DNA from: Promethearchaeota archaeon
Lineage (GTDB): Archaea > Asgardarchaeota > Lokiarchaeia > Sigyniarchaeales > SOKP01
Direction: 5' to 3'
Assembly (NCBI GenBank): GCA_019057795.1
Contig: JAHLWS010000062.1
Coordinates: 1 to 64,000, forward strand
Length of the DNA: 64,000 nt
Made by a program: the position numbers and the translations under genes. Shown here piece after piece: positions 1 to 64,000 of the stretch. Numbering within the stretch: position 1 is the first letter of the stretch; every line of letters begins with the position of its first letter. The notes beneath the pieces are model-generated. The model was not told the origin of the DNA, did not search any database, and saw nothing but the letters and a program-made list of their open reading frames with translations.

Positions 1-410
1 ATGTGGCAGATCTTGATACCGGCTTGGCGGTCATCGATGTTTCCGACCCGACAAACCCGGGAAAGCCCGTATACGAAGACACGAGCCAACATGCTCATGG
101 CGTTTACGTGAGAGGAGATTACGCCTTTGTGACATCTGCTTATTCGGGCTTGGCGGTCATCGACGTTTCCGACCCGACAAACCCAGGAACGCCAGTCTAC
201 GAAGACACGACCGGAAGAGCATGGGATGTTTTCGTGAGCGGAGATTACGCCTACGTGGCAGATCTTTATTCGGGCTTGGCGGTCATCGACATTTCCGACT
301 GGACTGGAGGAGCAATTCCATTTGGTAATTTTTTCTTGATAATCATTGGATTTAGCGTAATTTGCTTAATTTTTACCAAAAAACGCCAAATTAATCGTGG
401 AGCCAGATAA
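1..410 (+). CDS. LVIVD-repeat beta-propeller surface protein, C-terminal part
   Basis: The reading frame is open from the window edge (phase from base 3), so the true start lies upstream. It encodes about 135 residues of tandem repeats of roughly 43 residues, each carrying a GDYAYVAD-like strand, a GLAVIDVSDPTNP segment and a PVYEDT segment. These are LVIVD repeats, which fold as beta-propeller blades in secreted or cell-surface proteins. After the last repeat comes a short Gly/Pro linker, one hydrophobic segment (about residues 107-125) and a basic tail (KKRQINR), the usual layout of a C-terminal membrane anchor with the propeller outside. The repeats are nearly identical at DNA level, so copy number may vary. 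Ligand and partner are unknown. Confidence 0.85.
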   Translation, partial: VADLDTGLAVIDVSDPTNPGKPVYEDTSQHAHGVYVRGDYAFVTSAYSGLAVIDVSDPTNPGTPVYEDTTGRAWDVFVSGDYAYVADLYSGLAVIDISDWTGGAIPFGNFFLIIIGFSVICLIFTKKRQINRGAR

Positions 411-460
411 TAAATCAACAATCCAACAAATTAGTGTTACTACCTTTTAGGTGTTAAAGA

Positions 461-470
461 TTTTTTTTTT
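461..470 (+). terminator. T-run, candidate terminator
   Basis: A run of ten T lies about 50 bases after the stop of the LVIVD protein. Archaeal transcription commonly ends in such T-runs without a hairpin. The gene converging from the other side stops at 548. Confidence 0.4.
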
Positions 471-547
471 ACTTATTTTATTATTATTTAGTCAGATACT
501 GATGTAATGTATTAAAAGAAAACCGAAAAATGTTTTTTTTTCATTTA

Positions 548-2134
548 TTACTTAAATGTATATCTTTTTCCTTTTTCAGGCAAAATTACTTTTCCAGATA
601 ATCCAAATTCTTGAAATGTTTCGGGATGTTCCGTATGTACGGGTATTATATTTTCGGCATCAATTCTTTGAAGAAAATCTATTAAATCATCAACACTACA
701 ATGACCAGACGAATGAATTGTCTCACTCTTCGAAATGTTAAACCTCTTAAGCCATGCGTCTAATTTTTCTTCTTTAATTTTCATCGCTTCACTAAATGGA
801 TCTGTAGTTGAGTTTAAAAAAAGTGTCGTTCCTGGTTTTTGATTTAGATCAATCAACTCACTTAACATAAAATCATCGAGAAAAAGTAAGTATTTATCGG
901 GTTCATTTTTGACGTCCTTATAAGATACATAATTATCGATGTTAAAAATGTCATTCTGATATCCTTTATAATCTGCGGATTCGAATTTGCCCCAACTTTT
1001 TCTGGGTAAATATACTACTAAGTTTTTATCGCTATAATTGGGAAGGTCGTAATCTTTATAATATTGTTTTATAGTATTTCCCTCCATATCATCAAGGCTC
1101 ATTCTAAAACTATCAATAAAATGGAATATCTTAGGACTAATTGCGAACCTTCTATCGAATTTCTTAGCGAGTGAGTAATATAATAATATTCTATCAAGGT
1201 TTCTGGAGGGAAACCTCACAAGGATTAATCCCGGGTGGTTTTGTATGATACTTTTTGATCGACTTTTTACGTCATTTTCAGATTGTTCATCATCATGATA
1301 AGTTCCTTTCCTGTAAGATTCAACATTAGGAACTCTTGTACCTTCCGTAATTATAGCTATAGGATTGGAATTTCGAGCATGTGTAATGAAATTATTCACC
1401 CATTCGGAATGGAATCCATGTCTTTTAAAATCTCCCGTATAAATAACACTTCTCCCGTTGTATTCTACTATATACGAGCATGCTCCGGGAATAGAGTGAT
1501 CTGTTTGGTATTGTGTTATTTTAATCTCGCCCTTAGGAGAGTTAAAATGTATTGACTTGCCATCTTTAATTATATTAATTGGTCTCTTCGTTTCTGCTTG
1601 TGGGTAATCTGGGATCTTTGCTCTCTTATAATCAACTTCACAAGCAGCATTCTTTTTTTTTTTAGGAACCATTTTAAATAATTCATAAAATTTTAAAACT
1701 TGGGGCAGAAGGTTGTCAGTTGAAGTATCAGTGAGATGCTCTATAATAGTTTTTGACATCCAATTCAAATAAATCGGTGTATTTTGCTTTAGAAATCCCA
1801 TAAATTTATAATGGTCCATATGTGCGTGCGTAAGAAAAAACGCGTCAACAATATTTTCATTAGTAGTAATAATTTTATATGGTTCTGAATTTAAAATATC
1901 TGAAAATGGCGTAATTAGATCGTTCCGGTATAATTTATTAATGGAGGGTATAAGACCTAAGTACAAATAATCAATGATTCCATTTAATTTGCGTGGATTT
2001 AGGAATTCTGAAAAATATTTTTGATTTTCACTAAAAGAAAGACCAAAGTCAAAGAGAAACTTTTTATCTCCAATATTAATGAAGATTTTATTTCCTCCAA
2101 TTTCGTTAATTCCACCAAAAATTTCAAGATTCAT
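548..2134 (-). CDS. RNase J-like metallo-beta-lactamase fold protein
   Basis: A 528-residue protein. The N-terminus has the GGINEIGGNK-type start of the RNase J / beta-CASP branch, then the metal-binding THAHMDH motif (HxHxDH, about residue 103), a GACSYIVEY strand, a YTGDFKRHG metal-ligand motif, and near the C-terminus SSGHCSVDDL and IPVHTEHPETF, which match the last beta-CASP motifs. Members of the family are zinc-dependent 5'-3' exo- or endoribonucleases. Family assignment is firm; whether this copy processes RNA in this organism is inference. It is longer than a minimal beta-lactamase fold and carries an inserted charged segment (MVPKKKKNAACEV). It stands alone, transcribed from an AT-rich intergenic region. 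Confidence 0.8.
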   Translation of the reverse strand: MNLEIFGGINEIGGNKIFINIGDKKFLFDFGLSFSENQKYFSEFLNPRKLNGIIDYLYLGLIPSINKLYRNDLITPFSDILNSEPYKIITTNENIVDAFFLTHAHMDHYKFMGFLKQNTPIYLNWMSKTIIEHLTDTSTDNLLPQVLKFYELFKMVPKKKKNAACEVDYKRAKIPDYPQAETKRPINIIKDGKSIHFNSPKGEIKITQYQTDHSIPGACSYIVEYNGRSVIYTGDFKRHGFHSEWVNNFITHARNSNPIAIITEGTRVPNVESYRKGTYHDDEQSENDVKSRSKSIIQNHPGLILVRFPSRNLDRILLYYSLAKKFDRRFAISPKIFHFIDSFRMSLDDMEGNTIKQYYKDYDLPNYSDKNLVVYLPRKSWGKFESADYKGYQNDIFNIDNYVSYKDVKNEPDKYLLFLDDFMLSELIDLNQKPGTTLFLNSTTDPFSEAMKIKEEKLDAWLKRFNISKSETIHSSGHCSVDDLIDFLQRIDAENIIPVHTEHPETFQEFGLSGKVILPEKGKRYTFK

Positions 2135-2364
2135 TTTTACATTATGGATAAATGAATTGTAGATATAAAAATAATAACCCTAAATAGAATCATAAAACAA
2201 TTGAGATATAAACCTTTACTTTATGATTTCATTTGATATTAATTAGATTCTTTTGTATAATTAGACAGAGAAGTTTTTTTTAAATTTTTTTTTTCCATTA
2301 TTGAATTAACTAAATATAACATTAAGATTACTAAATTTATTAAAAAAATAAAAGAAAGGATTAT

Positions 2365-2496
2365 TTAATCGAAATTTATTTCACATTGGCTGCAGAAATT
2401 GGTTTTAATAGGCAATTTCTTGCCACAGTTTGGGTAGAATTTGCTATCAAGGTTTTCCGTGATAGAATCGTTGCTCTTTGCTTTTTATGTAGAAAC
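2365..2496 (-). pseudogene. Detached zinc-ribbon tail of the upstream membrane protein
   Basis: Continuing in the same frame past the TAA stop of the membrane protein at 2497-2499, there is a second TAA at 2485-2487 and then an open stretch ending FYPNCGKKLPIKTNFCSQC plus a few residues before TAA at 2365. This is a zinc-ribbon of the CPxCG...FCxxCG type in which the first Cys is Tyr. Such ribbons are a common C-terminal addition on small archaeal membrane proteins. The simplest reading is that the tail was once part of the upstream protein and was cut off by nonsense mutations. The rest of the 2135-2496 intergenic region is AT-rich with nothing else recognised. Confidence 0.5.
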
Positions 2497-2967
2497 TTAT
2501 TTTTTCACTTTCTCAGGTTTCTTTATTCCATATCGACCAATAACAGCAAGGATAGTTCCAGTAAACGCAAGCCCTGTATTATATGTAAACAAGCTGTACA
2601 TTTGAGTCAAAATTGTTTGAACGGCAGGGCTGACGCCAATGCCCGAGTATCCCAAGATCCAAATACCTACGTAAAAGACTAACCCTAACATTCCAAAACT
2701 CGTGGCAACCATAATGATAATTTTACCTAATCTAATTTGGTCAATCAATATCAAGATAGCTCCTACGATAACAGAATATCCCCCATAAAAGGCAATGTAC
2801 TCTAAAACAGTTAGTATTACGGCTACCAATGGCATAAATTCTGGACTAATATAAGAAGATACAAGATTAGCCAAATAGACGTAAAACACGGCGCTCCCAA
2901 TTGCTGAACCTATAATCATTAAAGTCCCACCAAGAAAACACAATAAAATCCATATTAAATTTTTCAT
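2497..2967 (-). CDS. Small four-helix membrane protein of unknown function
   Basis: A protein of about 156 residues from the ATG at 2967; a longer reading from 3045 would overlap the fdhD stop and adds a charged, non-conserved-looking leader, so the internal ATG followed directly by a hydrophobic segment is preferred. It has four predicted membrane helices separated by short loops and ends in a basic KKPEKVKK tail. No family is recognised. It lies just downstream of fdhD on the same strand. A decayed zinc ribbon follows in frame beyond the stop. Confidence 0.6.
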   Translation of the reverse strand: MKNLIWILLCFLGGTLMIIGSAIGSAVFYVYLANLVSSYISPEFMPLVAVILTVLEYIAFYGGYSVIVGAILILIDQIRLGKIIIMVATSFGMLGLVFYVGIWILGYSGIGVSPAVQTILTQMYSLFTYNTGLAFTGTILAVIGRYGIKKPEKVKK

Positions 2968-3044
2968 TAATCCCACTTTTTTAAATTTTTTTTTATTTAA
3001 GATATCAATAATATAAAAATTAAAGTTTGAGTTTTTACAACACA

Positions 3045-3854
3045 CTAAATTTTAATTCTTTTGGGGTGAGTATAAATATTCATCGTCCCACCCCTGACAA
3101 AGCCAATTAAAGTAATACCATAGGAAAAAGCTAATCTTATACCTGATTCAATAGCGGCAGATAACGAAGCAATAATAGGGATTTGCGCTCTTACAACCTT
3201 CAGAACCGAATCGCCCGTTAACCTACCGGTTGAGGTTAAAATTTTATTGTCGAACGATTCTCCTTTCAATAACAAATACCCAATTACTTTATCTATCGCG
3301 TTGTGCCTTCCTATATCTTCTTTGACAGTTAATAGGTTCCCCTTCATATCAAAGATCGCAGCTCCGTGACAACCGCCTGTCTCTCTAAACAGTTTTGTTT
3401 CTTGTTGCATCTTAATAATAGTCGAAAAAATCACTTCTTGGCTTATTGTCTCTTGTTTTTTAAGATCAAATGTTACTTTGGTCTCCTTCAATTTCTCTTT
3501 AATTAAATTGCGCCAAGGCGATGGAATTCCACAAGTAGTATCAATCACTCTACTAACGGGATTCACATCTAAAATTTTTGAACTGAAATTAATAGTCTCC
3601 ACTAAGTCAACGTAAACCCGTTCATCTATATTATCAATCTTGATAGCTTTAATATCTTCGATACAATTTATGATTCCTATAGAATACAAGAATCCTGTAG
3701 CCAATTCTTTTAAGTCTTTATTTAAACATATTATATTCACTAAAGGTTCTGAATTTACAATAATATCGATTGGGCTCTCTATTAGAACAACATCTATCTC
3801 TTCGATTCTTTGATTCTTGCGAATTTTAGTAATATTTACATTTCTTTGAAACAT
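3045..3854 (-). CDS. fdhD: FdhD-type sulfurtransferase for Mo/W-pterin enzymes
   Basis: A 269-residue protein with the FdhD/NarQ signature: the TTCG segment around residue 108, the ETGGCHGAA motif, the VKEDIGRHNAIDKVIG motif, TSTGRLTGDSV and the C-terminal GFVRGGTMNIYT. FdhD transfers sulfur from a cysteine desulfurase to the bis-pterin molybdenum or tungsten cofactor of formate dehydrogenases and relatives. The well-studied enterobacterial protein has a CxxC pair (CGVCG); here only Cys108 is present and the second position is Ser/Pro (CGIPSP). A likely client in this window is formylmethanofuran dehydrogenase (fwdB), which belongs to the same superfamily; that link is inference. Confidence 0.9.
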   Translation of the reverse strand: MFQRNVNITKIRKNQRIEEIDVVLIESPIDIIVNSEPLVNIICLNKDLKELATGFLYSIGIINCIEDIKAIKIDNIDERVYVDLVETINFSSKILDVNPVSRVIDTTCGIPSPWRNLIKEKLKETKVTFDLKKQETISQEVIFSTIIKMQQETKLFRETGGCHGAAIFDMKGNLLTVKEDIGRHNAIDKVIGYLLLKGESFDNKILTSTGRLTGDSVLKVVRAQIPIIASLSAAIESGIRLAFSYGITLIGFVRGGTMNIYTHPKRIKI

Positions 3855-4084
3855 CTACCATTCCTTTTTCTTGATTAAGTTAATATTAAAAGAAGGTTTA
3901 AATATATTTTAATTACTTAGCTAATAAAATAAACTTCTATTTATTATAAATCTATTACAAAGCAATTTTAAACGATTTAGATTGATTGAAAGGGATTATA
4001 ATACTTTCGAGCAAATTTCGAATGTATTTAGAATTAAAGTAAAGTTGACAACAATATTAAGGAAAAATTGACTCTTACCTTTGA

Positions 4085-4094
4085 TTTAAATATT
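4085..4094 (+). promoter_or_regulatory. TATA-like element before mntA-type gene
   Basis: TTTAAATATT is centred about 27 bases upstream of the ATG at 4116, the normal archaeal TATA-to-start-site distance, so the transcript would be leaderless or nearly so. No Shine-Dalgarno sequence precedes the ATG, which agrees. Confidence 0.4.
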
Positions 4095-4115
4095 ACAAAC
4101 TCCTTATAAAATTAG

Positions 4116-4559
4116 ATGAAGAGACCTAGATATAAAATCATATCCTTTCAAGAGTTGAAACAAGGTACGAATGGTGTGTTTGAGCAATATGATGAAATTC
4201 AATTAGCATATCTTTATGGCTCATATGCTAACGCAACTCAAACAGAATTTAGTGATATTGATATAGGAATTGTTTTAGTAGAAAGTTTTAAAGAATCAGC
4301 TCTTTACTTTGCTGAATTAAGCGTTAAGATTGAAAAAACTTTAAATTCCCAAATTAATGTAGATTTAAGAATTTTAAATGAAGCAACACCTCGATTTTTA
4401 TTTCAAGTAATCAAAAATAATAAAATTCTATATTGCAAGAATAAAAAATTTATGCATGAGTATGAACTAAAGGTTATGTATGAGTATCAAGATATTAAAC
4501 CAATGTTAGACATGTACGATAAGATTTCAGTAATGGAGGTATTTAATGATGAAAATTGA
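4116..4559 (+). CDS. MntA-like nucleotidyltransferase antitoxin
   Basis: A 147-residue minimal nucleotidyltransferase. The polymerase-beta-fold active site is visible as YLYGSYANA (Gly35-Ser36) followed by SDIDIGI with the two metal-binding aspartates at 47 and 49. Its stop overlaps the start of the HEPN gene by 14 bases, the usual toxin-antitoxin arrangement. In the characterised MntA/HepT system the nucleotidyltransferase adds AMP to a tyrosine of the HEPN toxin and so silences it; the partner here carries the matching RX4HXY motif, so the same mechanism is likely. The function of this particular pair (phage defence, plasmid-type maintenance) is inference. Confidence 0.85.
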   Translation: MKRPRYKIISFQELKQGTNGVFEQYDEIQLAYLYGSYANATQTEFSDIDIGIVLVESFKESALYFAELSVKIEKTLNSQINVDLRILNEATPRFLFQVIKNNKILYCKNKKFMHEYELKVMYEYQDIKPMLDMYDKISVMEVFNDEN

Positions 4560-4989
4560 TCGTGATGTTCTTTTAACTAGATTTAAAAAAATGGACAATT
4601 TAATTCAAAATTTAAAAGAAATAAAGAAAAAACCCAAAGATGAATTCCTCTCTAATTACCTCCTTCATTTAAGCACTCAAAGAGCCTTAGAAATGTGTAT
4701 TAATATTTGTATCGATGTCGGAAACCATATTCTTTCAATGAATAAGAACGGAAAACCAGAAACTTATAGTGATATTTTCACTGAATTATCGAAACTAGGT
4801 TTAATAAATAAAGAATTGAAAGAAATTCTTATAAAAATGGTAAAGTTCCGTAATCTTTTAGGCCATTTGTATATGGAAATAAGCAACGAAAAAATATATG
4901 AAATTCTCCAAGAAAATCTTGATGATTTCAATCTTTTTAAAAAAGAGATATATTCGAAATTTAAAGAACAATTATTAAATGAAAAGTAA
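4546..4989 (+). CDS. HepT-like HEPN ribonuclease toxin
   Basis: A 147-residue all-helical HEPN protein (DUF86/HepT type). The catalytic RX4HXY motif is seen as RNLLGHLY, with Arg102, His107 and the modifiable Tyr109. HEPN proteins of this group are metal-independent RNases that cleave RNA, including tRNA ends, and are inactivated by AMPylation of the motif tyrosine. Translation is coupled to the preceding nucleotidyltransferase (14-base overlap; tandem ATG codons at 4546 and 4549). All motif residues are present, so the toxin looks intact. Confidence 0.85.
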   Translation: MMKIDRDVLLTRFKKMDNLIQNLKEIKKKPKDEFLSNYLLHLSTQRALEMCINICIDVGNHILSMNKNGKPETYSDIFTELSKLGLINKELKEILIKMVKFRNLLGHLYMEISNEKIYEILQENLDDFNLFKKEIYSKFKEQLLNEK

Positions 4990-5022
4990 AAATAAATTAA
5001 AAGTAATTAGAAACGATAATTT

Positions 5023-5871
5023 TTAAACAGCTACAAATAACCTGCCATTGACACCTATATTTAATTCCCCAGTCTTCTTCGAAATAGCAGAATGGTTTTT
5101 CTTTACAGAATGGTCTCCACTGTACTCAATAAATTTCCCGGTTATTTTTTCACCATTGAATAGTTCGATTTCTTTAACTTCCCCAATTTTTATAAATGAT
5201 GGAAGTACGGGGGTTTTTCCCTTAATCACTATAGTTCCTTTTATTTGGTCTGCTCCAACGCAGCGGTCTGCATCGCCTTCAACTACGATGGTCGCACCAT
5301 GTGAATGAAGCCCTAAAAACGCTGCTGCTCCGCCACAATATAAAGTAGGGAATCTTTTAGCAATTCTAGAACCGTTTGCCCATATCATTGATTCGCTACC
5401 AACTTTGCCTTTAACTCGAATCACACCATTTCTCATTCCCTGCCAGAATCCTCTATATGCCGCGCCTGTATAATGGCCAGAATCTCCATTGATCTCAAGT
5501 TCACCACCTTTAAGCATAGCTCCAGCCCAATCGTCGGCATTTCCATTAACTACGATTTTTCCCCCTGACATGTTATTTCCTACGTGCATACCGACATCAC
5601 TATTAATCACGATTTCTCCTCCTTTCATTTTTTCTCCAATACGCTTTACGTTAGATACATCGCCATCTATAATAATTTTAGTGTCAGTAACTTCAGCTGA
5701 TTTTCCAGAAACATCAAAAAAATCGCCAATAGTCGTTAGTTCTTTAGCGTAATATAACGGTAATTTCTTGATATCGCTTAAAGATTTCCCAGCGAAATTA
5801 TCTGGTGTGATACTATCTGCTTCTAAAGGAAAATCTAGTTTCTTTTTTATTTTTAACTTAATATCGGCCAA
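5023..5871 (-). CDS. fwdC: Formylmethanofuran dehydrogenase subunit C
   Basis: A 282-residue protein made largely of Gly-rich GxxMxxGxIxxxG repeats that form a right-handed beta-helix homologous to the glutamate synthase C-terminal domain (for example GEIVINSDVGMHVGNNM, GGELEINGDSGHYTGAAY). FwdC is the scaffold subunit linking FwdA, FwdB and FwdD. The start is a TTG at 5871, three bases after the fwdB stop; the ribosome-binding sequence GGTGAG overlaps the end of fwdB, so translation is coupled. It is the last gene of the operon mvhD-fwdGFDBC. Confidence 0.92.
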   Translation of the reverse strand: MADIKLKIKKKLDFPLEADSITPDNFAGKSLSDIKKLPLYYAKELTTIGDFFDVSGKSAEVTDTKIIIDGDVSNVKRIGEKMKGGEIVINSDVGMHVGNNMSGGKIVVNGNADDWAGAMLKGGELEINGDSGHYTGAAYRGFWQGMRNGVIRVKGKVGSESMIWANGSRIAKRFPTLYCGGAAAFLGLHSHGATIVVEGDADRCVGADQIKGTIVIKGKTPVLPSFIKIGEVKEIELFNGEKITGKFIEYSGDHSVKKNHSAISKKTGELNIGVNGRLFVAV

Positions 5872-5874
5872 GCA

Positions 5875-7229
5875 TTACTCACCTATCTTTTCTTTCACTT
5901 TTTCAATTAATCTTTCTAATATTTCTTTGTCAGACAAACATTCTCCAGGTGGTTCCTTTACTTTTCTCAATCTTAAAGGAACATTATCCATACGGTAAGC
6001 AGTTCCCTCGCACTCAATACCGGCAAACGCTGCAGGCAAAATTACGTCGGCAAATGCAGATGTCGGCGTTTCATGCGGTTCTATTGAAATTAGGGGATGT
6101 TTGAATAAATTTCTTACTGATGCTGCGGGAAAATTACTTGCCGGATCAGAGGCTACAATTAATGCTGCGTCTACTTCGTCTCTCATTAGAAGATCAACAG
6201 AAGAGAATTCTCCAGGATTATAACGCGGATATCCTCTTGAAAAGTCAATAGAATACGCGTAACCTGTATTCCAAGTAAAAACTTGATTTGCTCCAGCGAC
6301 ATTGTAATGCCCTCGCATGGGTGTCAAAAGAAATTTAGTATGGTCGTTCAGCTCCCTAACTAAGCATATTGCTGTGTCAACGTTGCGATGATGTGCTAAT
6401 GTTTGCGTTAAACCCATGCCAAAGAAGATTACTCCAAACTTACACGACTTTAATATTTTCACTAGTTCTTTCATTTTTTCTAATGGAACGCCAGCAACCT
6501 CTTTTACGTCTAGCTCTGTACCTCTTACCATTGCTCTAATTGCATTTAATAGTTCGTAATCCTCGTTAGGATTTATTTTAATGTATAAGTCTGCAATTTG
6601 GGCAGTGTGAGTATTTCTCGGGTCTACAACTACGATAAATCTATCGTTTCTACCATCAGTTCTAAAATAACCCCTCACAAAATTGCTGTATCTACTTAAA
6701 TGTCGAGGGTGAGCATGAACTGGATTAGACCCCCAAAAAATTACTAAATCGGCTCTATTTTTATATTCTCCTAAAGTGGACGATGGCGCACCGACATCTT
6801 GAATTGCTAATAAGCTAGGACCGTGACAAACCGAAGCTGTATTATCCAAAAGAGCGTTTAATGTTTCTGCTAACTCAACGCCTTTACTTTGGGCTTCACA
6901 TTCAGTGCTGGAGAATCCATACAATAAAGGTCTTTTGGCATTAACTAATATCTCGGCAGCTTTATCAAGTGCTTCGTCCCATGAAACTTCTTTAAACTCT
7001 CCTTTATTTTTAATTAAAGGCTTTAAATAACGATGCTCGCTATTTGAGGATAAGAATTTTTTACTGCCGATTTGGCAAGCGTTTCTCACTTCAACAACTT
7101 TATTTTGTTTAACATCCATATCTATTTCAAGATCGTCGCAAAATGTGCCGCATACCGCAAAATACTGATATAGTATTATCTAAACGGGCAAGGAACATCA
7201 TAGACGGTCTTAAGCTTTCTTTCTACCAT
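5875..7229 (-). CDS. fwdB: Formylmethanofuran dehydrogenase subunit B, split by a 29-nt intron
   Basis: Catalytic subunit of formylmethanofuran dehydrogenase, a W/Mo bis-pterin enzyme reducing CO2 to formate. Reading from the ATG at 7229, placed 6 bases after AAAGGAGGG, gives MVERKLKTVYDVPCPF and then a stop. The rest of the protein, starting CGTFCDDLEID, lies in another frame 29 nt on. Joining 7229-7182 to 7152-5875 restores the family motif C-x2-C-x3-C (Cys14, 17, 21) with the fourth ligand at RNAC (Cys42), and gives 441 residues, the normal size. The metal ligand at the position that is Cys or Sec in the family is Cys101 (STECEAQ, codon TGT), so this is not a selenoprotein. Further motifs: VIFWGSNPVHAHPRH and VASDPASNFP. 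Starting at the internal ATG (7119) would lose three of the four cluster ligands. See the intron entry. Confidence 0.9.
7153..7181 (-). other. Predicted BHB intron in fwdB (29 nt)
   Basis: The segment interrupts fwdB after codon 16. In the sense strand the 5' exon end CCGU (7187-7184) pairs with GCGG at the intron end (7158-7155) to form a four-base helix. Two three-base bulges flank it: UU^A (7183-7181) and UA^U (7154-7152). The outer exon helix is UUGC (7191-7188) with GCGG (7151-7148). The inner helix is AAUACU (7177-7172) with AGUAUU (7166-7161) and a five-base loop. Archaeal splicing endonuclease cuts between the second and third base of each bulge; those two positions are exactly the junctions needed to restore the protein. 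Splicing itself is inferred. Confidence 0.85.
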
Positions 7230-7242
7230 ATTTTTCCCTCCT

Positions 7243-7638
7243 TTAAGCTTCTTTCAATTTTCCTATTAATTCTAAAGCATCTAATACCTTTCCGCTTTTA
7301 ATAACTTCAACCTTTGCTTTCATCCCTTTATATGTTGGAGTGCCACACCCTTGTGAATCGGGATTCACAAGCTGATTAGCCCATGGTCCCATCGGAACAA
7401 ATAATATCCCAGGATGAGGTCCCTCTTCTGAAATCGTAGAGTAGACTATGACTTCTCCAAAATCAGTTGTAATCTTAACGGGAGTTCCAACAAGGCAATC
7501 TAGTTTTTTAAAGTCGGTTCTATCGAAGGCACAGATACCCGCAGCTCGGACATTTTCCTTTGATACTTTTCCACCTTCAAGAGCTACTCCCTGGTTAATA
7601 GTTCGACCAGTTAATAAAATAAAATTTTCTAAACTCAT
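7243..7638 (-). CDS. fwdD: Formylmethanofuran dehydrogenase subunit D
   Basis: A 131-residue protein of the molybdopterin dinucleotide-binding fold (the C-terminal domain of larger Mo/W oxidoreductases, separate here). Visible features are the LTGRTINQG start, the VGTPVKITTDFGEVIVYS strand pair, and the FVPMGPWANQLVNPDSQGCGTPTYKG segment that contacts the pterin. It completes the active-site cavity around the cofactor held by FwdB. It starts at an ATG with AAAAGGAGGG upstream, one base after the stop of the polyferredoxin gene, and its stop lies 13 bases before the fwdB ATG. Confidence 0.92.
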   Translation of the reverse strand: MSLENFILLTGRTINQGVALEGGKVSKENVRAAGICAFDRTDFKKLDCLVGTPVKITTDFGEVIVYSTISEEGPHPGILFVPMGPWANQLVNPDSQGCGTPTYKGMKAKVEVIKSGKVLDALELIGKLKEA

Positions 7639-7640
7639 TT

Positions 7641-8351
7641 TTAAGAGCCCTCCTTTTTACTCCATCTTAATGTTTTCAATCTTTCTAATAGTGGTGGCCA
7701 AAATAGTTTGCTAAATTCACCAGAAGTTTTCACTTCGGTAATTTCAAGCTGCAACGCTCCCGTTGGACAAACATTATCGCACGCTCCGCAAGCCACGCAC
7801 GCATCTGGGTCGACAACTTCTACATTTTTAGACATTTCCCAACCGTGCTCAGGTCTTTTAGCTATTTCAATCGTTCCTGAGGGGCACACTTCAGCGCAAG
7901 ATCCACATCCCTTAGCACATTCTTCGTCAATAACATTCACAGTTGCTTTAGCGTATTGTTTTACTATTCTATCATTTTTTAGCTTTTTCGCTTCAAATTC
8001 AATTTTAGGAACTACTTTTTGAGCAACAATAGGGATATCTGTTAAATTAATAATTTCTCCGTCTTTTTTTAGCGTTAATGCGCCAAATGGGCACATAACT
8101 ACGCAAGTGCCACAAAAAACACATTTACGAGGGTCGTATATTTCTGATATTATATCTTCGGTATTGGGAAAACGTCGTGATGCTCCAACTGGTCCTCTGG
8201 AAATAGCTTCTTTGGGACATACTCGGGCGCAAGTTCCACACCCCACGCATTTGGATCTATTTAAAATAAGTTCTAAGCTTTCTGTTAAAAATTGAACTTT
8301 TACATGTTCCTCTTCTTGAGTTAACGTTCTAGATATTTTAGGAAACGACAT
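7641..8351 (-). CDS. fwdF: Polyferredoxin FwdF-like, four [4Fe-4S] clusters
   Basis: A 236-residue iron-sulfur protein with four clear ferredoxin motifs: CVGCGTCARVCP, CVFCGTCVVMCP, CAKGCGSCAEVCP and CVACGACDNVCP. Classical methanogen FwdF has about eight clusters, so this is a shorter version. It passes electrons to the FwdB catalytic site. The ATG at 8351 is chosen because GGAGGGTG sits 8-9 bases upstream and because it follows the fwdG stop by 4 bases; a longer frame reaching 8390 would overlap fwdG. The third motif has one extra residue (CxxxCxxC), still compatible with a cluster. Confidence 0.85.
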   Translation of the reverse strand: MSFPKISRTLTQEEEHVKVQFLTESLELILNRSKCVGCGTCARVCPKEAISRGPVGASRRFPNTEDIISEIYDPRKCVFCGTCVVMCPFGALTLKKDGEIINLTDIPIVAQKVVPKIEFEAKKLKNDRIVKQYAKATVNVIDEECAKGCGSCAEVCPSGTIEIAKRPEHGWEMSKNVEVVDPDACVACGACDNVCPTGALQLEITEVKTSGEFSKLFWPPLLERLKTLRWSKKEGS

Positions 8352-8355
8352 TTTT

Positions 8356-8613
8356 TTAAACACCCTCCATAACTTCAATTCTGATTGCAACTTGAGGACA
8401 CATTTTTACGCATACTCCACAACCGTCGCAATTAATATTTCTTTCTTCATTGTAAATAGGTACAGCAATTCCGTTTTTAACTAGTATAACTGCATTTTCT
8501 TCGTTCAAATAACTTTGTTTCCTCAACTGGTTAAAGTTAATTGGACATGATACAACACACGCATTGCAACCAGTGCAAGTGTTTCTATTTATTTTTAATT
8601 CGTAAATTTGCAT
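8356..8613 (-). CDS. fwdG: Two-cluster ferredoxin, FwdG-like
   Basis: An 85-residue ferredoxin with CTGCNACVVSCPINF near the N-terminus and CDGCGVCVKMCPQ near the C-terminus, each followed by or paired with a distal Cys, giving two [4Fe-4S] clusters. Its place between mvhD and fwdF suggests it carries electrons between the MvhD/Hdr side and the polyferredoxin of formylmethanofuran dehydrogenase. The gene is 4 bases downstream of the mvhD stop. The symbol is assigned by position and size; sequence alone says only dicluster ferredoxin. Confidence 0.75.
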   Translation of the reverse strand: MQIYELKINRNTCTGCNACVVSCPINFNQLRKQSYLNEENAVILVKNGIAVPIYNEERNINCDGCGVCVKMCPQVAIRIEVMEGV

Positions 8614-8617
8614 AGTT

Positions 8618-9040
8618 TTATGCCTCCTTTTTCATAGGATTAGGTCCTAATTCTTTTAATTCATGGACAAATTCTTCAACAATTTCGGTCAGCTCTGCAC
8701 CTTCAGAAGCCGAAACGAACGTGTACTTAACTCGTTTAGGGTTAATACCGAACTGTTTTAGATATAGATGAAGCATTGGAATTTTTCTCATTGTTTTTAA
8801 GTTTCCTTCAACGTAATGACAGTCGCCTGGATGACAATGAGATACTAATACGCCATCTGCTCCATTTCTAAGTGCGTCCAAGATAAAATGTGGTTCTACT
8901 CTTCCTCCGCACATTACGCGCATAATCCTTAAATTTGCGGGTCGCTGCATGCGAGATGTTCCAGCTTGGTCAGCGCCAGCGTATGTACACCAATTACAAC
9001 ATATACCTAAAATGAATGGATTAAATTCGCTTTCGGTCAT
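8618..9040 (-). CDS. mvhD: MvhD-type [2Fe-2S] electron-transfer subunit
   Basis: A 140-residue protein with the MvhD/VhuD signature: CCNWCTYAGADQAGTSR, then NLRIMRVMCGGRVEPHFILDAL, GADGVLVSHCHPGDCHY and LKQFGINPKRVKYTFVSASEG. In methanogens this [2Fe-2S] subunit connects the NiFe hydrogenase Mvh (or formate dehydrogenase) to HdrA. Some relatives have selenocysteine; here all positions are ordinary Cys codons. It is the first gene of the fwd operon, implying that reduced carrier from hydrogenase/Hdr feeds CO2 reduction directly. The start has no strong Shine-Dalgarno sequence, as expected for a first gene. Confidence 0.88.
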   Translation of the reverse strand: MTESEFNPFILGICCNWCTYAGADQAGTSRMQRPANLRIMRVMCGGRVEPHFILDALRNGADGVLVSHCHPGDCHYVEGNLKTMRKIPMLHLYLKQFGINPKRVKYTFVSASEGAELTEIVEEFVHELKELGPNPMKKEA

Positions 9041-9124
9041 TGTTATTCAATAATATAATTTTTGAGATAAATCAGTTAATAAGTTTATAGTCTATAAAAA
9101 TTATGATATAAAATTAATTTTTAA

Positions 9125-9150
9125 AAAGTAGATTATTTTAAAAAATTTAG
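9125..9150 (+). repeat. 26-nt repeat, copy 1
   Basis: A 26-base sequence beginning AAAGTAGATTATTTT and ending AAATTTAG, upstream of the mvhD operon, is identical to 14296-14321. AT-rich identity of this length by chance is possible but not likely; the second copy sits at the broken edge of a truncated gene. Confidence 0.5.
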
Positions 9151-9213
9151 TATAAGTATTATTAAATATGGTATTCAAATAATCTCAAAGAATAGAATTA
9201 TTTGAATTAATCT

Positions 9214-10038
9214 TTATTTTAAAAATTTCAAGTGAACTATTTTAGCTGCTTTCACATGTTCAGATTTCTTAATCGCAGATATCGACTTTTTATCCCAATT
9301 AGGATTTATTTTTGTTCTAGCCCAAATTGTATACCAATCATGTATTTGAATATTAGGCGACCACTTAGGAAAAATCTTCGTTGGGTTGCCAACTCCAAAG
9401 TGTAATCTCAATTCTTTTTCACCAGCTTTTTTGGCTCTCAGGTTGACAACTTTATTAGCAAGTTTAGAGGTCGCATCAAAAATCATTTCAGCTCTTGGGA
9501 ATCGTTTCGCCATTTCAATAATTAAAGATGATATTTCATCTTCTTTAAAATAATAAACAAAACCACCAGCAATGAAAAAGATTCCATTGTTTAGGTCATA
9601 TTCAATTTCGTCGAACCAAGAATAATCGAGGGCAGATTTTGAAATGAATTTATTTCTTTCGGATTCAGATAAGAGGGTTTTACGGAATGAGATAGCTGAA
9701 GGCAAATCTAAATCATACCACTTGATTGTACCATTATCAACTCTATAAAAAGTAGTGTCTAATCCGGCTCCAATATTAACGATTGTAGCTGATGGATGGT
9801 TTTCAATAAATTCTTTAACCGCTATATCAAAATTTTTAGCTCTTGCCATTAATCCTAATCCACGCCATTCACCAAGATAATTTTTGATATTTGAGAAATC
9901 ATAATCCACATTTTTAATGATATCTATAGCTTTTAAATCGTTTAGTAATTCAGGATATAACTGACTATATTTCGCTCGAGCCCATAATGGCCCTAACATT
10001 GTTTCCTCCACTTTTTCATCAAAAATCGTATCAGTCAT
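9214..10038 (-). CDS. SAM-dependent methyltransferase, leucine carboxyl methyltransferase-like
   Basis: A 274-residue protein with the COG3315/LCMT layout: the MLGPLWARAKYSQLYPELL N-terminus, the ARAKNFD helix, the SAM-binding VNIGAGLDTTFYR loop (about residues 86-98), KWYDLDLPSAISFR with the acidic residue that binds the ribose, and IFFIAGGFVYYF followed by an acidic stretch. Such enzymes methylate carboxyl or hydroxyl groups, often of peptides or polyketides; the substrate here is unknown. Its ATG overlaps the stop of the membrane protein gene (ATGA), so the two are co-translated. Confidence 0.75.
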   Translation of the reverse strand: MTDTIFDEKVEETMLGPLWARAKYSQLYPELLNDLKAIDIIKNVDYDFSNIKNYLGEWRGLGLMARAKNFDIAVKEFIENHPSATIVNIGAGLDTTFYRVDNGTIKWYDLDLPSAISFRKTLLSESERNKFISKSALDYSWFDEIEYDLNNGIFFIAGGFVYYFKEDEISSLIIEMAKRFPRAEMIFDATSKLANKVVNLRAKKAGEKELRLHFGVGNPTKIFPKWSPNIQIHDWYTIWARTKINPNWDKKSISAIKKSEHVKAAKIVHLKFLK

Positions 10039-11039
10039 TTCTGATCTTTACTCTGGAGTTGCTTTATAAGTTCTTCTTTTTCTCTTTCTAATTTCTCAAT
10101 GTGTCTGTCCTTCTTTCTCATTTTTAAATCTTGGATGGTAACGCCTTGTAAACTGAGTAATTTTTTAATTAGTATATATGAAGCGAAAGAAATCCCGAAT
10201 AGGTAAAAGAGATTTATCGTCCAGATGAATGGGGCAATCGAAGTATAAAATGGTAAATTTATAAATGGTGCTACTAGTGCAAAGATTCCTATTATCGCAA
10301 TTGCAATCATAAGTACATATCTTTCATATTCTTTACGTTCAGATCTAAAAAAGACATATAATCTTAACCAGTAAAATATACACAAAAAAGCTAATGGGGT
10401 AAAGATTAAAGAGCCAATAGCTATCACCAATAAAAAATTTATTGCGAACTTGATTCTCCATGATTCAAGTAAATCCTTTACAGTTAGTTGATCTTGTTTT
10501 TGAACCTGAGCATAATCACCCTTAAGAGTGAAAAACTTTTTCTTAACTTTTCTTGCGGCCCCCTTTGCTCCCTTTTTGACTGCCGAGAATTTACTTAATT
10601 CTATTCCTTTATAGAATTTATCTTTCATCAATGGAAAAAGATAAAGCGTTAGAAGCAGAGATAGGATTCCGTAGAGGTATATTAAAATTTCAATTACTAA
10701 CCAAAAACCTTCTGAAGAGAATAGAGTATTTCGAAAATAACTTGAAATAATCAAGTAAATTGCATAACCAATAAAAACAAATGGAACAAAGATTTGTATA
10801 ATAATTACAATATTAGTTCCTCTTTTATCCAATTTTTCACTAGCTTGATCTAAAAGAATTAGAAATCCATTCGCAATACTAAAAATCAATCCAAACCCTG
10901 ATAGAAATTTAACAGCATAGAAGAATATAATTGCTGTTAGATTTAGGGTAGTATTCCCAAAAATCATTAAAATCAACATTAAAACGAAAGATATCGATAA
11001 CCCTAAAATAAAAAAGATTCTTAAATTTTTTTCTTTCAT
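10035..11039 (-). CDS. Polytopic membrane protein with C-terminal coiled coil
   Basis: A 334-residue protein of unknown family. About four hydrophobic segments lie in the first half (roughly residues 8-28, 35-63, 80-105, 112-137), a basic central loop rich in Lys/Arg (AVKKGAKGAARKVKKKFF), then about three more (roughly 195-225, 240-260, 270-290) and a charged C-terminal helix (KDRHIEKLEREKEELIKQL) that should form a short coiled coil in the cytoplasm. It heads a two-gene unit with the methyltransferase, with which it overlaps by four bases. No function can be assigned. Confidence 0.7.
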   Translation of the reverse strand: MKEKNLRIFFILGLSISFVLMLILMIFGNTTLNLTAIIFFYAVKFLSGFGLIFSIANGFLILLDQASEKLDKRGTNIVIIIQIFVPFVFIGYAIYLIISSYFRNTLFSSEGFWLVIEILIYLYGILSLLLTLYLFPLMKDKFYKGIELSKFSAVKKGAKGAARKVKKKFFTLKGDYAQVQKQDQLTVKDLLESWRIKFAINFLLVIAIGSLIFTPLAFLCIFYWLRLYVFFRSERKEYERYVLMIAIAIIGIFALVAPFINLPFYTSIAPFIWTINLFYLFGISFASYILIKKLLSLQGVTIQDLKMRKKDRHIEKLEREKEELIKQLQSKDQK

Positions 11040-11150
11040 TGTAGGTTATAATAAGAGTATAGGATTAATAATCTTTAGTATGGATCTAATGCTAATTAAA
11101 AATTCCATTCAATTGCTTTTCAATGAAATATCAAGAGATTATAAGACATA

Positions 11151-11160
11151 TATTTAAATA
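11151..11160 (+). promoter_or_regulatory. TATA-like element before the oxoacid oxidoreductase operon
   Basis: TATTTAAATA lies 74 bases before the ATG at 11234, in a gap between divergent genes. It would place the start site near 11185 with a leader of about 50 bases. Confidence 0.35.
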
Positions 11161-11233
11161 ATATTCGAGAACAGTTATTTTTATAAGTATTTCTTAAATC
11201 AATAATCAAACATAATTTAAGGTAAATCTCATA

Positions 11234-12895
11234 ATGGTTAATGATGTCTTTACATTTTTGGTTGGAGGAAAGGCGGGAGAAGGCGTGAAGAAAGCTGGAT
11301 CAGTGGCAGCTCATATATTTTCTAGTATGGGACAGCGTGTATTTCAAATGGACGATTATATGAGCCTAATTAGAGGAGGACACAATTTTTCTATAGTTAG
11401 TACTTCCACTAGATGGATTACTAGCCATTACATGAAAGCGGATCTTCTTGTTAACTTTGATAAGCGAAGTTGTGAAACTCATATTAACGATGTTGCTGAT
11501 GGTGGAATTATTATCTATAACTCAGACGAACAAGAAGATGTTGATGGTGTTGGAATTCCATTCAGTTCAGAAGTTGAAAAATATCCCATGAAAAGCCTGA
11601 TGTACGGTGTAGGGGCTGTAGCAATTTTAGCATCAACAATAGGATTCAAAAAAGAGCAAATGAATCAAAGTATAAAGAATCAATATCCAAGAGGTATCGA
11701 AGATAACATTAAATTTGCAAATACCATCTACGATATGGTAAAAGGCGGCTGTCAAGATAAATTTTTAATAAGTAAAGAAGAAAAAGAAAGACCAATTATT
11801 ACAGGTAACGAAGCAATAAGTCTGGGAGCTATAGCTGGCGGGTTAGATACGTATTTTGGATATCCAATGACGCCAGCATCTTCAGTATTGCACTTTTTAG
11901 CAAAGAAAGCAGAAAATTTTGGGTTAGCAGTCGTTCATGCTGAAAGCGAACTTGCTGTAATTAATATGGCTATTGGTTCCACGTTTACTGGGGCAAGATC
12001 AATGGTTGGAACCAGTGGCGGAGGTTTCGCGCTTATGACCGAAGGCATTTCCTTAGCAGGGATTACTGAAGCTCCTATTCTCATAGTCTTATCACAAAGA
12101 CCCGGACCTGCTACAGGGGTACCTACTTATACCGAACAAGCTGATCTAAGTTTTGCTCTTTCTGCTGGTCACGGTGACTTTTTGCGTATAGTAGCATCTC
12201 CTGGAACGATAGAAGAAGCTTATTATTTAACTGCGGAAATGCTTGATCTTGTCTGGAAATTTCAAACACCAGGAATTCTACTCACGGAGAAACATTTATC
12301 AGAATGCAGCATGACAATTCATATCGATGTAGATAAGGCAAAATGGGCAAAACCTAAAATACATCAAGGGGATAATTATAAAAGATATCATGACGCTGAA
12401 GATGGAATTTCTCCAATGCTATTTCCACCGTCGAAAGAAGTAATTAAGTGGAATAGCTACGAACACGATGAATTTGGTGTAACGACTGAGAATGCCGAGA
12501 TGATAGCAATAATGCATGATAAGAGAAATAAAAAACTTAAAACACTAGTAGAATATTTAAAGAGTCAATATACTGTTAATATTATTCGAGGAGAGATGAC
12601 CACTAATCTTTTTGCGTATGGTTCGACTTACATGAGCGTTTTAGAAGCTCTTAGGTATGGGGGATTAAACCCTACAATCGTTCAACCAATATATTTGAGC
12701 CCATTACCAATATGGGAATTAGAGGAATTTAGAAATCAAGACAATGTAGTAATTGAACAAAGCTCTACAGGACAATTTACAGCTCTTTTAAAAGAAAAAG
12801 CAGGGTTAAAAATAAGAAGTACGATTAAAAAGTATGATGGACGACCATTTGATCCAATTGAATTATCAAAAAAGATTAAGGAGGTGCTGCATTAA
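11234..12895 (+). CDS. korA: 2-oxoacid:ferredoxin oxidoreductase, fused gamma-alpha subunit
   Basis: A 553-residue protein. Residues about 1-185 are the gamma domain (FLVGGKAGEGVKKAG at the start, YMSLIRGGHNF), followed by the alpha/pyrimidine-binding domain starting ITGNEAISLGAIAGG and containing FGYPMTPASSVL, HAESELAVINMAIG, GTSGGGFALMTEGISLAG and GPATGVPTYTEQADL. This is the COG0674/COG1014 fusion typical of 2-oxoglutarate- or branched-chain 2-oxoacid:ferredoxin oxidoreductases of archaea. It decarboxylates a 2-oxoacid to an acyl-CoA and reduces ferredoxin, or the reverse. Substrate cannot be decided from sequence, so the symbol is provisional. The beta subunit follows one base after the stop. 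Confidence 0.88.
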   Translation: MVNDVFTFLVGGKAGEGVKKAGSVAAHIFSSMGQRVFQMDDYMSLIRGGHNFSIVSTSTRWITSHYMKADLLVNFDKRSCETHINDVADGGIIIYNSDEQEDVDGVGIPFSSEVEKYPMKSLMYGVGAVAILASTIGFKKEQMNQSIKNQYPRGIEDNIKFANTIYDMVKGGCQDKFLISKEEKERPIITGNEAISLGAIAGGLDTYFGYPMTPASSVLHFLAKKAENFGLAVVHAESELAVINMAIGSTFTGARSMVGTSGGGFALMTEGISLAGITEAPILIVLSQRPGPATGVPTYTEQADLSFALSAGHGDFLRIVASPGTIEEAYYLTAEMLDLVWKFQTPGILLTEKHLSECSMTIHIDVDKAKWAKPKIHQGDNYKRYHDAEDGISPMLFPPSKEVIKWNSYEHDEFGVTTENAEMIAIMHDKRNKKLKTLVEYLKSQYTVNIIRGEMTTNLFAYGSTYMSVLEALRYGGLNPTIVQPIYLSPLPIWELEEFRNQDNVVIEQSSTGQFTALLKEKAGLKIRSTIKKYDGRPFDPIELSKKIKEVLH

Positions 12896-12896
12896 G

Positions 12897-13742
12897 ATGG
12901 ATAATCTTAAAACATACGCCGAAATTACTTGGTGCAAAGGGTGTGGAAATTTTGGAATCTTTACAGCTTTAAGAAAAGCCATTCCAAAACTCGAAGAAAA
13001 AGGAATTAAAAGGGAGGATATTGTAATGACGGCGGGCATAGGATGCCACGCAAAAATCTTCGATTATTTAAACTTGAGCGGTCTTTATGGGCTACACGGT
13101 CGAAATAGCTCGAATTCTGAAGGAATGAAAATCGCAAATCCCGATTTGAAAGTGATTACTTTTTCTGGAGACGGAAACGGATTAGGTGAAGGTTTAGCTC
13201 ACACAATTTTTGCGGCTAAAAGAAATCAAGAAATGACTATGATTTTGCATAATAACAGCGTTTATGCCTTGACCACAGGACAATTCTCGCCTTTAACTGA
13301 AAAGGGTTGGAAGGGACCATCTACTCCAAGAGGAAGTTTTGAAACCCCCTTTAACCCGCTATCTTTAATGCTTGAAGTTGGAGCTACATTTATTGCCAGA
13401 GCGTTTGCTGGTGAAATCAATCACCTTACAGAAATATTAGTTCAAGCGATTCAACACGAGGGATTTTCGTTTATCGAAGTATTACAACCCGCAGTACCAT
13501 ATCATTCTTGGAGCGAATATAGCGAAAAAATTGAATTTCTTGAAAATGAACCTGAGACTTATGAAGAAGCAATGAAAGCTGTTAAAAATAAACATAAATT
13601 CACTTTAGGCGTATTCTACAGAGCTCAAAAGCCTGTGTATCATAAAGGATTATATGGAGCCCATAACCCTATTACTAACAGACTGTCGAGGGATACTCGA
13701 TTAGATAAAATCCGTAAAATTTTAGGATTTAATAGTTTTTAG
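12897..13742 (+). CDS. korB: 2-oxoacid:ferredoxin oxidoreductase, beta subunit
   Basis: A 281-residue thiamine diphosphate-binding subunit. The first motif WCKGCGNFGIF is followed by GIGCHAKIFDYLN, the ThDP/Mg motif ITFSGDGNGLGEGLAH with NNSVYALTTGQFSP, and FIEVLQPAVPYHSWSEY. No ferredoxin domain is present, so the electron path is through the single cluster held by the cysteines of the beta subunit. The start at 12897 is preferred to an upstream in-frame ATG at 12834 because AAGGAGG lies 14 bases before it and it directly follows the alpha stop. The 3' end overlaps the tail of the converging zinc-finger gene by 21 bases. Confidence 0.88.
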   Translation: MDNLKTYAEITWCKGCGNFGIFTALRKAIPKLEEKGIKREDIVMTAGIGCHAKIFDYLNLSGLYGLHGRNSSNSEGMKIANPDLKVITFSGDGNGLGEGLAHTIFAAKRNQEMTMILHNNSVYALTTGQFSPLTEKGWKGPSTPRGSFETPFNPLSLMLEVGATFIARAFAGEINHLTEILVQAIQHEGFSFIEVLQPAVPYHSWSEYSEKIEFLENEPETYEEAMKAVKNKHKFTLGVFYRAQKPVYHKGLYGAHNPITNRLSRDTRLDKIRKILGFNSF

Positions 13743-13997
13743 TTTAATTGTTTGATGTTTGCTTGAGGTAAATATCCATTCGTTTTTACATTTTTTAGAA
13801 CAAAAATAGTGTTTTGCTGGTTCTTGAGCGATATTTATAAAGACAAACTTGTAAGATCTATTATAATTCTTCTGATATAGTTTTAAAAGTTTTCCACACA
13901 ATTCACAATTTTTTTTCAAGATGATCATACTTCCATTTATTTCGTCTGCGTAATCTTTAAATAATTTCATTTTTTTTGGTTTTCTAACATTTTCCAT
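13722..13997 (-). CDS. Small TRASH-like zinc-finger protein
   Basis: A 91-residue basic protein with two cysteine pairs, CELCGK (about residues 31-36) and HYFCSKKCKNEW (about 63-74), spaced as in TRASH/MYM-type treble-clef fingers that bind metal and sense it or mediate protein contacts. The N-terminus is Lys-rich. It converges on korB and overlaps its last codons. Function unknown; a metal-related or regulatory role is inference from the finger type. Confidence 0.55.
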   Translation of the reverse strand: MENVRKPKKMKLFKDYADEINGSMIILKKNCELCGKLLKLYQKNYNRSYKFVFINIAQEPAKHYFCSKKCKNEWIFTSSKHQTIKLKTIKS

Positions 13998-14107
13998 TTT
14001 CTCTTCTTAATGGTATTCTAGTTTACCTATAAAATTATTGTTTCTTTATATAATAGATAAAAAGATAAAATGAGAAAATAACAATAATGAAAGAAAACCT
14101 TAAAATA

Positions 14108-14272
14108 TTATTCTAAATCGGTCCGACCTATTGCTCTAAAAGGTAAGAGTCTATTAAAAACATAGTAATCGAAAAGTCTTCTTCCATCAATTATAGTAGG
14201 TAATTTCATGCTTTTTTTAAAATCTTCTGGTGTTAGGGCTTTAAACTCGTCCCACTCCGTAATTAATATTGC
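14108..14272 (-). pseudogene. Truncated UDP-glucose dehydrogenase, last 54 codons
   Basis: Reading on the minus strand gives AILITEWDEFKALTPEDF and continues to FNRLLPFRAIGRTDLE before TAA, closely matching the C-terminus of the intact dehydrogenase at 15563-16933 with about a dozen substitutions and no frameshift. At DNA level a 47-base stretch (to 14272) is identical to the intact gene. Similarity stops abruptly at 14273, and a stop codon follows a few codons further upstream, so the first 88 percent of the copy is gone. The edge faces the nucleotidyltransferase/HEPN cassette and is 23 bases from the 26-nt repeat. The remaining intergenic sequence from 13998 to 14522 is AT-rich with nothing else recognised. 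Confidence 0.9.
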
Positions 14273-14295
14273 TCGAGCTGCTTTTTAATTTTATG

Positions 14296-14321
14296 AAAGT
14301 AGATTATTTTAAAAAATTTAG
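14296..14321 (+). repeat. 26-nt repeat, copy 2
   Basis: Identical to 9125-9150 over 26 bases, in the same orientation, starting 23 bases beyond the point where the truncated dehydrogenase ends. It may mark the junction of the rearrangement. Confidence 0.5.
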
Positions 14322-14522
14322 GATATAAATTATCAAGTCAGCTTAATAAGAATTTATAACATTATAACACTTTTGTAAATCATGTGTAGGAAGGGAATTT
14401 TGAGATGATAAAAAAATAAAGATTTTTATACAGAGATGTACTCACTTAGAAGTGAGTAATATAAATTGTATTTTGATATGAAATAAAAAAGATGTTGAAT
14501 AAGTAGAGTAGAGGGAAATCGA

Positions 14523-15035
14523 ATGATAGAGGAATTTGATCGTGTCTCTTATATTTTTAGAGATTATTTATATAATTTTGTAAGATTAATGAAAGAGAAG
14601 TATCACGAGGATCTGCTTTCAATTATATTGTTTGGTTCTGTAGCGAGGGGAAAATGGAATAATGAATCCGATATTGACCTTTTTATAATATTTACTAACA
14701 AATCATCGATAAAAAACGGTTTAAATAATCAACTAACGAAAATAATCTCAGATTACGAGAGAAAATCAAAATTAAAAAATTCCAAAGGTGATCGTCTATT
14801 TTCTACTATACAGGATATATCATTGTTATTAAAAGATCTACATACATTTAGAACAATATTTTATGATATTGCGATGGATGGAATCATTATATTTGATAGA
14901 AATAAAACAGGATTTCATTTTCTTAAAAGAATAAGAAAAAGAATCGAAGAAAAAGGACTAAGAAGGGTTTTCATAAAAGAAAATGATTATTATTGGGAAA
15001 GAAATGTTAAGTTTGGAGAAATTATTGAACTATGA
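14523..15035 (+). CDS. Nucleotidyltransferase of an MNT/HEPN pair
   Basis: A 170-residue protein with the nucleotidyltransferase signature IILFGSVARGKWNNESDIDL: Gly38-Ser39 and metal-binding Asp50 and Asp52 are all present. It is longer than the copy at 4116 and has a C-terminal extension ending in a Tyr-rich and Trp-containing helix (NDYYWERN). The stop overlaps the start of the HEPN gene by 4 bases (ATGA). It is preceded by a ribosome-binding AGAGGG at the right distance from the ATG. Expected to be the antitoxin half of the pair. Confidence 0.82.
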   Translation: MIEEFDRVSYIFRDYLYNFVRLMKEKYHEDLLSIILFGSVARGKWNNESDIDLFIIFTNKSSIKNGLNNQLTKIISDYERKSKLKNSKGDRLFSTIQDISLLLKDLHTFRTIFYDIAMDGIIIFDRNKTGFHFLKRIRKRIEEKGLRRVFIKENDYYWERNVKFGEIIEL

Positions 15036-15490
15036 ATAATTTAGATACTTCAAAAGGAGCAGTTGAAAGAGCGTTTCGTTGGTATCAAGGTGCTATACGA
15101 GCATATGAAGATGAAAGATGGGATGATGTTATTTATTCCTTACAAATGTCAGTTGAGCAAGCCTTAAAAGCGGTCTTAATTCTTTTTGGGATTGAATATC
15201 CAAAAAAGCATGATGTATCTACAATTTATGTCGATCTAAAGCAAAAATTGATTCCAGAATGGTTCAAAGAAAAAATTGATAATCAAGTAGACATGTTAAA
15301 GGATCTAGTTAAATTAAGAGGTAAAGCGTCATATGGATATGTTGATGGACTAAAAAAAGACGATTTTAAAGATGAAGCATCCAGTTTTAAAGATCCTGTT
15401 AGAGATATAATAGAAGAATGTAATAATCTAATAATTGAATTTTCTAAAAATGAAATTCAAGAAAATAATTCAAATGGTTCTAATAAATGA
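15032..15490 (+). CDS. HEPN-domain protein, partner of nucleotidyltransferase
   Basis: A 152-residue helical HEPN protein of the PF05168 type: AFRWYQGAIRAYEDERWDDVIYSLQMSVEQALKA helices at the start, then KKHDVSTIY and a C-terminal helix. The usual RX4-6H catalytic motif is not seen; the matching place reads LRGKASYGYVD, with Arg but without the His. It may therefore be a non-nuclease substrate-binding member or act differently from HepT. The C-terminus is Asn/Ser-rich. It overlaps the nucleotidyltransferase gene by four bases. Confidence 0.78.
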   Translation: MNNLDTSKGAVERAFRWYQGAIRAYEDERWDDVIYSLQMSVEQALKAVLILFGIEYPKKHDVSTIYVDLKQKLIPEWFKEKIDNQVDMLKDLVKLRGKASYGYVDGLKKDDFKDEASSFKDPVRDIIEECNNLIIEFSKNEIQENNSNGSNK

Positions 15491-15562
15491 AATTTTTCTA
15501 AGGAGTCCAGAAAATATTATAGAAATTAGTTAATTAGAGAAAATTTTAGTTTTAATTATTCT

Positions 15563-16933
15563 TTATTCTAAATCAGTCCGACCTATCGCTCTAAAAGGTA
15601 AGAGGTTGTTAAAAACATTGTAATCGAAAATTCTTCTTCCATCTACAAGGTTCGGAGCTTTCATTTGCTTCTTGAAATCGTCTGGTGTTAGGGCTTTAAA
15701 CTCGTCCCACTCCGTAATTAATATTGCACACTCAGAATCTTTTAAAGCTTCTTCAATTGATTCGGCATATTGAATTTTATCTCCCAATTCCATTTCAGCA
15801 GTTTTATTTGCTTTAGGGTCATATCCGATGATATCAGTTATACCTCTTTTTATTAATTCATTAACAACCCTAATACTAGCAGCTTCCCGCATGTCGTCCG
15901 TACCTGGCTTGAAAGCAAGACCTAATAAGGCTACTTTTTTACCAGCTAATTTTCCTGCCAATTGTTCAGCCATATCGACGATGTGGATTGCTTGATCGTC
16001 ATTAATGCCTAAAACTGCTTCTAATAATCTTGAAGTATATCCTTTTGATTTAGACCATGCTTTTATTGCGTTCACATCTTTATGAAAACAAGAACCTCCA
16101 AAACCAACTCCAGCATTTAAAAACCGAGAATTTAATCTGTAATCGAGCCCTACTCCTTTCATAACTTGGGCTACATCTACATTTGGTACTAACTCAGCAA
16201 AATTCGCGAATTCATTAGCATAACTGATTTTAGTAGATAAAAGGCAATTATTACCATATTTAACTAATTCAGCGCTTTCTAGATTCATCCTTAACACAGG
16301 ACAATTTTGTAAGTGGTCACCATAGAAATATTCGTAAAACTCCTGAAGCATGGCGCCACTCTTCTCGTCAAACTCACCTATTACGATCCTATCTGGACGA
16401 AGCGTATCTTCAATCGAACGACCCTCCGCTAAAAATTCAGGTTGCATGCATAAGCCAAAATCTTTTCCTGGAACCTTTCCAGAAACTTTAGTAATTATTT
16501 TTCCAACCAGATTCCTCGTAGTACCGGGAACTACGGTAGATCTTACAACAACTAAATGATATTCCTTTTGCTTTAGAGCCTCTCCTATTTCCCTAGCCGT
16601 ACTTTCAATATAGCCTAAGTCTATGCTTTTATCTTCTCGCATGGGAGTACCTTGAGTAATCATAGAAATATCCGTTTCGAGTATCGCTTTTACGGGATCC
16701 AACAAGCACTGTAATAGTTCTGGTTTGTTAGCTTTAATATTGTTCATTATTTCTTGTAAATCTGCTTCGTAAAATGGTGCCTTTCCTTCATTAATCATTT
16801 TAGCTTTCTTCTCATTATGAGTGGATGCTAAGACTTGTATATCTTTCTCGGCAAAACACGCAGCACTACATAAACCAATAAATCCAGTTCCTAAGATCGA
16901 AACGCTATACTTATACATTTTCATTACACTCAT
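15563..16933 (-). CDS. UDP-glucose 6-dehydrogenase family protein
   Basis: A 456-residue NAD-dependent sugar-nucleotide dehydrogenase. It has the Rossmann motif VSILGTGFIGLCSAA, STVVPGTTRNL, PEFLAEGRSIEDTLRPDRIVIG, the ELVKYGNNCLLSTKISYANE helix, the catalytic-cysteine motif GVGFGGSCFHKDV (Cys about residue 281) and LLGLAFKPGTDDMREAAS. These enzymes oxidise UDP-glucose or related sugars to the uronate for cell-surface glycans. The start could be Met1, Met4 or Met6. A truncated second copy lies 1.3 kb downstream on the same strand, separated by a nucleotidyltransferase/HEPN pair. Confidence 0.9.
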   Translation of the reverse strand: MSVMKMYKYSVSILGTGFIGLCSAACFAEKDIQVLASTHNEKKAKMINEGKAPFYEADLQEIMNNIKANKPELLQCLLDPVKAILETDISMITQGTPMREDKSIDLGYIESTAREIGEALKQKEYHLVVVRSTVVPGTTRNLVGKIITKVSGKVPGKDFGLCMQPEFLAEGRSIEDTLRPDRIVIGEFDEKSGAMLQEFYEYFYGDHLQNCPVLRMNLESAELVKYGNNCLLSTKISYANEFANFAELVPNVDVAQVMKGVGLDYRLNSRFLNAGVGFGGSCFHKDVNAIKAWSKSKGYTSRLLEAVLGINDDQAIHIVDMAEQLAGKLAGKKVALLGLAFKPGTDDMREAASIRVVNELIKRGITDIIGYDPKANKTAEMELGDKIQYAESIEEALKDSECAILITEWDEFKALTPDDFKKQMKAPNLVDGRRIFDYNVFNNLLPFRAIGRTDLE

Positions 16934-17129
16934 GAAATTAAATTCTTTTATTTATCAATTTTGGATATTGTTAAAACTTTTTGTAATTGTATAAATAAAT
17001 TTATAATATAATGAAACTAGTATTAAATTTATGGTCTTTTCCAATGAAAGTTGGAAGTATGGGAATTCTTTGGGTAGAATTCAAAATTCATATATAAAAT
17101 ATTAACAAAAAAATAAGGTAAATAATAAA

Positions 17130-18416
17130 ATGAACGATTTAAGAAAAAAATTGAAAATTCCAGACGGCGCATTAAAAGTAATAAACGATTTCTTACTGGA
17201 CGAAAAAAATCCACTGATAAACGATCTCTTAACTATCATAGATAAATATGGCGGAGTAGAAGAAATTAATAAAAAAGCAGAAGAAGCGAGTAAAATAGAA
17301 AACTTACTCGAAAAGTTAAAAAAGAAGAAACCAGAATATGTTAAGGATATTGAGTGGTTAATTTCTCAACGCGACAATAACTCTTTTATTAGCATAGCAG
17401 ATTATAGAAAAAAGATTTTAGGCGAAAAAGCATCTGAAATGACTTTCGACGAAGACTTTGCGATAACATTAGAACTTTCTGCGTGTCAATACTTTCCTTT
17501 CTTGATGGATATGGTAAGAGACGCCGTTGAAAATCAAACGATAGTACCTGGGAGAATAATTCGCGTAAGATACATGAAAGAACAGGAACAAGATGGGGAT
17601 TTACTAGCTATGGCAGCGGCAATGCAAATAATAGGTGCAACATGGGTTGAGACTCTTGATACAAAGGGAACTGCCCCTGGTCCAGATGGCATGCCTGTAA
17701 ACATACATCTGGGAGGCCCTGATACAATTACTGGATATTTTGGAGGTGTTGGACAACCAAACGATTTTGCGTTAAAATGGATTGACGAATTTCTTTACTA
17801 TTACACTAACTACGGCATTAAACAGGTTCTTAACGTAAATCCGGGCACTGTTTTATTAGGATATTTTATCCATAAACTTGGTATCAACAACGAATTTAAA
17901 ATTAGCGTATACATGGGTAACGATAACCCTTATTCTTGTCTTTGGACATTATTGACCGCTAAATTGTTTGCCCGGGAGGATGGAACTAGTCCCTTGATTG
18001 GCTTTAACCTTGCCAATTCAGTTAATAATGAAACTATTGAAGTAACTGCCTATATTAGAAAAAAATTTGGGTTTGAAGATGTAGTACGAATAGAACACCA
18101 TATAACTGAAACATGGAAAAGTATTGTAAGGCAGCCTTATGACCGTCGAGATGAATTAATGGAATTGGCTAAGAAAGTGAAGAATGTAAGTGCGAAGCAT
18201 GAGGGTGCAAATGTTGATGTTGACGAAAAACGGGAACATCCCACAGATATCCTTGAATATTTCATGACTAAGGAAGATATTGAAGAAGCGGGAATATGGG
18301 AAGCATTACGCATAAACCTTCTCGACCGATACGAAGCTATTAATACTACAGCTGAAGCTCTAACTAAAAAGGGACTAACATTTATAGCTGCTAAAAATTT
18401 ACATCATCGGGAATAA
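17130..18416 (+). CDS. Conserved-looking 428-residue protein of unknown function, partner of the aldolase-Fae gene
   Basis: No family is recognised. The first 110 residues are charged and helical (LLEKLKKKKPEYVKDIEWL). From about residue 110 the chain alternates strands and helices in a TIM-barrel-like rhythm with Gly-rich turns: LELSACQYFPFL, PGRIIRVRYMKEQ, GATWVETLDTKGTAPGPDG, IHLGGPDTITGYFGGVGQP, LNVNPGTVLLGYFIH, SVYMGNDNPYSC, PLIGFNLANSVN and VVRIEHHITETW. Several His, Asp and Glu residues in these turns could form an active site. It lies 19 bases before the DapA-Fae fusion on the same strand, so the two are probably one transcript and may act on linked metabolites. An enzyme role is inference. 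Confidence 0.7.
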   Translation: MNDLRKKLKIPDGALKVINDFLLDEKNPLINDLLTIIDKYGGVEEINKKAEEASKIENLLEKLKKKKPEYVKDIEWLISQRDNNSFISIADYRKKILGEKASEMTFDEDFAITLELSACQYFPFLMDMVRDAVENQTIVPGRIIRVRYMKEQEQDGDLLAMAAAMQIIGATWVETLDTKGTAPGPDGMPVNIHLGGPDTITGYFGGVGQPNDFALKWIDEFLYYYTNYGIKQVLNVNPGTVLLGYFIHKLGINNEFKISVYMGNDNPYSCLWTLLTAKLFAREDGTSPLIGFNLANSVNNETIEVTAYIRKKFGFEDVVRIEHHITETWKSIVRQPYDRRDELMELAKKVKNVSAKHEGANVDVDEKREHPTDILEYFMTKEDIEEAGIWEALRINLLDRYEAINTTAEALTKKGLTFIAAKNLHHRE

Positions 18417-18435
18417 AAAATAGAGGTTAATTTAA

Positions 18436-19926
18436 ATGGGTAAATTTGATTTTAGACCAACAGGAGTTATGCCAGCATTGGTAACTCCTTTTAACAAAGA
18501 AGATGAATCAATTAACGAAGAAAACCTTAGAAATTTAGTAAACTATCTCATAGATCAAGGAGTTACGGGACTTGTTCCGGTAGGAACGACTGGAGAGTTC
18601 GTTAACATGACTTTTGAAGAACGTTTGAGGGTCATAGAAATAGTCGTCGACGAAACGAATGGTAGAGTTCCTGTGATTGCTGGGACTGGAGAAACGGGAA
18701 CAAAGTTGGTAATTGATGCTACTAAAGCTGCAACGGACATCGGTGCAGACGCAGCTATAATTGTAACGCCCTATTATCTCAAACCTAAGGCAAAAGGGTT
18801 GTACGACCATTATTTTACTATAGCAGAAAAAACCGATATACCCTTGGTGTTGTATAATATTCCCGTCTGTACAGGAGTAGAATTGCCTTGGACTGTTGTA
18901 GAAGATCTAGTTGATATTGATAACTTCGTCGCGATAAAGGATTCTAGCGGTGACTACAAATACTTCTCTGCGTTATTAGAGAAAGTAAGCGATAAAATTT
19001 CCGTTCTAATAGGGTGGGACGAAAACGTATTAGGTGCTTTAGCTGGTGGCGCTGCGGGTTGCATACTTGGTTCTGCTAATGTTATTCCTAAAGTATGGCT
19101 CGAACTTTACGACCATGTAAAAAACAATCGGTTAATTGAAGCACAAACTCTACAAAAGAAAGTGCAAAAGCTAGCTCGAATGCTAATCAATTCTGGAGCT
19201 TTAGGCGCCAAAGAATGCTTGAATTTGATGGGCATTCCAGTAGGCACAACTAGACGCCCGATCATTTTAGGAGACGCTCTTTCATACGAACTACAAGACG
19301 AATTTAGAGTTGAACTTGAAAAGTTAGGATATATCGAAAAGAAAGAAATTAAGTTCGAGATCGATGATAAAGAACTAACGGGTCGTTTTTACGCAGTGGG
19401 TGTTACGCCTGAAAAAATTTCTGATTTCAGCTTAAAAGTCGGAGAATCGCTTGTTGGCAGTAGAGCAGAGTTAGCACATATTGATCTTTTAATAGGAAAT
19501 AAAAAGGGACCCGTAGGTGATGCTTACGCTCGTGCTTTAACTCATCCAGCGAAAGGGCGTGAAGGATTACAGGTAATTCTCGAACCAAACATGCAAGTTA
19601 AACCTGCGACTGTTATGCTCCCTACAGTTAAAATCACTTCGCTTCGCCATGCAAGTTTAACTTATGGACCTGCTCAAGCAGCTGTAGCAAAAGCGGTAAT
19701 GAAATGTGTAGAGGATGGAATTCTTCCTAAAGAGGCCGCAGAGGATATTTTAATAATTGTAAATGTATTTGTACATCCTAGCGCGAGCGCTCGAAAACGC
19801 GTTTTTATTAATAATTATAAAGCTACAAGAAATGCCATTCGAAAGGCAATGGAAGGATTACCAACGGTAGATGACGGTATTCAAAACGCTGAAAATGCAC
19901 GTCATCCCTTCAGGAACGATCCGTAA
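18436..19926 (+). CDS. DapA-type aldolase fused to formaldehyde-activating enzyme
   Basis: A 496-residue two-domain protein. Residues 5-300 are a class I aldolase of the DapA/NAL family: GTTGE at 50-54, Tyr140 in LYNIP, Schiff-base Lys168 in AIKDSSGD, IGWDENVLG and GAAGCILGSAN. The Arg that binds substrate carboxylate in true dihydrodipicolinate synthase (YNxPxRTG) is Cys145 here, so it is probably not DapA. Residues about 334-480 are formaldehyde-activating enzyme: VGESLVGSRAELAHIDLLIG with the catalytic-type His348, GPVGDAYARALTHP, HASLTYGPAQAAVAKAV and VFVHPSASA. Fae condenses formaldehyde with tetrahydromethanopterin. The fusion suggests an aldolase that releases or uses formaldehyde, for example a 4-hydroxy-2-oxobutanoate-type reaction; the substrate is inference. 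The frame is continuous with no stop between domains. Confidence 0.9.
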   Translation: MGKFDFRPTGVMPALVTPFNKEDESINEENLRNLVNYLIDQGVTGLVPVGTTGEFVNMTFEERLRVIEIVVDETNGRVPVIAGTGETGTKLVIDATKAATDIGADAAIIVTPYYLKPKAKGLYDHYFTIAEKTDIPLVLYNIPVCTGVELPWTVVEDLVDIDNFVAIKDSSGDYKYFSALLEKVSDKISVLIGWDENVLGALAGGAAGCILGSANVIPKVWLELYDHVKNNRLIEAQTLQKKVQKLARMLINSGALGAKECLNLMGIPVGTTRRPIILGDALSYELQDEFRVELEKLGYIEKKEIKFEIDDKELTGRFYAVGVTPEKISDFSLKVGESLVGSRAELAHIDLLIGNKKGPVGDAYARALTHPAKGREGLQVILEPNMQVKPATVMLPTVKITSLRHASLTYGPAQAAVAKAVMKCVEDGILPKEAAEDILIIVNVFVHPSASARKRVFINNYKATRNAIRKAMEGLPTVDDGIQNAENARHPFRNDP

Positions 19927-19967
19927 TTAGAATGTTAAAAATAAATAATTTATTTTTTTATATTTCT

Positions 19968-20125
19968 TTATCTTTTTCTTTTTGTGTACTTTTGTTTCTC
20001 TTCGACTTTCTTGATAAACAAATGAACGCTAAAATAAATTGAAATCGCCCCAATTAATAATCAAAATACTGATAAAAGAACTGGCTGTTCCCCAGAGATT
20101 GAATATCTTAACTCTTTATGATACT
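19968..20125 (-). pseudogene. Decayed membrane-helix remnant
   Basis: On the minus strand one frame reads IFNLWGTASSFISILII and, after a one-base shift, the neighbouring frame continues as a hydrophobic segment LLIGAISIYFSVHLFIKK and a charged tail (VEEKQKYTKRKR) before a stop. Neither frame alone is a gene; together they look like the C-terminus of a small membrane protein broken by a frameshift. The rest of the 19927-20284 gap shows only AT-rich sequence. Confidence 0.3.
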
Positions 20126-20284
20126 AAATTTATATTTTATTAATTTTCGAATTTTGTAATATTATTAATTAAAAGAATGTAGTTAAAACTTTTATAATTG
20201 ATAATCTGAACATTGAAATTCTTTTCATAAAATTCTACAATAACAATAAAAATAAAATCCAAAATCTTTAAGAGGAGAATCATT

Positions 20285-20764
20285 ATGAACGAGAAAAAAG
20301 TAGAATTAAAGGTTGGAGAAACTGCTCCCGAATTTTGTCTTCCAGATAAAGATAACAAGGAAGTATGTCTAAAAGATTTCAAAGGTAAATATGTTATCGT
20401 ACATTTTTATCCTAAAGATAATACTCCCGGCTGCACAATTGAGGCAATTGGTTTTACAGGAATTTTACCCGAATTTCAAAAGCTAAACGCAGACGTTATT
20501 GGTATAAGCCCTGATAGTCCCGAATCTCACGCTAAATTTGTTGAAAAAAAGAATTTGAAAGTTATTTTGTTAAGTGATTTGGATAAAGAAGTATTAAAAA
20601 AATATGGAGCGTGGGGATCAAAAGCTTATCGAGGTAAGACTTATATGGGAGTTACTCGAAGCACTTATTTAGTAAATCCGGAAGGTAAAATTTCTTATAT
20701 GTGGCCAAAAGTTAGAGTGAAAGGACATGTTGAAGAAGTTAAAAGTATTTTAGCGGGTTTATAA
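20285..20764 (+). CDS. bcp: Peroxiredoxin, BCP/PrxQ type
   Basis: A 159-residue thioredoxin-fold peroxidase. The start VGETAPEFCLPDKDNKEVCLKDFKGK is followed by VIVHFYPKDNTPGCTIEA, with peroxidatic Cys in TPGCT, and GVTRSTYLVNPEGKI near the end. The second Cys five residues after the peroxidatic Cys, seen in many BCPs, is Ile here (CTIEAIGF), so resolution probably uses an external thiol. It reduces hydroperoxides with thioredoxin-like reductants. The ATG at 20285 is preceded by AAGAGGAGA at the right distance. Confidence 0.9.
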   Translation: MNEKKVELKVGETAPEFCLPDKDNKEVCLKDFKGKYVIVHFYPKDNTPGCTIEAIGFTGILPEFQKLNADVIGISPDSPESHAKFVEKKNLKVILLSDLDKEVLKKYGAWGSKAYRGKTYMGVTRSTYLVNPEGKISYMWPKVRVKGHVEEVKSILAGL

Positions 20765-20830
20765 ATAAAACCTTTAAAACATCTAAACATATTAAAATTA
20801 ATTAAAATTAAAAGAGAATTAAGAATTTAC

Positions 20831-21271
20831 ATGATTGATAGAAAATTCATTGGCTACGAATTTACACCAAATGAAATGGTTATTACTCGTTGGCGAATCT
20901 CTCATTTTGCTAACGCGATAAGGGAATCGAACCCAATTTATTACGACATCAATGAAGCCAAAAATCAAGGTTTTAAAGACATACCAGTTCCTACTACTTT
21001 TTACACGAGAATGACCTTCTCAGATAATAATTTTTTTTCAACTATGGGGATAGATTTTAGAAAATTATTAGATGGTGGCAGAGAAATTAGGTATTACTCT
21101 CAAGGTTGTGCAGGAGATACCATTATATATCAAACCAAAGTCGAAAATATTGTTGAAAAGGAAGGCAAAAGAGGTAAAATGGATTTAATAACGGTGGTCA
21201 CAAGTGGAAAAAACAAGGATACTGGAGAAAAGGTTTTTGATTTAATCATTTCATTAATCGTGTTCCATTAA
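20831..21271 (+). CDS. MaoC-like hydratase, N-terminal-type hot-dog subunit
   Basis: A 146-residue hot-dog fold protein resembling the N-terminal half of double-hot-dog MaoC dehydratases: YEFTPNEMVITRWRISHFANAI, ESNPIYYDINEAKNQGFKDIPVPTTFYTRM and GGREIRYYSQGCAGDTIIYQTKV. It is followed after 21 bases by a second MaoC gene, so the two probably form a heteromer acting on hydroxyacyl-CoA or enoyl-CoA in fatty-acid or isoprenoid-type metabolism. The catalytic D-x4-H of this fold is in the second protein. Confidence 0.72.
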   Translation: MIDRKFIGYEFTPNEMVITRWRISHFANAIRESNPIYYDINEAKNQGFKDIPVPTTFYTRMTFSDNNFFSTMGIDFRKLLDGGREIRYYSQGCAGDTIIYQTKVENIVEKEGKRGKMDLITVVTSGKNKDTGEKVFDLIISLIVFH

Positions 21272-21292
21272 ATTAAAAAGGTGATTTGAAAA

Positions 21293-21724
21293 TTGTCTAA
21301 AGAAGAATTGTTTTTTGAAGATATTTCAACGGGAATGGAATTACCTACATCAAAAAGGGGACCAATTGTTCGACAACAATTAATAGATTACGCATCAGCA
21401 TCTGGAGATTATAATAAAATTCATTACGACGAGGGATTTGCGAAAATAGCTAAACTACCTGGATGTATTGCCCATGGAATGCTTGTTATGTCAATAGTCG
21501 GGTCCTACATTACCGATTGGGCAAAGGGAGGAGTATTAAAAAACTTCAAAATAAGATTTGCTGGTATGACAAATGAGAACGATACTTTAACGTTAAAAGG
21601 AAAGGTATTGAAAAAATACTCTGAAAACGACGAAAATTTGGTCGAAATTAGCGTTCTCAGCGAAACTCAAGACGAAAGAATTACAACGCAAGGTTCCGCA
21701 GTTATAGCCCTGAAAACAAAGTAA
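21293..21724 (+). CDS. MaoC-like (R)-specific enoyl-CoA hydratase
   Basis: A 143-residue hot-dog protein with the hydratase motif YASASGDYNKIHYDEGFA, containing the catalytic Asp and His (ASGDYNKIH), then LPGCIAHGMLVMSIVGSY, KNFKIRFAGM and NDTLTLKGKV. This is the catalytic half of a MaoC pair. The start is TTG at 21293, supported by AAAAGGTGA 6-12 bases before it; non-ATG starts recur in this window. The product would hydrate a trans-2-enoyl-CoA or dehydrate a 3-hydroxyacyl-CoA. Confidence 0.85.
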   Translation: MSKEELFFEDISTGMELPTSKRGPIVRQQLIDYASASGDYNKIHYDEGFAKIAKLPGCIAHGMLVMSIVGSYITDWAKGGVLKNFKIRFAGMTNENDTLTLKGKVLKKYSENDENLVEISVLSETQDERITTQGSAVIALKTK

Positions 21725-21929
21725 TTTTAATTTTTTCCTAATTATTTCTTTATGAATTATTTATATTCCAAATAAAAGAGCTATAACTCAAAATAATTCA
21801 TTTAGAAAGTTAATATCTAATAAGGCTTATATTGATATTCTTTAAATATTTCTTAATTAATTAGGTTTCAATCATAAATGAAATCTTCAGACTTAAGGTT
21901 TTAAAACATTTTTTTAAAGGTGTAAAAAT

Positions 21930-22502
21930 TTGGATGTAAAAATTGCGATTGAAAAGAGAAGAGCATATAGATCTTTTGAACCAGTTGAAATCTCCGACGA
22001 ACTAATAGAAGATTTAGCCGGATCAGCGCGATTAGCGCCATCTTGTTTTAATAAACAGCCATGGAGATATGTATTTGTTCGCGATAAAGAGCAACTAGAA
22101 AAACTTCACGGGTCATTATCAATAACTAATAAGTGGGTAGAATTAGGTTCGTTAATTATTGCAGTGTTTAGCGAAGTAGAAAATGATTGCATTATCAAAG
22201 AAAGGCAATATTATCTTTTCGATACGGGTTTAGCGAGCGCCTTTATAATGCTCCGAGCTACAGAATTAGGTCTTGTTGCGCACCCTATCGCAGGTTTTAA
22301 TGAAGATGGGGCGAAGAGAGTGCTTGGCATTCCAGAACACATGCGATTAATTTCCTTAATAGTAATCGGTAAACGCTCTAAAGAAATTAAAGAAGAATTA
22401 ACAGATATACAAAAATCCAAAGAGGATCAAAGACCAGAAAGAAAGCAATTTAAAGAATTCGTTTACATAGATGAATTTACCAAACCATTTAACAAGTCAT
22501 AG
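21930..22502 (+). CDS. Nitroreductase-family flavoprotein
   Basis: A 190-residue FMN-binding nitroreductase fold protein: IEKRRAYRSFEPVEISDELI, the ARLAPSCFNKQPWRYVFVRD flavin-binding segment, YYLFDTGLASAFIMLRATELGL and HPIAGFNEDGAKRVLGIP. It uses NAD(P)H to reduce nitro compounds, quinones or flavin; the natural substrate is unknown. The start is TTG at 21930 with AAAGGTG upstream. The YyaL-like gene begins 4 bases after the stop, so the two are translationally coupled. Confidence 0.85.
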   Translation: MDVKIAIEKRRAYRSFEPVEISDELIEDLAGSARLAPSCFNKQPWRYVFVRDKEQLEKLHGSLSITNKWVELGSLIIAVFSEVENDCIIKERQYYLFDTGLASAFIMLRATELGLVAHPIAGFNEDGAKRVLGIPEHMRLISLIVIGKRSKEIKEELTDIQKSKEDQRPERKQFKEFVYIDEFTKPFNKS

Positions 22503-22505
22503 AAG

Positions 22506-24635
22506 GTGAAAATCATAGAAGAAAACAAAAAACAAAAAGATGAGCGTCAATCTAATAGAAAATTCAATAAATTAATAACTGAAAAAAGCCCTTATTTACT
22601 GCAACACGCTGAGAATCCAGTAGATTGGTATCCTTGGGGGGAAGAGGCTTTTGAAAAAGCAAAAACAGAAGATAAACCGATATTTCTTTCAGTTGGCTAC
22701 TCTACTTGCCATTGGTGCCATGTAATGGCACACGAATCTTTTGAAGACACTATTGTTGCTAAATTAATGAACGATGTTTTTGTATCTATTAAAGTCGATC
22801 GGGAAGAACGACCTGATATCGATAAAATATATATGACCGTCTGCCAAATTATGACTAATTCCGGGGGCTGGCCACTAACGATTCTAATGACTCCAGATAA
22901 AAAACCTTTCTTTGCCGGCACATATTTTCCCAAAGAAAGCCGTTTTGGAAGAATTGGCTTAATTGATTTAATAAATCGCGTAAATAATTTGTGGAAAAAC
23001 GAAAGAAAGGAGCTGTTAGCGTCGAGCGAAAAAATTACATTTGCATTACAAGACATCAACATTGAGTCTCCAGGAAGAAGTCTTGAAGAAAAAGTTATAG
23101 AAAACGCTTATTCTCGGTTAAGTATGCGATTTGACGAAAAGAGAGGTGGCTTTGGTAGCGCACCAAAATTTCCTTCTCCTCATAACTTATTATTCTTATT
23201 AAGATATTGGAAAAGAACAGAAGATAAAAACGCTTTAGATATGGTTAAAAGTACTCTTAAGGCTATGAGGCGAGGCGGTATTTACGATCAAATTGGTTTT
23301 GGATTTCATCGCTATTCTACTGATGTTAACTGGTTAGTACCTCATTTCGAGAAGATGTTGTATGATCAAGCCCTTTTAGCGCTCAGCTATATAGAAGCTT
23401 ATCAAGCGACTGGAAATATTGAGTATGGAAACACTGCTAAAGAGATTTTTACATATGTTTTGCGAGATATGAGCTCTCCTGAGGGAGGATTCTATTCGGC
23501 CGAAGACGCGGATAGCGAAGGAGAAGAGGGAAAGTTTTATGTTTGGACTAAAGAAGAGATTGAAAATATCTTAGAAAAAGAGGATGCTGAGCTAATAGAA
23601 AGTATTTACAATGTTGAAACTAATGGTAATTATTTAGATGAAGCTACTAGAGCGAAAACTGGCAAAAATATTCTTCATTTGAAGGTTGATTTATCTAAAC
23701 TCGCTAACCCTCAAGACGAAAGTTTTCATAGTTCTATAGAATCTATGAGACAAAAGCTTTTCAATTCGCGAGAAACCCGGATTAAACCTCATCGGGACGA
23801 TAAAATATTAACTGATTGGAATGGATTAATGATTGCCGCATTAGCTAAAGGTGGTTTCGTATTGAATGAACAAAAATACATTGAAGCCGCGAAAAAAGCC
23901 GTAGCTTTCATCCTTAAAGATTTAAGGAAGTCAAATGGGCGTCTTTTACATAGGTATCGCGACGGGACGGCTGAAATTGACGCTTATGTAGATGATTATT
24001 CGTTTCTTATCTGGGGTTTAATTAATTTATATGAGGCTACATTTGACACATTTTATCTAAAAACGGTTATAGATTTAACTGAAGACCAAATAAATCATTT
24101 TTGGGACTCGTTTATAGGGGGGTTCTTCTTTACTGCGGAAGACGGAGAAAAATTGTTAGCTCGTCAGAAAGAGATTTATGACGGTGCTATTCCTTCTGGA
24201 AACTCTGTTGCGATGTTGAACCTACTCAAGTTAGCTCAACTTACAGGAAATCAAGATTACGAGAAAAAAGCTGATCACATTAGTCGAGTTTTTGCTGAAA
24301 ACATTCGAAAGTCGCCCGTAGCACATACTTTTCTTTTGTCAGCTGTCGATTACGCCGTTGGACCGACTTATTCTCTCGTTATTGCAGGAGACACAGGCAA
24401 AGAAGATACTAATGATATGTTGTCTGAGATAAAGAAACATTTTTTGCCTAATAAATCGTTAATCTTTCGGCCCACAGAAAAAACAAGTCCAAAAATAGAC
24501 GAGTTTTCTAATTTCGTTCAATATTTTGACAAATTCGACGGAAAAGCTACTGCGTACGTATGCATTAATAAAACTTGTAAGACACCAACAAATGATGTGA
24601 ACAAAGCTTTAGAATATTTGAGTTCAAAAGGATAA
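22506..24635 (+). CDS. YyaL/DUF255 protein, thioredoxin-like plus (alpha/alpha)6 barrel
   Basis: A 709-residue protein with the highly conserved N-terminus of the YyaL / SPATA20 family: [49 protein letters not shown] (thioredoxin-like CxxC), [14 protein letters not shown] and [23 protein letters not shown]. The remainder has the six-hairpin glycosidase-like fold (GGFHRYSTD-like and [14 protein letters not shown] segments). Biochemical function in prokaryotes is not established. The start is GTG at 22506, 4 bases after the nitroreductase stop with AGAAGG before it. Length is normal for the family. Confidence 0.9.
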
Positions 24636-24688
24636 ACAAATTATTTCAATTTTTTCAAAAGTAGGGACAGAAAAAAAAGATTTAGAGC

Positions 24689-25066
24689 TTATTTTAATTT
24701 TGAAGAGACGAGTTTTTCCATTTCATTAATTGATGCTACTTTATCCATCTCTTCTTGCGTTATCAATAACTTTAGGATACCGTTCTTTAAAAGATAAGCA
24801 GAAGGATATTTAGCATCTTGAATGTCGTACTTATTCAAAAATTCGTCCTTATGCAGAAATTCAGTCTCTATGTTTAATGTGCCAAGAAAAGATTTCCATT
24901 CTTTCTTCATGCCGAAGGGGCTGAATGTTTGGGCACAAAGATTACATTTATAAGTACTGGGTCTTAAAGCCTTATGCCAGAAATCTTTTACAGTATTTAC
25001 TATTCCCGAATCTGCATTATATATAAAAACCAACTTTTCTTCGTTATTTTTACTCATTATTATCAC
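24689..25066 (-). CDS. Small conserved CxxC protein of unknown function
   Basis: A 125-residue soluble protein. The core is VFIYNADSGIVNTVKDFWHKALRPSTYKCNLCAQTF, a pattern I recognise from uncharacterised bacterial and archaeal proteins with the same NADSG...P.TY.CNLC signature. The CNLC pair (about residues 41-44) could bind metal or be redox active. A start at Met1 or Met4 is possible. It converges on the YyaL-like gene. No function is assigned. Confidence 0.55.
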   Translation of the reverse strand: MIIMSKNNEEKLVFIYNADSGIVNTVKDFWHKALRPSTYKCNLCAQTFSPFGMKKEWKSFLGTLNIETEFLHKDEFLNKYDIQDAKYPSAYLLKNGILKLLITQEEMDKVASINEMEKLVSSKLK

Positions 25067-25194
25067 CCGTGATAAACAAAACCTATCTAAATAATTAGAA
25101 ATTAACTGAAAATTTTAATCTGTTCCTTATTATTCATAAATTTTATTGATAAATTGAAATAATTTATTTGAATTATGTTGAGATTTTTTTCCTT

Positions 25195-25581
25195 TTATTT
25201 ATTAATAAACACTTCTCTTATTTTTTCCATTCTTTTTCTATTAACTCCCATGTCGCTGTGACCTGACCTTGCGCGAGAACGAAACTGGATAATCTTTTCC
25301 CTATCATCAAAAAGAAATTCCACATCATCGACGAACTTGAATGTAGCTGTTCGAACTTCGGCATGAATGTAATTTTCTGTATTTGTTATTATCTTGGTTC
25401 TTTTCAATGAGTTTACGATTTTAATTATTTTTTCTTTTGCTTCACTCATCGTCCCAGAATAACTAATAGGACTTATTATGTGTTTAGCGTCTGTAGCTTG
25501 GGTAGAGACGCAGTTTGGTGTATTTGGACACGGATAAAACTTTCCATCGACAATCCCTACAGGTTTTTGTGTTTTTACCAT
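25195..25581 (-). CDS. DUF1499 family protein
   Basis: A 128-residue protein with the DUF1499 pattern: the PCPNTPNCVSTQA N-terminus, HIISPISYSG, a helix with an Ile-rich periodicity, EVRTATFKFVDDVEFLFDD and the terminal IQFRSRARSGHSDMGVNRKRMEKIRE. The family is widespread in bacteria and plants and has no settled function. The start follows a possible GGTGGT on the minus strand. It is monocistronic. Confidence 0.85.
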   Translation of the reverse strand: MVKTQKPVGIVDGKFYPCPNTPNCVSTQATDAKHIISPISYSGTMSEAKEKIIKIVNSLKRTKIITNTENYIHAEVRTATFKFVDDVEFLFDDREKIIQFRSRARSGHSDMGVNRKRMEKIREVFINK

Positions 25582-25754
25582 TATTTAACCACCATCATTA
25601 ATATGCTTAATAAAATAAGATAAAAATAGGTTTAAATTAATTCTGGTTTTAGATTAAAAAGAGACAAGATATATCGCTTAAAGTAATAATCTAAAATCTC
25701 GAACTATATTATATTTTAAACGCTTAAAATTTCCTTAACGAGTTCAATTATTCT

Positions 25755-27026
25755 TTATTTATCAAAAATTGAAGTATTCCCAATTTCTTTAAAATTTAAA
25801 ATTTGATCATGGTAATGTTCTTCAAAATGGTTTAAAAAGTATGTTAACCTCTCTTTTAAACTCTGACTGGCCGGTTTTGAAAGAAATAGAGCTAATTTAA
25901 CGTACTCTCCATAGACCGCATGAATATAGAAACCTTTATAATTGATTTCATTCATTGATGTAGTTCCGCCTATTTCTGAAACAAATGAATCCATTGCTGA
26001 TAAGAATCCAGAAACTAATTCTTTATCCATTGGAATCTCCTCGCTGGAATGCGATATCATAGCTAATCCAGAAGCCTTTTCGATAATCAGTAGTGTTCTA
26101 AACAGGTCTTTATATTTTGGCTTTACGCTTACAGCGTGTTCTTCTATAATTAATTTTTCCTTTGGAAAAAGCTCAAACATTACAAAATATTTAGGATTGT
26201 ACGACTCGTTTTCTTTGAAATAATACTCAGAAATTTTAGCTAACTGTGAAGGTGTTCTTATTGGTTCGTGAGGTAATTTCTTGATATATTCATCTCGAAT
26301 TGAAGAATCATGAGTTCTTGATTTTTTACCTTTAATAATTCTTAAGATTTTTTGGTGAATTGGATCAATTACATACATCCACACATTCAAATTTATCATA
26401 TCGCTCTTGAGTCTTTCATAACCGATATTACAAACTCCTCGAGGCGTTGTTACAAAAACCGTCCATATAGCTACTTTTGACGCTTCGTTAATTAGGTAAA
26501 AAGTTTCTTTATAGTTCTCTTCTGTCATTTCTGCTCCTGTTCTTACGAATACGGCCTCAGTTCTCAGAAAAGGTTTTTTCTTAATTAAGTATAAATCTAA
26601 CGAAAAATCTTTGATATCAGCCGTATTGAATACAGAAATTCCATAGTCAGCACAGTAATCAGCAAACGCATCGATAAGTTCTTGTTTAGATATGAAATCA
26701 AACCTTGTTAAATAATCGCTTAATTTTTCATCGCTAATTATAAAATTTCCAATGTATTCAATGGGACTCTTAAATTGTTTTTTAAGCGTTGGGCTTTTTA
26801 GATATTGATTATAAAAATGAATACTAATGTAATCAAGGAGATCTAGTTTTGATAACTGATTTTCTTCTGGAAGTGGAATATTGTGTCTGTTCATAAATCC
26901 GTAAATTTCTTTGAACCGACTTCTAACAATAAGACAATTTAGACATATAATTCCTTTTTTACCTTCGCTATCACTTCTTATAATCTTTAAAAATTCCTCT
27001 GCTTCAGTTAATTTTTCAGAACTCAT
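25755..27026 (-). CDS. Unknown protein with longin-like C-terminal domain, copy A
   Basis: A 423-residue soluble protein. It is a clear paralogue of the next gene at 27115: shared blocks are IEYIG/LEYIG, KQELIDAFADYCADYGI, FLRTEAVFVRTG, VTTPRGVCNIGYERL, LPHEPIRTPSQLAKISEYYF and the C-terminus. The last 120 residues (LLIIEKASGLAMIS, GFLSAMDSFVSEIGG, EINYKGFYIHAVYG, FLSKPASQSLKERL) alternate as in roadblock/longin-type domains that bind small GTPases; this fold assignment is inference from pattern only. A CLNC pair near residue 25 is absent from the paralogue. Confidence 0.65.
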   Translation of the reverse strand: MSSEKLTEAEEFLKIIRSDSEGKKGIICLNCLIVRSRFKEIYGFMNRHNIPLPEENQLSKLDLLDYISIHFYNQYLKSPTLKKQFKSPIEYIGNFIISDEKLSDYLTRFDFISKQELIDAFADYCADYGISVFNTADIKDFSLDLYLIKKKPFLRTEAVFVRTGAEMTEENYKETFYLINEASKVAIWTVFVTTPRGVCNIGYERLKSDMINLNVWMYVIDPIHQKILRIIKGKKSRTHDSSIRDEYIKKLPHEPIRTPSQLAKISEYYFKENESYNPKYFVMFELFPKEKLIIEEHAVSVKPKYKDLFRTLLIIEKASGLAMISHSSEEIPMDKELVSGFLSAMDSFVSEIGGTTSMNEINYKGFYIHAVYGEYVKLALFLSKPASQSLKERLTYFLNHFEEHYHDQILNFKEIGNTSIFDK

Positions 27027-27114
27027 TAGTGATATAATATCTTTTGAGTTTTAAAATATTTTTATAATAAACTAAAAATAGTAGAATTAGTGAATTAGTT
27101 GTCGAAATGTTTTT

Positions 27115-28419
27115 TTAAACGTCTATAATTTCTTTTATTAGATAAATTATTTCACTACTGTCAAATAATTCGGTATTACCTGATAACTTAAATTTTTCAA
27201 TCTCATCTTCGTACCGTTCTTCGAATAATCCTATTAGATGTTTTAATCTCTCCTTTAAACTTTTGTCTGCTGGGATAGACAGAAAACAAGCTAATTTTGT
27301 AGATTTTCCGTAGGCTGCTTGGACATAAAACCCTTTATAATTAATTTCTTCCATTTTTGAGCCGCCAATTTGTGTAACAAAGGAATCCATAGCTGCTAAA
27401 AATCCTGATGCTAAAGCTAGCTCTTTAAAATTATCACTTGCGTAAGAAATAATAGGCGTTCCAGAAGATATTTCCATAATAATCAAATCTCTGAACATTT
27501 CTGCATATTTAGGAGTCTCCTCTTCCTTAAGAAGCAATTTATTATGTTCTAAATCGTTGTAAATATCAAAAAGCCTAAAATCAATCGGATCATATGAGTT
27601 TGACTCATTAAAATAATAGTCTGATAGTTCAAAAACATGAGAAGGCGCTCTCATGGGCGCTCTAGGAAGTTTTCGAATTAATTCTTCTCTCAATTCATCA
27701 TCTTGTTCTTCATTTTTCTTGTTTTTTGTAAGACCATAAATTATCTTCCTTGAGGGGTCGACTACATAGAGTTGACAGTTTAATTTATTCATATCATATA
27801 ATAGTTTACTTAATCCAATTTTAAGAATACCGATAGGTGTAGTCACAAAAACACTTCCATTTGCAACTGAATTGGCTTTCTCAATCAAATTTTTAGTTTC
27901 TAAATAAGTTTTATCGTTGATATCAAAACCAGTCATTGCAAACATCGATTCTGTTCTAAGCGCTGATTTCTTCCTCACTGAATACATATCCATTTTAGGT
28001 GTAATGGAATCAGTTGATGTATTATACACTGTAATTCCTAAATCTGCATATAAATCCGCAAATGTATCAATTAGATCTTGTTTAACTATAAAGTCGAGGT
28101 TAATTAGATATTTAGAAAAAATATTTTCGTTTAATATCGCATATCCTATGTATTCTAGCGGATCTTCGTACTTTTTCTGAATATCGGTAGTATAATACAT
28201 TTTTGTGAGGTGCAAAGCAATCATTTTTATGTATTCAAAACGAGTAATAAAAGATTTATCCGGAAGCGAAATTCCATAATTTCTAATAAAAGTTAATAAA
28301 TCCTCCATTCGACAGTTTATTAAGATATAATTTATGCTGATTAACCCGTATTTGGACTTACTAATTTCTTTTAATCGAGAAATTATAGTTTTTTCTGTAA
28401 ATGAATTATATTCGAACAT
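27115..28419 (-). CDS. Unknown protein with longin-like C-terminal domain, copy B
   Basis: A 434-residue paralogue of the protein encoded at 25755, in tandem and same orientation with an 88-base gap. Conserved blocks include KQDLIDTFADLYADLGITVYNT, ALRTESMFAMTG, VTTPIGILKIGLSKL, LPRAPMRAPSHVFELSDYYFNESNSYDP and the C-terminal LIIMEISSGTPIISYAS, GFLAAMDSFVTQIGG and EINYKGFYVQAAYGKSTKLACFLS. The C-terminal region resembles the longin/roadblock-type modules frequent in Asgard genomes. No catalytic motif is seen. The two copies have diverged most in the N-terminal 60 residues. Confidence 0.65.
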   Translation of the reverse strand: MFEYNSFTEKTIISRLKEISKSKYGLISINYILINCRMEDLLTFIRNYGISLPDKSFITRFEYIKMIALHLTKMYYTTDIQKKYEDPLEYIGYAILNENIFSKYLINLDFIVKQDLIDTFADLYADLGITVYNTSTDSITPKMDMYSVRKKSALRTESMFAMTGFDINDKTYLETKNLIEKANSVANGSVFVTTPIGILKIGLSKLLYDMNKLNCQLYVVDPSRKIIYGLTKNKKNEEQDDELREELIRKLPRAPMRAPSHVFELSDYYFNESNSYDPIDFRLFDIYNDLEHNKLLLKEEETPKYAEMFRDLIIMEISSGTPIISYASDNFKELALASGFLAAMDSFVTQIGGSKMEEINYKGFYVQAAYGKSTKLACFLSIPADKSLKERLKHLIGLFEERYEDEIEKFKLSGNTELFDSSEIIYLIKEIIDV

Positions 28420-28563
28420 TTTTACAAATTTAGTTTAGCTTGGAAAAAACAATAATAAAATGATATATCAATAGTAAAATCAGATCTTTTAAATTTATAA
28501 GTTTAATTTTTTCAATAGAATTCTTAGGATATAACACGAACTAAATATGTGGTATACTGACAT

Positions 28564-29193
28564 TTAGGAATTAAAGATTTTGTATGCGCCTCTTAACCTT
28601 AATAGCGCTGTGAGGAATACTAAAGCTGTAAAAATCCACAATATAATCAAACGCCATGGGATTAAGACAATTAACGCTAATAAAAAGAGAAATGTTTCAG
28701 ATCGCTCCATCAATCCACTTTGATATGTGATTACTTTTAAATTACTTTCTAAATTGTCTCTTTTAATAATTCCTCCTACAACAAGAAACATAGAGATACA
28801 CAAAACGATAGCGGCTAAAGAAAACAAACCTGGCCAAATTAAATTCGTAGGGTCTGTTGTTACTATAGCGATTATTATGGAAATCTCGACGAGCCGATCG
28901 CAAAATATATCTAATATCCCTCCAAAGATAGTAGGACCCTCTAATCTTGCTATAGAACCATCAAGGGTATCAATATAAAAAGAAACGGTCATAACAATTG
29001 CGGAGCATACCATAAATGTTATTGTTAATACTAAGAAAATCCCACTAAGGTATATCAAAAATGAGCTTACTAAACCAAAAACCAACCCAAGAATAGTAAG
29101 TTGATTAGCAGATATTTTCCCAAGTAAGACTTTCTTTACAAATTTCTCGTAAGCTTCTTTAAATTTCGTTTTCGAGAGCCAACTATCTAACAT
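28564..29193 (-). CDS. CDP-alcohol phosphatidyltransferase family protein
   Basis: A 209-residue membrane enzyme with the full CDP-OH-P motif DGx2ARx8Gx3Dx3D: DTLDGSIARLEGPTIFGGILDIFCDRLVE, with all four metal-binding aspartates. About five to six membrane helices surround it. The family transfers a phosphoalcohol from CDP-diglyceride to inositol phosphate, glycerol phosphate or serine; the last helix cluster and the tail (LRLRGAYK) do not show which. In archaea it builds polar headgroups on ether lipids. It is adjacent to a HAD phosphatase gene that might dephosphorylate the product. Confidence 0.85.
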   Translation of the reverse strand: MLDSWLSKTKFKEAYEKFVKKVLLGKISANQLTILGLVFGLVSSFLIYLSGIFLVLTITFMVCSAIVMTVSFYIDTLDGSIARLEGPTIFGGILDIFCDRLVEISIIIAIVTTDPTNLIWPGLFSLAAIVLCISMFLVVGGIIKRDNLESNLKVITYQSGLMERSETFLFLLALIVLIPWRLIILWIFTALVFLTALLRLRGAYKIFNS

Positions 29194-29286
29194 AAATAAA
29201 TTAATGTTTTTTGAATGTTTTTAGTCTATTAATACTTATTGTCTTTTATCTAAATAAAAATTGCATTAAAAACGAGTTGTAATTAT

Positions 29287-29892
29287 TCAGATCATTACAT
29301 TAAATTTTTTTAATTCTTTGCGTAAATCCGTATGAGGGCGGTTCCAAATTGTACTTATACCTAGCTTTTTTGCTGGCTTCAAAAAAAACAAGATATCGTC
29401 GATAAATAAACTTTCTTCTGGTTTTAATTGGTAGCGTCTAAGTAAAGATTCGTAAATCGCTTTCTCTGGTTTAATAACTTTTTCTTCTCCAGAAATGATT
29501 TGACCGTCGAATAACTTAAAAAAATCGAATTTATCTTTTACAAATTTAAACGCTTCCATAATGAAATTTGACAAAATATAGGTTTTATATCCTGACTCGC
29601 TTAAATCCAATAAAATATTAATATTCTCCTCAATTGGAGTAAGCATTTCCATCCAATGATTAAAAAATAGCGAAATAAGCTCTTTTTCTTCAGGATATTT
29701 AGATAGAAAAATAATTTCCGCGTTTTCTAACGATTCGTAACCCCTATCTAAATCTAACCACAATTTACTGCGGGTGATCTTTGGAACGAATTTTTTAATA
29801 TATTCTTTGTCGCTCGTAAACTGTAATAAGAATTGCTCGGGTTTGAATTTTAGTAGAACGTTTCCTAAATCGAAAATAATGTTCTTTATCAT
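29287..29892 (-). CDS. HAD-superfamily hydrolase
   Basis: A 201-residue HAD phosphatase. Motif I is IIFDLGNVLLKF (the second Asp of DxD is replaced by Asn, as in some haloacid-dehalogenase and epoxide-hydrolase-N type members), motif II TYILSNF, motif III lysine in KVIKPEKAIYE, and motif IV EESLFIDDILFFLKPAKKLG. Size and FDLGNVLL/PEKAIYE signature match the YihX/alpha-D-glucose-1-phosphate phosphatase-like branch. The substrate is unknown. It lies 41 bases upstream of the next gene downstream on the same strand side of hdrA but has its own gap. Confidence 0.82.
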   Translation of the reverse strand: MIKNIIFDLGNVLLKFKPEQFLLQFTSDKEYIKKFVPKITRSKLWLDLDRGYESLENAEIIFLSKYPEEKELISLFFNHWMEMLTPIEENINILLDLSESGYKTYILSNFIMEAFKFVKDKFDFFKLFDGQIISGEEKVIKPEKAIYESLLRRYQLKPEESLFIDDILFFLKPAKKLGISTIWNRPHTDLRKELKKFNVMI

Positions 29893-29934
29893 GTCTCAAT
29901 ATAATAAAAGTAGAAAGAATAAAAAAATTTAGAA

Positions 29935-31953
29935 TTATTTTCCTCCATTTTCAACGGGAGGTTGTTTTACTGCAAAATTAATTATCGAATTGAGTTGAAT
30001 ATCAGTAAAATGATTTTGAACCATGGCTCCGGAAGGGCATGCGGACACGCAAGTTCCACATCCTTTACAAAGAGCTGAGTTCACAACGGCGATCTTTTTA
30101 AATTCATCAAAATCTATAGCGTTAAATGGGCATAGGGATTGACAAGTTCTACAGCCTGAACATAAGTGATCCAATACAACGGAATAATACGGTTCAATTT
30201 CGACTTCTCCTTGCGCCATTAACGCTGATGCGCTTGAAGCAGCTCCTTTTGCTTGAGCTACCGCGTCAGGGATATCTTTCGGTCCTTGAGCGACTCCTGC
30301 AATAAAAATACCATCGGTTAAAGTATCTACGGGTCTAAGTTTTGGATGAGCTTCCATAAAGAAGCCATCTTCGGATCGCTGAACGCTTAATAAAGAAGAG
30401 ATTTTGTCTGCGTCTGCCATAGCTTCTAACCCAATAGATAAAACAAACAAGTCGACTGTTAATTCGATTGGCGTTTGCATTAAAGTGTCTTCAGCTCTAA
30501 TTACAATATTATGATCTTTATCTTCCCAAACTTCAGCAATTCGTCCTCTAATATAATTTATTCCGTAGTTTTCTGCTGCAGATTCGTAAAACTCTTCGTA
30601 TCCCCTGCCAAACGCTCGTATATCCATGTAAAATATATAGACATCGCTTTCTGGATGTTTTTCTTTGTATTGTCTCGCTTGTTTTGTGGCATACATGCAA
30701 CAAACTCTAGAACAATATTTATTTCCACCTTCTCTAAAGTTTCTACTTCCAACACATTGGAGAAAGGCAATACTGTGCGGGGCTTTGAGATCTGAAGGTC
30801 TAACTGGCTTTCCTAATACAGGTCCGTATGAACTTAATAGCCGTTCCATCTGAAACGCTGTGATAACATTAGGATATCTTCCATATCCATATTGCTTGAG
30901 TGGAGTTGGGTCGTAAGGATCCCATCCTGTAGCAATAATTATAGTGCCTACTTTTACTTTGAGATACTCTGGTTTATCATCGTATCTAATTGCGTCTGGT
31001 TCACACACATCAGGACGTGCGCAAATCCCGCATTGAATACAACTCTCCATGTCAATAGTGTATTCTCCTGGTACTGCTTGTGGAAATGGAATATATATAG
31101 CTTTTCTTGGGGCTAATCCAAGTTCAAATTCATTACCAACTGATACTGGGCAAGGCTCAACGCAGGCACCGCACCCTGTACAAGCTTCTTGATCGACGTA
31201 ATGTGGTTTTTTCATTATGGTAACTTCAAAATTACCAACATAACCGGCGACATCTACAACCTCCGAATAAGTAAGAAGTTCGATATTTTTTTCTCGGGCA
31301 ACATCAACCATCCGTGGAGTGATGATACAAGCCGAACAGTCCATAGTTGGGAAGGTTTTATCAAGCTGGGCCATGTGACCCCCGATAGTCGGAGTTCTTT
31401 CGACAAGATAAACTTTATATCCTTCTTTGGCTAAGTCTATAGCAGAATTCATTCCAGCGATTCCCGCTCCAATAATTAAGCATGAAGGTTCTACACTTAC
31501 TTTTTGAACTTCTAAAGGTAATAACATCCTCGCTTTCGCAACTGCCATTCTGATATGGTCTTGAGCAATTCTATAGGCACCTTCAGAGTCATTCATGTTT
31601 ACCCAAGTAGCGTGTTCACGTATGTTTGCCATTTCAAATAAAAATTGATTCAACCCAGCTTCCTTACAGACCAACCTAAATGTTGGTTCGTGCATTCTAG
31701 GGGAACATGCAGCAACAATTACACGATTGATTAAACCTGCTTCAATATCCTCTTTAATAATATTTTGACCGTTATCTGAACACATAAATTTATATTCGCG
31801 TGCTAACACCACATCGGGAAGACTTAACGCGTAATCTTTAAGTGCGTATACATCAACTACGCCTGCAATATTAATACCGCAATGGCATACATAAACTCCA
31901 ATTTTAGGTCTCGTTTTTCTCGTAACTTTGATTTTCTTTTCACTTTCCGTCAT
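29935..31953 (-). CDS. hdrA: Heterodisulfide reductase subunit A
   Basis: A 672-residue iron-sulfur flavoprotein. The N-terminal CHCGINIAGVVD and MCSDNGQNII segments are followed by the FAD motif IGAGIAGMNSAIDLAKEGYKVYLVE, the HdrA insertion KTFPTMDCSACIITPRMVDVA, and four Fe-S motifs: CTGCGACVEPCP, CIQCGICARPDVCEP, CSGCRTCQSLCP and CKGCGTCVSACPSG. HdrA carries the bifurcating flavin that couples heterodisulfide (or another acceptor) reduction to ferredoxin reduction. All selenocysteine-prone positions are ordinary Cys. It is last in the operon hdrC-hdrB-hdrA, after a 12-base gap. Confidence 0.95.
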   Translation of the reverse strand: MTESEKKIKVTRKTRPKIGVYVCHCGINIAGVVDVYALKDYALSLPDVVLAREYKFMCSDNGQNIIKEDIEAGLINRVIVAACSPRMHEPTFRLVCKEAGLNQFLFEMANIREHATWVNMNDSEGAYRIAQDHIRMAVAKARMLLPLEVQKVSVEPSCLIIGAGIAGMNSAIDLAKEGYKVYLVERTPTIGGHMAQLDKTFPTMDCSACIITPRMVDVAREKNIELLTYSEVVDVAGYVGNFEVTIMKKPHYVDQEACTGCGACVEPCPVSVGNEFELGLAPRKAIYIPFPQAVPGEYTIDMESCIQCGICARPDVCEPDAIRYDDKPEYLKVKVGTIIIATGWDPYDPTPLKQYGYGRYPNVITAFQMERLLSSYGPVLGKPVRPSDLKAPHSIAFLQCVGSRNFREGGNKYCSRVCCMYATKQARQYKEKHPESDVYIFYMDIRAFGRGYEEFYESAAENYGINYIRGRIAEVWEDKDHNIVIRAEDTLMQTPIELTVDLFVLSIGLEAMADADKISSLLSVQRSEDGFFMEAHPKLRPVDTLTDGIFIAGVAQGPKDIPDAVAQAKGAASSASALMAQGEVEIEPYYSVVLDHLCSGCRTCQSLCPFNAIDFDEFKKIAVVNSALCKGCGTCVSACPSGAMVQNHFTDIQLNSIINFAVKQPPVENGGK

Positions 31954-31965
31954 TTTTCATTCCTC

Positions 31966-32916
31966 CTAAATTAATTGCTCCTTTACCATATCTAAAAAGG
32001 GTTGTATGGAAATAAATGGGCTCACGCCTTTTAAATCGTGGTTCTTTATGAGTCCAAGTCTACTAGGATCCATTCCCATGGCGACGCCTAGCAACTGCGT
32101 AATATAAATTACAGGAATATGGAACTGTTCTCCAATTACATCTTTATAAAAGTCATTGACTTCGAGCTGTCCGAGGTCCAATTGAAGGTGACAGAAGGGA
32201 CAGCAGTTTATTATGATATCTGCGCCAGCTTCCCTCATATTAACCAGTTTTTCGCGCGTAAAATCAGCTGCGACTTCTTTTACGGCTGTTCTGACGGCAC
32301 CACCAGCACCACAGCACATGAACTTTTCCTTATATTCAATACTAGTTGCCCCAGTGAGCTCAACTATCTCGTCAAGGAAGGTGGGATTCTCGTATTCTCC
32401 ATCCCATGGACGCTTATCGCTAGGTTTAACGATGTGGCATCCATAATGCACTGCAACTTTTAAATCCTTAAATTTGTGCTTAATAAAGCCTCTGATGTAT
32501 TCTTTTCCCATATCTAAGTATAAAGCTTGAATGACGTGTTTAGGCTCAAAATTACCTTTATATTCTTTCCCTATTTTAGCAAGGAGTTTGTTTACGTGTT
32601 TTTTTTCTTCCTTGTCATGTTCTAAGTCCCACCAAGCGTCGCGTAGCGTACCGTAACATCCATTACACCCGGTCATGGTACTAACACCCAACTCTTCTGC
32701 TATTGCTATATTACGAGCAGCAATAACGAGCCAAGTAGGAATATGAAAACTCCTAAATACACCCGGGGCGGGACAACACGATGCTCCAGGCATGTCCAAT
32801 AGTTCTGCGCCTAGTTCTTCGAAAACATCGCGTATGCTACGTTCTATCATTGGATATCTATTTGGAATAACGCATCCTAAAAAAAAAGCGTATCTCCACT
32901 TTTTTTGTTCGCTCAC
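31966..32916 (-). CDS. hdrB: Heterodisulfide reductase subunit B
   Basis: A 316-residue protein with the two CCG cysteine-rich domains that hold the noncubane Fe-S clusters: FFLGCVIPNRYP with MPGASCCPAPGV and TGCNGCYGTL in the first, and HYGCHIVKP with EKFMCCGAGGAVRTA and INCCPFCHLQLD in the second. This is the active site that reduces the disulfide substrate. In organisms without methanogenesis the natural disulfide is uncertain. The gene sits one base after the hdrC stop and 12 bases before hdrA. Confidence 0.95.
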   Translation of the reverse strand: MSEQKKWRYAFFLGCVIPNRYPMIERSIRDVFEELGAELLDMPGASCCPAPGVFRSFHIPTWLVIAARNIAIAEELGVSTMTGCNGCYGTLRDAWWDLEHDKEEKKHVNKLLAKIGKEYKGNFEPKHVIQALYLDMGKEYIRGFIKHKFKDLKVAVHYGCHIVKPSDKRPWDGEYENPTFLDEIVELTGATSIEYKEKFMCCGAGGAVRTAVKEVAADFTREKLVNMREAGADIIINCCPFCHLQLDLGQLEVNDFYKDVIGEQFHIPVIYITQLLGVAMGMDPSRLGLIKNHDLKGVSPFISIQPFLDMVKEQLI

Positions 32917-32917
32917 T

Positions 32918-33532
32918 TTATTTACCCTCCTTTTCGTTTTCTTCTTTTTCTTCTTCTAGCTTTCTTTTATCCTTTAATTTTTTTGCGTTATCCAGTAAAG
33001 CTCTGAAACCAACTTCTTTCATTAAAGTTTGACATTCTTTCACGGCTTCTGGATAGGAATGAACTGTGGGAGGTAGTGGTGGTAATCCATAAGATTCACG
33101 TAAGTCTCTCCACTTTTTGTTATTTTCACCATTAGCCGGTACACCATGACCTGTTTCATAGAAAATAGTACTAGCTAAACCAAAGTGAGAATCTAAAATA
33201 TAGCCTTCTTCGACAGCAATGTTTCTAAGTTTTATAATCATATCGGTTACAGGTATGTCTCGTGGGCATCGCTCATAGCAGTAATAACAAGTACTACAAA
33301 GCCAGATGTCAATATCACTTAATATCGACTCATCTCCTGTTAACGCGCGCCTGAGAGCAGAACGCGTTCGATATGCTGTGCGCCGCCCAGATGGGCACGA
33401 GCCTGTGCACGTTCCACAATTAATACACGCTCTAAGCTTCTCTAAACCGGCTTCAACAAACTTTTGAGAAATCTTAGAGCTCGTGCCTTTATAAACCTTG
33501 CGCTTGATATATTTTTCTATATTATCGCTCAT
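32918..33532 (-). CDS. hdrC: Heterodisulfide reductase subunit C
   Basis: A 204-residue protein with two [4Fe-4S] motifs, LRACINCGTCTGSCPSGRR and WLCSTCYYCYERCPRDIPVTDM, which relay electrons from HdrA to HdrB. The C-terminus is a highly charged Lys/Glu tail, coupled to the hdrB start. It is the first gene of hdrCBA; the 400-base region upstream presumably contains the promoter. It is far from mvhD (about 24 kb), but both belong to the same electron-bifurcation complex in methanogens. Confidence 0.94.
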   Translation of the reverse strand: MSDNIEKYIKRKVYKGTSSKISQKFVEAGLEKLRACINCGTCTGSCPSGRRTAYRTRSALRRALTGDESILSDIDIWLCSTCYYCYERCPRDIPVTDMIIKLRNIAVEEGYILDSHFGLASTIFYETGHGVPANGENNKKWRDLRESYGLPPLPPTVHSYPEAVKECQTLMKEVGFRALLDNAKKLKDKRKLEEEKEENEKEGK

Positions 33533-33932
33533 TATAAATACAAGTCTCTTTTATTGTTTTTAAATTGATTAGTAATTGAGTAAAAAAGTACAGATTTTAC
33601 TTTTTTAATTGTTTGATCAAACAATTTTAATTTATAATATTAAGAAATGAAAAGAACTTTTTAATAAAAAATTTGTTATTGAATTTGGTAATTTAAATGA
33701 GAGTATTAATTATCTGCAATATCTAAATGTTTTTTAAGTGGAATAATTCGCAAGAAAATTATGTTAATTCGAAAAAATTTGCCTTTTTTTGTTTAACTTA
33801 AAAAAAAAACATAGAATTTCTACAGTGAAAACCTACTAAACCCTTTCGACAAAATTGTAAAAATATTTAAAAATAAAACTTGTTATATTAAATTTAGAGC
33901 GATTAAATTACTTTTTAGAAAGAGGTCGAATT
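33533..33932. other. Intergenic region between divergent hdrC and a small gene
   Basis: A 400-base AT-rich stretch with no open reading frame of note, no tRNA and no strong inverted repeat. It should hold the divergent promoters for hdrCBA and for the small coiled-coil gene, but I see several equally plausible AT-rich TATA candidates and cannot choose. Confidence 0.5.
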
Positions 33933-34211
33933 TTGAAAGAAAAACTAATTGTAGGTAATAACGATCTAAAGCAACCAACCGCGAATGGAATAAGTGATGG
34001 TTCTAAAAAGATTAATAAAATTATTGAAGTAAGTAAAATCATGAATGACATGGAAAAGTCCGGAGAGGACAAAGAAAAACTCATTAAAATTCTTAGAGAA
34101 GAGATAAATTTAATAAAACAACTAAATCAAAAAATTATCGAAGAAAAAGATAAAACGATAGAACAACTTAAAAGAAGACTAAAAAAGGAAACGAACTTCT
34201 CGTTCTTATGA
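33933..34211 (+). CDS. Small coiled-coil protein
   Basis: A 92-residue charged protein. The last 50 residues have a heptad pattern (EKLIKILREEINLIKQLNQKIIEEKDKTIEQLKRRL) typical of a coiled coil. The start is TTG at 33933, with AGAGGTCG placed 8 bases before it. It converges with the TPR gene. No function is recognised; similar KDKTIEQLK tails end other proteins in this window (10035 and 58340). Confidence 0.5.
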   Translation: MKEKLIVGNNDLKQPTANGISDGSKKINKIIEVSKIMNDMEKSGEDKEKLIKILREEINLIKQLNQKIIEEKDKTIEQLKRRLKKETNFSFL

Positions 34212-34214
34212 TTT

Positions 34215-34694
34215 TTACTGAATTCTATCTTCTTTTAAACCACTTAAGAGTTTTTTAGCTTCAATATTTGCTGGGTTAATTTTAAGGACTTCAGCAAAAC
34301 ATAGCATTGCTTTCTTAAGATCACCTAACGACTTGAATAATCGCCCTAAATTAAACCAAGTAGCACTATCCTGTGGGTCTATTTTAATGGCTTCTTCATA
34401 GCTCAAAATCGAATCTTGAGATTTACCTAATTTTTCATACGCTACTCCTAAATTATACCAAGCCCAATTATCCAAAGGATCGATACTCACTGCTTTTTTG
34501 CAGCATTCTTGTTCTTTATCGAAATTCTCTAATTTTTCATAAGCAACTCCCATGTTACTCCAGGAAACGCTACTTAACGGGTTAATCTTGACTGCTCTTT
34601 CAAAGTTCTCTATTGCCTTTAGGTAATCTCTTGCTTTAAAATATTTCATTCCTAATTTGGACCAATACAAGGCATTTCTTTTGTCTTTTGTCAA
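34215..34694 (-). CDS. TPR-repeat protein
   Basis: A 159-residue protein made of four tetratricopeptide repeats of 34 residues (ALYWSKLGMKYFKARDY, VSWSNMGVAYEKLENF, WAWYNLGVAYEKLGKS, ATWFNLGRLFKSLGDL), each ending in the A...IDP/INP turn. It is a protein-protein interaction scaffold in the cytoplasm. The partner is unknown. It follows a small hypothetical gene and the large histidine kinase on the same strand, so it might work with that kinase. Confidence 0.85.
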   Translation of the reverse strand: MTKDKRNALYWSKLGMKYFKARDYLKAIENFERAVKINPLSSVSWSNMGVAYEKLENFDKEQECCKKAVSIDPLDNWAWYNLGVAYEKLGKSQDSILSYEEAIKIDPQDSATWFNLGRLFKSLGDLKKAMLCFAEVLKINPANIEAKKLLSGLKEDRIQ

Positions 34695-34706
34695 TTTATT
34701 TCAACT

Positions 34707-34931
34707 TTATTTTTTCATAGATAATTCGTTCAAGTATTCTTTCTGTTTTTCATCAGATAAGAAAACCAATTCTTTTTTTACTTCTTTTAATTCTCCTTTT
34801 GATAGGTTTAAATCCATCAGTTGTTCTCTAACATCTTTGGACATTACAGTGAATATTTTTTGGAAATATTTTTTTACTACATCTAATTTTTCAAATCCCC
34901 TTTCTTTACCATTGTTACTTATGAGTACCAC
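34707..34931 (-). CDS. Hypothetical 74-residue helical protein
   Basis: A short, charged, helix-rich protein (SKDVREQLMDLNLSKGELKEVKKELVFLSDEKQKEYLNEL). It lies between the histidine kinase and the TPR gene on the same strand with a gap of 12 bases to the latter, which supports it being translated. No family is recognised. Confidence 0.45.
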   Translation of the reverse strand: MVLISNNGKERGFEKLDVVKKYFQKIFTVMSKDVREQLMDLNLSKGELKEVKKELVFLSDEKQKEYLNELSMKK

Positions 34932-35036
34932 CTAAAGTTTTTTGATAAAAACAATATTATGTTTTTCTCAATTCTATTTAATAAAGTAAGAAAGGGACTG
35001 TTAATAAAAAATATGGAGTCCAATAGTTTAATTTTT

Positions 35037-37892
35037 TTATATCGGCAAAGAAAAAAAGAATGTGCTACCTCTGTTCCGGCCTTCTGATTCGACCCATATT
35101 TTCCCGTCGTGAAGGTCAATTAATTCTTTCGAAATATATAGTCCTAATCCTGTCCCTTCGATGTTTACGTCCCATCCCTGGCCGTATCTTTCAATTTTAC
35201 CAAACTGGGTAAAAAGTTGCGCTATTTCTTCTTTAGTTAATCCAATGCCGGTGTCTTTTATCGAAATTATATAATGATTGTTTTTTTGTTGAGAATCAAT
35301 AAAAATTGTACCACCAATAGGAGTATACTTTATTGCATTTATCAATAAATTGTTGATAACTTCGAATATTTTCTCTTTATCAAAATGTGCATATAAATTA
35401 TTCTTTATGTTTAGTTTAACCTTCTGTTCTCTTAATTTGGCCATACCTTGTAATTGCTTAACGCAATATTTGATTAAAAATGTAAGATTCTCTCTTTTTT
35501 TTTTTAATTTCAACAACCCTTGATCTAATTGGGAACTTTCGACAAGTGTGTTAATGTAATCCTCAAGACGCTTACTCCCGCTCTTGATTTCTTCTAAAAT
35601 CGAAATAACCTCGCTGTCCAACTTATCTGAGTGTAGTTTTAACAATAATTCGGTGAATCCTTTTATAGAAATTAAAGGCGTTTTTAATTCGTGCGAAGTT
35701 CTTGAAAACAAATCACTTTTTAATTTATTTATTTCGCTTAACATTCGGTTTTGTTCTTCTAAATGTTGTTGAGATTCCCACCTTCTTTGCTCTATCTCGA
35801 GAGCATCGCATATTAAAAATAACACTAACTTATTTTGGTTAGTAATAATTGGATTTTGTTTAAACAAAACGCAGAGTAAACTATTTAAGTCGTTTCCAGA
35901 TAGGATTAATTTACCATAACAAGCTTCAATGCTGTTTTCAATTATATAAGGATCAGATTTGGCATGCTTCGTTTTATGGATGTCAAAGAATTCCTGAGTA
36001 AAGTCGTGATTTTCTTTAAATAATTCGCTTACAAACATATCTCTCGAAAATTCTTCCGAAGTATATAATGTGATGTCCCCTTTACTACTCATTACTCTAT
36101 ATTGCTCTTTTTCTTCATGATCGCTTTTAGTGATGTATAATACAACGTCACCATTAAGTAATTTTAAGCAAGTTTTTAGCAATAATTCAATATTTTGTTG
36201 AATGTCCGGTGTGTAGTTTAAAAAATTAATATTTAACTCATAAATCAATTCTTCGTATATTTTTTTTTCAGTGACGTCTTCTAACCATAATCTAAAGCTA
36301 ATTAGATTGTCTTTATCGTCGTATTGATTTAATCTTTTTCCTTGTAACCATTTTATTTTTCCTTTATTAGTCACAATTCTAAATTCGATATCCTTTCCTT
36401 CTTCTGAATTTAACAATTTTAGCAGATCGTCTGGATGAATTATTTCATCCATCAATTTTTTGTTGACATAGTAAACATCTTGATACCCAATAAATTCTAA
36501 TAATTTTGGATTAATGTAAGAAACGCTATTGTTTTCCAGTTCTATTTCTAAAATACCAATTGTTGATGTCTCTAATAAGTCCTTATATTTTTCTTCTGAT
36601 TCTTTAATCTTTTTTTCAGCTAATTCTTTTTCAGTAATATCCTCTACTGTAAAAATTATATTCTCGATTTCTCCGTTATTCTTTAATAAAGGTGTACCAT
36701 TGATAGAAAGTAGAATATTTTCATTCGTAAATGATTTAAAAGTTACATGATAATCAAATATTGGTTTTTTCGTATTCGTAATAATTTGAAACGGTAGCTT
36801 ATTTTTAGGAATAAGCTTGCCTTCTGAGTCTAAAAATTTAAATTTAGTTTTTATAAATGATTTTTTTAATAATTCTTCTTTAGGATAATGTAACACTTTT
36901 TCGGCTTGAGAATTAACGTATATAATATGACCGTTTTTATCAACAGATAAGATCCCCGCGGGATTAGTTTCCATAATTCGTTCTAATCTATCATGTTGTT
37001 TACGCAAATTCTCTTCAGCGTTCTTCCGTTCGGTAATATCTTCAAATGTAATTAAAAGTCCTGCAACATTTCCATCAGAGTTTAACAAAGGAATTCTATT
37101 TATGTCTATCCAAATATTTTCTCCGTTTCTGAGGGTCCAAGATTCATTAGTATGAAAAACAACTTTATTAGATTCGATAACTTTCCTTTCTTGTTCTTTG
37201 TTAAATTGTATTTGATTCTTATCTAAAAGCAATTCTTCATCAGTTTTACCTATAATATTTTCAGGGTGTTCAATCTCAATTAATTTTGCGTAATTATCGT
37301 TACATCCGAGATAACTCAGATCAATATCCTTCCATATAATATATTGTGGGATATTTTCTATTACCATCTGTAGCATTTCATAGCTGCTCTGCAAAGCTTC
37401 CTCATATTTTTTAGGATTAAATAATTTCCAAAAGCGTATTTCTGGGATCGTTTCTGTTATTTTTTTAAATCTATCTTCAGTTTCTCTTAAATTTACTTCG
37501 ATTTTTTTTTGTTTTGTAATATCTTTCAAAATAATTAAGATTTTCTCGTTTTTATCATCGTCTGTAAATTTTCTTGCTTTTATTTCCGCCCAAATTATTT
37601 CATCCTTCGTTGAAAATAGCTTTATTTCTTGAAAATTACCAAAAGTGTCGATCCCCTTTTTTAAAAATTTTACTACTTTTTTTATATCTTCCGAAAATAG
37701 TAATTTTAGTAATGTATTTCCGACTAAATCAACTTTAGCGTACCCTAATTTTTCCAATAAGGGGCAATTGTTAATTAGCTCAATTCTGAAATCTTCTGTT
37801 TGATCAATAATCATCACCAAATCGTTAACAATTTCCATAAATATTTGAAATTGGATCTTAAAATTTTCGCTCTTGTTATCGTCGGCAATCAT
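35037..37892 (-). CDS. Multi-PAS sensor histidine kinase
   Basis: A 951-residue soluble kinase without membrane helices. There are four PAS domains in series (about residues 10-130, 165-290, 295-420 and 425-545, with EDITERKNAEENLRKQ-type linkers between them), then a GAF-like region (about 550-715), a dimerisation domain with phospho-acceptor His734 in SHELKTPLISIKG, and an ATPase domain with NNLLINAIKYTPIGG, DTGIGLTKEEI and GTGLGLYISKELIDLHDG. It is a cytoplasmic sensor, possibly of redox or small molecules through PAS. No response regulator is adjacent; the nearest is at 41964. Confidence 0.92.
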   Translation of the reverse strand: MIADDNKSENFKIQFQIFMEIVNDLVMIIDQTEDFRIELINNCPLLEKLGYAKVDLVGNTLLKLLFSEDIKKVVKFLKKGIDTFGNFQEIKLFSTKDEIIWAEIKARKFTDDDKNEKILIILKDITKQKKIEVNLRETEDRFKKITETIPEIRFWKLFNPKKYEEALQSSYEMLQMVIENIPQYIIWKDIDLSYLGCNDNYAKLIEIEHPENIIGKTDEELLLDKNQIQFNKEQERKVIESNKVVFHTNESWTLRNGENIWIDINRIPLLNSDGNVAGLLITFEDITERKNAEENLRKQHDRLERIMETNPAGILSVDKNGHIIYVNSQAEKVLHYPKEELLKKSFIKTKFKFLDSEGKLIPKNKLPFQIITNTKKPIFDYHVTFKSFTNENILLSINGTPLLKNNGEIENIIFTVEDITEKELAEKKIKESEEKYKDLLETSTIGILEIELENNSVSYINPKLLEFIGYQDVYYVNKKLMDEIIHPDDLLKLLNSEEGKDIEFRIVTNKGKIKWLQGKRLNQYDDKDNLISFRLWLEDVTEKKIYEELIYELNINFLNYTPDIQQNIELLLKTCLKLLNGDVVLYITKSDHEEKEQYRVMSSKGDITLYTSEEFSRDMFVSELFKENHDFTQEFFDIHKTKHAKSDPYIIENSIEACYGKLILSGNDLNSLLCVLFKQNPIITNQNKLVLFLICDALEIEQRRWESQQHLEEQNRMLSEINKLKSDLFSRTSHELKTPLISIKGFTELLLKLHSDKLDSEVISILEEIKSGSKRLEDYINTLVESSQLDQGLLKLKKKRENLTFLIKYCVKQLQGMAKLREQKVKLNIKNNLYAHFDKEKIFEVINNLLINAIKYTPIGGTIFIDSQQKNNHYIISIKDTGIGLTKEEIAQLFTQFGKIERYGQGWDVNIEGTGLGLYISKELIDLHDGKIWVESEGRNRGSTFFFSLPI

Positions 37893-38089
37893 TCGTATTC
37901 CTTCACCTATAAGAACAAATTTTTTTATAATCTCTAAATTTGGTGATTACTCTTCAAATACTGAAATGAAGATTCTTTTATTTATATATTAGTATAATAT
38001 CAGGTTTTTTTCGTAATACTTATATGTACAATTAAGATAAATTTCATTTTTAAAATTAGAGAGTAGAAAAGATTATGAGTTTTGATGAT

Positions 38090-39952
38090 TCAATAACTTT
38101 TGGTCCAACTAATATCGAGTTCATCCAATTTTATTTTTGAAGGAACACCATTTTTGTCCCAGCCCATCATTTCGTAGTAGATCTTTTTGGCTTCACTAAA
38201 ATTCTCTAAATCGATAGCTGTTTCAGCTAGAGCTCCTGAAGTGTGAGGTTGGAAAAATCTATCCGGTAAACAATCGTCATCACTCGTAAAACCTTCTCTT
38301 AAGTTAAATATTCGGGTCATATTCATTATGCGCTCGCCTACTTTCATCAATTCGAAAGTTGAGGTATTCCAACCAGTAACCGCTCTAACTACTTCTGTTA
38401 GCTCAAATGGATTCCACGGCACAAAATAACACATTACGAGAGCATTACCTAAAGCACACCAATTCATTTGATATATTAAGGCTCGAACCTTTTTTGCGCT
38501 TAAATCATCAAGTCGGAGTGGTGTTAAAATTCCAAATGTATTAAAATTAGCAATCGAGCCTTCATTTGCAATAACTGTATCGTGGAGATTATGCATATGT
38601 TCTGCTCCTGTTGGTGAAATCGTGTATCCCAGTCCCAATCCTTGCTTTAAGCGTGGTTCGTGCATCGGAAGTTCTTGACCCTTCACATGGATGGCGAATT
38701 CTTGCGCTCCGTTTTGAATATGTTCAGCGGCTCTTTTTACGCCTTCAGCCAAAATATTTCCTAAACCTTCTCGCTTAGCAATTTTTTCAATCATTTGAAT
38801 CATGGCTTTGGAATTACCAAACTTTAAAATTATCCCTCCAGTATCGGACTCATTTAATATATTATTTTCAAAGCACTCCATGGCAAAACTAATGCTCATA
38901 CCAGTAGAGATCGTATCAATTGAGTACTTATTACAAAGTTCATTAGCCTTACACACTGCTTTAAGGTCGTAAATTCCACAATTAGAGCCGAAAGCAGCAA
39001 GTGTCTCGTATTCTGGACCACCATATTTTGGATCTACGACCCACGGTTCTTTAATTTGTACGACCTTTTTGCATTTAATTGGACACGCAAAACAAGTTTC
39101 CATTTTTAGATCAATTTCTTCTTTGTTAATTTGTGGGTCTAGAGTCTTAGCACTACCTATTCCTCCTGCTTTAAAATTGCGAGTCGGAAGGTTCCCCATA
39201 GAGGCAAACATTTCCATTATACCTCCACCAGTTCCATGTGAGAAATATTCTTTATAATATTTCAAGTAGTTATTACTAAAAGAATTCCTTAATTCTCTTA
39301 ATTTTTCCTTGTTAGCCACTTTAAGTTTCTTATTACCTCTTACAACTACGGCTTTAAGGTTTTTAGAACCCAGGACGGCTCCCATACCCGTTCGACCCGC
39401 AGCGCTACGAAGATCATTTATCACACAAGCATACCGCACCAAATTCTCGCCTCCTGAGCCAATTTGACTTATATGCACAAGCTTATCGTCTAATTCTATT
39501 TTTATTATTTTTTGAGCTTCACCGGTTGTTTTTCCCCAAATATGGCTAGCGTCTCTTATTTCTACGTTTCCATTTTTTATCCAAATAAAAATTGGGCTTT
39601 TTGCTTTTCCCTCAATGATAATTGCATCGAAACCAGCTTTTTTCAACTCTGGCCCCCAATATCCCCCCACTTCTGCTTCACCAAATCCATTTGTTAAGGG
39701 TGATTTTGCACCAACGCTATTTCTCCCCGCTCCTGCAATAGATACTCCCGTTATAGGACCTGTAGCAAATATTAACTTGTTTTCTGGACCAAGAGGATCT
39801 ATGTTAGGTTTTAATTCTTTTAGAAGGTAATACGCAACAAAACCCTCTCCACCAATATATTTCCTATAGAATATTTCTTCGGGATGTTCAAATTTAATCT
39901 TATCATTTGATAAATTAACTCTTAATATTTTGCCACTATAGCCAAATTCCAT
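38090..39952 (-). CDS. aor: Aldehyde ferredoxin oxidoreductase
   Basis: A 620-residue tungsten-pterin enzyme. N-terminal GYSGKILRVNLS and YIGGEGFVAYYLL, PITGVSIAGAGRNSVGAKSP, NDLRSAAGRTGMGAVLGSKNLKAVVV, the [4Fe-4S] motif CFACPIKC with the distal Cys in SDDDCLPDRF, and GYTISPTGAEHMHNLHD, which resembles the pterin-binding DxxGL-type segment. It oxidises aldehydes to acids with ferredoxin, or the reverse. The size matches AOR. No MoaD-like or transporter gene is adjacent. Aldehyde released by other pathways, for example by the aldolase-Fae protein, is a possible but unproven substrate source. Confidence 0.9.
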   Translation of the reverse strand: MEFGYSGKILRVNLSNDKIKFEHPEEIFYRKYIGGEGFVAYYLLKELKPNIDPLGPENKLIFATGPITGVSIAGAGRNSVGAKSPLTNGFGEAEVGGYWGPELKKAGFDAIIIEGKAKSPIFIWIKNGNVEIRDASHIWGKTTGEAQKIIKIELDDKLVHISQIGSGGENLVRYACVINDLRSAAGRTGMGAVLGSKNLKAVVVRGNKKLKVANKEKLRELRNSFSNNYLKYYKEYFSHGTGGGIMEMFASMGNLPTRNFKAGGIGSAKTLDPQINKEEIDLKMETCFACPIKCKKVVQIKEPWVVDPKYGGPEYETLAAFGSNCGIYDLKAVCKANELCNKYSIDTISTGMSISFAMECFENNILNESDTGGIILKFGNSKAMIQMIEKIAKREGLGNILAEGVKRAAEHIQNGAQEFAIHVKGQELPMHEPRLKQGLGLGYTISPTGAEHMHNLHDTVIANEGSIANFNTFGILTPLRLDDLSAKKVRALIYQMNWCALGNALVMCYFVPWNPFELTEVVRAVTGWNTSTFELMKVGERIMNMTRIFNLREGFTSDDDCLPDRFFQPHTSGALAETAIDLENFSEAKKIYYEMMGWDKNGVPSKIKLDELDISWTKSY

Positions 39953-40088
39953 CTTTAAACCTCTATTTAATAAAATTTTGATTATTCTAAAAATTTATTA
40001 TTCATAAACATAAATTATTTGATAAAACAGATTTTTTAGTTAAGTATGAATATTTAAATTTCCAAAAAAAAATGGGAGGGATAACTTA

Positions 40089-40934
40089 ATGGAAACGGAT
40101 GATTTTCTTAAATGTTTATCTTGTGGCAAAAAGTTGGGTTTAAAATCAATAAATGGAGGGACCCAGTGCCCAGATTGTTTGTTAAAATTAGAATTTAAAA
40201 CGGAAGATTTGGATTACAGAGAAATTAACAAGTATCTTCAAGGTATTTTAAATTTCTTTGTTTCAGATGTGAATGCTGCGTTTAATAAAGATCCCGCTGC
40301 ACGCACCTTAATTGAAGTATTAACAAGTTATCCTGGGATTAAAGCCGTGTTACTATATCGCATAGCACATTTTTTTTGGAAATTAGGACTACCATACATA
40401 CCTAGATATATTTCCGGTATCGCACGAGATCTAACGGCCGTAGAAATTCATCCAGGAGCAGAAATTGGCAGCGACTTCTTTATAGACCACGGAGCAGGAG
40501 TAGTTATAGGGGAAACCGCTGAAGTTGGAAATAACGTAACAATTTACGCAGGTGTAGTTTTAGGTGGTACTAATTTGGAACAAAAAAAAAGACACCCCAC
40601 TTTAGGTGATAATGTTGTTGTTGGTACTGGCGCAAAAATTTTAGGACCTATTACTCTTGGAGATAATGTGAGAGTTGGCGCGAATTCTGTAGTTGTTAAC
40701 GATGTGCCTTCAAATTGCGTAGTCGTAGGGGTTCCTGCGAAAATTGTATCGAAAAAAGGAGAAAAAATCGAAAAAATTGATTTGCGCCACGGTGACCTTC
40801 CCGACCCAATTTCAATCGCTATCTCGAGTTTAAATAAAAGAATCAAAGAATTAGAGAAACATTTTCCTCATAGTTCGAAACCAACAAAAGACAATATCGA
40901 AATATTTTACGGAGAAAATGGTAGTGGAATATAA
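40089..40934 (+). CDS. cysE: Serine O-acetyltransferase with N-terminal zinc ribbon
   Basis: A 281-residue protein. Residues 9-30 form a zinc ribbon (CLSCGKK...CPDC) not present in ordinary serine acetyltransferases. The rest is a CysE/EpsC enzyme: the helical N-domain (DPAARTLIEVLTSYPGIKAVLLYRIAHFFW), IARDLTAVEIHPGAEIGSDFFIDHGAGVVIGETA with the active-site His, and left-handed beta-helix hexapeptide repeats. It makes O-acetylserine for cysteine synthesis. The partner cysK follows 52 bases later. GGGAGG lies 9-14 bases before the ATG. The ribbon could bind zinc or nucleic acid; its role is unknown. Confidence 0.92.
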   Translation: METDDFLKCLSCGKKLGLKSINGGTQCPDCLLKLEFKTEDLDYREINKYLQGILNFFVSDVNAAFNKDPAARTLIEVLTSYPGIKAVLLYRIAHFFWKLGLPYIPRYISGIARDLTAVEIHPGAEIGSDFFIDHGAGVVIGETAEVGNNVTIYAGVVLGGTNLEQKKRHPTLGDNVVVGTGAKILGPITLGDNVRVGANSVVVNDVPSNCVVVGVPAKIVSKKGEKIEKIDLRHGDLPDPISIAISSLNKRIKELEKHFPHSSKPTKDNIEIFYGENGSGI

Positions 40935-40986
40935 AGTGGAAATTATTTTTAATGATTCATGATTGTGAAATAAAAAGGTGAATTTA

Positions 40987-41916
40987 ATGGCAAATTATTA
41001 CAATAATATAGTTGAAGCAATTGGGAAAACGCCCTTAGTGAAACTAAACAGAATCACTGGAAGTGTTAAGCCAAATATATTTGTAAAATTGGAGTCTCTT
41101 AATCCTGGGGGTAGCGTTAAAGATAGAATTGGAATGAACATGATACAGAAAGCAGAAGAGGAAGGTCTTATTGATAAAGATACAACCATAGTAGAGCCTA
41201 CTTCTGGAAATACGGGCATTGGTTTAGCGCTCGTGTGTGCGTCAAAAGGATATAAAATAATCTTAGTAATGCCAGAAAGCGTAACTATCGAGAGAGTTCA
41301 AATCCTTAAGGCTTATGGTGCTGAAGTGGTTTTAACACCAAAAGAAGGTGGTATGAAAGGATCAATTTCAAAAGCGGAAGAAATAGCTAAAGAAAAAGGA
41401 AAAGTTTTCATCCCTCAGCAATTTAAAAACCTAGCAAACCCAGATATACACCGAAAAACTACGGCTATAGAGATATTTAACGATTTAGCGGGCCAAGTGG
41501 ATGGGTTTGTTGCGGGAATAGGAACTGGGGGAACAATAACAGGAGTCGGTGAGGTATTAAAAGATAGGGTTGGGGCGAGAATGAAGGTTTACGCAGTAGA
41601 ACCTAAAGATTCTGCGATCCTATCTGGTGGGAAACCAGGACCTCATAAAATTCAGGGTATAGGGGCGGGTTTTATCCCTAAAGTGCTAAATATCAAAATT
41701 TACGACAGAATTATAACGGTTGACTACAAAGATGCCAGCGAGACGGCTAGAAAATTAGCTAGAATGGAGGGCATATTCGTTGGAATTTCAGCAGGAGCTT
41801 GCGCATGGGCAGCAATTCACGACGCTTCAAAAGATTTCGTAGAAGGAGAAAACATCGTGGCACTCTTACCTGACGGAGGAGAGAAATATCTCTCAACAGA
41901 ATTGTATCGCTTTTAA
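40987..41916 (+). CDS. cysK: Cysteine synthase (O-acetylserine sulfhydrylase)
   Basis: A 309-residue PLP enzyme. The PLP lysine is in SLNPGGSVKDRIG, the substrate loop is VEPTSGNTGIGLALV, the phosphate-binding loop GIGTGGTITGVGEVL, and the C-terminal GISAGACAWAAI segment is present. It converts O-acetylserine and sulfide to cysteine. The ATG at 40987 is preferred to a GTG at 40978 because AAAGGTG lies 6-12 bases ahead of it. It forms a two-gene unit with cysE. Confidence 0.95.
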   Translation: MANYYNNIVEAIGKTPLVKLNRITGSVKPNIFVKLESLNPGGSVKDRIGMNMIQKAEEEGLIDKDTTIVEPTSGNTGIGLALVCASKGYKIILVMPESVTIERVQILKAYGAEVVLTPKEGGMKGSISKAEEIAKEKGKVFIPQQFKNLANPDIHRKTTAIEIFNDLAGQVDGFVAGIGTGGTITGVGEVLKDRVGARMKVYAVEPKDSAILSGGKPGPHKIQGIGAGFIPKVLNIKIYDRIITVDYKDASETARKLARMEGIFVGISAGACAWAAIHDASKDFVEGENIVALLPDGGEKYLSTELYRF

Positions 41917-41963
41917 GCAAAACTACTAAATAAATGCATAAAATGAGTAAAAATATTTTTATA

Positions 41964-42860
41964 CTATTCTATTAGCGTTGTTTCTGTCAATAAAATATCG
42001 TAAATTCTATTCCAATATTCCTCGATGTTCCAATTCAGTTTGTTTTTAATCTTATCAGATAAATCAGTAAATACATCTTTAATCTTTAAAGTGTGAAAAT
42101 AGTTAATTAATGGAGCGATAATTGCAATCATATATTGTTTTTCTCCAAATCTTTCTTCTTTATCAGGATATGAATCAAAAAAAAGATATCCACGACTATT
42201 TAAGTTTTCAATATTTAACAAAACACCTTCAGCCTTCGTGATTTTGTCGTGACCATAAATAGAAGTTGCTACCGTAAACAATTGATTTGCGATGTCGTCT
42301 AAGGATATGGAAAAATCTTTCTCTTCAGGGTAATAACAATTTAATTCGGGACCAAACTTGTCGTCCCAAAATGTTAGTAATAAGCACATAAATTCTCCTT
42401 GGTCACTAGTAGCTGGCATTTTCATTTCGATATTCATAGTTGAAAAGACTTCGTCGATTCTGTTGTTTAAAGCCTTTACTCTGTTAATACGGGCAATTCT
42501 ACCAGATATTATAGCTAACAAATCTTTCTCGTCAAAAGGTTTTGTTAAATAATCGTCTACTCCTAGCAACTTTCCAAGCCTAATATCTTTAGGAGTAGTG
42601 CGGGCGGAAAGAAACACGAAAGGAATTCGATTCCATCGTGGTTCGCTGGATATCGCTCTAAAAAATTCATAACCATCCATTTCAGGCATCATTATATCGC
42701 TAATGATAATATCAGGAACCTGTCCAAGTTCCGAAAGAATTTTTAGAGCTACTTTTCCATTTCTTGCTGTAACTGTTTTATAATTATTCGATTCTAACAT
42801 TAAATTTAAATTATACAACAAATCAACATTATCCTCAACAACAAGAATTAGAGGTTTCAA
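41964..42860 (-). CDS. Response regulator with longin-like output domain
   Basis: A 298-residue protein. Residues 1-125 are a receiver domain: acidic pocket VVEDN, phospho-acceptor Asp55 in IIISDIMMPEMDG, Thr/Ser switch in VFLSARTT, and the conserved Lys in YLTKPFD. The remaining 170 residues are not a DNA-binding domain. They read FMCLLLTFWDDKFGPELNCYYPEE, then a helix-rich part with GVLLNIENLNSRGYLFFDSYP and YMIAIIAPLINYFHTLKI, which resembles Asgard longin-like domains (a strand pattern, then W-D-x-K-x-GP). This output suggests control of a GTPase instead of transcription; inference. It is last in an operon with the kinase and the GTPase. Confidence 0.82.
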   Translation of the reverse strand: MKPLILVVEDNVDLLYNLNLMLESNNYKTVTARNGKVALKILSELGQVPDIIISDIMMPEMDGYEFFRAISSEPRWNRIPFVFLSARTTPKDIRLGKLLGVDDYLTKPFDEKDLLAIISGRIARINRVKALNNRIDEVFSTMNIEMKMPATSDQGEFMCLLLTFWDDKFGPELNCYYPEEKDFSISLDDIANQLFTVATSIYGHDKITKAEGVLLNIENLNSRGYLFFDSYPDKEERFGEKQYMIAIIAPLINYFHTLKIKDVFTDLSDKIKNKLNWNIEEYWNRIYDILLTETTLIE

Positions 42861-42924
42861 ATCGAATCTGACTGAATTTGTGTTTTTTTAATTACCTATT
42901 AGAATAGAATAAGGAGAATTTAGC

Positions 42925-45144
42925 TTATATTCTTTTTTCAATTATCGGCAGAAAAATAGAAAAAGTTGATCCTTTACCATAATCGCTTTGAGCCCATACT
43001 TCGCCACCATGAAGATCTAATAGCTCTTTCGCTATAGATAATCCTAAACCCGTACCTGGAATGTCGCTTACTTGTTCAGATCTAAAAAATCTTTCAAAAA
43101 TAGATGGCAAATCTTCTTCCGAAATTCCTACTCCATAATCTTTAATCTGAAATAAAACACCGTCTTTTTCATCTATGTTGTATTTCCCTTTGTAATGATT
43201 AATAGCTCTAATCTCTATTTTATTACTCTCCCTTGAATATTTTATGGCGTTATCGATAAAAATACGAAATATTTGGTCAATTTTTGTTGGATCCCCATAT
43301 AATTTAATGTTTTTATCTACATCTACGCTAAAAGTAATATTTTTCGCATTTCCAATAGGCTCCATTAAAGTTAATATATCATCAATAATAGTAAGTAGAT
43401 TATATTCTTCCCACTTTAACTTTATTTTACGCTCGTCTATTCTTGATAGCGTCAAAATATCGTCAACTAATTCTTTTAGAAGATAAATATTTCTTTTAAT
43501 TCCTTCTTCCAATTTTTTAATTACATCTGGAGTAACAGAATCAGAATGATTATTTAAAAAATCAAGCGACATAATTAAAACCGAAATTGGTGTTCGTAAT
43601 TCATGCGATACCGTTGAAACAAAGCGTTCCAAGCTTTCCTCAGCTTCTTTCCGAGCCGTTGTATTCATACCATATATATTTGCATATCCCCTATCTTTCA
43701 TTGGTACAATGAAAAGAGTATAAATTTGACCTTTAACGTTCAACTCTATTTCTAAATTTAGGTTCTCAGAAAAGGACTTATTGACGTGTTCCTCTAAAAC
43801 CTTTGGGATCATACTTCCTTCTCCAATTAAGAATAATTCTTGACTCACTTTATTTGCTAAAAGAATATATTTGTTACTAACTCTTAACACGGGGTTAGGA
43901 TTTTCTAATGGAAACCTTGCCATATCCTCAACTTTTTCTTGCGCGATCTTACGCTCAGTAATATTAGTATAATTTTGTATAATTCCAATGAATTCGCCAT
44001 TTGTGTTTCTATGAGGAACTGTCCTTACAAGACTAACAATCTTAGTACCGTCATCGAATTTTGTAACTAATTCGTATTCATAATGGTCTTTTCCTTCTCG
44101 TATTTGATTCCTTGAACATGATTCGGTATGACATCGATGTTCGTACCCTAATTGAAGGTCGTAACATTTTTTACCTATAAGGTCTTCTTTGGATAAGCGG
44201 AAAAGAGAAGTGTATGTCTCGTTAACGCGCAGAATTTCGCAGTTATTACTGATTACCCTTAATGGTAGAGCTGCTTTAAATATTTGGTTAAATTCAGAGT
44301 ATGCTTGTTCTAATTGGTTCGCTTTTTCAATCGAAGATTCCTCACTCAACTTCAACTTTCTAAATAATAAATCAAAGGGGGTTTCTATGCCCAATTCAAT
44401 TACTGCCTTGTAGACAAAGAAAAAGGCAATTACTTTAAAAATATGACCAATAAAATTTGAGAAGCCAAATACACTAATATAGAAAGTAAACGCCAATTCT
44501 GAAATCATTGTCGCAATAATGGATATTACAATTAAAAAGAATATTTTCTCAGCAAACTCGTCTTTATGCTTGTATAACACAATTAGTGTAACGAAAAGAA
44601 TTATATCAATTATGTATTCACTAATTATTTTAAAAGGAGTTAACCCCGAACCTTCGATATAACATACAGGGAAGAAACCTTGAAATATAGTGGTTAATAA
44701 AATAATAATTATAAAGATATAGCCTACGAATAAATAATTAGCTTTAATCTTTTTTCTAATGACCATAGTAGCAAATAAATAGGAGAAAGCTTGCCAATAT
44801 CGGGCTACAATCCACAATTGCGTCGGAAGATTAGCGTCAAATTCAAGGAATACGCCCATTCCTGAGTAAGCTAAGGTGTGAATTAAATCTATTACACTTA
44901 TGAAGAGAAAAGAAACACCTAATACCAAAAAGAAGGAGCTATTCATATATTTTCTTGAGTGCCAGCCAATAAGAAAAACACCTCCTGCAATAACAATACT
45001 GAATACTTCTATAATCGAATGAAAAAGTAAGAAACTGTAGAGGCTTGCTAAATAAGTAAGAAATAACCCTACAATTAATATCATATATTCGATTGAATCA
45101 CGCCGAAGTATCGATACTTCTGAATCTTTCTCTTTGCTAAGCAA
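42925..45144 (-). CDS. Membrane sensor histidine kinase with MASE3 domain
   Basis: A 739-residue kinase. The N-terminal 250 residues contain about eight membrane helices with the MASE3 pattern (IEVFSIVIAGGVFLIGWHSR, SVIDLIHTLAYSGMGVF, YIDIILF). PAS domains follow (about 290-400 and 415-490, with NYTNITERKIAQEKV linker), then the phospho-acceptor His514 in VSHELRTPISVLI and an ATPase domain with IDNAIKYSR, DYGVGISEEDL and GTGLGLSIAKELLDLHGG. It should phosphorylate the response regulator encoded 65 bases downstream. The GTPase gene ends 26 bases upstream of its start, in the same operon. Confidence 0.93.
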   Translation of the reverse strand: MLSKEKDSEVSILRRDSIEYMILIVGLFLTYLASLYSFLLFHSIIEVFSIVIAGGVFLIGWHSRKYMNSSFFLVLGVSFLFISVIDLIHTLAYSGMGVFLEFDANLPTQLWIVARYWQAFSYLFATMVIRKKIKANYLFVGYIFIIIILLTTIFQGFFPVCYIEGSGLTPFKIISEYIIDIILFVTLIVLYKHKDEFAEKIFFLIVISIIATMISELAFTFYISVFGFSNFIGHIFKVIAFFFVYKAVIELGIETPFDLLFRKLKLSEESSIEKANQLEQAYSEFNQIFKAALPLRVISNNCEILRVNETYTSLFRLSKEDLIGKKCYDLQLGYEHRCHTESCSRNQIREGKDHYEYELVTKFDDGTKIVSLVRTVPHRNTNGEFIGIIQNYTNITERKIAQEKVEDMARFPLENPNPVLRVSNKYILLANKVSQELFLIGEGSMIPKVLEEHVNKSFSENLNLEIELNVKGQIYTLFIVPMKDRGYANIYGMNTTARKEAEESLERFVSTVSHELRTPISVLIMSLDFLNNHSDSVTPDVIKKLEEGIKRNIYLLKELVDDILTLSRIDERKIKLKWEEYNLLTIIDDILTLMEPIGNAKNITFSVDVDKNIKLYGDPTKIDQIFRIFIDNAIKYSRESNKIEIRAINHYKGKYNIDEKDGVLFQIKDYGVGISEEDLPSIFERFFRSEQVSDIPGTGLGLSIAKELLDLHGGEVWAQSDYGKGSTFSIFLPIIEKRI

Positions 45145-45170
45145 AATATATCCCTTCCTTTTCTTATTTT

Positions 45171-45722
45171 TTATATTCCAAATTTTTGAAAAACAGTATA
45201 AATCGATGTTTTGTAAATTTGGTAAGTAAAATCGTTTGGAATTAACTCTTTTATATTTCTGATTAAATCAGGAACCACTTTGTCGCTAAATTCTTTATTT
45301 GTGAATTCCAAATCTGGATCGTATTTATGTAAAAATATAGAGAAATCAATATTTACTTTATGTTTCCTTAATAGGATAACGATTTTATCTAAGTAGTCTA
45401 ACGAAATATCAAACCGCTCCTGATCTTGGATGTCCAAAACATAAATAAACTTATTGGTTTTTTTTATGTGGTTTTGAAAGTCGTTTAAATAACCCTCTCG
45501 AAATTGTTCTTGCCCACCGAAATCCCAGATGCTATATTCTGACCCTAACGCTTGGAATTTATTGATCTTAAACCCTCTCGTAGGATTTAGCGAGGAAAAC
45601 GACGAAAGATTCTTCACACCCTTCAAACATAACACGATAGATGTTTTACCGGAATTATCTAACCCCATGATTAATACTTTTTTTGCGTTAATTGTTGTGT
45701 TTTCTCTCATCGCTGTATTCAT
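45171..45722 (-). CDS. Rag/Gtr-Arf-like small GTPase
   Basis: A 183-residue single-domain GTPase with Ras-superfamily motifs: G1 GLDNSGKTS (20-28), G2 Thr48 in NPTRGF, G3 WDFGGQE (66-72), G4 HKYD (132-135) and G5 KTSI (171-174). The P-loop is Arf-like, whereas HKxD in place of NKxD and WDFGGQExFREGY are characteristic of eukaryotic Rag/Gtr GTPases. It lacks the C-terminal roadblock domain of Rag proteins and any prenylation signal. It lies between an ArsR gene (27-base gap) and the MASE3 kinase gene (26-base gap), so it is co-transcribed with a two-component system. A roadblock protein is encoded 4 kb away. Confidence 0.88.
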   Translation of the reverse strand: MNTAMRENTTINAKKVLIMGLDNSGKTSIVLCLKGVKNLSSFSSLNPTRGFKINKFQALGSEYSIWDFGGQEQFREGYLNDFQNHIKKTNKFIYVLDIQDQERFDISLDYLDKIVILLRKHKVNIDFSIFLHKYDPDLEFTNKEFSDKVVPDLIRNIKELIPNDFTYQIYKTSIYTVFQKFGI

Positions 45723-45749
45723 TTTAATAAGGGATTAAAAATAGATTAA

Positions 45750-46085
45750 TCATGATAACGTATCTATAACATCTAAATCTCTCAAGTCTTTGAGTTTTTC
45801 TTGATTGATTTTCACAACAAAAGATTTAATTTCTTCTATGAGCTTAAAGATATTTGGATTCTTAATTTTATAGGATTTAACATTATTAATTTTATCAAAA
45901 TTAATGAGATTTTTGTTACTTAGAGCCTTTAAGTGTTGAGAAATCGTAGATTGAGACTTATCTAAGGTTGTTTGAATTTCAGAAGAAGTCTTTTTCTCAT
46001 CTCGTAATAAAACTAGTATATCCAATCGAGTCTGATCTGCTAAAACTCTTAAAAACTCAATAAAATCTATTTTATTTTCACTCAT
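45750..46085 (-). CDS. ArsR-family winged-helix regulator
   Basis: A 111-residue DNA-binding protein: LRVLADQTRLDILVLLRDEKKTSSEIQTTLDKSQSTISQHLKALSNKNLI is the ArsR/HTH_20 winged helix. It has no cysteines, so it is not a thiolate metal sensor. It is the first gene of the operon with the GTPase, histidine kinase and response regulator and is likely to regulate that operon or be regulated through it. Confidence 0.85.
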   Translation of the reverse strand: MSENKIDFIEFLRVLADQTRLDILVLLRDEKKTSSEIQTTLDKSQSTISQHLKALSNKNLINFDKINNVKSYKIKNPNIFKLIEEIKSFVVKINQEKLKDLRDLDVIDTLS

Positions 46086-46194
46086 TTAATAATATCCTAT
46101 TGTATTTTAGGTATATTGATTTTAATCGCTTTTAAAGATATTTTTAATGATTTATTAATATTAATTAAGATTTTATTAATAAACCATCGTAACA

Positions 46195-46202
46195 TTTATA
46201 TA
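46195..46202 (+). promoter_or_regulatory. TATA-like element before the Lrp-type gene
   Basis: TTTATATA is located about 50 bases before the ATG at 46251, in the divergent gap between the ArsR gene and the Lrp gene. Confidence 0.35.
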
Positions 46203-46250
46203 TCGGCATATCGTTATTAATGAATATAAGTAAAAAATAAAAAATTTAAG

Positions 46251-46778
46251 ATGGAGATAATGGAAAGTCAAGTCTTTAAAATCGACGAGATAGATCGGAA
46301 CATAATTGAATTAATTCAAAAGGAACCTACGCTTACTCATACAGAAATCGCAAAAAGAGTTGATCGGAGCCAACCCACAATCGGAATGAGGATTCGGAAA
46401 CTCGAAAAAGCGGGAGTCTTAAAATTTCAAGCGGGTATAAATGTAAAAACTATGGATTTAATCCTTGCACGAGTCGAAATTCAAACTTTAGAACCAAACG
46501 AAACCATAGAATTAGTTAAAAAATGTCCATACATGCTAAACGCATTTCGATTGAGTGGCACTTTTAATCTTAGTGTTCTTGTAATAGGTTCTAAACTAGC
46601 TCATATTGATGAGATGGTTAATAGCCATTTTAGAAAGAATCCTAACATCTCTTCGGTTTATATGGATATAATTACCGATGTTACAAATGATTTTGTATTA
46701 CCATTTGATTTTAATTTCGAAAGTTGTAGTTTAAACTCAAATTCAAATGGTCAATGTTGTGGAAAATGTTTTAAATAG
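46251..46778 (+). CDS. Lrp/AsnC-family regulator with cysteine-rich tail
   Basis: A 175-residue regulator. Residues about 8-55 form the winged helix (DEIDRNIIELIQKEPTLTHTEIAKRVDRSQPTIGMRIRKLEKAGVL), followed by a RAM ligand-binding domain (VEIQTLEPNETIELVKKCPYML, FNLSVLVIGSKLAHIDEMV). The last 18 residues carry four Cys (C...CCGKC) that could bind a metal or Fe-S cluster, adding a redox or metal sensor to an amino-acid-type regulator. Start could be Met1 or Met4. It is transcribed away from the ArsR operon. Confidence 0.85.
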   Translation: MEIMESQVFKIDEIDRNIIELIQKEPTLTHTEIAKRVDRSQPTIGMRIRKLEKAGVLKFQAGINVKTMDLILARVEIQTLEPNETIELVKKCPYMLNAFRLSGTFNLSVLVIGSKLAHIDEMVNSHFRKNPNISSVYMDIITDVTNDFVLPFDFNFESCSLNSNSNGQCCGKCFK

Positions 46779-47021
46779 CCAATTTGATCTAAATTTTTTT
46801 ATATAATTTCTAATTTTAATGATTATAATTAAAGAGTTAGAACAAACATTTTTATTACATTAACAACAAATTTTTAGCATAATTTACCTTTTAAAAATAA
46901 TATATATTGATTTTCTAAAAAAAATAAATTAAAAAAAATAAAAAAAATAGAAAAGTAAGGAATCTTATCTGCCAGAACTTAATCCCAGAAGAGCAGATTC
47001 ATCAGAATTGAAGCCAAACTC

Positions 47022-47131
47022 GCCAGCGTATCCGAGATAAATAAAGGATTTATCCTATTACGGAAATAGTAAGGAGGCGGCCTGCAGAGCCGTTGCTTTC
47101 AGCATCATGGGTGCAAATCCCATCGCTGGCT
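47022..47131 (+). tRNA. tRNA with Cys anticodon (GCA), intron in D-loop, long variable arm
   Basis: Acceptor stem GCCAGCG (47022-47028) pairs with CGCTGGC (47124-47130) over 7 bp, and base 73 is T, the cysteine discriminator. The anticodon stem is GCGGC/GCCGT with loop CTGCAGA (47082-47088), anticodon GCA at 47084-47086. The T-stem ATGGG/CCCAT encloses TGCAAAT, where G replaces the usual second T. The D-stem TCC (47031-47033) pairs with GGA (47073-47075). The variable region is 13 bases and can form TGC/GCA, as in type II tRNAs (Ser, Leu), whereas ordinary tRNA-Cys is type I. The D-loop is expanded by a 30-nt insert; removing it gives an 80-base tRNA. cysS starts 53 bases downstream. No CCA is encoded. 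Confidence 0.82.
47037..47066 (+). other. Predicted BHB intron in the tRNA D-loop (30 nt)
   Basis: TCCG (47031-47034) pairs with CGGA (47061-47064) to form the four-base central helix. Bulge 1 is AG^A (47035-47037) and bulge 2 is AA^T (47065-47067). Cutting between the second and third base of each bulge and joining gives the D-loop TCCGAG-TAGTAAGGA, close to the canonical type II form. Inside, TAA/TTA and AGGA/TCCT form the inner hairpin. There is no strong outer helix, so the motif is of the relaxed type. Confidence 0.65.
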
Positions 47132-47184
47132 CTTATACCCATCTTATCACTAATAATGCGCTCTTTTAAAGTGTATAAATTATC

Positions 47185-48627
47185 ATGAAAGTTTATAATA
47201 GCTTAACATATAAAAAGGAAGAATTTAAGCCAATCGAACCCGGAAAAGTCAAAATGTATGTTTGTGGTGTTACAGTGTATGGTTCGCCTCACCTTGGTCA
47301 CGCAAAGTCCGCAGTTGCTTTTGATTTAATTCACAGATATTTAAAGTTTAAGGGCTATAAAGTTAATATCGTTAAAAATTATACTGATATTGACGATAAA
47401 ATAATTAAGAGTTCTAAAGAAAGAAACATCGATTTCAGAACTTTAAGCGATCAACATATTGCTGAATATGAGGAAATCATGGAAATGCTCAATGTTGAGA
47501 AAGATACACGAAATCCACGAGCAACCGAAGTAATAGATTTTATAATTAATTTTATTAAAGAATTGATTTCTAAGGGACACGCTTACGAAAAAAATGGATC
47601 CGTGTACTTTTCAGTTAAATCATTTCCGGGATATAGTTCCGTTCTTCAAAAGAGTAAAGGTGAAGGAAAGGAGAGCGAAGAAGAAGATTACATAGTAGAT
47701 CAAGATACAGCATTTGGAGAAGATAAGTTAGATAGTCGAGATTTTGCGTTGTGGAAAAGAATGAAAGAAGGAGAGCCTTTTTGGGAAAGCCCCTGGGGTG
47801 AAGGGCGTCCTGGATGGCACATTGAATGTTCTGCTATGATCTTGAACTTTTTAGGCGAAACAATTGACATACACGGGGGCGGTCAAGACTTGAAATTTCC
47901 ACACCATAGGAACGAAATCGCGCAATCAGAATCTTACACTGGTAAAAAAATTGCAAATTATTTCCTTCATAACGGTTATGTTAATGTAAAAGATGAAAAG
48001 ATGTCTAAAAGTCTCGGAAACTTTTTCACAGTAGCAGATATTGCCAAACAGTATGACCCAATGATTATTCGTTGGTATTTGATATCGAGTCATTATCGAA
48101 GTTCAAATAATTATACTATTGATAGCATGGAGCAAGCTAAAAATACTTACAACAGACTAATAAACACGATTAAAAAAGTAAACGATGCTGAATTTGCTGA
48201 AGCGAAATCAAAGCAACTTAACGATTTAATTGCAAAAATTGAAAATGCGGAAAATAAAATTATTGACGCTATGGAAGATGATTTTGACACTCCTGTAGCT
48301 TTGGCAGAGTTATTGACGCTATTTAGAGAAATTAACAAAGCTATACTACAAGATGGCTTGAAAATAAACCAAGAATTTAAGGATCGATTTTTCAAATTTA
48401 TAGAATTCAATGAAAAGATTTTCGGAATTTTTCCATCCTTAATCGCTAAAATGACACCGTTTTCGTTTGAAAGCATGGATGAGAAAGATAAACTCATCAA
48501 AAGTCTCGTTAATTTAATAATCGAAATGCGCGCTAAATTAAGAGATAAAAAAATCTACGATCTAAGCGATATAATACGCGAACGGTTAAGAGAATTAGGT
48601 ATCGATATCGAAGATAAAAAGACATAA
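47185..48627 (+). CDS. cysS: Cysteinyl-tRNA synthetase
   Basis: A 480-residue class I synthetase. The HIGH motif appears as HLGHAKSAV, the zinc site includes CGVTVYG (Cys28 region) and HIECSAM with GGGQDLKFPHHRNE, and KMSKSLGN is the KMSKS motif. The anticodon-binding DALR domain follows and the C-terminus is normal in length. It charges tRNA-Cys with cysteine. The gene immediately follows the tRNA with a GCA anticodon and lies 5 kb from cysE-cysK. Confidence 0.95.
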   Translation: MKVYNSLTYKKEEFKPIEPGKVKMYVCGVTVYGSPHLGHAKSAVAFDLIHRYLKFKGYKVNIVKNYTDIDDKIIKSSKERNIDFRTLSDQHIAEYEEIMEMLNVEKDTRNPRATEVIDFIINFIKELISKGHAYEKNGSVYFSVKSFPGYSSVLQKSKGEGKESEEEDYIVDQDTAFGEDKLDSRDFALWKRMKEGEPFWESPWGEGRPGWHIECSAMILNFLGETIDIHGGGQDLKFPHHRNEIAQSESYTGKKIANYFLHNGYVNVKDEKMSKSLGNFFTVADIAKQYDPMIIRWYLISSHYRSSNNYTIDSMEQAKNTYNRLINTIKKVNDAEFAEAKSKQLNDLIAKIENAENKIIDAMEDDFDTPVALAELLTLFREINKAILQDGLKINQEFKDRFFKFIEFNEKIFGIFPSLIAKMTPFSFESMDEKDKLIKSLVNLIIEMRAKLRDKKIYDLSDIIRERLRELGIDIEDKKT

Positions 48628-48650
48628 TTATAAATTATTTTTTTAAAAAT

Positions 48651-49445
48651 ATGAAGCGATTTAAAATTTTATTTTTTACACCTCATATCGACGACATCGA
48701 ATTTGGCGTGCCGTTTACATTTCTAGAATCGTTAAGGTTAGGAAATGAAGTTGTAGAAGTGCTGATGACTAATTGTGAATTTGGAACGCATCGCATTGAA
48801 TTCAAGGGGGCTCGTTTAAAAAGAATTCGAACTAGAGAATTAGAAAACGCAAACAATGTGTACGCTAAATATACTAAAAACCATGTTCGAGTTTTAAAAG
48901 TAGGTTATATCGATGGGTACCTTCCAATGAATAAATTGGCATTGAATAAAGTTGTAGACATAATTCGTACTGAAAAACCTGATCTTATTTTCGCACCAGA
49001 CCCTTGGTATGCTCTTGATTATCATCCAGATCACATAAACACTGGTAGATTGCCTTACTTTGCTCTTAAGAAGATAAACAAAAACGAGCTACCTACTCGT
49101 GTTTTTTATTACTACTCTTTTAAACCAAATTTCAAATTAAAATGCAGATGGAAAGACATCCAAATCATCGTTGAAGCATTGTCTCAACATAGAAGCCAAG
49201 TAACTCCATTAAGCGCTAAATTAATAGGAGTTTTTAGAAAACTCCTTTTCTTAAGGAGATTTTTTAGTACAGGCCACTTCACAGAAAATTTTCGGGAGCA
49301 AATATTTAACGACGGATACCCCGAATTTCCAAAGAAACATAATTTTTTGGATAATATAAAATATCTATTTTTTACAAGAATGACTGTACCTGGATATGAA
49401 AAATTTCATAACATAACACCAGAAGAATTAGGGTTAAGGAATTAA
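48651..49445 (+). CDS. PIG-L/LmbE-family deacetylase-like protein
   Basis: A 264-residue protein with the LmbE zinc-hydrolase pattern: FFTPHIDDIEFG (the usual PHPDD as PHIDD), RTRELENANNV, LIFAPDPWYALDYHPDHINTGRL with the second metal motif HPDH, and VEALSQHRSQV. The family removes N-acetyl groups from sugars such as GlcNAc-phosphatidylinositol or other small molecules. The C-terminal 60 residues are basic and aromatic (FFSTGHFTENFREQIF). It follows cysS by 23 bases but on its own probably small transcript or as a read-through. Confidence 0.8.
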   Translation: MKRFKILFFTPHIDDIEFGVPFTFLESLRLGNEVVEVLMTNCEFGTHRIEFKGARLKRIRTRELENANNVYAKYTKNHVRVLKVGYIDGYLPMNKLALNKVVDIIRTEKPDLIFAPDPWYALDYHPDHINTGRLPYFALKKINKNELPTRVFYYYSFKPNFKLKCRWKDIQIIVEALSQHRSQVTPLSAKLIGVFRKLLFLRRFFSTGHFTENFREQIFNDGYPEFPKKHNFLDNIKYLFFTRMTVPGYEKFHNITPEELGLRN

Positions 49446-49463
49446 ATATACATAATTTTGGCT

Positions 49464-49868
49464 TTAAATACGGGGTGGACTACTTACTATTTTTTCGCCC
49501 TCTTCTAGTTGTTTATAATGCTTGTATAGGATTGGTGCGAGCTTAACGTCTTTTGTAGTAGACACACTTAAAACTCTATCTTCCCCGGCATGTAAAATCA
49601 ATAGGTATCCCTTACTACCTTTTATGTACGATTGTTCAAATTCGCCAAGACCCATTTCTCCAATAGCACGTTCACTCAATGAACAAAGTGCCGCAGTCAT
49701 GGCTGCTAATCGCATATCATCTGTGCTTGCGGGTAGTATAGAGGCGAGTGGTTGACCGGTATCCGCCGTAAGCTGCGCTGCTTTCACACCTTCGATATTA
49801 TCCATAATATCTTTTAACAAGTTTTCAAGCGAAGTTTTAAACTCCCGCCTTTTCTTTAACCCTTTCAT
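49464..49868 (-). CDS. Roadblock/LC7-domain protein
   Basis: A 134-residue protein of the roadblock/LC7 (MglB-like) fold: LENLLKDIMDNIEGVKAAQLTADTGQPLASILP, then RLAAMTAALCSLSERAIGEMGLGEF, KGSKGYLLILHAGEDRVLSVST and LAPILYKHYKQLEEG. In bacteria and Asgard archaea such proteins act as GTPase-activating or scaffolding partners of small GTPases; in eukaryotes they form Ragulator and dynein light chain. The nearest GTPase gene is the Rag/Arf-like one at 45171, though the two are not in one operon. A functional link is inference. Confidence 0.88.
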   Translation of the reverse strand: MKGLKKRREFKTSLENLLKDIMDNIEGVKAAQLTADTGQPLASILPASTDDMRLAAMTAALCSLSERAIGEMGLGEFEQSYIKGSKGYLLILHAGEDRVLSVSTTKDVKLAPILYKHYKQLEEGEKIVSSPPRI

Positions 49869-50236
49869 TGAACTTGACGTTTATTTAATAATTATGCGAT
49901 TATATTTTCGAAATAGCTTTACTGCTTAAAAAAGAGCCTTTATAATATAAATTTTAGCACAAATTCTTAATATTTGTCTAATAAATCTTAATATCTCTTT
50001 AAGATTAAGCGTTAAAATAGTTAAAAGAAGTGAAATCCTTTACGGCTTTAATTTTAAGGGTTGTGAAAATAATTACCAAAATATCAACCAAATCAACGAA
50101 TCCTGCGTTGCTGCCTATACCGGAATTTTCTTTACTTATATCGCCAAAGTGCTTTCTGATAATTGATCGAGATCATAAAATCCTGAATTAAAATCTAATA
50201 AAGAATGACTTTAGAAAGTTTCAATGTGAAAAAGGA

Positions 50237-50346
50237 GACTCCTGCAACCAAGACCTAATAAGAAGGTCAGAAATAAAATAGGGGGAGTATTAGATGAGTG
50301 CTTTACGCACTACCAAAAGACAAAAATCCAGGGTGGTGCAGGAGTC
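50237..50346. ncRNA. Inverted-repeat-bounded element, candidate structured RNA
   Basis: GACTCCTGCA (50237-50246) is the exact reverse complement of TGCAGGAGTC (50337-50346), and the pairing continues after one bulged A as CCA/TGG. Inside are two further hairpins, GACCT/AGGTC (50252-50256 with 50264-50268) and AGTGC/GCACT (50297-50301 with 50307-50311). The result is a closed three-way junction of 110 bases. It lies in the 774-base gap (49869-50642) between the roadblock gene and fwdA. It does not match 5S, SRP or RNase P RNA, or any riboswitch I recognise, and lacks tRNA features. A small inverted-repeat transposon is an alternative. The rest of the gap is AT-rich and empty. Confidence 0.5.
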
Positions 50347-50642
50347 ATGGTTGTATTTCCCTATTTAATTTTTTTATTTAATTCACATTACTTAAATTTA
50401 AATTCAAAAGTGTTGTCTTACTTTTGTCTTACTTTACCATAACTAATAATTTTCTGTTATTTAAATCTTTTCTCTTATTTAGTTTTTTAAGTTATTAGAT
50501 GTAAAGTGTAAAATAATATTTTTGTATAAATAAATACTATGCAAAAATGTACGCAAAAGAATAGTTCAAAAATGTCAGTTGCCTATCGAAATCTAATATC
50601 AAGTCTAAAATATTCTCAGAAAAAGTAAGAAATAAAAAAGTT

Positions 50643-52364
50643 TTATATTCCGTTGACAATCTTTTCTTTTGGAGCATACGCGTCTTGTACCGCGTAGTTG
50701 TTAAAATTAATGCTATAGTGGTCCCGCCAGGATGCTTTCATGTCTTCCATCATATCTTCGTGGACGCTTTCCTTGAATTTCCCTTCAGCGCGAATCAATG
50801 TTCCCATAGGCGCCGCTATGATTTCACCGTTTTTCACTACTATTTGACCTTCCTTTATCGTATACGCTGCGCTCGAAAACGCCTTCTCTATTGCTTTACC
50901 GTCCATCTTGTTCGGATCTAACTTATAAACCGCCACGTCGCCGATAGCTCCAACTCCAAGATGACCTCGATCTCTTAGTCCCAAGGTTTTTGCGTTTCCT
51001 GCTCTTGTAACAATGCACAACTCACTTAAAGTGTATTCTCGGTCTAAATCTGGAAGCGTTGACGCTGTACTTGCTTTCTTTGAAACCACATTCTCTAGCA
51101 TATCCTTCCGGGATTTGCGATCCATTAACCATTTGAATACAATTGGATAGGTTGTAAATGGCGCTCCGTTGGGATGGTCTGTCGTGTGGCTAATCTGCCA
51201 AGGATCTTTGATTAAGAGCATTAACTCGAGGGCAATTGCCCATTGGACGGCGTTTACACCCGTCTTCGGAGAAAAGAAATAGGGTACTACTCCCGATCCT
51301 GACTCTGCTTCGATTTGACCATTTATCCATTTCATACCTGGTTTTGCGCCCCAAGGACTCATCCCTCCAAGATGGTGGAGGGCGTGCTCCCACGGACCGT
51401 CTCCAGTCATCGTAGTAGTAGCGTATTTTGTAAATACAACTTGGCCAGTATCCAGAGACATGTGTTTGTGCGAATTGACATACTCTGCTATTTGGGATGC
51501 TCCAGATTCGAAATTTCCCCAATTTGTGCCGGCGTACGCATTGAATTGGCAATGAGTAACGTGAAATGATCGCTCTCTCTCACCATAGGGTTCGATTCCT
51601 TCACATATTTTAAAAGTCTCTATTGAATGCTCGTAATTTCCAGGGTGACCTAAATTATTACAATGGACATGAATGGAGTGAGGTAATTCTAATAGTTCAT
51701 TTGCTTTCGCTAAACTTTCGACAATCTGCCTTGGTGTAACATCCCAATGCAAGACGGGTGAATCTACACTATCGCAATTCTTGCCCCATGCCCAGTTTTC
51801 CACGCCTCCTGGGTTCACAATTTTAATCGCATAACCTTTCGTAGCTTTTAAAATCCAATTTACGTAGGCTGCTAATTTATCGATATCGTTCTCCCTTACA
51901 AATTTGAGGACATACCAGTTATTTCCAAGGATAGGCATCGCTAATTTATCGATAATAGGCATTTCTAGAAACTCTTCGTGAGTATGTCGGGCCTCCAATA
52001 AAGGCATAGCAGGCTCACATACGGTCGTATATCCTAACTTAGCGTATCTATAACCCGTAGCCCATGTGCTTGGTACGCTAAATCCCGTGCCAGATCGCCT
52101 TATTTTAGTTTTTTTCTCGTTACTTTCTGGCACTTTATCTTCCGGTCGTAATGTTCGTCCAGCATTTACTTTTGCCCCGGCGATGTGTGAATGAATATCA
52201 ACTCCTCCCGGCATAATTATCATGCCCTTGGCATCGATAACTTTTGCGTCTCCATTAACCTTATTAACAACCACGCCATCTTTAATGTAGATATCCTTCT
52301 TTTCGCCGTCAATGTTGTTCAAAGGGTCGTAAACTAAGCCATTTTTTATTATTAAATCACTCAT
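50643..52364 (-). CDS. fwdA: Formylmethanofuran dehydrogenase subunit A
   Basis: A 573-residue amidohydrolase-fold subunit. N-terminal IIKNGLVYDPLNNIDGEKKDI, metal motif GGVDIHSHIAGAKVN, KIVNPGGVENWAWG (carboxylated-Lys region), IHVHCNNLGHPGNYEHS, HVTHCQFNAYAG, and TDHPNGAPFTTYP are all FwdA blocks. FwdA carries out the condensation of formate with methanofuran at a binuclear metal site at the end of a long internal tunnel from FwdB. Here it is 43 kb from the rest of fwd. Its stop lies near the structured element. The start is supported by the first strand-forming residues; no strong ribosome-binding site is seen. Confidence 0.95.
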   Translation of the reverse strand: MSDLIIKNGLVYDPLNNIDGEKKDIYIKDGVVVNKVNGDAKVIDAKGMIIMPGGVDIHSHIAGAKVNAGRTLRPEDKVPESNEKKTKIRRSGTGFSVPSTWATGYRYAKLGYTTVCEPAMPLLEARHTHEEFLEMPIIDKLAMPILGNNWYVLKFVRENDIDKLAAYVNWILKATKGYAIKIVNPGGVENWAWGKNCDSVDSPVLHWDVTPRQIVESLAKANELLELPHSIHVHCNNLGHPGNYEHSIETFKICEGIEPYGERERSFHVTHCQFNAYAGTNWGNFESGASQIAEYVNSHKHMSLDTGQVVFTKYATTTMTGDGPWEHALHHLGGMSPWGAKPGMKWINGQIEAESGSGVVPYFFSPKTGVNAVQWAIALELMLLIKDPWQISHTTDHPNGAPFTTYPIVFKWLMDRKSRKDMLENVVSKKASTASTLPDLDREYTLSELCIVTRAGNAKTLGLRDRGHLGVGAIGDVAVYKLDPNKMDGKAIEKAFSSAAYTIKEGQIVVKNGEIIAAPMGTLIRAEGKFKESVHEDMMEDMKASWRDHYSINFNNYAVQDAYAPKEKIVNGI

Positions 52365-52672
52365 CGTAAATTTCCTTAGTTATAAGTTTAGTTTTGATTA
52401 ATCTTAAATTGACAAATAAATTTGAAATTGTACTATTAGTATTAAAAATCTATTATTTTTATAAAGATTTATTATTTAATTTAATTTAATATGAGAATTG
52501 GATTATCGGTATTAAAAGATCGTTTTAATAAAAAATTAAGATGTGAATTTTGAATTCATAAGCCAAAAATTAACAAATAAAATCTAAATTTTTTTAAGAA
52601 TGAAAAAATATATTTATAAATTAATAAACTTTTTTTATAAAAAAATTAAAAATAACTTTTAGGTGAAAAAAT
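52365..52672. other. Intergenic region upstream of fwdA and a membrane-protein gene
   Basis: A 308-base AT-rich divergent gap. A TATA-like AATATATTTATAAA near 52607-52620 faces the membrane protein gene. No ORF, tRNA or repeat was seen. Confidence 0.5.
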
Positions 52673-53188
52673 TTGGCATTAGGTAAAATTTTTATAATAT
52701 TAGGAGCGCTCCTTAGTATACTTGGTACGTATGTTTTTGCTATTTATGGTGTTACGGGTTCTGTAGGTTCTGGTATTGGATTCATTCTGAATACATTTGG
52801 AGGGGGTCTGGCGGATCCTACGTTATTTGCAGGTTCAAGTACATATGCTACTATCTTAGGTATCGAAGTTTGGCTTTTTTACATTCTTTTGGGCGTGTTT
52901 CTGATCTTTCTTGCTGCTGGCGCACTACAATTAATAGGGGTGAAATCCAGAGTTGCTGGCTTGATCTTTTCTCTCTTTCCACTTGGTGTAGGAATAATGT
53001 TAATACTTGTCTTTTATACAGATATTTTAGGTCTTAAATCGTTCTTTTTTACAATTTTCTTTGTAGGTGAACAATTAGGAGACTTTTTCCCAATTCTTGT
53101 AAACCTCGGAGACTTAGCTTTGGGAACTTATCTGCTACTTGGTGGAGGCGTTTTAGGAGTGATCAGTACATTTCTTCCACGAGAATAA
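52673..53188 (+). CDS. Small four-helix membrane protein
   Basis: A 171-residue protein with four hydrophobic segments (about residues 4-25, 65-88, 97-117 and 140-162) joined by short Gly-rich loops. The start is TTG at 52673 with AGGTGA 7-12 bases upstream; the codon-use pattern resembles neighbours. No family is recognised and no motif suggests a substrate. It converges with mobA. Confidence 0.65.
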   Translation: MALGKIFIILGALLSILGTYVFAIYGVTGSVGSGIGFILNTFGGGLADPTLFAGSSTYATILGIEVWLFYILLGVFLIFLAAGALQLIGVKSRVAGLIFSLFPLGVGIMLILVFYTDILGLKSFFFTIFFVGEQLGDFFPILVNLGDLALGTYLLLGGGVLGVISTFLPRE

Positions 53189-53225
53189 TTTAATTTTAAA
53201 ATATTTCTTTTTTATTTTATATTTT

Positions 53226-53876
53226 TTATAGATTCTTGTCAAAGACCGATTCTAATGTCTTAATATCATCTGGTTTGTTAATGTTTTTAAAGGATAATAG
53301 ATTTGGGTCGAAATATTTGATATTCTGTTCAATTGAGACATATTTAACTGTCCAATCTTCACCGATTATTTTCGTTAATTTGTATTGCTTCTGCTTTAAA
53401 TTTCTTAATGAGGTTTTATAAGCTTTTTCAACGGGATAAATAGCAAATAAAGGCTCTCTAAAATCATTATTCCATTTGGGCATATAGCAATCATATCGAC
53501 CACATTCCTTTATCATATAATCAATAACTTCATAGCTAAAAAGGGGATTATCGCAAGATAATACAAAAACTTTTTGATACTTGAGTTTTTTTAACTCTTT
53601 AAACGTAGAATATAAACCTAAAATAGGTGAACGTACATTTTGGTTTAAAATTATATCGTAATCATCTAAAACAAAAGCCATTATTTTAGTTATATCAATT
53701 TCATTTATGTAATTCTGAATTTGATGATGAGAATTAGCTACAAGAAAAATATCGTGATTAAAACGAGATAACGTTTCTAACTGATACGAGATAAGAGGTT
53801 TACCTTTAAATTTAAAAAGTCCCTTATCAGTCCCGAATCGAGTGCTTTTTCCACCAATAAGAATTGAAAAAGCCAT
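53226..53876 (-). CDS. mobA: Molybdenum cofactor guanylyltransferase
   Basis: A 216-residue nucleotidyltransferase of the MobA type: SILIGGKSTRFGTDKGLFKFKGKPLISYQLETL (the GGxSxRxGxDK GTP-binding loop), ILGLYSTFKELK, VFVLSCDNPLFSYEVIDYMI with the metal-binding Asp and CYMPKWNNDFREPLFAIYPV. It joins GMP to the pterin to make the bis-guanine dinucleotide cofactor required by the Fwd and FDH enzymes. It is located near fwdA and consistent with fdhD at 3045, all in the W/Mo enzyme theme. Confidence 0.85.
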   Translation of the reverse strand: MAFSILIGGKSTRFGTDKGLFKFKGKPLISYQLETLSRFNHDIFLVANSHHQIQNYINEIDITKIMAFVLDDYDIILNQNVRSPILGLYSTFKELKKLKYQKVFVLSCDNPLFSYEVIDYMIKECGRYDCYMPKWNNDFREPLFAIYPVEKAYKTSLRNLKQKQYKLTKIIGEDWTVKYVSIEQNIKYFDPNLLSFKNINKPDDIKTLESVFDKNL

Positions 53877-54023
53877 GTATTTATTTTTATCGCTAATTTC
53901 CTAACAACTTTCTCTTAAATTAATAAATAATCTATTAAACCAATTATTAAAAATTATAAATCATTTAAATTAGTTATAGTTATAGTAGATTTTAAAAATC
54001 TTTTTCTTTACTAAAGTAATATT

Positions 54024-55547
54024 ATGGCTCCAAAGCATAAAACCAGTCTTAAGAGAGATAAACCTTTAGAACAATGTGCGGTTTTTGGTATAGCTTGCAA
54101 CGATATTACCTACTCTGTTTCTAAATTATTATATAGCGGTTTAATTTCTCAACAACATCGCGGTCAAGAATCTACGGGAATTTCTATTCTTAAAACAGGC
54201 GGAAGAATTTTTACTTATAAGAAAAAAGGATTAGTTTCCACAGTGTTGAACGATAAAGTTTTGTCCAAGTTATGGGGCAATGTTGGCATTGGGCATAATA
54301 GGTACGCTACAACCGGAGCTCAAGAGTTTGAATCTCCTGATTACATGCAACCTTTTCACTTTAATAACAATGAAATCGAGTTTTCCTTAGCCTTTAATGG
54401 AACCATACCTAATTATACAGAAATAAAACAAAACTTAGAAGAAAAGGGAAGAATTTTTGTCACAAATACAGATACAGAAGTAATAGCCCAATTGATAGCA
54501 TCTATAGCTTTAAGGACTGAAGGTTGGCCCAACATTCTGAAGACTGCAAGTAGTTCTTTAGATGGGTCTTATTCGCTTTTAATATTAACAGCTGAAGGAG
54601 ATATTTACGCCATTAGAGATCCCTTGGGATTTAAACCCTTATGTATAGGAGAATTAAAAACTGAAGAAAGACATCATTACATCGTTTCCTCTGAATCTTG
54701 CGGTATTGATGTTTTAGGTGGAAAAATTATTAGAGATGTAGAACCCGGAGAAATTCTTCATTTGAGCCACCAAAAAGGCATACATTCAGAAATGGTGTTG
54801 AAAAGCGAAAGAACAGCTCTATGTCAGTTTGAATTCGTATATTTCTCTCGCCCTGATTCAATTATTGATGGAGTTTCCGTTGCTCAGACAAGGTTGCAAT
54901 TAGGGATAAATTTAGCCAAAAACGATCCCTTATTGGATGACCCTAAGTTTAAAGAAAACACAATCGTAGTTCCAGTACCTGATTCGGGGAGAAGTGTTGC
55001 TGTAGGTTACGCACAAGAAGCGAAATTACCTTATGTAGAGGGATTAATGAAGAATCGATATGTGTGGCGCACTTTCATAATGCCTGGACAAAAAAATAGG
55101 GAAGCGGCTGTAAAAGAAAAATTAAATCCAATTAAAGCCTTTGTCAAGGGTAAGAATGTAATCATACTGGATGATTCGATCGTAAGAGGAACAACCACAG
55201 AAAAGATTATTAACTTGATTAGAGAAGCTGGTGCGATAACTGTTAATGTAAGAATTAGCTGTCCTCCTGTAATAAGACCATGTTACATGGGTATTGACTT
55301 TCCTACAACCTCAGAATTAATTGCAGGACGCTTCAAAAATCTTTATGGTGAGGAAAACTATATCGAAGAGATTAGAAAGAAAATAGGAGCTGATTCTCTA
55401 CGATATCAAACTATTGATGATCTCGTCAGTGCGATTGGAAAAAGTAAAAACCAGTTGTGTATGGCGTGCCTAACGGGGGAATATCCCCTAAAATCTGTAA
55501 ATAAAATAATTGAAATGGAAAGAGCTATATCATCAGATAGAAACTAG
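54024..55547 (+). CDS. purF: Amidophosphoribosyltransferase
   Basis: A 507-residue enzyme for the first step of purine synthesis. The catalytic Cys is expected at residue 18 (EQCAVFGIA) after a 17-residue leader that is cleaved, as in the Bacillus type. HRGQESTGIS, GHNRYATTGAQEF and FNGTIPN belong to the glutamine amidotransferase; the phosphoribosyltransferase has VIILDDSIVRGTTTEKII. Iron-sulfur ligands are seen in LCQFEFVYF, SCPPVIRPCYMGI and CMACLTGEYP. Complete and intact. A paralogue converges on its 3' end. Confidence 0.93.
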   Translation: MAPKHKTSLKRDKPLEQCAVFGIACNDITYSVSKLLYSGLISQQHRGQESTGISILKTGGRIFTYKKKGLVSTVLNDKVLSKLWGNVGIGHNRYATTGAQEFESPDYMQPFHFNNNEIEFSLAFNGTIPNYTEIKQNLEEKGRIFVTNTDTEVIAQLIASIALRTEGWPNILKTASSSLDGSYSLLILTAEGDIYAIRDPLGFKPLCIGELKTEERHHYIVSSESCGIDVLGGKIIRDVEPGEILHLSHQKGIHSEMVLKSERTALCQFEFVYFSRPDSIIDGVSVAQTRLQLGINLAKNDPLLDDPKFKENTIVVPVPDSGRSVAVGYAQEAKLPYVEGLMKNRYVWRTFIMPGQKNREAAVKEKLNPIKAFVKGKNVIILDDSIVRGTTTEKIINLIREAGAITVNVRISCPPVIRPCYMGIDFPTTSELIAGRFKNLYGEENYIEEIRKKIGADSLRYQTIDDLVSAIGKSKNQLCMACLTGEYPLKSVNKIIEMERAISSDRN

Positions 55548-55549
55548 TA

Positions 55550-55558
55550 TTTTTTTTT
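55550..55558 (+). terminator. T-run after purF
   Basis: Nine T directly follow the purF stop codon, in the 28-base gap between two convergent purF genes. It is a typical archaeal terminator. Confidence 0.45.
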
Positions 55559-55575
55559 AAATTACTATTCTATTA

Positions 55576-56973
55576 CTATTCTACACCATCCCAACAATAG
55601 GTACATAGTTTTTCTTTAGGTAATCCAATAGCTTTAACTAGGTTTTCTAGCCTCTGATATTTCAATGTCGTTAAATGCAACTTTTCGCGTATAACATTGA
55701 CCATTGCTTTATAATTATCAGACTCAGGATCGGTATAATCCACAGGATTTTCGAGATCTTCTCCAATTAATTCTTTAATGGCCCATCTTCCTGCTAAATC
55801 TAGCTCAGAACGAGATCGAGAGAAGTTTAAAAATTTACATCCATAAACAAGTGGAGGACAAGCAGGTCTCATGTGTACTTCTTTTGCTCCTGATTCAAAC
55901 AACCTCTTAACTTGCCTTCTCAATTGAGTACCTCTCACGATTGAGTCCTCGCAAAAAAGAAGACGCTTGTCCACGATAAGTTCTTCAATCGGTATAAGTT
56001 TCATCTTTGCGACTGTATCCCTAATGGATTGTTCTTGAGGCATGAAACTTCGAGGCCATGTTGGCGTATACTTTACAAAGGGTCGGGCATAAGGAATTTG
56101 TGCTTCGTTAGCATAACCTAATCCATGAGCTGTACCAGAATCTGGGATCCCTGCTACGAGATCAATTTCCAGATCATCCTCTCTCCGTAAATAAGCACCA
56201 CATTTATATCGAACAGATTCAACATTTATTCCCTCATAACTAGAAGCAGGATATCCATAATAGACCCATAAGAAAGCACAGATTTGCAATCTACTACCCG
56301 GTGCAACCTTTTGTTCGAGACCCTTTTCACCTAGAAAAACGATTTCTCCAGGTCCTAGATATTTTGTTATCTTATAACCAAGATTTGGGAATGCACAAGT
56401 TTCCATTGCAACAGCATAAGAAGCGGGCTTTTTACCTATAACGAGAGGCGTTCTACCTAGTGAATCACGTGCAGCGAATATCCCTTCATCAGTTAAGATA
56501 AGAATGGTACACGAACCAACGATCATATCTTGAACCTTTTGAATACCTTCTTCAAATGTAGCAGCTTGGCTAATTATTGTTGCTACCATTTCTGTAGGGT
56601 TAATTTCTCCTCCATGCATTTCTGAGAAATGAGTTCCATTTTGTAGCGCTTCGCTTGCGAGTTCTTCTATGTTATTAATTTTACCTACTGTTGAAATGGC
56701 AAAAACACCTAAGCGCGAACTTATTATTAAGGGTTGATCTTCGTAATCGCTTATTACTCCTATCCCTTTATTTCCATGCATTTTCTTGATATCTTTATCG
56801 AATTTAGATCTAAATTGGCTCTTCGTTATATCCTTAATGAACCTTTGAAAACCACCAGAGTTTTTTACCGCTAAACCACCTCTTTTGGTTCCTAAATGGG
56901 AATGATAGTCTGTACCATAAAATAGATCATCGACGCAATCTTTATCTGAAAAAACCCCGAAAAGACCTCCCAT
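55576..56973 (-). CDS. PurF paralogue lacking the N-terminal nucleophile
   Basis: A 465-residue amidophosphoribosyltransferase homologue. It starts MGGLFGVFSDKDC, so the Cys that is the glutaminase nucleophile in PurF (CGxFGI) is Gly. The rest is well preserved: YGTDYHSHLGTKRGGLA, LVAGIPDSGTAHGLGYA, LLFCEDSIVRGTQLRRQV, and the iron-sulfur ligands in LQICAFLWVYYG, ACPPLVYGCKF and LCTYCWDG. It may be an ammonia-dependent transferase, a regulatory subunit or an enzyme for another nucleotide-like substrate. It is convergent with purF. The same MGG-type paralogue occurs in several anaerobic bacteria. Confidence 0.85.
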   Translation of the reverse strand: MGGLFGVFSDKDCVDDLFYGTDYHSHLGTKRGGLAVKNSGGFQRFIKDITKSQFRSKFDKDIKKMHGNKGIGVISDYEDQPLIISSRLGVFAISTVGKINNIEELASEALQNGTHFSEMHGGEINPTEMVATIISQAATFEEGIQKVQDMIVGSCTILILTDEGIFAARDSLGRTPLVIGKKPASYAVAMETCAFPNLGYKITKYLGPGEIVFLGEKGLEQKVAPGSRLQICAFLWVYYGYPASSYEGINVESVRYKCGAYLRREDDLEIDLVAGIPDSGTAHGLGYANEAQIPYARPFVKYTPTWPRSFMPQEQSIRDTVAKMKLIPIEELIVDKRLLFCEDSIVRGTQLRRQVKRLFESGAKEVHMRPACPPLVYGCKFLNFSRSRSELDLAGRWAIKELIGEDLENPVDYTDPESDNYKAMVNVIREKLHLTTLKYQRLENLVKAIGLPKEKLCTYCWDGVE

Positions 56974-57132
56974 AATATATCCACTATATATTAAATCGGA
57001 ACAATATTTTTAAATTAAATTATTAATCTGAGAAGGTTAGAAAAAGCTAAGAAACGAGAAATAAAATATCAGAAATCAGCGAATTTATTTCTAAAAATCG
57101 AAGTTAAGTCTTTTTATGAATTTTTTGATATT

Positions 57133-58218
57133 TCAATTGGATTCCATTTCACCTGGAATTTTTTCACGTTTAAATCTTACCATAGTTATAGCGTCATTGG
57201 GGCAAGTAACAGCACATAATCCACAGCCTAAGCACTTATCCCTGTCTATGTGAGCAACCCCATCTACAGTTATCGCATTAAATTTGCATCGTTCTAAACA
57301 TGTCTCGCAGCCCGTACATTTTTCTTCGTTTATAAGTGATATATAATTTGCTTTGGCGATAGCTCTAGGGTTGTCAAATCGAGTAATTCCTTTTAACATT
57401 CCACAACAACATTCGCAACACGCACAGAGTATATTGCAGTTAGTCGCATCGTTATCTGTAGCGTGAACTAATCCAATTTGTGCAGCCTCTTCAGTTAGTC
57501 TTATTATATCTTCTTTAGAAGCTGCTTTTACATCTGGGTCTCCCATTTCCAATACTGCTTTAGCGTTTGGTCCCAGCAAAATACAATTGTGAATGGGATA
57601 TTTATCTTTACACTCTCTAATCCCTTCAACTTCCGCTCTTTTTCTGCAAGGGCAAGGAATTACAGCAAAATCCGTATTGGATTCAATAATATTATAAACC
57701 TCTTCAATTGGAATTATCTGATGACCAGGTTCAACTTGTTCGCTAACAGTTAAAACTCGCATGCGAGGCGTGCCATCCCTTTTATTTTCCCATGTCTTAT
57801 AATACTTATCGTTGGTGTAAAACTCTCTACTTAATTGGGCAAACTTAACAATGTCGTCTCTGGAATAATTTTCTTTTATAATAAAAGGCATGTCGTAAAT
57901 AAACAAAGGCGTTGGTAAAGAGTAATAATTCCCTATTTTTATTAGAAATCCTCTCTTACAGGTTTCTGCAAGTTTGGCAGATATTTCTGCTTTTTCCACA
58001 CCAATCTTTTTCGAAAGTTTTGATAATGATGTAGATTTTGGAAAAACTTCTAAATGGAGAATAATCTTAATTATTTCTGGATCGTACATTAAACTTAAAT
58101 ATTCAAGATACTTTTCGGTTGGCTCTCCATTCTCGTCCTTAGGAAATGATTGAGCTTTATATTTTAATTTTTTAGTAAACTCAATTAAATTTTCCTGATG
58201 TTCTTTTGAGGCTATCAT
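57133..58218 (-). CDS. HTH and iron-sulfur-binding protein
   Basis: A 361-residue protein. The first 110 residues look like a winged-helix region (LSKLSKKIGVEKAEISAKLAETCKRGFLIKIG). The middle carries a Cys-rich segment CPCRKRAEVEGIRECKD, PIHNCILLG and NCNILCACCECCCGML. The end is a dicluster ferredoxin: CTGCETCLERC and CLGCGLCAVTCPNDAI. The combination appears in uncharacterised archaeal and bacterial regulators or oxidoreductases. It should be redox active and in the cytoplasm. The start has no clear ribosome-binding site. The function is not known. Confidence 0.8.
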   Translation of the reverse strand: MIASKEHQENLIEFTKKLKYKAQSFPKDENGEPTEKYLEYLSLMYDPEIIKIILHLEVFPKSTSLSKLSKKIGVEKAEISAKLAETCKRGFLIKIGNYYSLPTPLFIYDMPFIIKENYSRDDIVKFAQLSREFYTNDKYYKTWENKRDGTPRMRVLTVSEQVEPGHQIIPIEEVYNIIESNTDFAVIPCPCRKRAEVEGIRECKDKYPIHNCILLGPNAKAVLEMGDPDVKAASKEDIIRLTEEAAQIGLVHATDNDATNCNILCACCECCCGMLKGITRFDNPRAIAKANYISLINEEKCTGCETCLERCKFNAITVDGVAHIDRDKCLGCGLCAVTCPNDAITMVRFKREKIPGEMESN

Positions 58219-58339
58219 TTTTAATTTATTTTTTTTTATTTATTAATAATTATTAACAATAATATTAAGCTACGCTAGTAAATAACTAAAATACCTTCTT
58301 TTTGAAACCTTTTTTATACTTATTCTCCTAATATATATC

Positions 58340-59051
58340 ATGGAGTGATTCTAAAAACGACCCTAATTCCCGCTCGTTTCGCTCGAAAAAATGTAAAAAT
58401 TTTGAGTTTATCGCCTTTTGGTCGAAAAAAATCACCGATTTTTTTAATCTAATTGAAAAAACGGGATCTAATGCTCATGTGACTCATCATGATCTGCTCG
58501 TCAAATTCGTTAACAAAGAATACCTGAGCGGCGCGGGTGAAATGGACCACAAAAAGCGGGAAAAAGATTCGAAACACGACGATCTAACCACGCCTTCAGG
58601 TGTTATAGAATTTAAATTCCGTTCAAACGCATTGGAATCATTACCTGGCGTTTTAAGAAGTGCCGAGGAGATTTTCAAGCGCAACGATTTAATCCATTTT
58701 GCGTACTTTCGAAGAAGGCTCAAGAAAGACAAAACAAAAATTATAAAAACCCGAGGTTGCATATATTACTTAATAATCGTAATATTTCCTAAAGATGTCG
58801 AGCGTCTAAATTTAAAAGCTCTTTTGAAGGAAGTAAGAAAGGAGGAGATGGACTTTACCAAGGAAGTAGCTAAAGAAAGCGGCATTGATATGGACGACGA
58901 AGAATTATACGCCGTCGGCAACATGATTAATGAGATTAAGCTTGAACGAGAGCTAGAAGAGAAAGACAAGGCGTTAAAAGAAAAAGATAAGGCGTTAAAA
59001 GAGAAAGACAAGATTATTAAGCAGTTAAAAGAACAAATAAAGAGTAAATAG
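58340..59051 (+). pseudogene. Rpn/PD-(D/E)XK-nuclease-like protein with one-base frameshift near the start
   Basis: From the GTG at 58479 an intact 190-residue frame runs to 59051: LLVKFVNKEYLSGAGEMDHKKREK, the nuclease-like core SGVIEFKFRS with LESLPGVLRSAEEIFKR, and a heptad coiled coil of EKDKALK repeats. The coding frame, however, stays open well upstream (SKKCKNFEFIAFWSKKITDFFNLI) with no start codon. An ATG at 58340 followed by GAG would join this frame if the T at 58346 were absent. The one-base insertion is a mutation or a sequence error. The core resembles transposase/Rpn-type PD-(D/E)XK nucleases; this is inference. Confidence 0.5.
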
Positions 59052-59192
59052 GTAGACTTTTTCTTTCCTGTTCAAATTTTAAATTACTGATTCAATCATC
59101 ATAGAGAAGCCTAAAATCAAATAAAAGATGATTCATTTATTAAGCGGAATTCAGTAAAGTTGATAACTAGCTTAACTGAATAATAATAATTA

Positions 59193-61595
59193 TTAATTAT
59201 TTTTATTATACTTGAATATTCCCCCTATTAATTGTCCTACACTTATTCCCGCGTCCCCAGGTGGCACTAAGTTGTGTTCAATGAAATTAAATCCCCGTTT
59301 AATGATTCGTTCTTTTATCGCCTTTGAAAAAGTACCGTTATAAGCAACGCCCCCAGTTAATCCTATTATTTCCACACCATTTTCTTTGGCAATTTTAATC
59401 GCAACTTTCGCAAATACTAATCCAATTTCTTTTTGAAATTTTGCGGCAATATCTTGTCTTTTAGAATCTTTAATTTCTAGTAAATTTATTATATCTAAAA
59501 TTAAATCTGAAGTATTAATAAGATAACTTCCATTTTTCTTCGAATATGTAATGTCTAAATTAATCTTATCTGGATTTCCTTTCGACGCCAAACCCTCCAG
59601 TCTCATTGCCGGTTCTCCTCTATAACTTTTTAATTTCGATGCTCCTAAAATATATGATACGACATCAAAAATCCTACCTGTGGAGCTTGTTAATGGGATG
59701 TTTTCGTTAGGAAATTGATAATCAGCGCGCTCAAATTGAGAAATAATCGTTTTCAATTCCGTGGTTTTATATTCCAAATCGTTTTCTAAGGCAATTAGTT
59801 TGAATATTTTTACTGATTTTTCAACACCGAGAGCGTTAAGGATGATGGAAGCCGTCATTCTGGCGGGATATTTAGTACATCGGTCTCCTCCAATCATAGG
59901 TTGATTTTCTAAATGACCAAGACGTGAATAACCGTGATAAGAACTTAGTAGAATTTCACCGCCCCAAACATTCCCATCTTCACCGTAACCAACTCCATCT
60001 GTGCAGATGCAAACGATTTTTTCGTCTAATGCAACTTTATTTTCCACCATTAAACTTAAAGCGTGAGCGTAATGGTGTTGGATACCGTATAAATTAATAT
60101 TTAATAGTTCAGATAACTCCTTTGCTAATCTTGTCGTGACGAAAGCTGGATGAGCGTCGCAAGCGATAAATTTAATTTCAGAATCTTTTATCTGGAGCAA
60201 TTTTTTCATATGATGAAGCGCATTTTTTAAAAAATCGTATGTTTCAAGGTGCGTTACGTTTCCAATATGTTGAGTCGGAAATATTCGACTTCTTCGTAAT
60301 ATGGCACCTGTCACTGCTAATTCTGGGCCTGTAGCTATAGCGCTTGGGATTTTAACTTCAAAAGGTAATGGTAAATATTCTGGTACATAACCTCGCGACC
60401 TTCTAATCAGCTTCACCTTGTTGTTATGAACCCTTAATACACTATCGTCTGCTCTTTGGTATATGGGTCTATTATGAAGTAGAAAGAAATCGGCTAAATT
60501 GTTGAGTTGATCAATTATCTTTTCATTTTCTATTGCCATAGGAATATTCGATTTGTTCCCACTTGTATAAACTAATGGCTGTTTTCCAATATGGTCAAAA
60601 AGTAAATGATGAATACCTGAATATGGAAGCATAATCCCTATGTTGTTTAAACCGGGCGCCACGAATTCGCTAATGTCAGATTTATCGAAGTTTTTATTTT
60701 TCTCTAAAACAACAATTGGTCTGCGAAAAGATGTAAAAAGCTCTCTTTCTTTATTTGAAATTTTTAGATAATCTTCAAGAATATTCAAATTTGGAACCAT
60801 TAAAGCAAATGGTTTATACTTACGTTTGCCTTTCCTCTTACGTAGTTTTAAAATTGTTTTGTCATCGTTAGCAAGGCAAACCAAATGGACACCACCTATT
60901 CCCTTAATTGCCGCAACTTCTCCTTCTTTTATCCTTTTTGTAGTTATCTTTAATATTTCGTCAATCGAATCTGTTTTAATGAAGTTTTTTCCTTTATCGT
61001 AAAGCTGATAATTAGGACCGCAAACGGAACAAGCAAATGTTTGAGCGTGAAATCTCCTGTTTTGAAAGTCAGAATATTCTGCCATACACGATTCTGGTTT
61101 TGCCTTTTTGCAGAAAGGAAATTTTATCATTGTGCTCCTTTCTCTATCGTAGGGTAGTTCTCTTACTGTCGTAAATCGTGGTCCACAAACGGCACAAGCA
61201 ATAAAGGGATAATTGTAATACTTTTGTAGATCTGGATTTCGCATGTCTCTAATACAATTTTCACAAATTGCAATATCAGGTGGTAAAGTCAAACTTATAC
61301 CCCTCCCCTCTTCGCTTTTTCCTATAGTTAAACTAGAAAATATCTTACCAGATTCAGCTTTAATAACTTTAATACTCTCAATAAAAGCTATTTTTGGTTT
61401 TGCTTTCTCAATTTCCCCCAAAAATGCTTCAAGATTCTTCCCTTCACCTTGTAAGGTTAATCTAACCCCAGCATTGCCTCTATTTACTATTTGACCATTT
61501 AAGTCAAACTTTCGAGCCAAATTGTAAAGGAAGGGTCGAAATCCCACCCCTTGAACTATTCCTGTGATCTCTACATTATAATTAATTTGCTTCAA
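59193..61595 (-). CDS. hypF: Carbamoyltransferase HypF, NiFe-hydrogenase maturation
   Basis: An 800-residue protein. Acylphosphatase domain (GIVQGVGFRPFLYNLARKF), zinc-finger pairs (CENCIRDM, CAVCGPRF, CKKAKPESC, CSVCGP), YrdC domain (IAAIKGIGGVHLVCLAND, LRKRKGKRKYKPFALMV), and a Kae1-like domain with HHYAHALSLMVENK, CICTDGVGYGEDGNVWGGEIL and GLTGGVAYNG. HypF makes the cyanide ligand of the hydrogenase active site from carbamoyl phosphate. One zinc-finger pair has CKKAKPESC where the family normally has CPxC, an expansion. It indicates that the organism has NiFe hydrogenase, consistent with mvhD. hypD lies 1 kb away. Confidence 0.93.
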   Translation of the reverse strand: MKQINYNVEITGIVQGVGFRPFLYNLARKFDLNGQIVNRGNAGVRLTLQGEGKNLEAFLGEIEKAKPKIAFIESIKVIKAESGKIFSSLTIGKSEEGRGISLTLPPDIAICENCIRDMRNPDLQKYYNYPFIACAVCGPRFTTVRELPYDRERSTMIKFPFCKKAKPESCMAEYSDFQNRRFHAQTFACSVCGPNYQLYDKGKNFIKTDSIDEILKITTKRIKEGEVAAIKGIGGVHLVCLANDDKTILKLRKRKGKRKYKPFALMVPNLNILEDYLKISNKERELFTSFRRPIVVLEKNKNFDKSDISEFVAPGLNNIGIMLPYSGIHHLLFDHIGKQPLVYTSGNKSNIPMAIENEKIIDQLNNLADFFLLHNRPIYQRADDSVLRVHNNKVKLIRRSRGYVPEYLPLPFEVKIPSAIATGPELAVTGAILRRSRIFPTQHIGNVTHLETYDFLKNALHHMKKLLQIKDSEIKFIACDAHPAFVTTRLAKELSELLNINLYGIQHHYAHALSLMVENKVALDEKIVCICTDGVGYGEDGNVWGGEILLSSYHGYSRLGHLENQPMIGGDRCTKYPARMTASIILNALGVEKSVKIFKLIALENDLEYKTTELKTIISQFERADYQFPNENIPLTSSTGRIFDVVSYILGASKLKSYRGEPAMRLEGLASKGNPDKINLDITYSKKNGSYLINTSDLILDIINLLEIKDSKRQDIAAKFQKEIGLVFAKVAIKIAKENGVEIIGLTGGVAYNGTFSKAIKERIIKRGFNFIEHNLVPPGDAGISVGQLIGGIFKYNKNN

Positions 61596-61734
61596 ATGTC
61601 GACTCTCATTATCATTCTACAAATTAAATCTAATATATTAAAGAATCCTTAAAAGATAAAATTAATAATTTATTAGAATAAGAAATATAGAATAAATATG
61701 TAATCTCTAAGTAACAGCACTTTTTTAATTTATT

Positions 61735-62607
61735 ATGACAAATAACGATTTAGGATGGGACGTACCTTATCATCGAGCTTTTTTCAAAACCAGTCATAAT
61801 TCTTTCAGCATTTCTGTTCGAAAACAACTCAATCATGGTGTTAGAGGTATAGAATATGACATACACGACGACAGGATTCAAGAAGTTGGTGATTTTGAAG
61901 TATATCACCTGCCCAAACATGTTGATGTTGCAATTAATGTAGATGGAAATCCAGGAGATCTATTGTTATCGAGCTGGCTCACTTTATTGAAGGACTGGTC
62001 CAACGACCAGAATAATGAACACGCTCCAATCACGCTTTTTATTGAATTAAAAGATTGTATTGTTGACGCGAATAATGATCCGAGCGAATTATATGGAATT
62101 AAAAGGTTAAATAAGGTGATTCTTGATACATTATCACCTAAATACTTATATTCCCATGGTGATTTTAGGAAAAACGAATACCAATGGCCAACAGTAGGAG
62201 AATTAAAAGGACTCGTAATTATTGTATTAACCAGTTATTGGGGCGGTTACTGGGCTTCCAGTGAAGGTGGGTTCGAGTCTCGTTTACAATATTTAAACAA
62301 TTGTCTGAAGGGTGAGGATGACATTTGCTTCGTATCTTGGATCGAAGAAGATCGTGGAAAACAGAAACTGTTTATGAAAGAAAAAGCAACATTTTGGAAA
62401 TGCAGTATAGAATATAGCACCAAATATTACGAAGAGAATGTAAAATTACAACGATCCACAAGAGTCGATTTCGATAAAATACATTGGGGGCGCCATGTGA
62501 AAACTTATTATGAGAAAAATTATGAAAGTGGATTTAGAGCCAACTTTTTTGCTACAGATTCATGGGCCGAGGAAAAATACGATAAAGTTTTTCCATGGTC
62601 AATTTAA
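61735..62607 (+). CDS. PI-PLC X-like phosphodiesterase
   Basis: A 290-residue soluble protein resembling the catalytic core of phosphatidylinositol-specific phospholipase C: SHNSFSI with the first catalytic His, GVRGIEYDIHDD with metal ligands, VYHLP with the second His, and ITLFIELKD. The family in bacteria and eukaryotes cleaves phosphodiester bonds in glycerophospholipids. There is no signal peptide, so it is cytoplasmic or membrane-peripheral. Its stop is one base from the hypD stop (convergent). Substrate is unknown; in archaea it may act on inositol-type ether lipids. Confidence 0.75.
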   Translation: MTNNDLGWDVPYHRAFFKTSHNSFSISVRKQLNHGVRGIEYDIHDDRIQEVGDFEVYHLPKHVDVAINVDGNPGDLLLSSWLTLLKDWSNDQNNEHAPITLFIELKDCIVDANNDPSELYGIKRLNKVILDTLSPKYLYSHGDFRKNEYQWPTVGELKGLVIIVLTSYWGGYWASSEGGFESRLQYLNNCLKGEDDICFVSWIEEDRGKQKLFMKEKATFWKCSIEYSTKYYEENVKLQRSTRVDFDKIHWGRHVKTYYEKNYESGFRANFFATDSWAEEKYDKVFPWSI

Positions 62608-62608
62608 G

Positions 62609-63706
62609 CTATCTATGATAATTATAAAATATCGCACATGTACCCTCTTGAGAAACCATACATGGTCCAATAGGATTGAGTGGAGTACACATTTCGCCAA
62701 AAAGCTCGCACTCGTTTGGGTATAGTTTACCTACCATTATTAGATGGCATGAACATCCCGGTGGAATATCTTGCGACTTTTGAATTTTAATATCGAATTT
62801 TTTATCAGCATCAAATTCTTCGTACTTGTCTCGTATTGCTAATCCCCCGTCAAGAATTCTTCCAATCCCTCTCCAAGGGGAGGACACGGATTCAAAAACT
62901 TCTGAGATAACATTTTGAGCGATTTTATTTCCTTCTGGTTTTACTACTCTCGAATATTCGTTTAAAGTTTCGAATTTTTTGTTCTTAATTTGTTGGAGTA
63001 GCATTAGAATACCTAATAAAACGTCGTTAGGCTCAAACCCGGCGATTACATTTGGCACTTTATAAGCGTCTGAAAATATTTTAAACGGCTTTAAACCAAT
63101 TATAGTAGATACATGCCCTGGCGAAATAAAACCATCAATCCTTAGTTGTGATTGACTTATTAATAGTTCCAACGCTGCGGGAATGAGTTTATGAGCGCAA
63201 ATTACCGAAAAATTAGAGGGGGGCCCGCTCTTTATTTCGTAACCGATTAAGGGGGCTGTAGTTTCAAAACCAATAGCAAAAAAAATTACTTCTTTATCGG
63301 GATTCTCTCTCGCAATTTCGACCGCTTCGTGAGGCCCATAAACGATTCTTACATCGGCTCCCATTGCTTTTAATTCTGCTAAGGAAAGGTTGGTGGCTGG
63401 TACGCGTATCATATCCCCAAAAGTAGTTATTATGGTGTCGTCTCGTTTCCCAAGCTCGATTGCCTTGTCGATATCTGCAGCGGGACATACGCAAACAGGG
63501 CAGCCCGGACCTGAAAGGATTTCAATCTCTTTAGGTAACAACGGTCTTAGCCCATACTTAGAAAGAGTATGTTCGTGAGTGCCACAAACATGCATAAACT
63601 TAACTGGTTTTTTTATTTCCTTTACAGTTCTATTTATTGACTTAATTATTTTATCTGTGAATTCTTTGCTTCTTAACATTTCTATTCCAGGAATATCCAT
63701 ATTCAT
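62609..63706 (-). CDS. hypD: HypD, NiFe-hydrogenase maturation
   Basis: A 365-residue iron-sulfur protein: KFMHVCGTHEHTLSKYGLRPLLP, LSGPGCPVCVCPAADIDKAIE, ITTFGDMIRVP, GFETTAPL, FISPGHVSTIIG and the four-Cys [4Fe-4S] segment near the C-terminus (PPGCSCHLIMVG, ECELFGEMCTPLNPIGPCMVS). HypD is the scaffold on which Fe(CN)2CO is built, with HypC. It is next to hypF on the same strand, separated by the PLC-like gene. Start Met1 or Met3. Confidence 0.94.
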   Translation of the reverse strand: MNMDIPGIEMLRSKEFTDKIIKSINRTVKEIKKPVKFMHVCGTHEHTLSKYGLRPLLPKEIEILSGPGCPVCVCPAADIDKAIELGKRDDTIITTFGDMIRVPATNLSLAELKAMGADVRIVYGPHEAVEIARENPDKEVIFFAIGFETTAPLIGYEIKSGPPSNFSVICAHKLIPAALELLISQSQLRIDGFISPGHVSTIIGLKPFKIFSDAYKVPNVIAGFEPNDVLLGILMLLQQIKNKKFETLNEYSRVVKPEGNKIAQNVISEVFESVSSPWRGIGRILDGGLAIRDKYEEFDADKKFDIKIQKSQDIPPGCSCHLIMVGKLYPNECELFGEMCTPLNPIGPCMVSQEGTCAIFYNYHR

Positions 63707-63842
63707 TTAATCAATTGTTTATTAATTAAAGTTTAAAATCAAAAAAAATTTAACACATAGTAGTATATTAAATAATTAGGATTAATTTAAAAATACTAAA
63801 TTATAATAAAAATATTCCTACTATAATAAATCGGCATGTATA

Positions 63843-64000
63843 ATGAAGAATAATTTGATATTAACTAATGAAATTGAAGAAAAAGTCATTTCGTTTTTAA
63901 AAGAATGTGGGGCTAAAAAAATTTCCATTTTTGGATCATATGTAAGAGGAGAAGCTACTCCTGATAGTGATTTAGACATTATTGTAGAGTTGGAGGAAAA
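63843..64000 (+). CDS. Third nucleotidyltransferase of MNT type, 5' part
   Basis: The gene begins at ATG 63843 and runs off the window. The 52 visible codons read MKNNLILTNEIEEKVISF and include ISIFGSYVRGEATPDSDLDI, the nucleotidyltransferase signature with Gly-Ser and the two metal Asp residues. This is the compact DNA polymerase beta-like antitoxin type. A HEPN partner would be expected just downstream of the window. Confidence 0.8.
   Translation, partial: MKNNLILTNEIEEKVISFLKECGAKKISIFGSYVRGEATPDSDLDIIVELEE

What the first reader, a model, noticed from the sequence alone, without database searches (positions are those of the whole stretch)
7153..7181. 29-nt bulge-helix-bulge intron inside protein-coding gene fwdB
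fwdB is interrupted after ...PCPF (ATG at 7229 with an ideal Shine-Dalgarno sequence) and resumes, out of frame, at CGTFCDD. The homology-derived junctions (7182/7181 and 7153/7152) restore C-x2-C-x3-C with Cys14, 17 and 21. Independently, the RNA folds as a canonical BHB: central helix CCGU/GCGG, three-base bulges UU^A and UA^U, outer helix UUGC/GCGG, inner stem AAUACU/AGUAUU. Both predicted cut sites, between bulge bases 2 and 3, fall exactly at the homology-derived junctions. Known: archaeal BHB introns are cut by the tRNA splicing endonuclease and in mRNA are documented in only a few genes (for example cbf5 of some Thermoproteota). Inference: a catalytic C1 enzyme of an Asgard-type archaeon depends on tRNA-type splicing.
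Basis: partly seen in the sequence, partly recalled or inferred. Interest (0 to 1): 0.95.

Follow-up and report, generated by a model that had tools for sequence, protein, structure and literature searches.

The report
Tiny tRNA-type intron interrupting archaeal fwdB
A 29-base segment that breaks a metabolic enzyme gene in a Lokiarchaeia archaeon looks like a real intron cut out of the messenger RNA by the tRNA-splicing machinery, and four related genomes carry their own 29-base versions in the same few codons, which suggests that such introns are gained again and again in a protein gene.

Summary
Removing 7153-7181 (minus strand, 29 nt) restores a 441-aa FwdB whose cysteine motif (CPFCGTFC) matches solved FwdB. 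Four close relatives lack exactly these 29 nt. Four further Lokiarchaeia genomes carry inserts in the same few codons: one at the same site, three at a second site 7 nt downstream. All five inserts are exactly 29 nt, differ in sequence, contain in-frame stops, and place the frame-restoring junctions between bases 2 and 3 of bulge-helix-bulge (BHB) bulges. Codons flanking the intron strengthen exon-exon pairing in the five carriers (combined p 2.5e-5); 46 intronless orthologs show no such bias. Each carrier has intronless sister genes; the tree needs five changes. The genome encodes two EndA-family subunits, RtcB and predicted intron-bearing tRNAs. Known precedent in coding mRNA: cbf5 of Crenarchaea; cbf5 shows no interruption in the 64 of 65 relatives with a strong match. 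Splicing itself is not shown: no RNA evidence was available. Among 383 comparable ORFs of this genome only fwdB is interrupted this way. Verdict: a real BHB mRNA intron (about 0.88), a new variant of a known kind because it is recurrent, of fixed size, and sits in a hotspot.

The parts
7182..7229 (-). fwdB exon 1 (codons 1-16, MVERKLKTVYDVPCPF), with Shine-Dalgarno GGAGGG just upstream
   Evidence: homology to 441-aa orthologs
7153..7181 (-). 29-nt BHB intron AGATAATACTATATCAGTATTTTGCGGTA; contains in-frame TAA as the second codon after the junction
   Evidence: (absent in four relatives)
5875..7152 (-). fwdB exon 2 (CGTFCDDLEID... to stop); with exon 1 encodes 441-aa formylmethanofuran dehydrogenase subunit B
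   Evidence: TIGR03129 628.7 bits; 5t5i_B
7184..7187 (-). 5' strand of the BHB central helix (CCGU, in exon 1); its partner GCGG lies in the intron at 7155-7158
7243..7638 (-). fwdD (adjacent operon gene)
   Evidence: NF042908, 106 bits (below the model's curated cut-off of 175)
5023..5871 (-). fwdC (adjacent operon gene)
   Evidence: TIGR03122, 227 bits
7641..8390 (-). FwdF-like polyferredoxin (adjacent operon gene)
   Evidence: NF042909, 108 bits (below the model's cut-off)

Best explanation
7153-7181 is an archaeal bulge-helix-bulge intron in the fwdB mRNA. The pre-mRNA folds so that exon 1 and exon 2 pair on both sides of the insert and form the outer and central helices; the splicing endonuclease (EndA, here inferred to be an (alpha-beta)2 type with the specificity-broadening loop) cuts each 3-nt bulge between bases 2 and 3; RtcB is inferred to join the exons. 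This restores the reading frame and the CxxCxxxC motif of FwdB. Unspliced mRNA yields only a 17-residue peptide (MVERKLKTVYDVPCPFR). Such 29-nt introns were gained recently and repeatedly at two sites 7 nt apart in this gene within one Lokiarchaeia family. Shown: insert, frame restoration, same-size inserts in four other genomes, BHB geometry, exon-pairing bias, presence of the enzymes' genes. Inferred: cutting, ligation, function of the spliced protein, mode of gain.
For: Clean 29-nt insertion against four relatives at about 90-93% nt identity in the blocks holding fwdB. Same-site 29-nt insert of different sequence in G055 (WORC5), and 29-nt inserts 7 nt downstream in G050, G016 (CSMAG_2741), G099; all spliced products fit orthologs. 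Central helix 4/4, 4/4, 3/4, 4/4, 4/4 exactly at homology junctions; joint shuffle frequencies 0.0002, 0.0036, 0.012, <0.0002, <0.0002. Exon 1/exon 2 duplex stronger than synonymous resampling, Fisher p 2.5e-5, none in 46 intronless orthologs. Synonymous changes of the window against its sisters cluster in codons 9-25 (p 5e-6 to 0.008), not between sisters; C17 codon TGC in 5/5 against 7/46. All five introns contain in-frame stops. Two EndA-family proteins and one RtcB; predicted tRNA introns in the same genome. Asgard rRNAs circularise in metatranscriptomes, consistent with EndA/RtcB activity (PMC12918454); soil Asgards carry many tRNA introns (PMC11291895).
Against: No RNA reads. For the two site-A introns the BHB dominates only with 30-45 nt flanks and loses to other folds with 60-90 nt. 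In G050 one central pair is G-A, and in G016 the MFE extends the central helix over the 3' bulge, so these would need relaxed recognition. The synonymous pairing bias is individually weak in three of the five genes (p 0.04-0.12). EndA catalytic residues were read from alignment only; the alpha-like subunit has Phe-Gly where some homologs have Tyr-Gly.
Confidence: 0.88

Rival explanations
1. Recent inactivating insertion: fwdB is becoming a pseudogene and the hairpin is incidental.
For: The insert is absent from all close relatives and causes a frameshift plus stop.
Against: Four other inserts of the identical 29-nt length in the same codons, frames intact over the rest of the gene, few non-synonymous changes (15-20 against 42-86 synonymous codons), exon pairing bias, cut-site match.
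Confidence: 0.05
2. Programmed translational bypassing: ribosomes hop over 29 nt and the segment is never removed from the RNA.
For: Short gaps with a hairpin and an early stop codon resemble known hops in outline (own knowledge: phage T4 gene 60).
Against: No matching take-off and landing codons in any of the five (TTT/GTA, TTT/GTT, GGA/GAA, GGA/GTA, GGA/GTA); exon-exon pairing favoured outside the gap.
Confidence: 0.03
3. Assembly or sequencing artefact.
For: MAG data; the window's own reads were not available; contamination estimate 7.5%.
Against: Inserts in five separate genomes, including named MAGs from different projects (WORC5, CSMAG), with different sequences, equal length and structured junctions.
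Confidence: 0.02
4. The downstream ORF is translated from an internal start (ATG 7119) as a shortened FwdB and the insert is irrelevant.
For: A 414-aa ORF starts at 7119.
Against: It would lack Cys14, Cys17 and Cys21 of the cluster motif conserved in FwdB structures and in the orthologs read; no ATG, GTG or TTG lies between the upstream stop and the conserved CGT in that frame.
Confidence: 0.02

Closest known systems
cbf5 pre-mRNA BHB intron of Desulfurococcales and Sulfolobales (Crenarchaea), PMC2738675
   Same: BHB intron inside a conserved coding sequence at a catalytic residue; predicted cuts between bulge bases 2 and 3 match exon borders; linked to hetero-oligomeric EndA
   Different: Different gene and phylum; Lokiarchaeia cbf5 itself shows no interruption; fwdB introns are all 29 nt, at two neighbouring sites, and each carrier has intronless sisters, whereas cbf5 introns are thought to share one origin
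HVO_1309 5'-UTR BHB in Haloferax volcanii, PMC7714728
   Same: EndA acts on an mRNA
   Different: Located in the 5' UTR, not inside the coding frame
Archaeal tRNA introns at canonical and non-canonical positions
   Same: BHB geometry, EndA/RtcB pathway; predicted tRNA introns are present in this genome
   Different: The host RNA is a protein-coding mRNA
IRE1/RtcB splicing of XBP1 and HAC1 mRNA (eukaryotes; own knowledge and PMC4090602)
   Same: Non-spliceosomal mRNA splicing with a tRNA-type ligation step
   Different: Other endonuclease and signal; no BHB motif

Membership tests
Archaeal BHB pre-mRNA intron (cbf5 type) | Insert interrupts a conserved ORF; removal restores the ortholog sequence | tested here: met
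Archaeal BHB pre-mRNA intron (cbf5 type) | Central helix of about 4 bp flanked by two 3-nt bulges on opposite strands | tested here: met
   strict in G055, relaxed details in the window, G050 and G016; context-dependent for site A
Archaeal BHB pre-mRNA intron (cbf5 type) | Cut sites between bulge bases 2 and 3 coincide with homology-derived borders | tested here: met
   all five introns
Archaeal BHB pre-mRNA intron (cbf5 type) | Host encodes hetero-oligomeric EndA and RtcB | tested here: met
   two PF01974 proteins of about 200 aa, one alpha-like with His and with Lys/Arg of the loop (compare PMC12397907), one lacking the His; RtcB; the complex itself is inferred
Archaeal BHB pre-mRNA intron (cbf5 type) | Spliced cDNA observed | not testable with these tools
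   no transcript data
Archaeal BHB pre-mRNA intron (cbf5 type) | Cleavage by EndA in vitro | not testable with these tools
   needs a bench experiment
Self-splicing group I/II intron | Ribozyme core of some hundred nt | tested here: not met
   insert of 29 nt
Programmed translational bypassing | Matching take-off and landing codons | tested here: not met
FwdB (formylmethanofuran dehydrogenase subunit B) | Full-length match above curated cut-off | tested here: met
   TIGR03129 628.7 bits, cut-off 327.8, profile 1-421/421

The most novel reading that the evidence does not exclude
The 29-nt fwdB introns are a minimal mobile element of Lokiarchaeia: a BHB intron family of fixed length with a similar 5-nt loop (all ending in TC) that moves between species and re-inserts at a conserved cysteine motif, perhaps by reversal of EndA/RtcB splicing followed by reverse transcription, or by short gene conversion.
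Probability: 0.25. Interest if true: 0.92.

Novelty: new variant of a known kind. Interest (0 to 1): 0.8.

Why it matters
BHB introns in archaeal mRNA coding sequence were described for essentially one gene (cbf5; PMC7714728 says so as of 2020). A second gene, in the phylum closest to eukaryotes, with repeated recent gains across one family, makes intron gain directly observable in a non-spliceosomal system: sister genomes with and without the intron can be compared base by base. It also implies that a core C1 enzyme subunit is missed or truncated by standard annotation in these MAGs and that EndA in Asgard archaea may act on mRNA.

Tried and rejected
A search for further intron-like insertions by cross-tblastn of 0.88 Mb of the window's genome (383 ORFs comparable) with 1.2 Mb of G053 and pieces of four relatives found only fwdB; the HdrA/MvhD break on C80 is a fusion versus two separate genes. 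A 31-nt insert in G025 after CHGPSLLA has a 10-bp hairpin but its BHB-type cuts do not restore the frame, so it was not counted. G029 has a deletion plus frameshift, not an intron. A cbf5 intron was looked for in 65 family genomes: no split match; 64 have a match over the cut-off without a stop (two of them cut short at a contig end) and G039 has only a weak match. A covariance model was not built because MAFFT put gaps into the structural register. The literature held no Asgard mRNA BHB intron; most subscription papers and preprints were not searchable.

Full report
What is there. On the minus strand, fwdB starts at 7229 behind AAAGGAGGG, runs 48 nt (MVERKLKTVYDVPCPF), meets AGATAATACTATATCAGTATTTTGCGGTA (7181-7153), and continues to the stop at 5875. 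Joined, the product is 441 aa. It matches TIGR03129 over the whole profile with 628.7 bits against a cut-off of 327.8, and the alignment to solved FwdB (5t5i_B) runs through CPFCGT-LCDD. Neighbours are fwdD, an FwdF-like polyferredoxin and fwdC. The genome (4.95 Mb, 87 contigs) has one other FwdB-like protein, 35% identical, on C80; most family members also have it, so it is not an obvious replacement.

Comparison with relatives. Four genomes (G014, G022, G010, G004) align over this region, at about 90-93% nucleotide identity in the blocks that hold fwdB, and lack exactly the 29 nt. Of 228 Asgard genomes, 139 have a strong FwdB match, and only genomes of the window's family show matches that start at residue 16. 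Reading those loci gave four more inserts: G055 (named record WORC5) at the same place (site A, CCGTTT^AGGTAGAATCTTATCGATTTATCGCGGTT^TGCGGG), and G050, G016 (CSMAG_2741) and G099 seven bases downstream (site B, GCGGAA^ATTAAATGGCGATTCGCTCTTTACCGAAA^CTTTATG, GCGGAA^ATAAATTGCATATCGCAATTTTATCGTAA^CATTATG, GCGGAA^AAAAATAGCACATCGCTGTTTTACCGTAA^CTTTATG). All five are exactly 29 nt. G055 and G050 splice to 441-442 aa; G016 and G099 are cut by contig ends but in frame as far as they go.

Structure. Taking the frame-restoring junctions as given, the four bases before the 5' bulge pair with the four before the 3' bulge at 4/4, 4/4, 3/4, 4/4 and 4/4; shuffling each insert reproduces this helix together with an equally stable hairpin in 0.02%, 0.36%, 1.2%, under 0.02% and under 0.02% of cases. 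The homology junction therefore falls between bulge bases 2 and 3 on both sides in every case, as in known BHB substrates (PMC2738675). Hairpin loops, by my own pairing of the printed sequences, are five bases and all end in TC. Caveats: for the window and G055 the BHB fold dominates with 30-45 nt of flank but not with 60-90 nt, while the three site-B introns are stable at every length tried; in G050 one central pair is G-A, and in G016 the helix can extend over the 3' bulge.

Signs of function in the exons. The 45-nt exon ends pair with each other more strongly than synonymous resampling predicts in the intron-bearing genes (Fisher combined p 2.5e-5; single p values 0.041, 0.070, 0.001, 0.119, 0.010), while 46 intronless orthologs average z near 0 at both sites. 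Against its four sisters the window's synonymous changes concentrate in codons 9-25 (p 5e-6 to 0.008), which sister-to-sister comparisons do not show. The codon for Cys17 is TGC in 5 of 5 carriers and 7 of 46 others (p 0.0003). Selection for pairing explains this; a short gene-conversion tract brought in with the intron is an alternative. All five introns have in-frame stops, four of them within the first three codons read from the junction.

History. A DNA tree of 51 orthologs built without the first 30 codons needs five changes of intron state, and forcing either site's carriers into one clade is rejected (AU p 5e-72 for A, 9e-4 for B). Each carrier has intronless sister genes, so the gains are recent and multiple, or the introns moved horizontally. 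The site-B introns of G016 and G099, from different genera, are 23/29 identical while their exons are 74.9% identical. That is suggestive of transfer of the intron, but it rests on one pair.

Machinery. The genome has two PF01974 proteins of about 200 aa. One resembles the Aeropyrum pernix EndA chain 3p1z_B and keeps its His region (LEHSAF), the RKKF lysine and the loop motif K-P-R aligned to Lys44/Arg46, residues linked to broad substrate range in PMC12397907. The other lacks the His and looks structural. An (alpha-beta)2 enzyme is inferred. RtcB is present. ARAGORN predicts introns in three of five tRNAs on one contig. Published Asgard work reports circular rRNAs consistent with EndA/RtcB (PMC12918454) and high tRNA intron counts (PMC11291895).

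How general. Cross-comparison of 383 ORFs of this genome with relatives found no second case. cbf5, the known precedent, shows no interruption in the 64 of 65 family genomes with a match over the cut-off. The phenomenon is rare and centred on fwdB as far as could be seen; most of the genome was not compared.

Mechanism and limits. Most likely EndA excises the 29 nt and RtcB joins the exons before or in competition with translation; because the intron begins right after codon 16 and carries stops, unspliced mRNA gives only a 17-residue peptide, so splicing efficiency could set FwdB output. That regulatory idea is speculation. No RNA, proteome or read data were available, so splicing itself is inferred from comparison.

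Noticed in passing
L124 (G025:C35) about 9740-9775: 31-nt insert with a 10-bp hairpin right after CHGPSLLA of fwdB (catalytic Cys region); canonical BHB cuts do not restore the frame. Unexplained: error, pseudogene or an unconventional intron.
   Followed up: partly
L125 (G029:C45) about 57440-57470: fwdB with an internal deletion and frameshift after LKSH; not intron-like.
   Followed up: partly
window 4116-4989 (+): Two adjacent 147-aa ORFs read by eye as a nucleotidyltransferase/HEPN-type pair (motif YGSYA..SDIDIG; not tested with a profile); this stretch aligns in G014 and G022 but falls in an alignment gap in G010 and G004, so it seems variable between close relatives.
   Followed up: no
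G000:C80:105960-107240: Second FwdB-like gene, 35% identical, uninterrupted, also in most family members; its complex was not examined.
   Followed up: no
G053:C1:446455-448900 and G000:C80:40450-40680: HdrA-like and MvhD-like proteins fused in one G053 ORF but separate in G000 and at a second G053 locus (names from sequence, not profile-tested).
   Followed up: partly
G000:C70:4423-4527, 7176-7278, 124970-125071: ARAGORN predicts tRNA-Thr, tRNA-Ser and tRNA-Asn genes with introns of 23, 5 and 13 nt; placements not checked for BHB.
   Followed up: no
G033:C164, G087:C145, G076:C156: FwdB-like genes with one in-frame TAG, TAA or TGA; the TGA may be selenocysteine, the others were not examined.
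   Followed up: no
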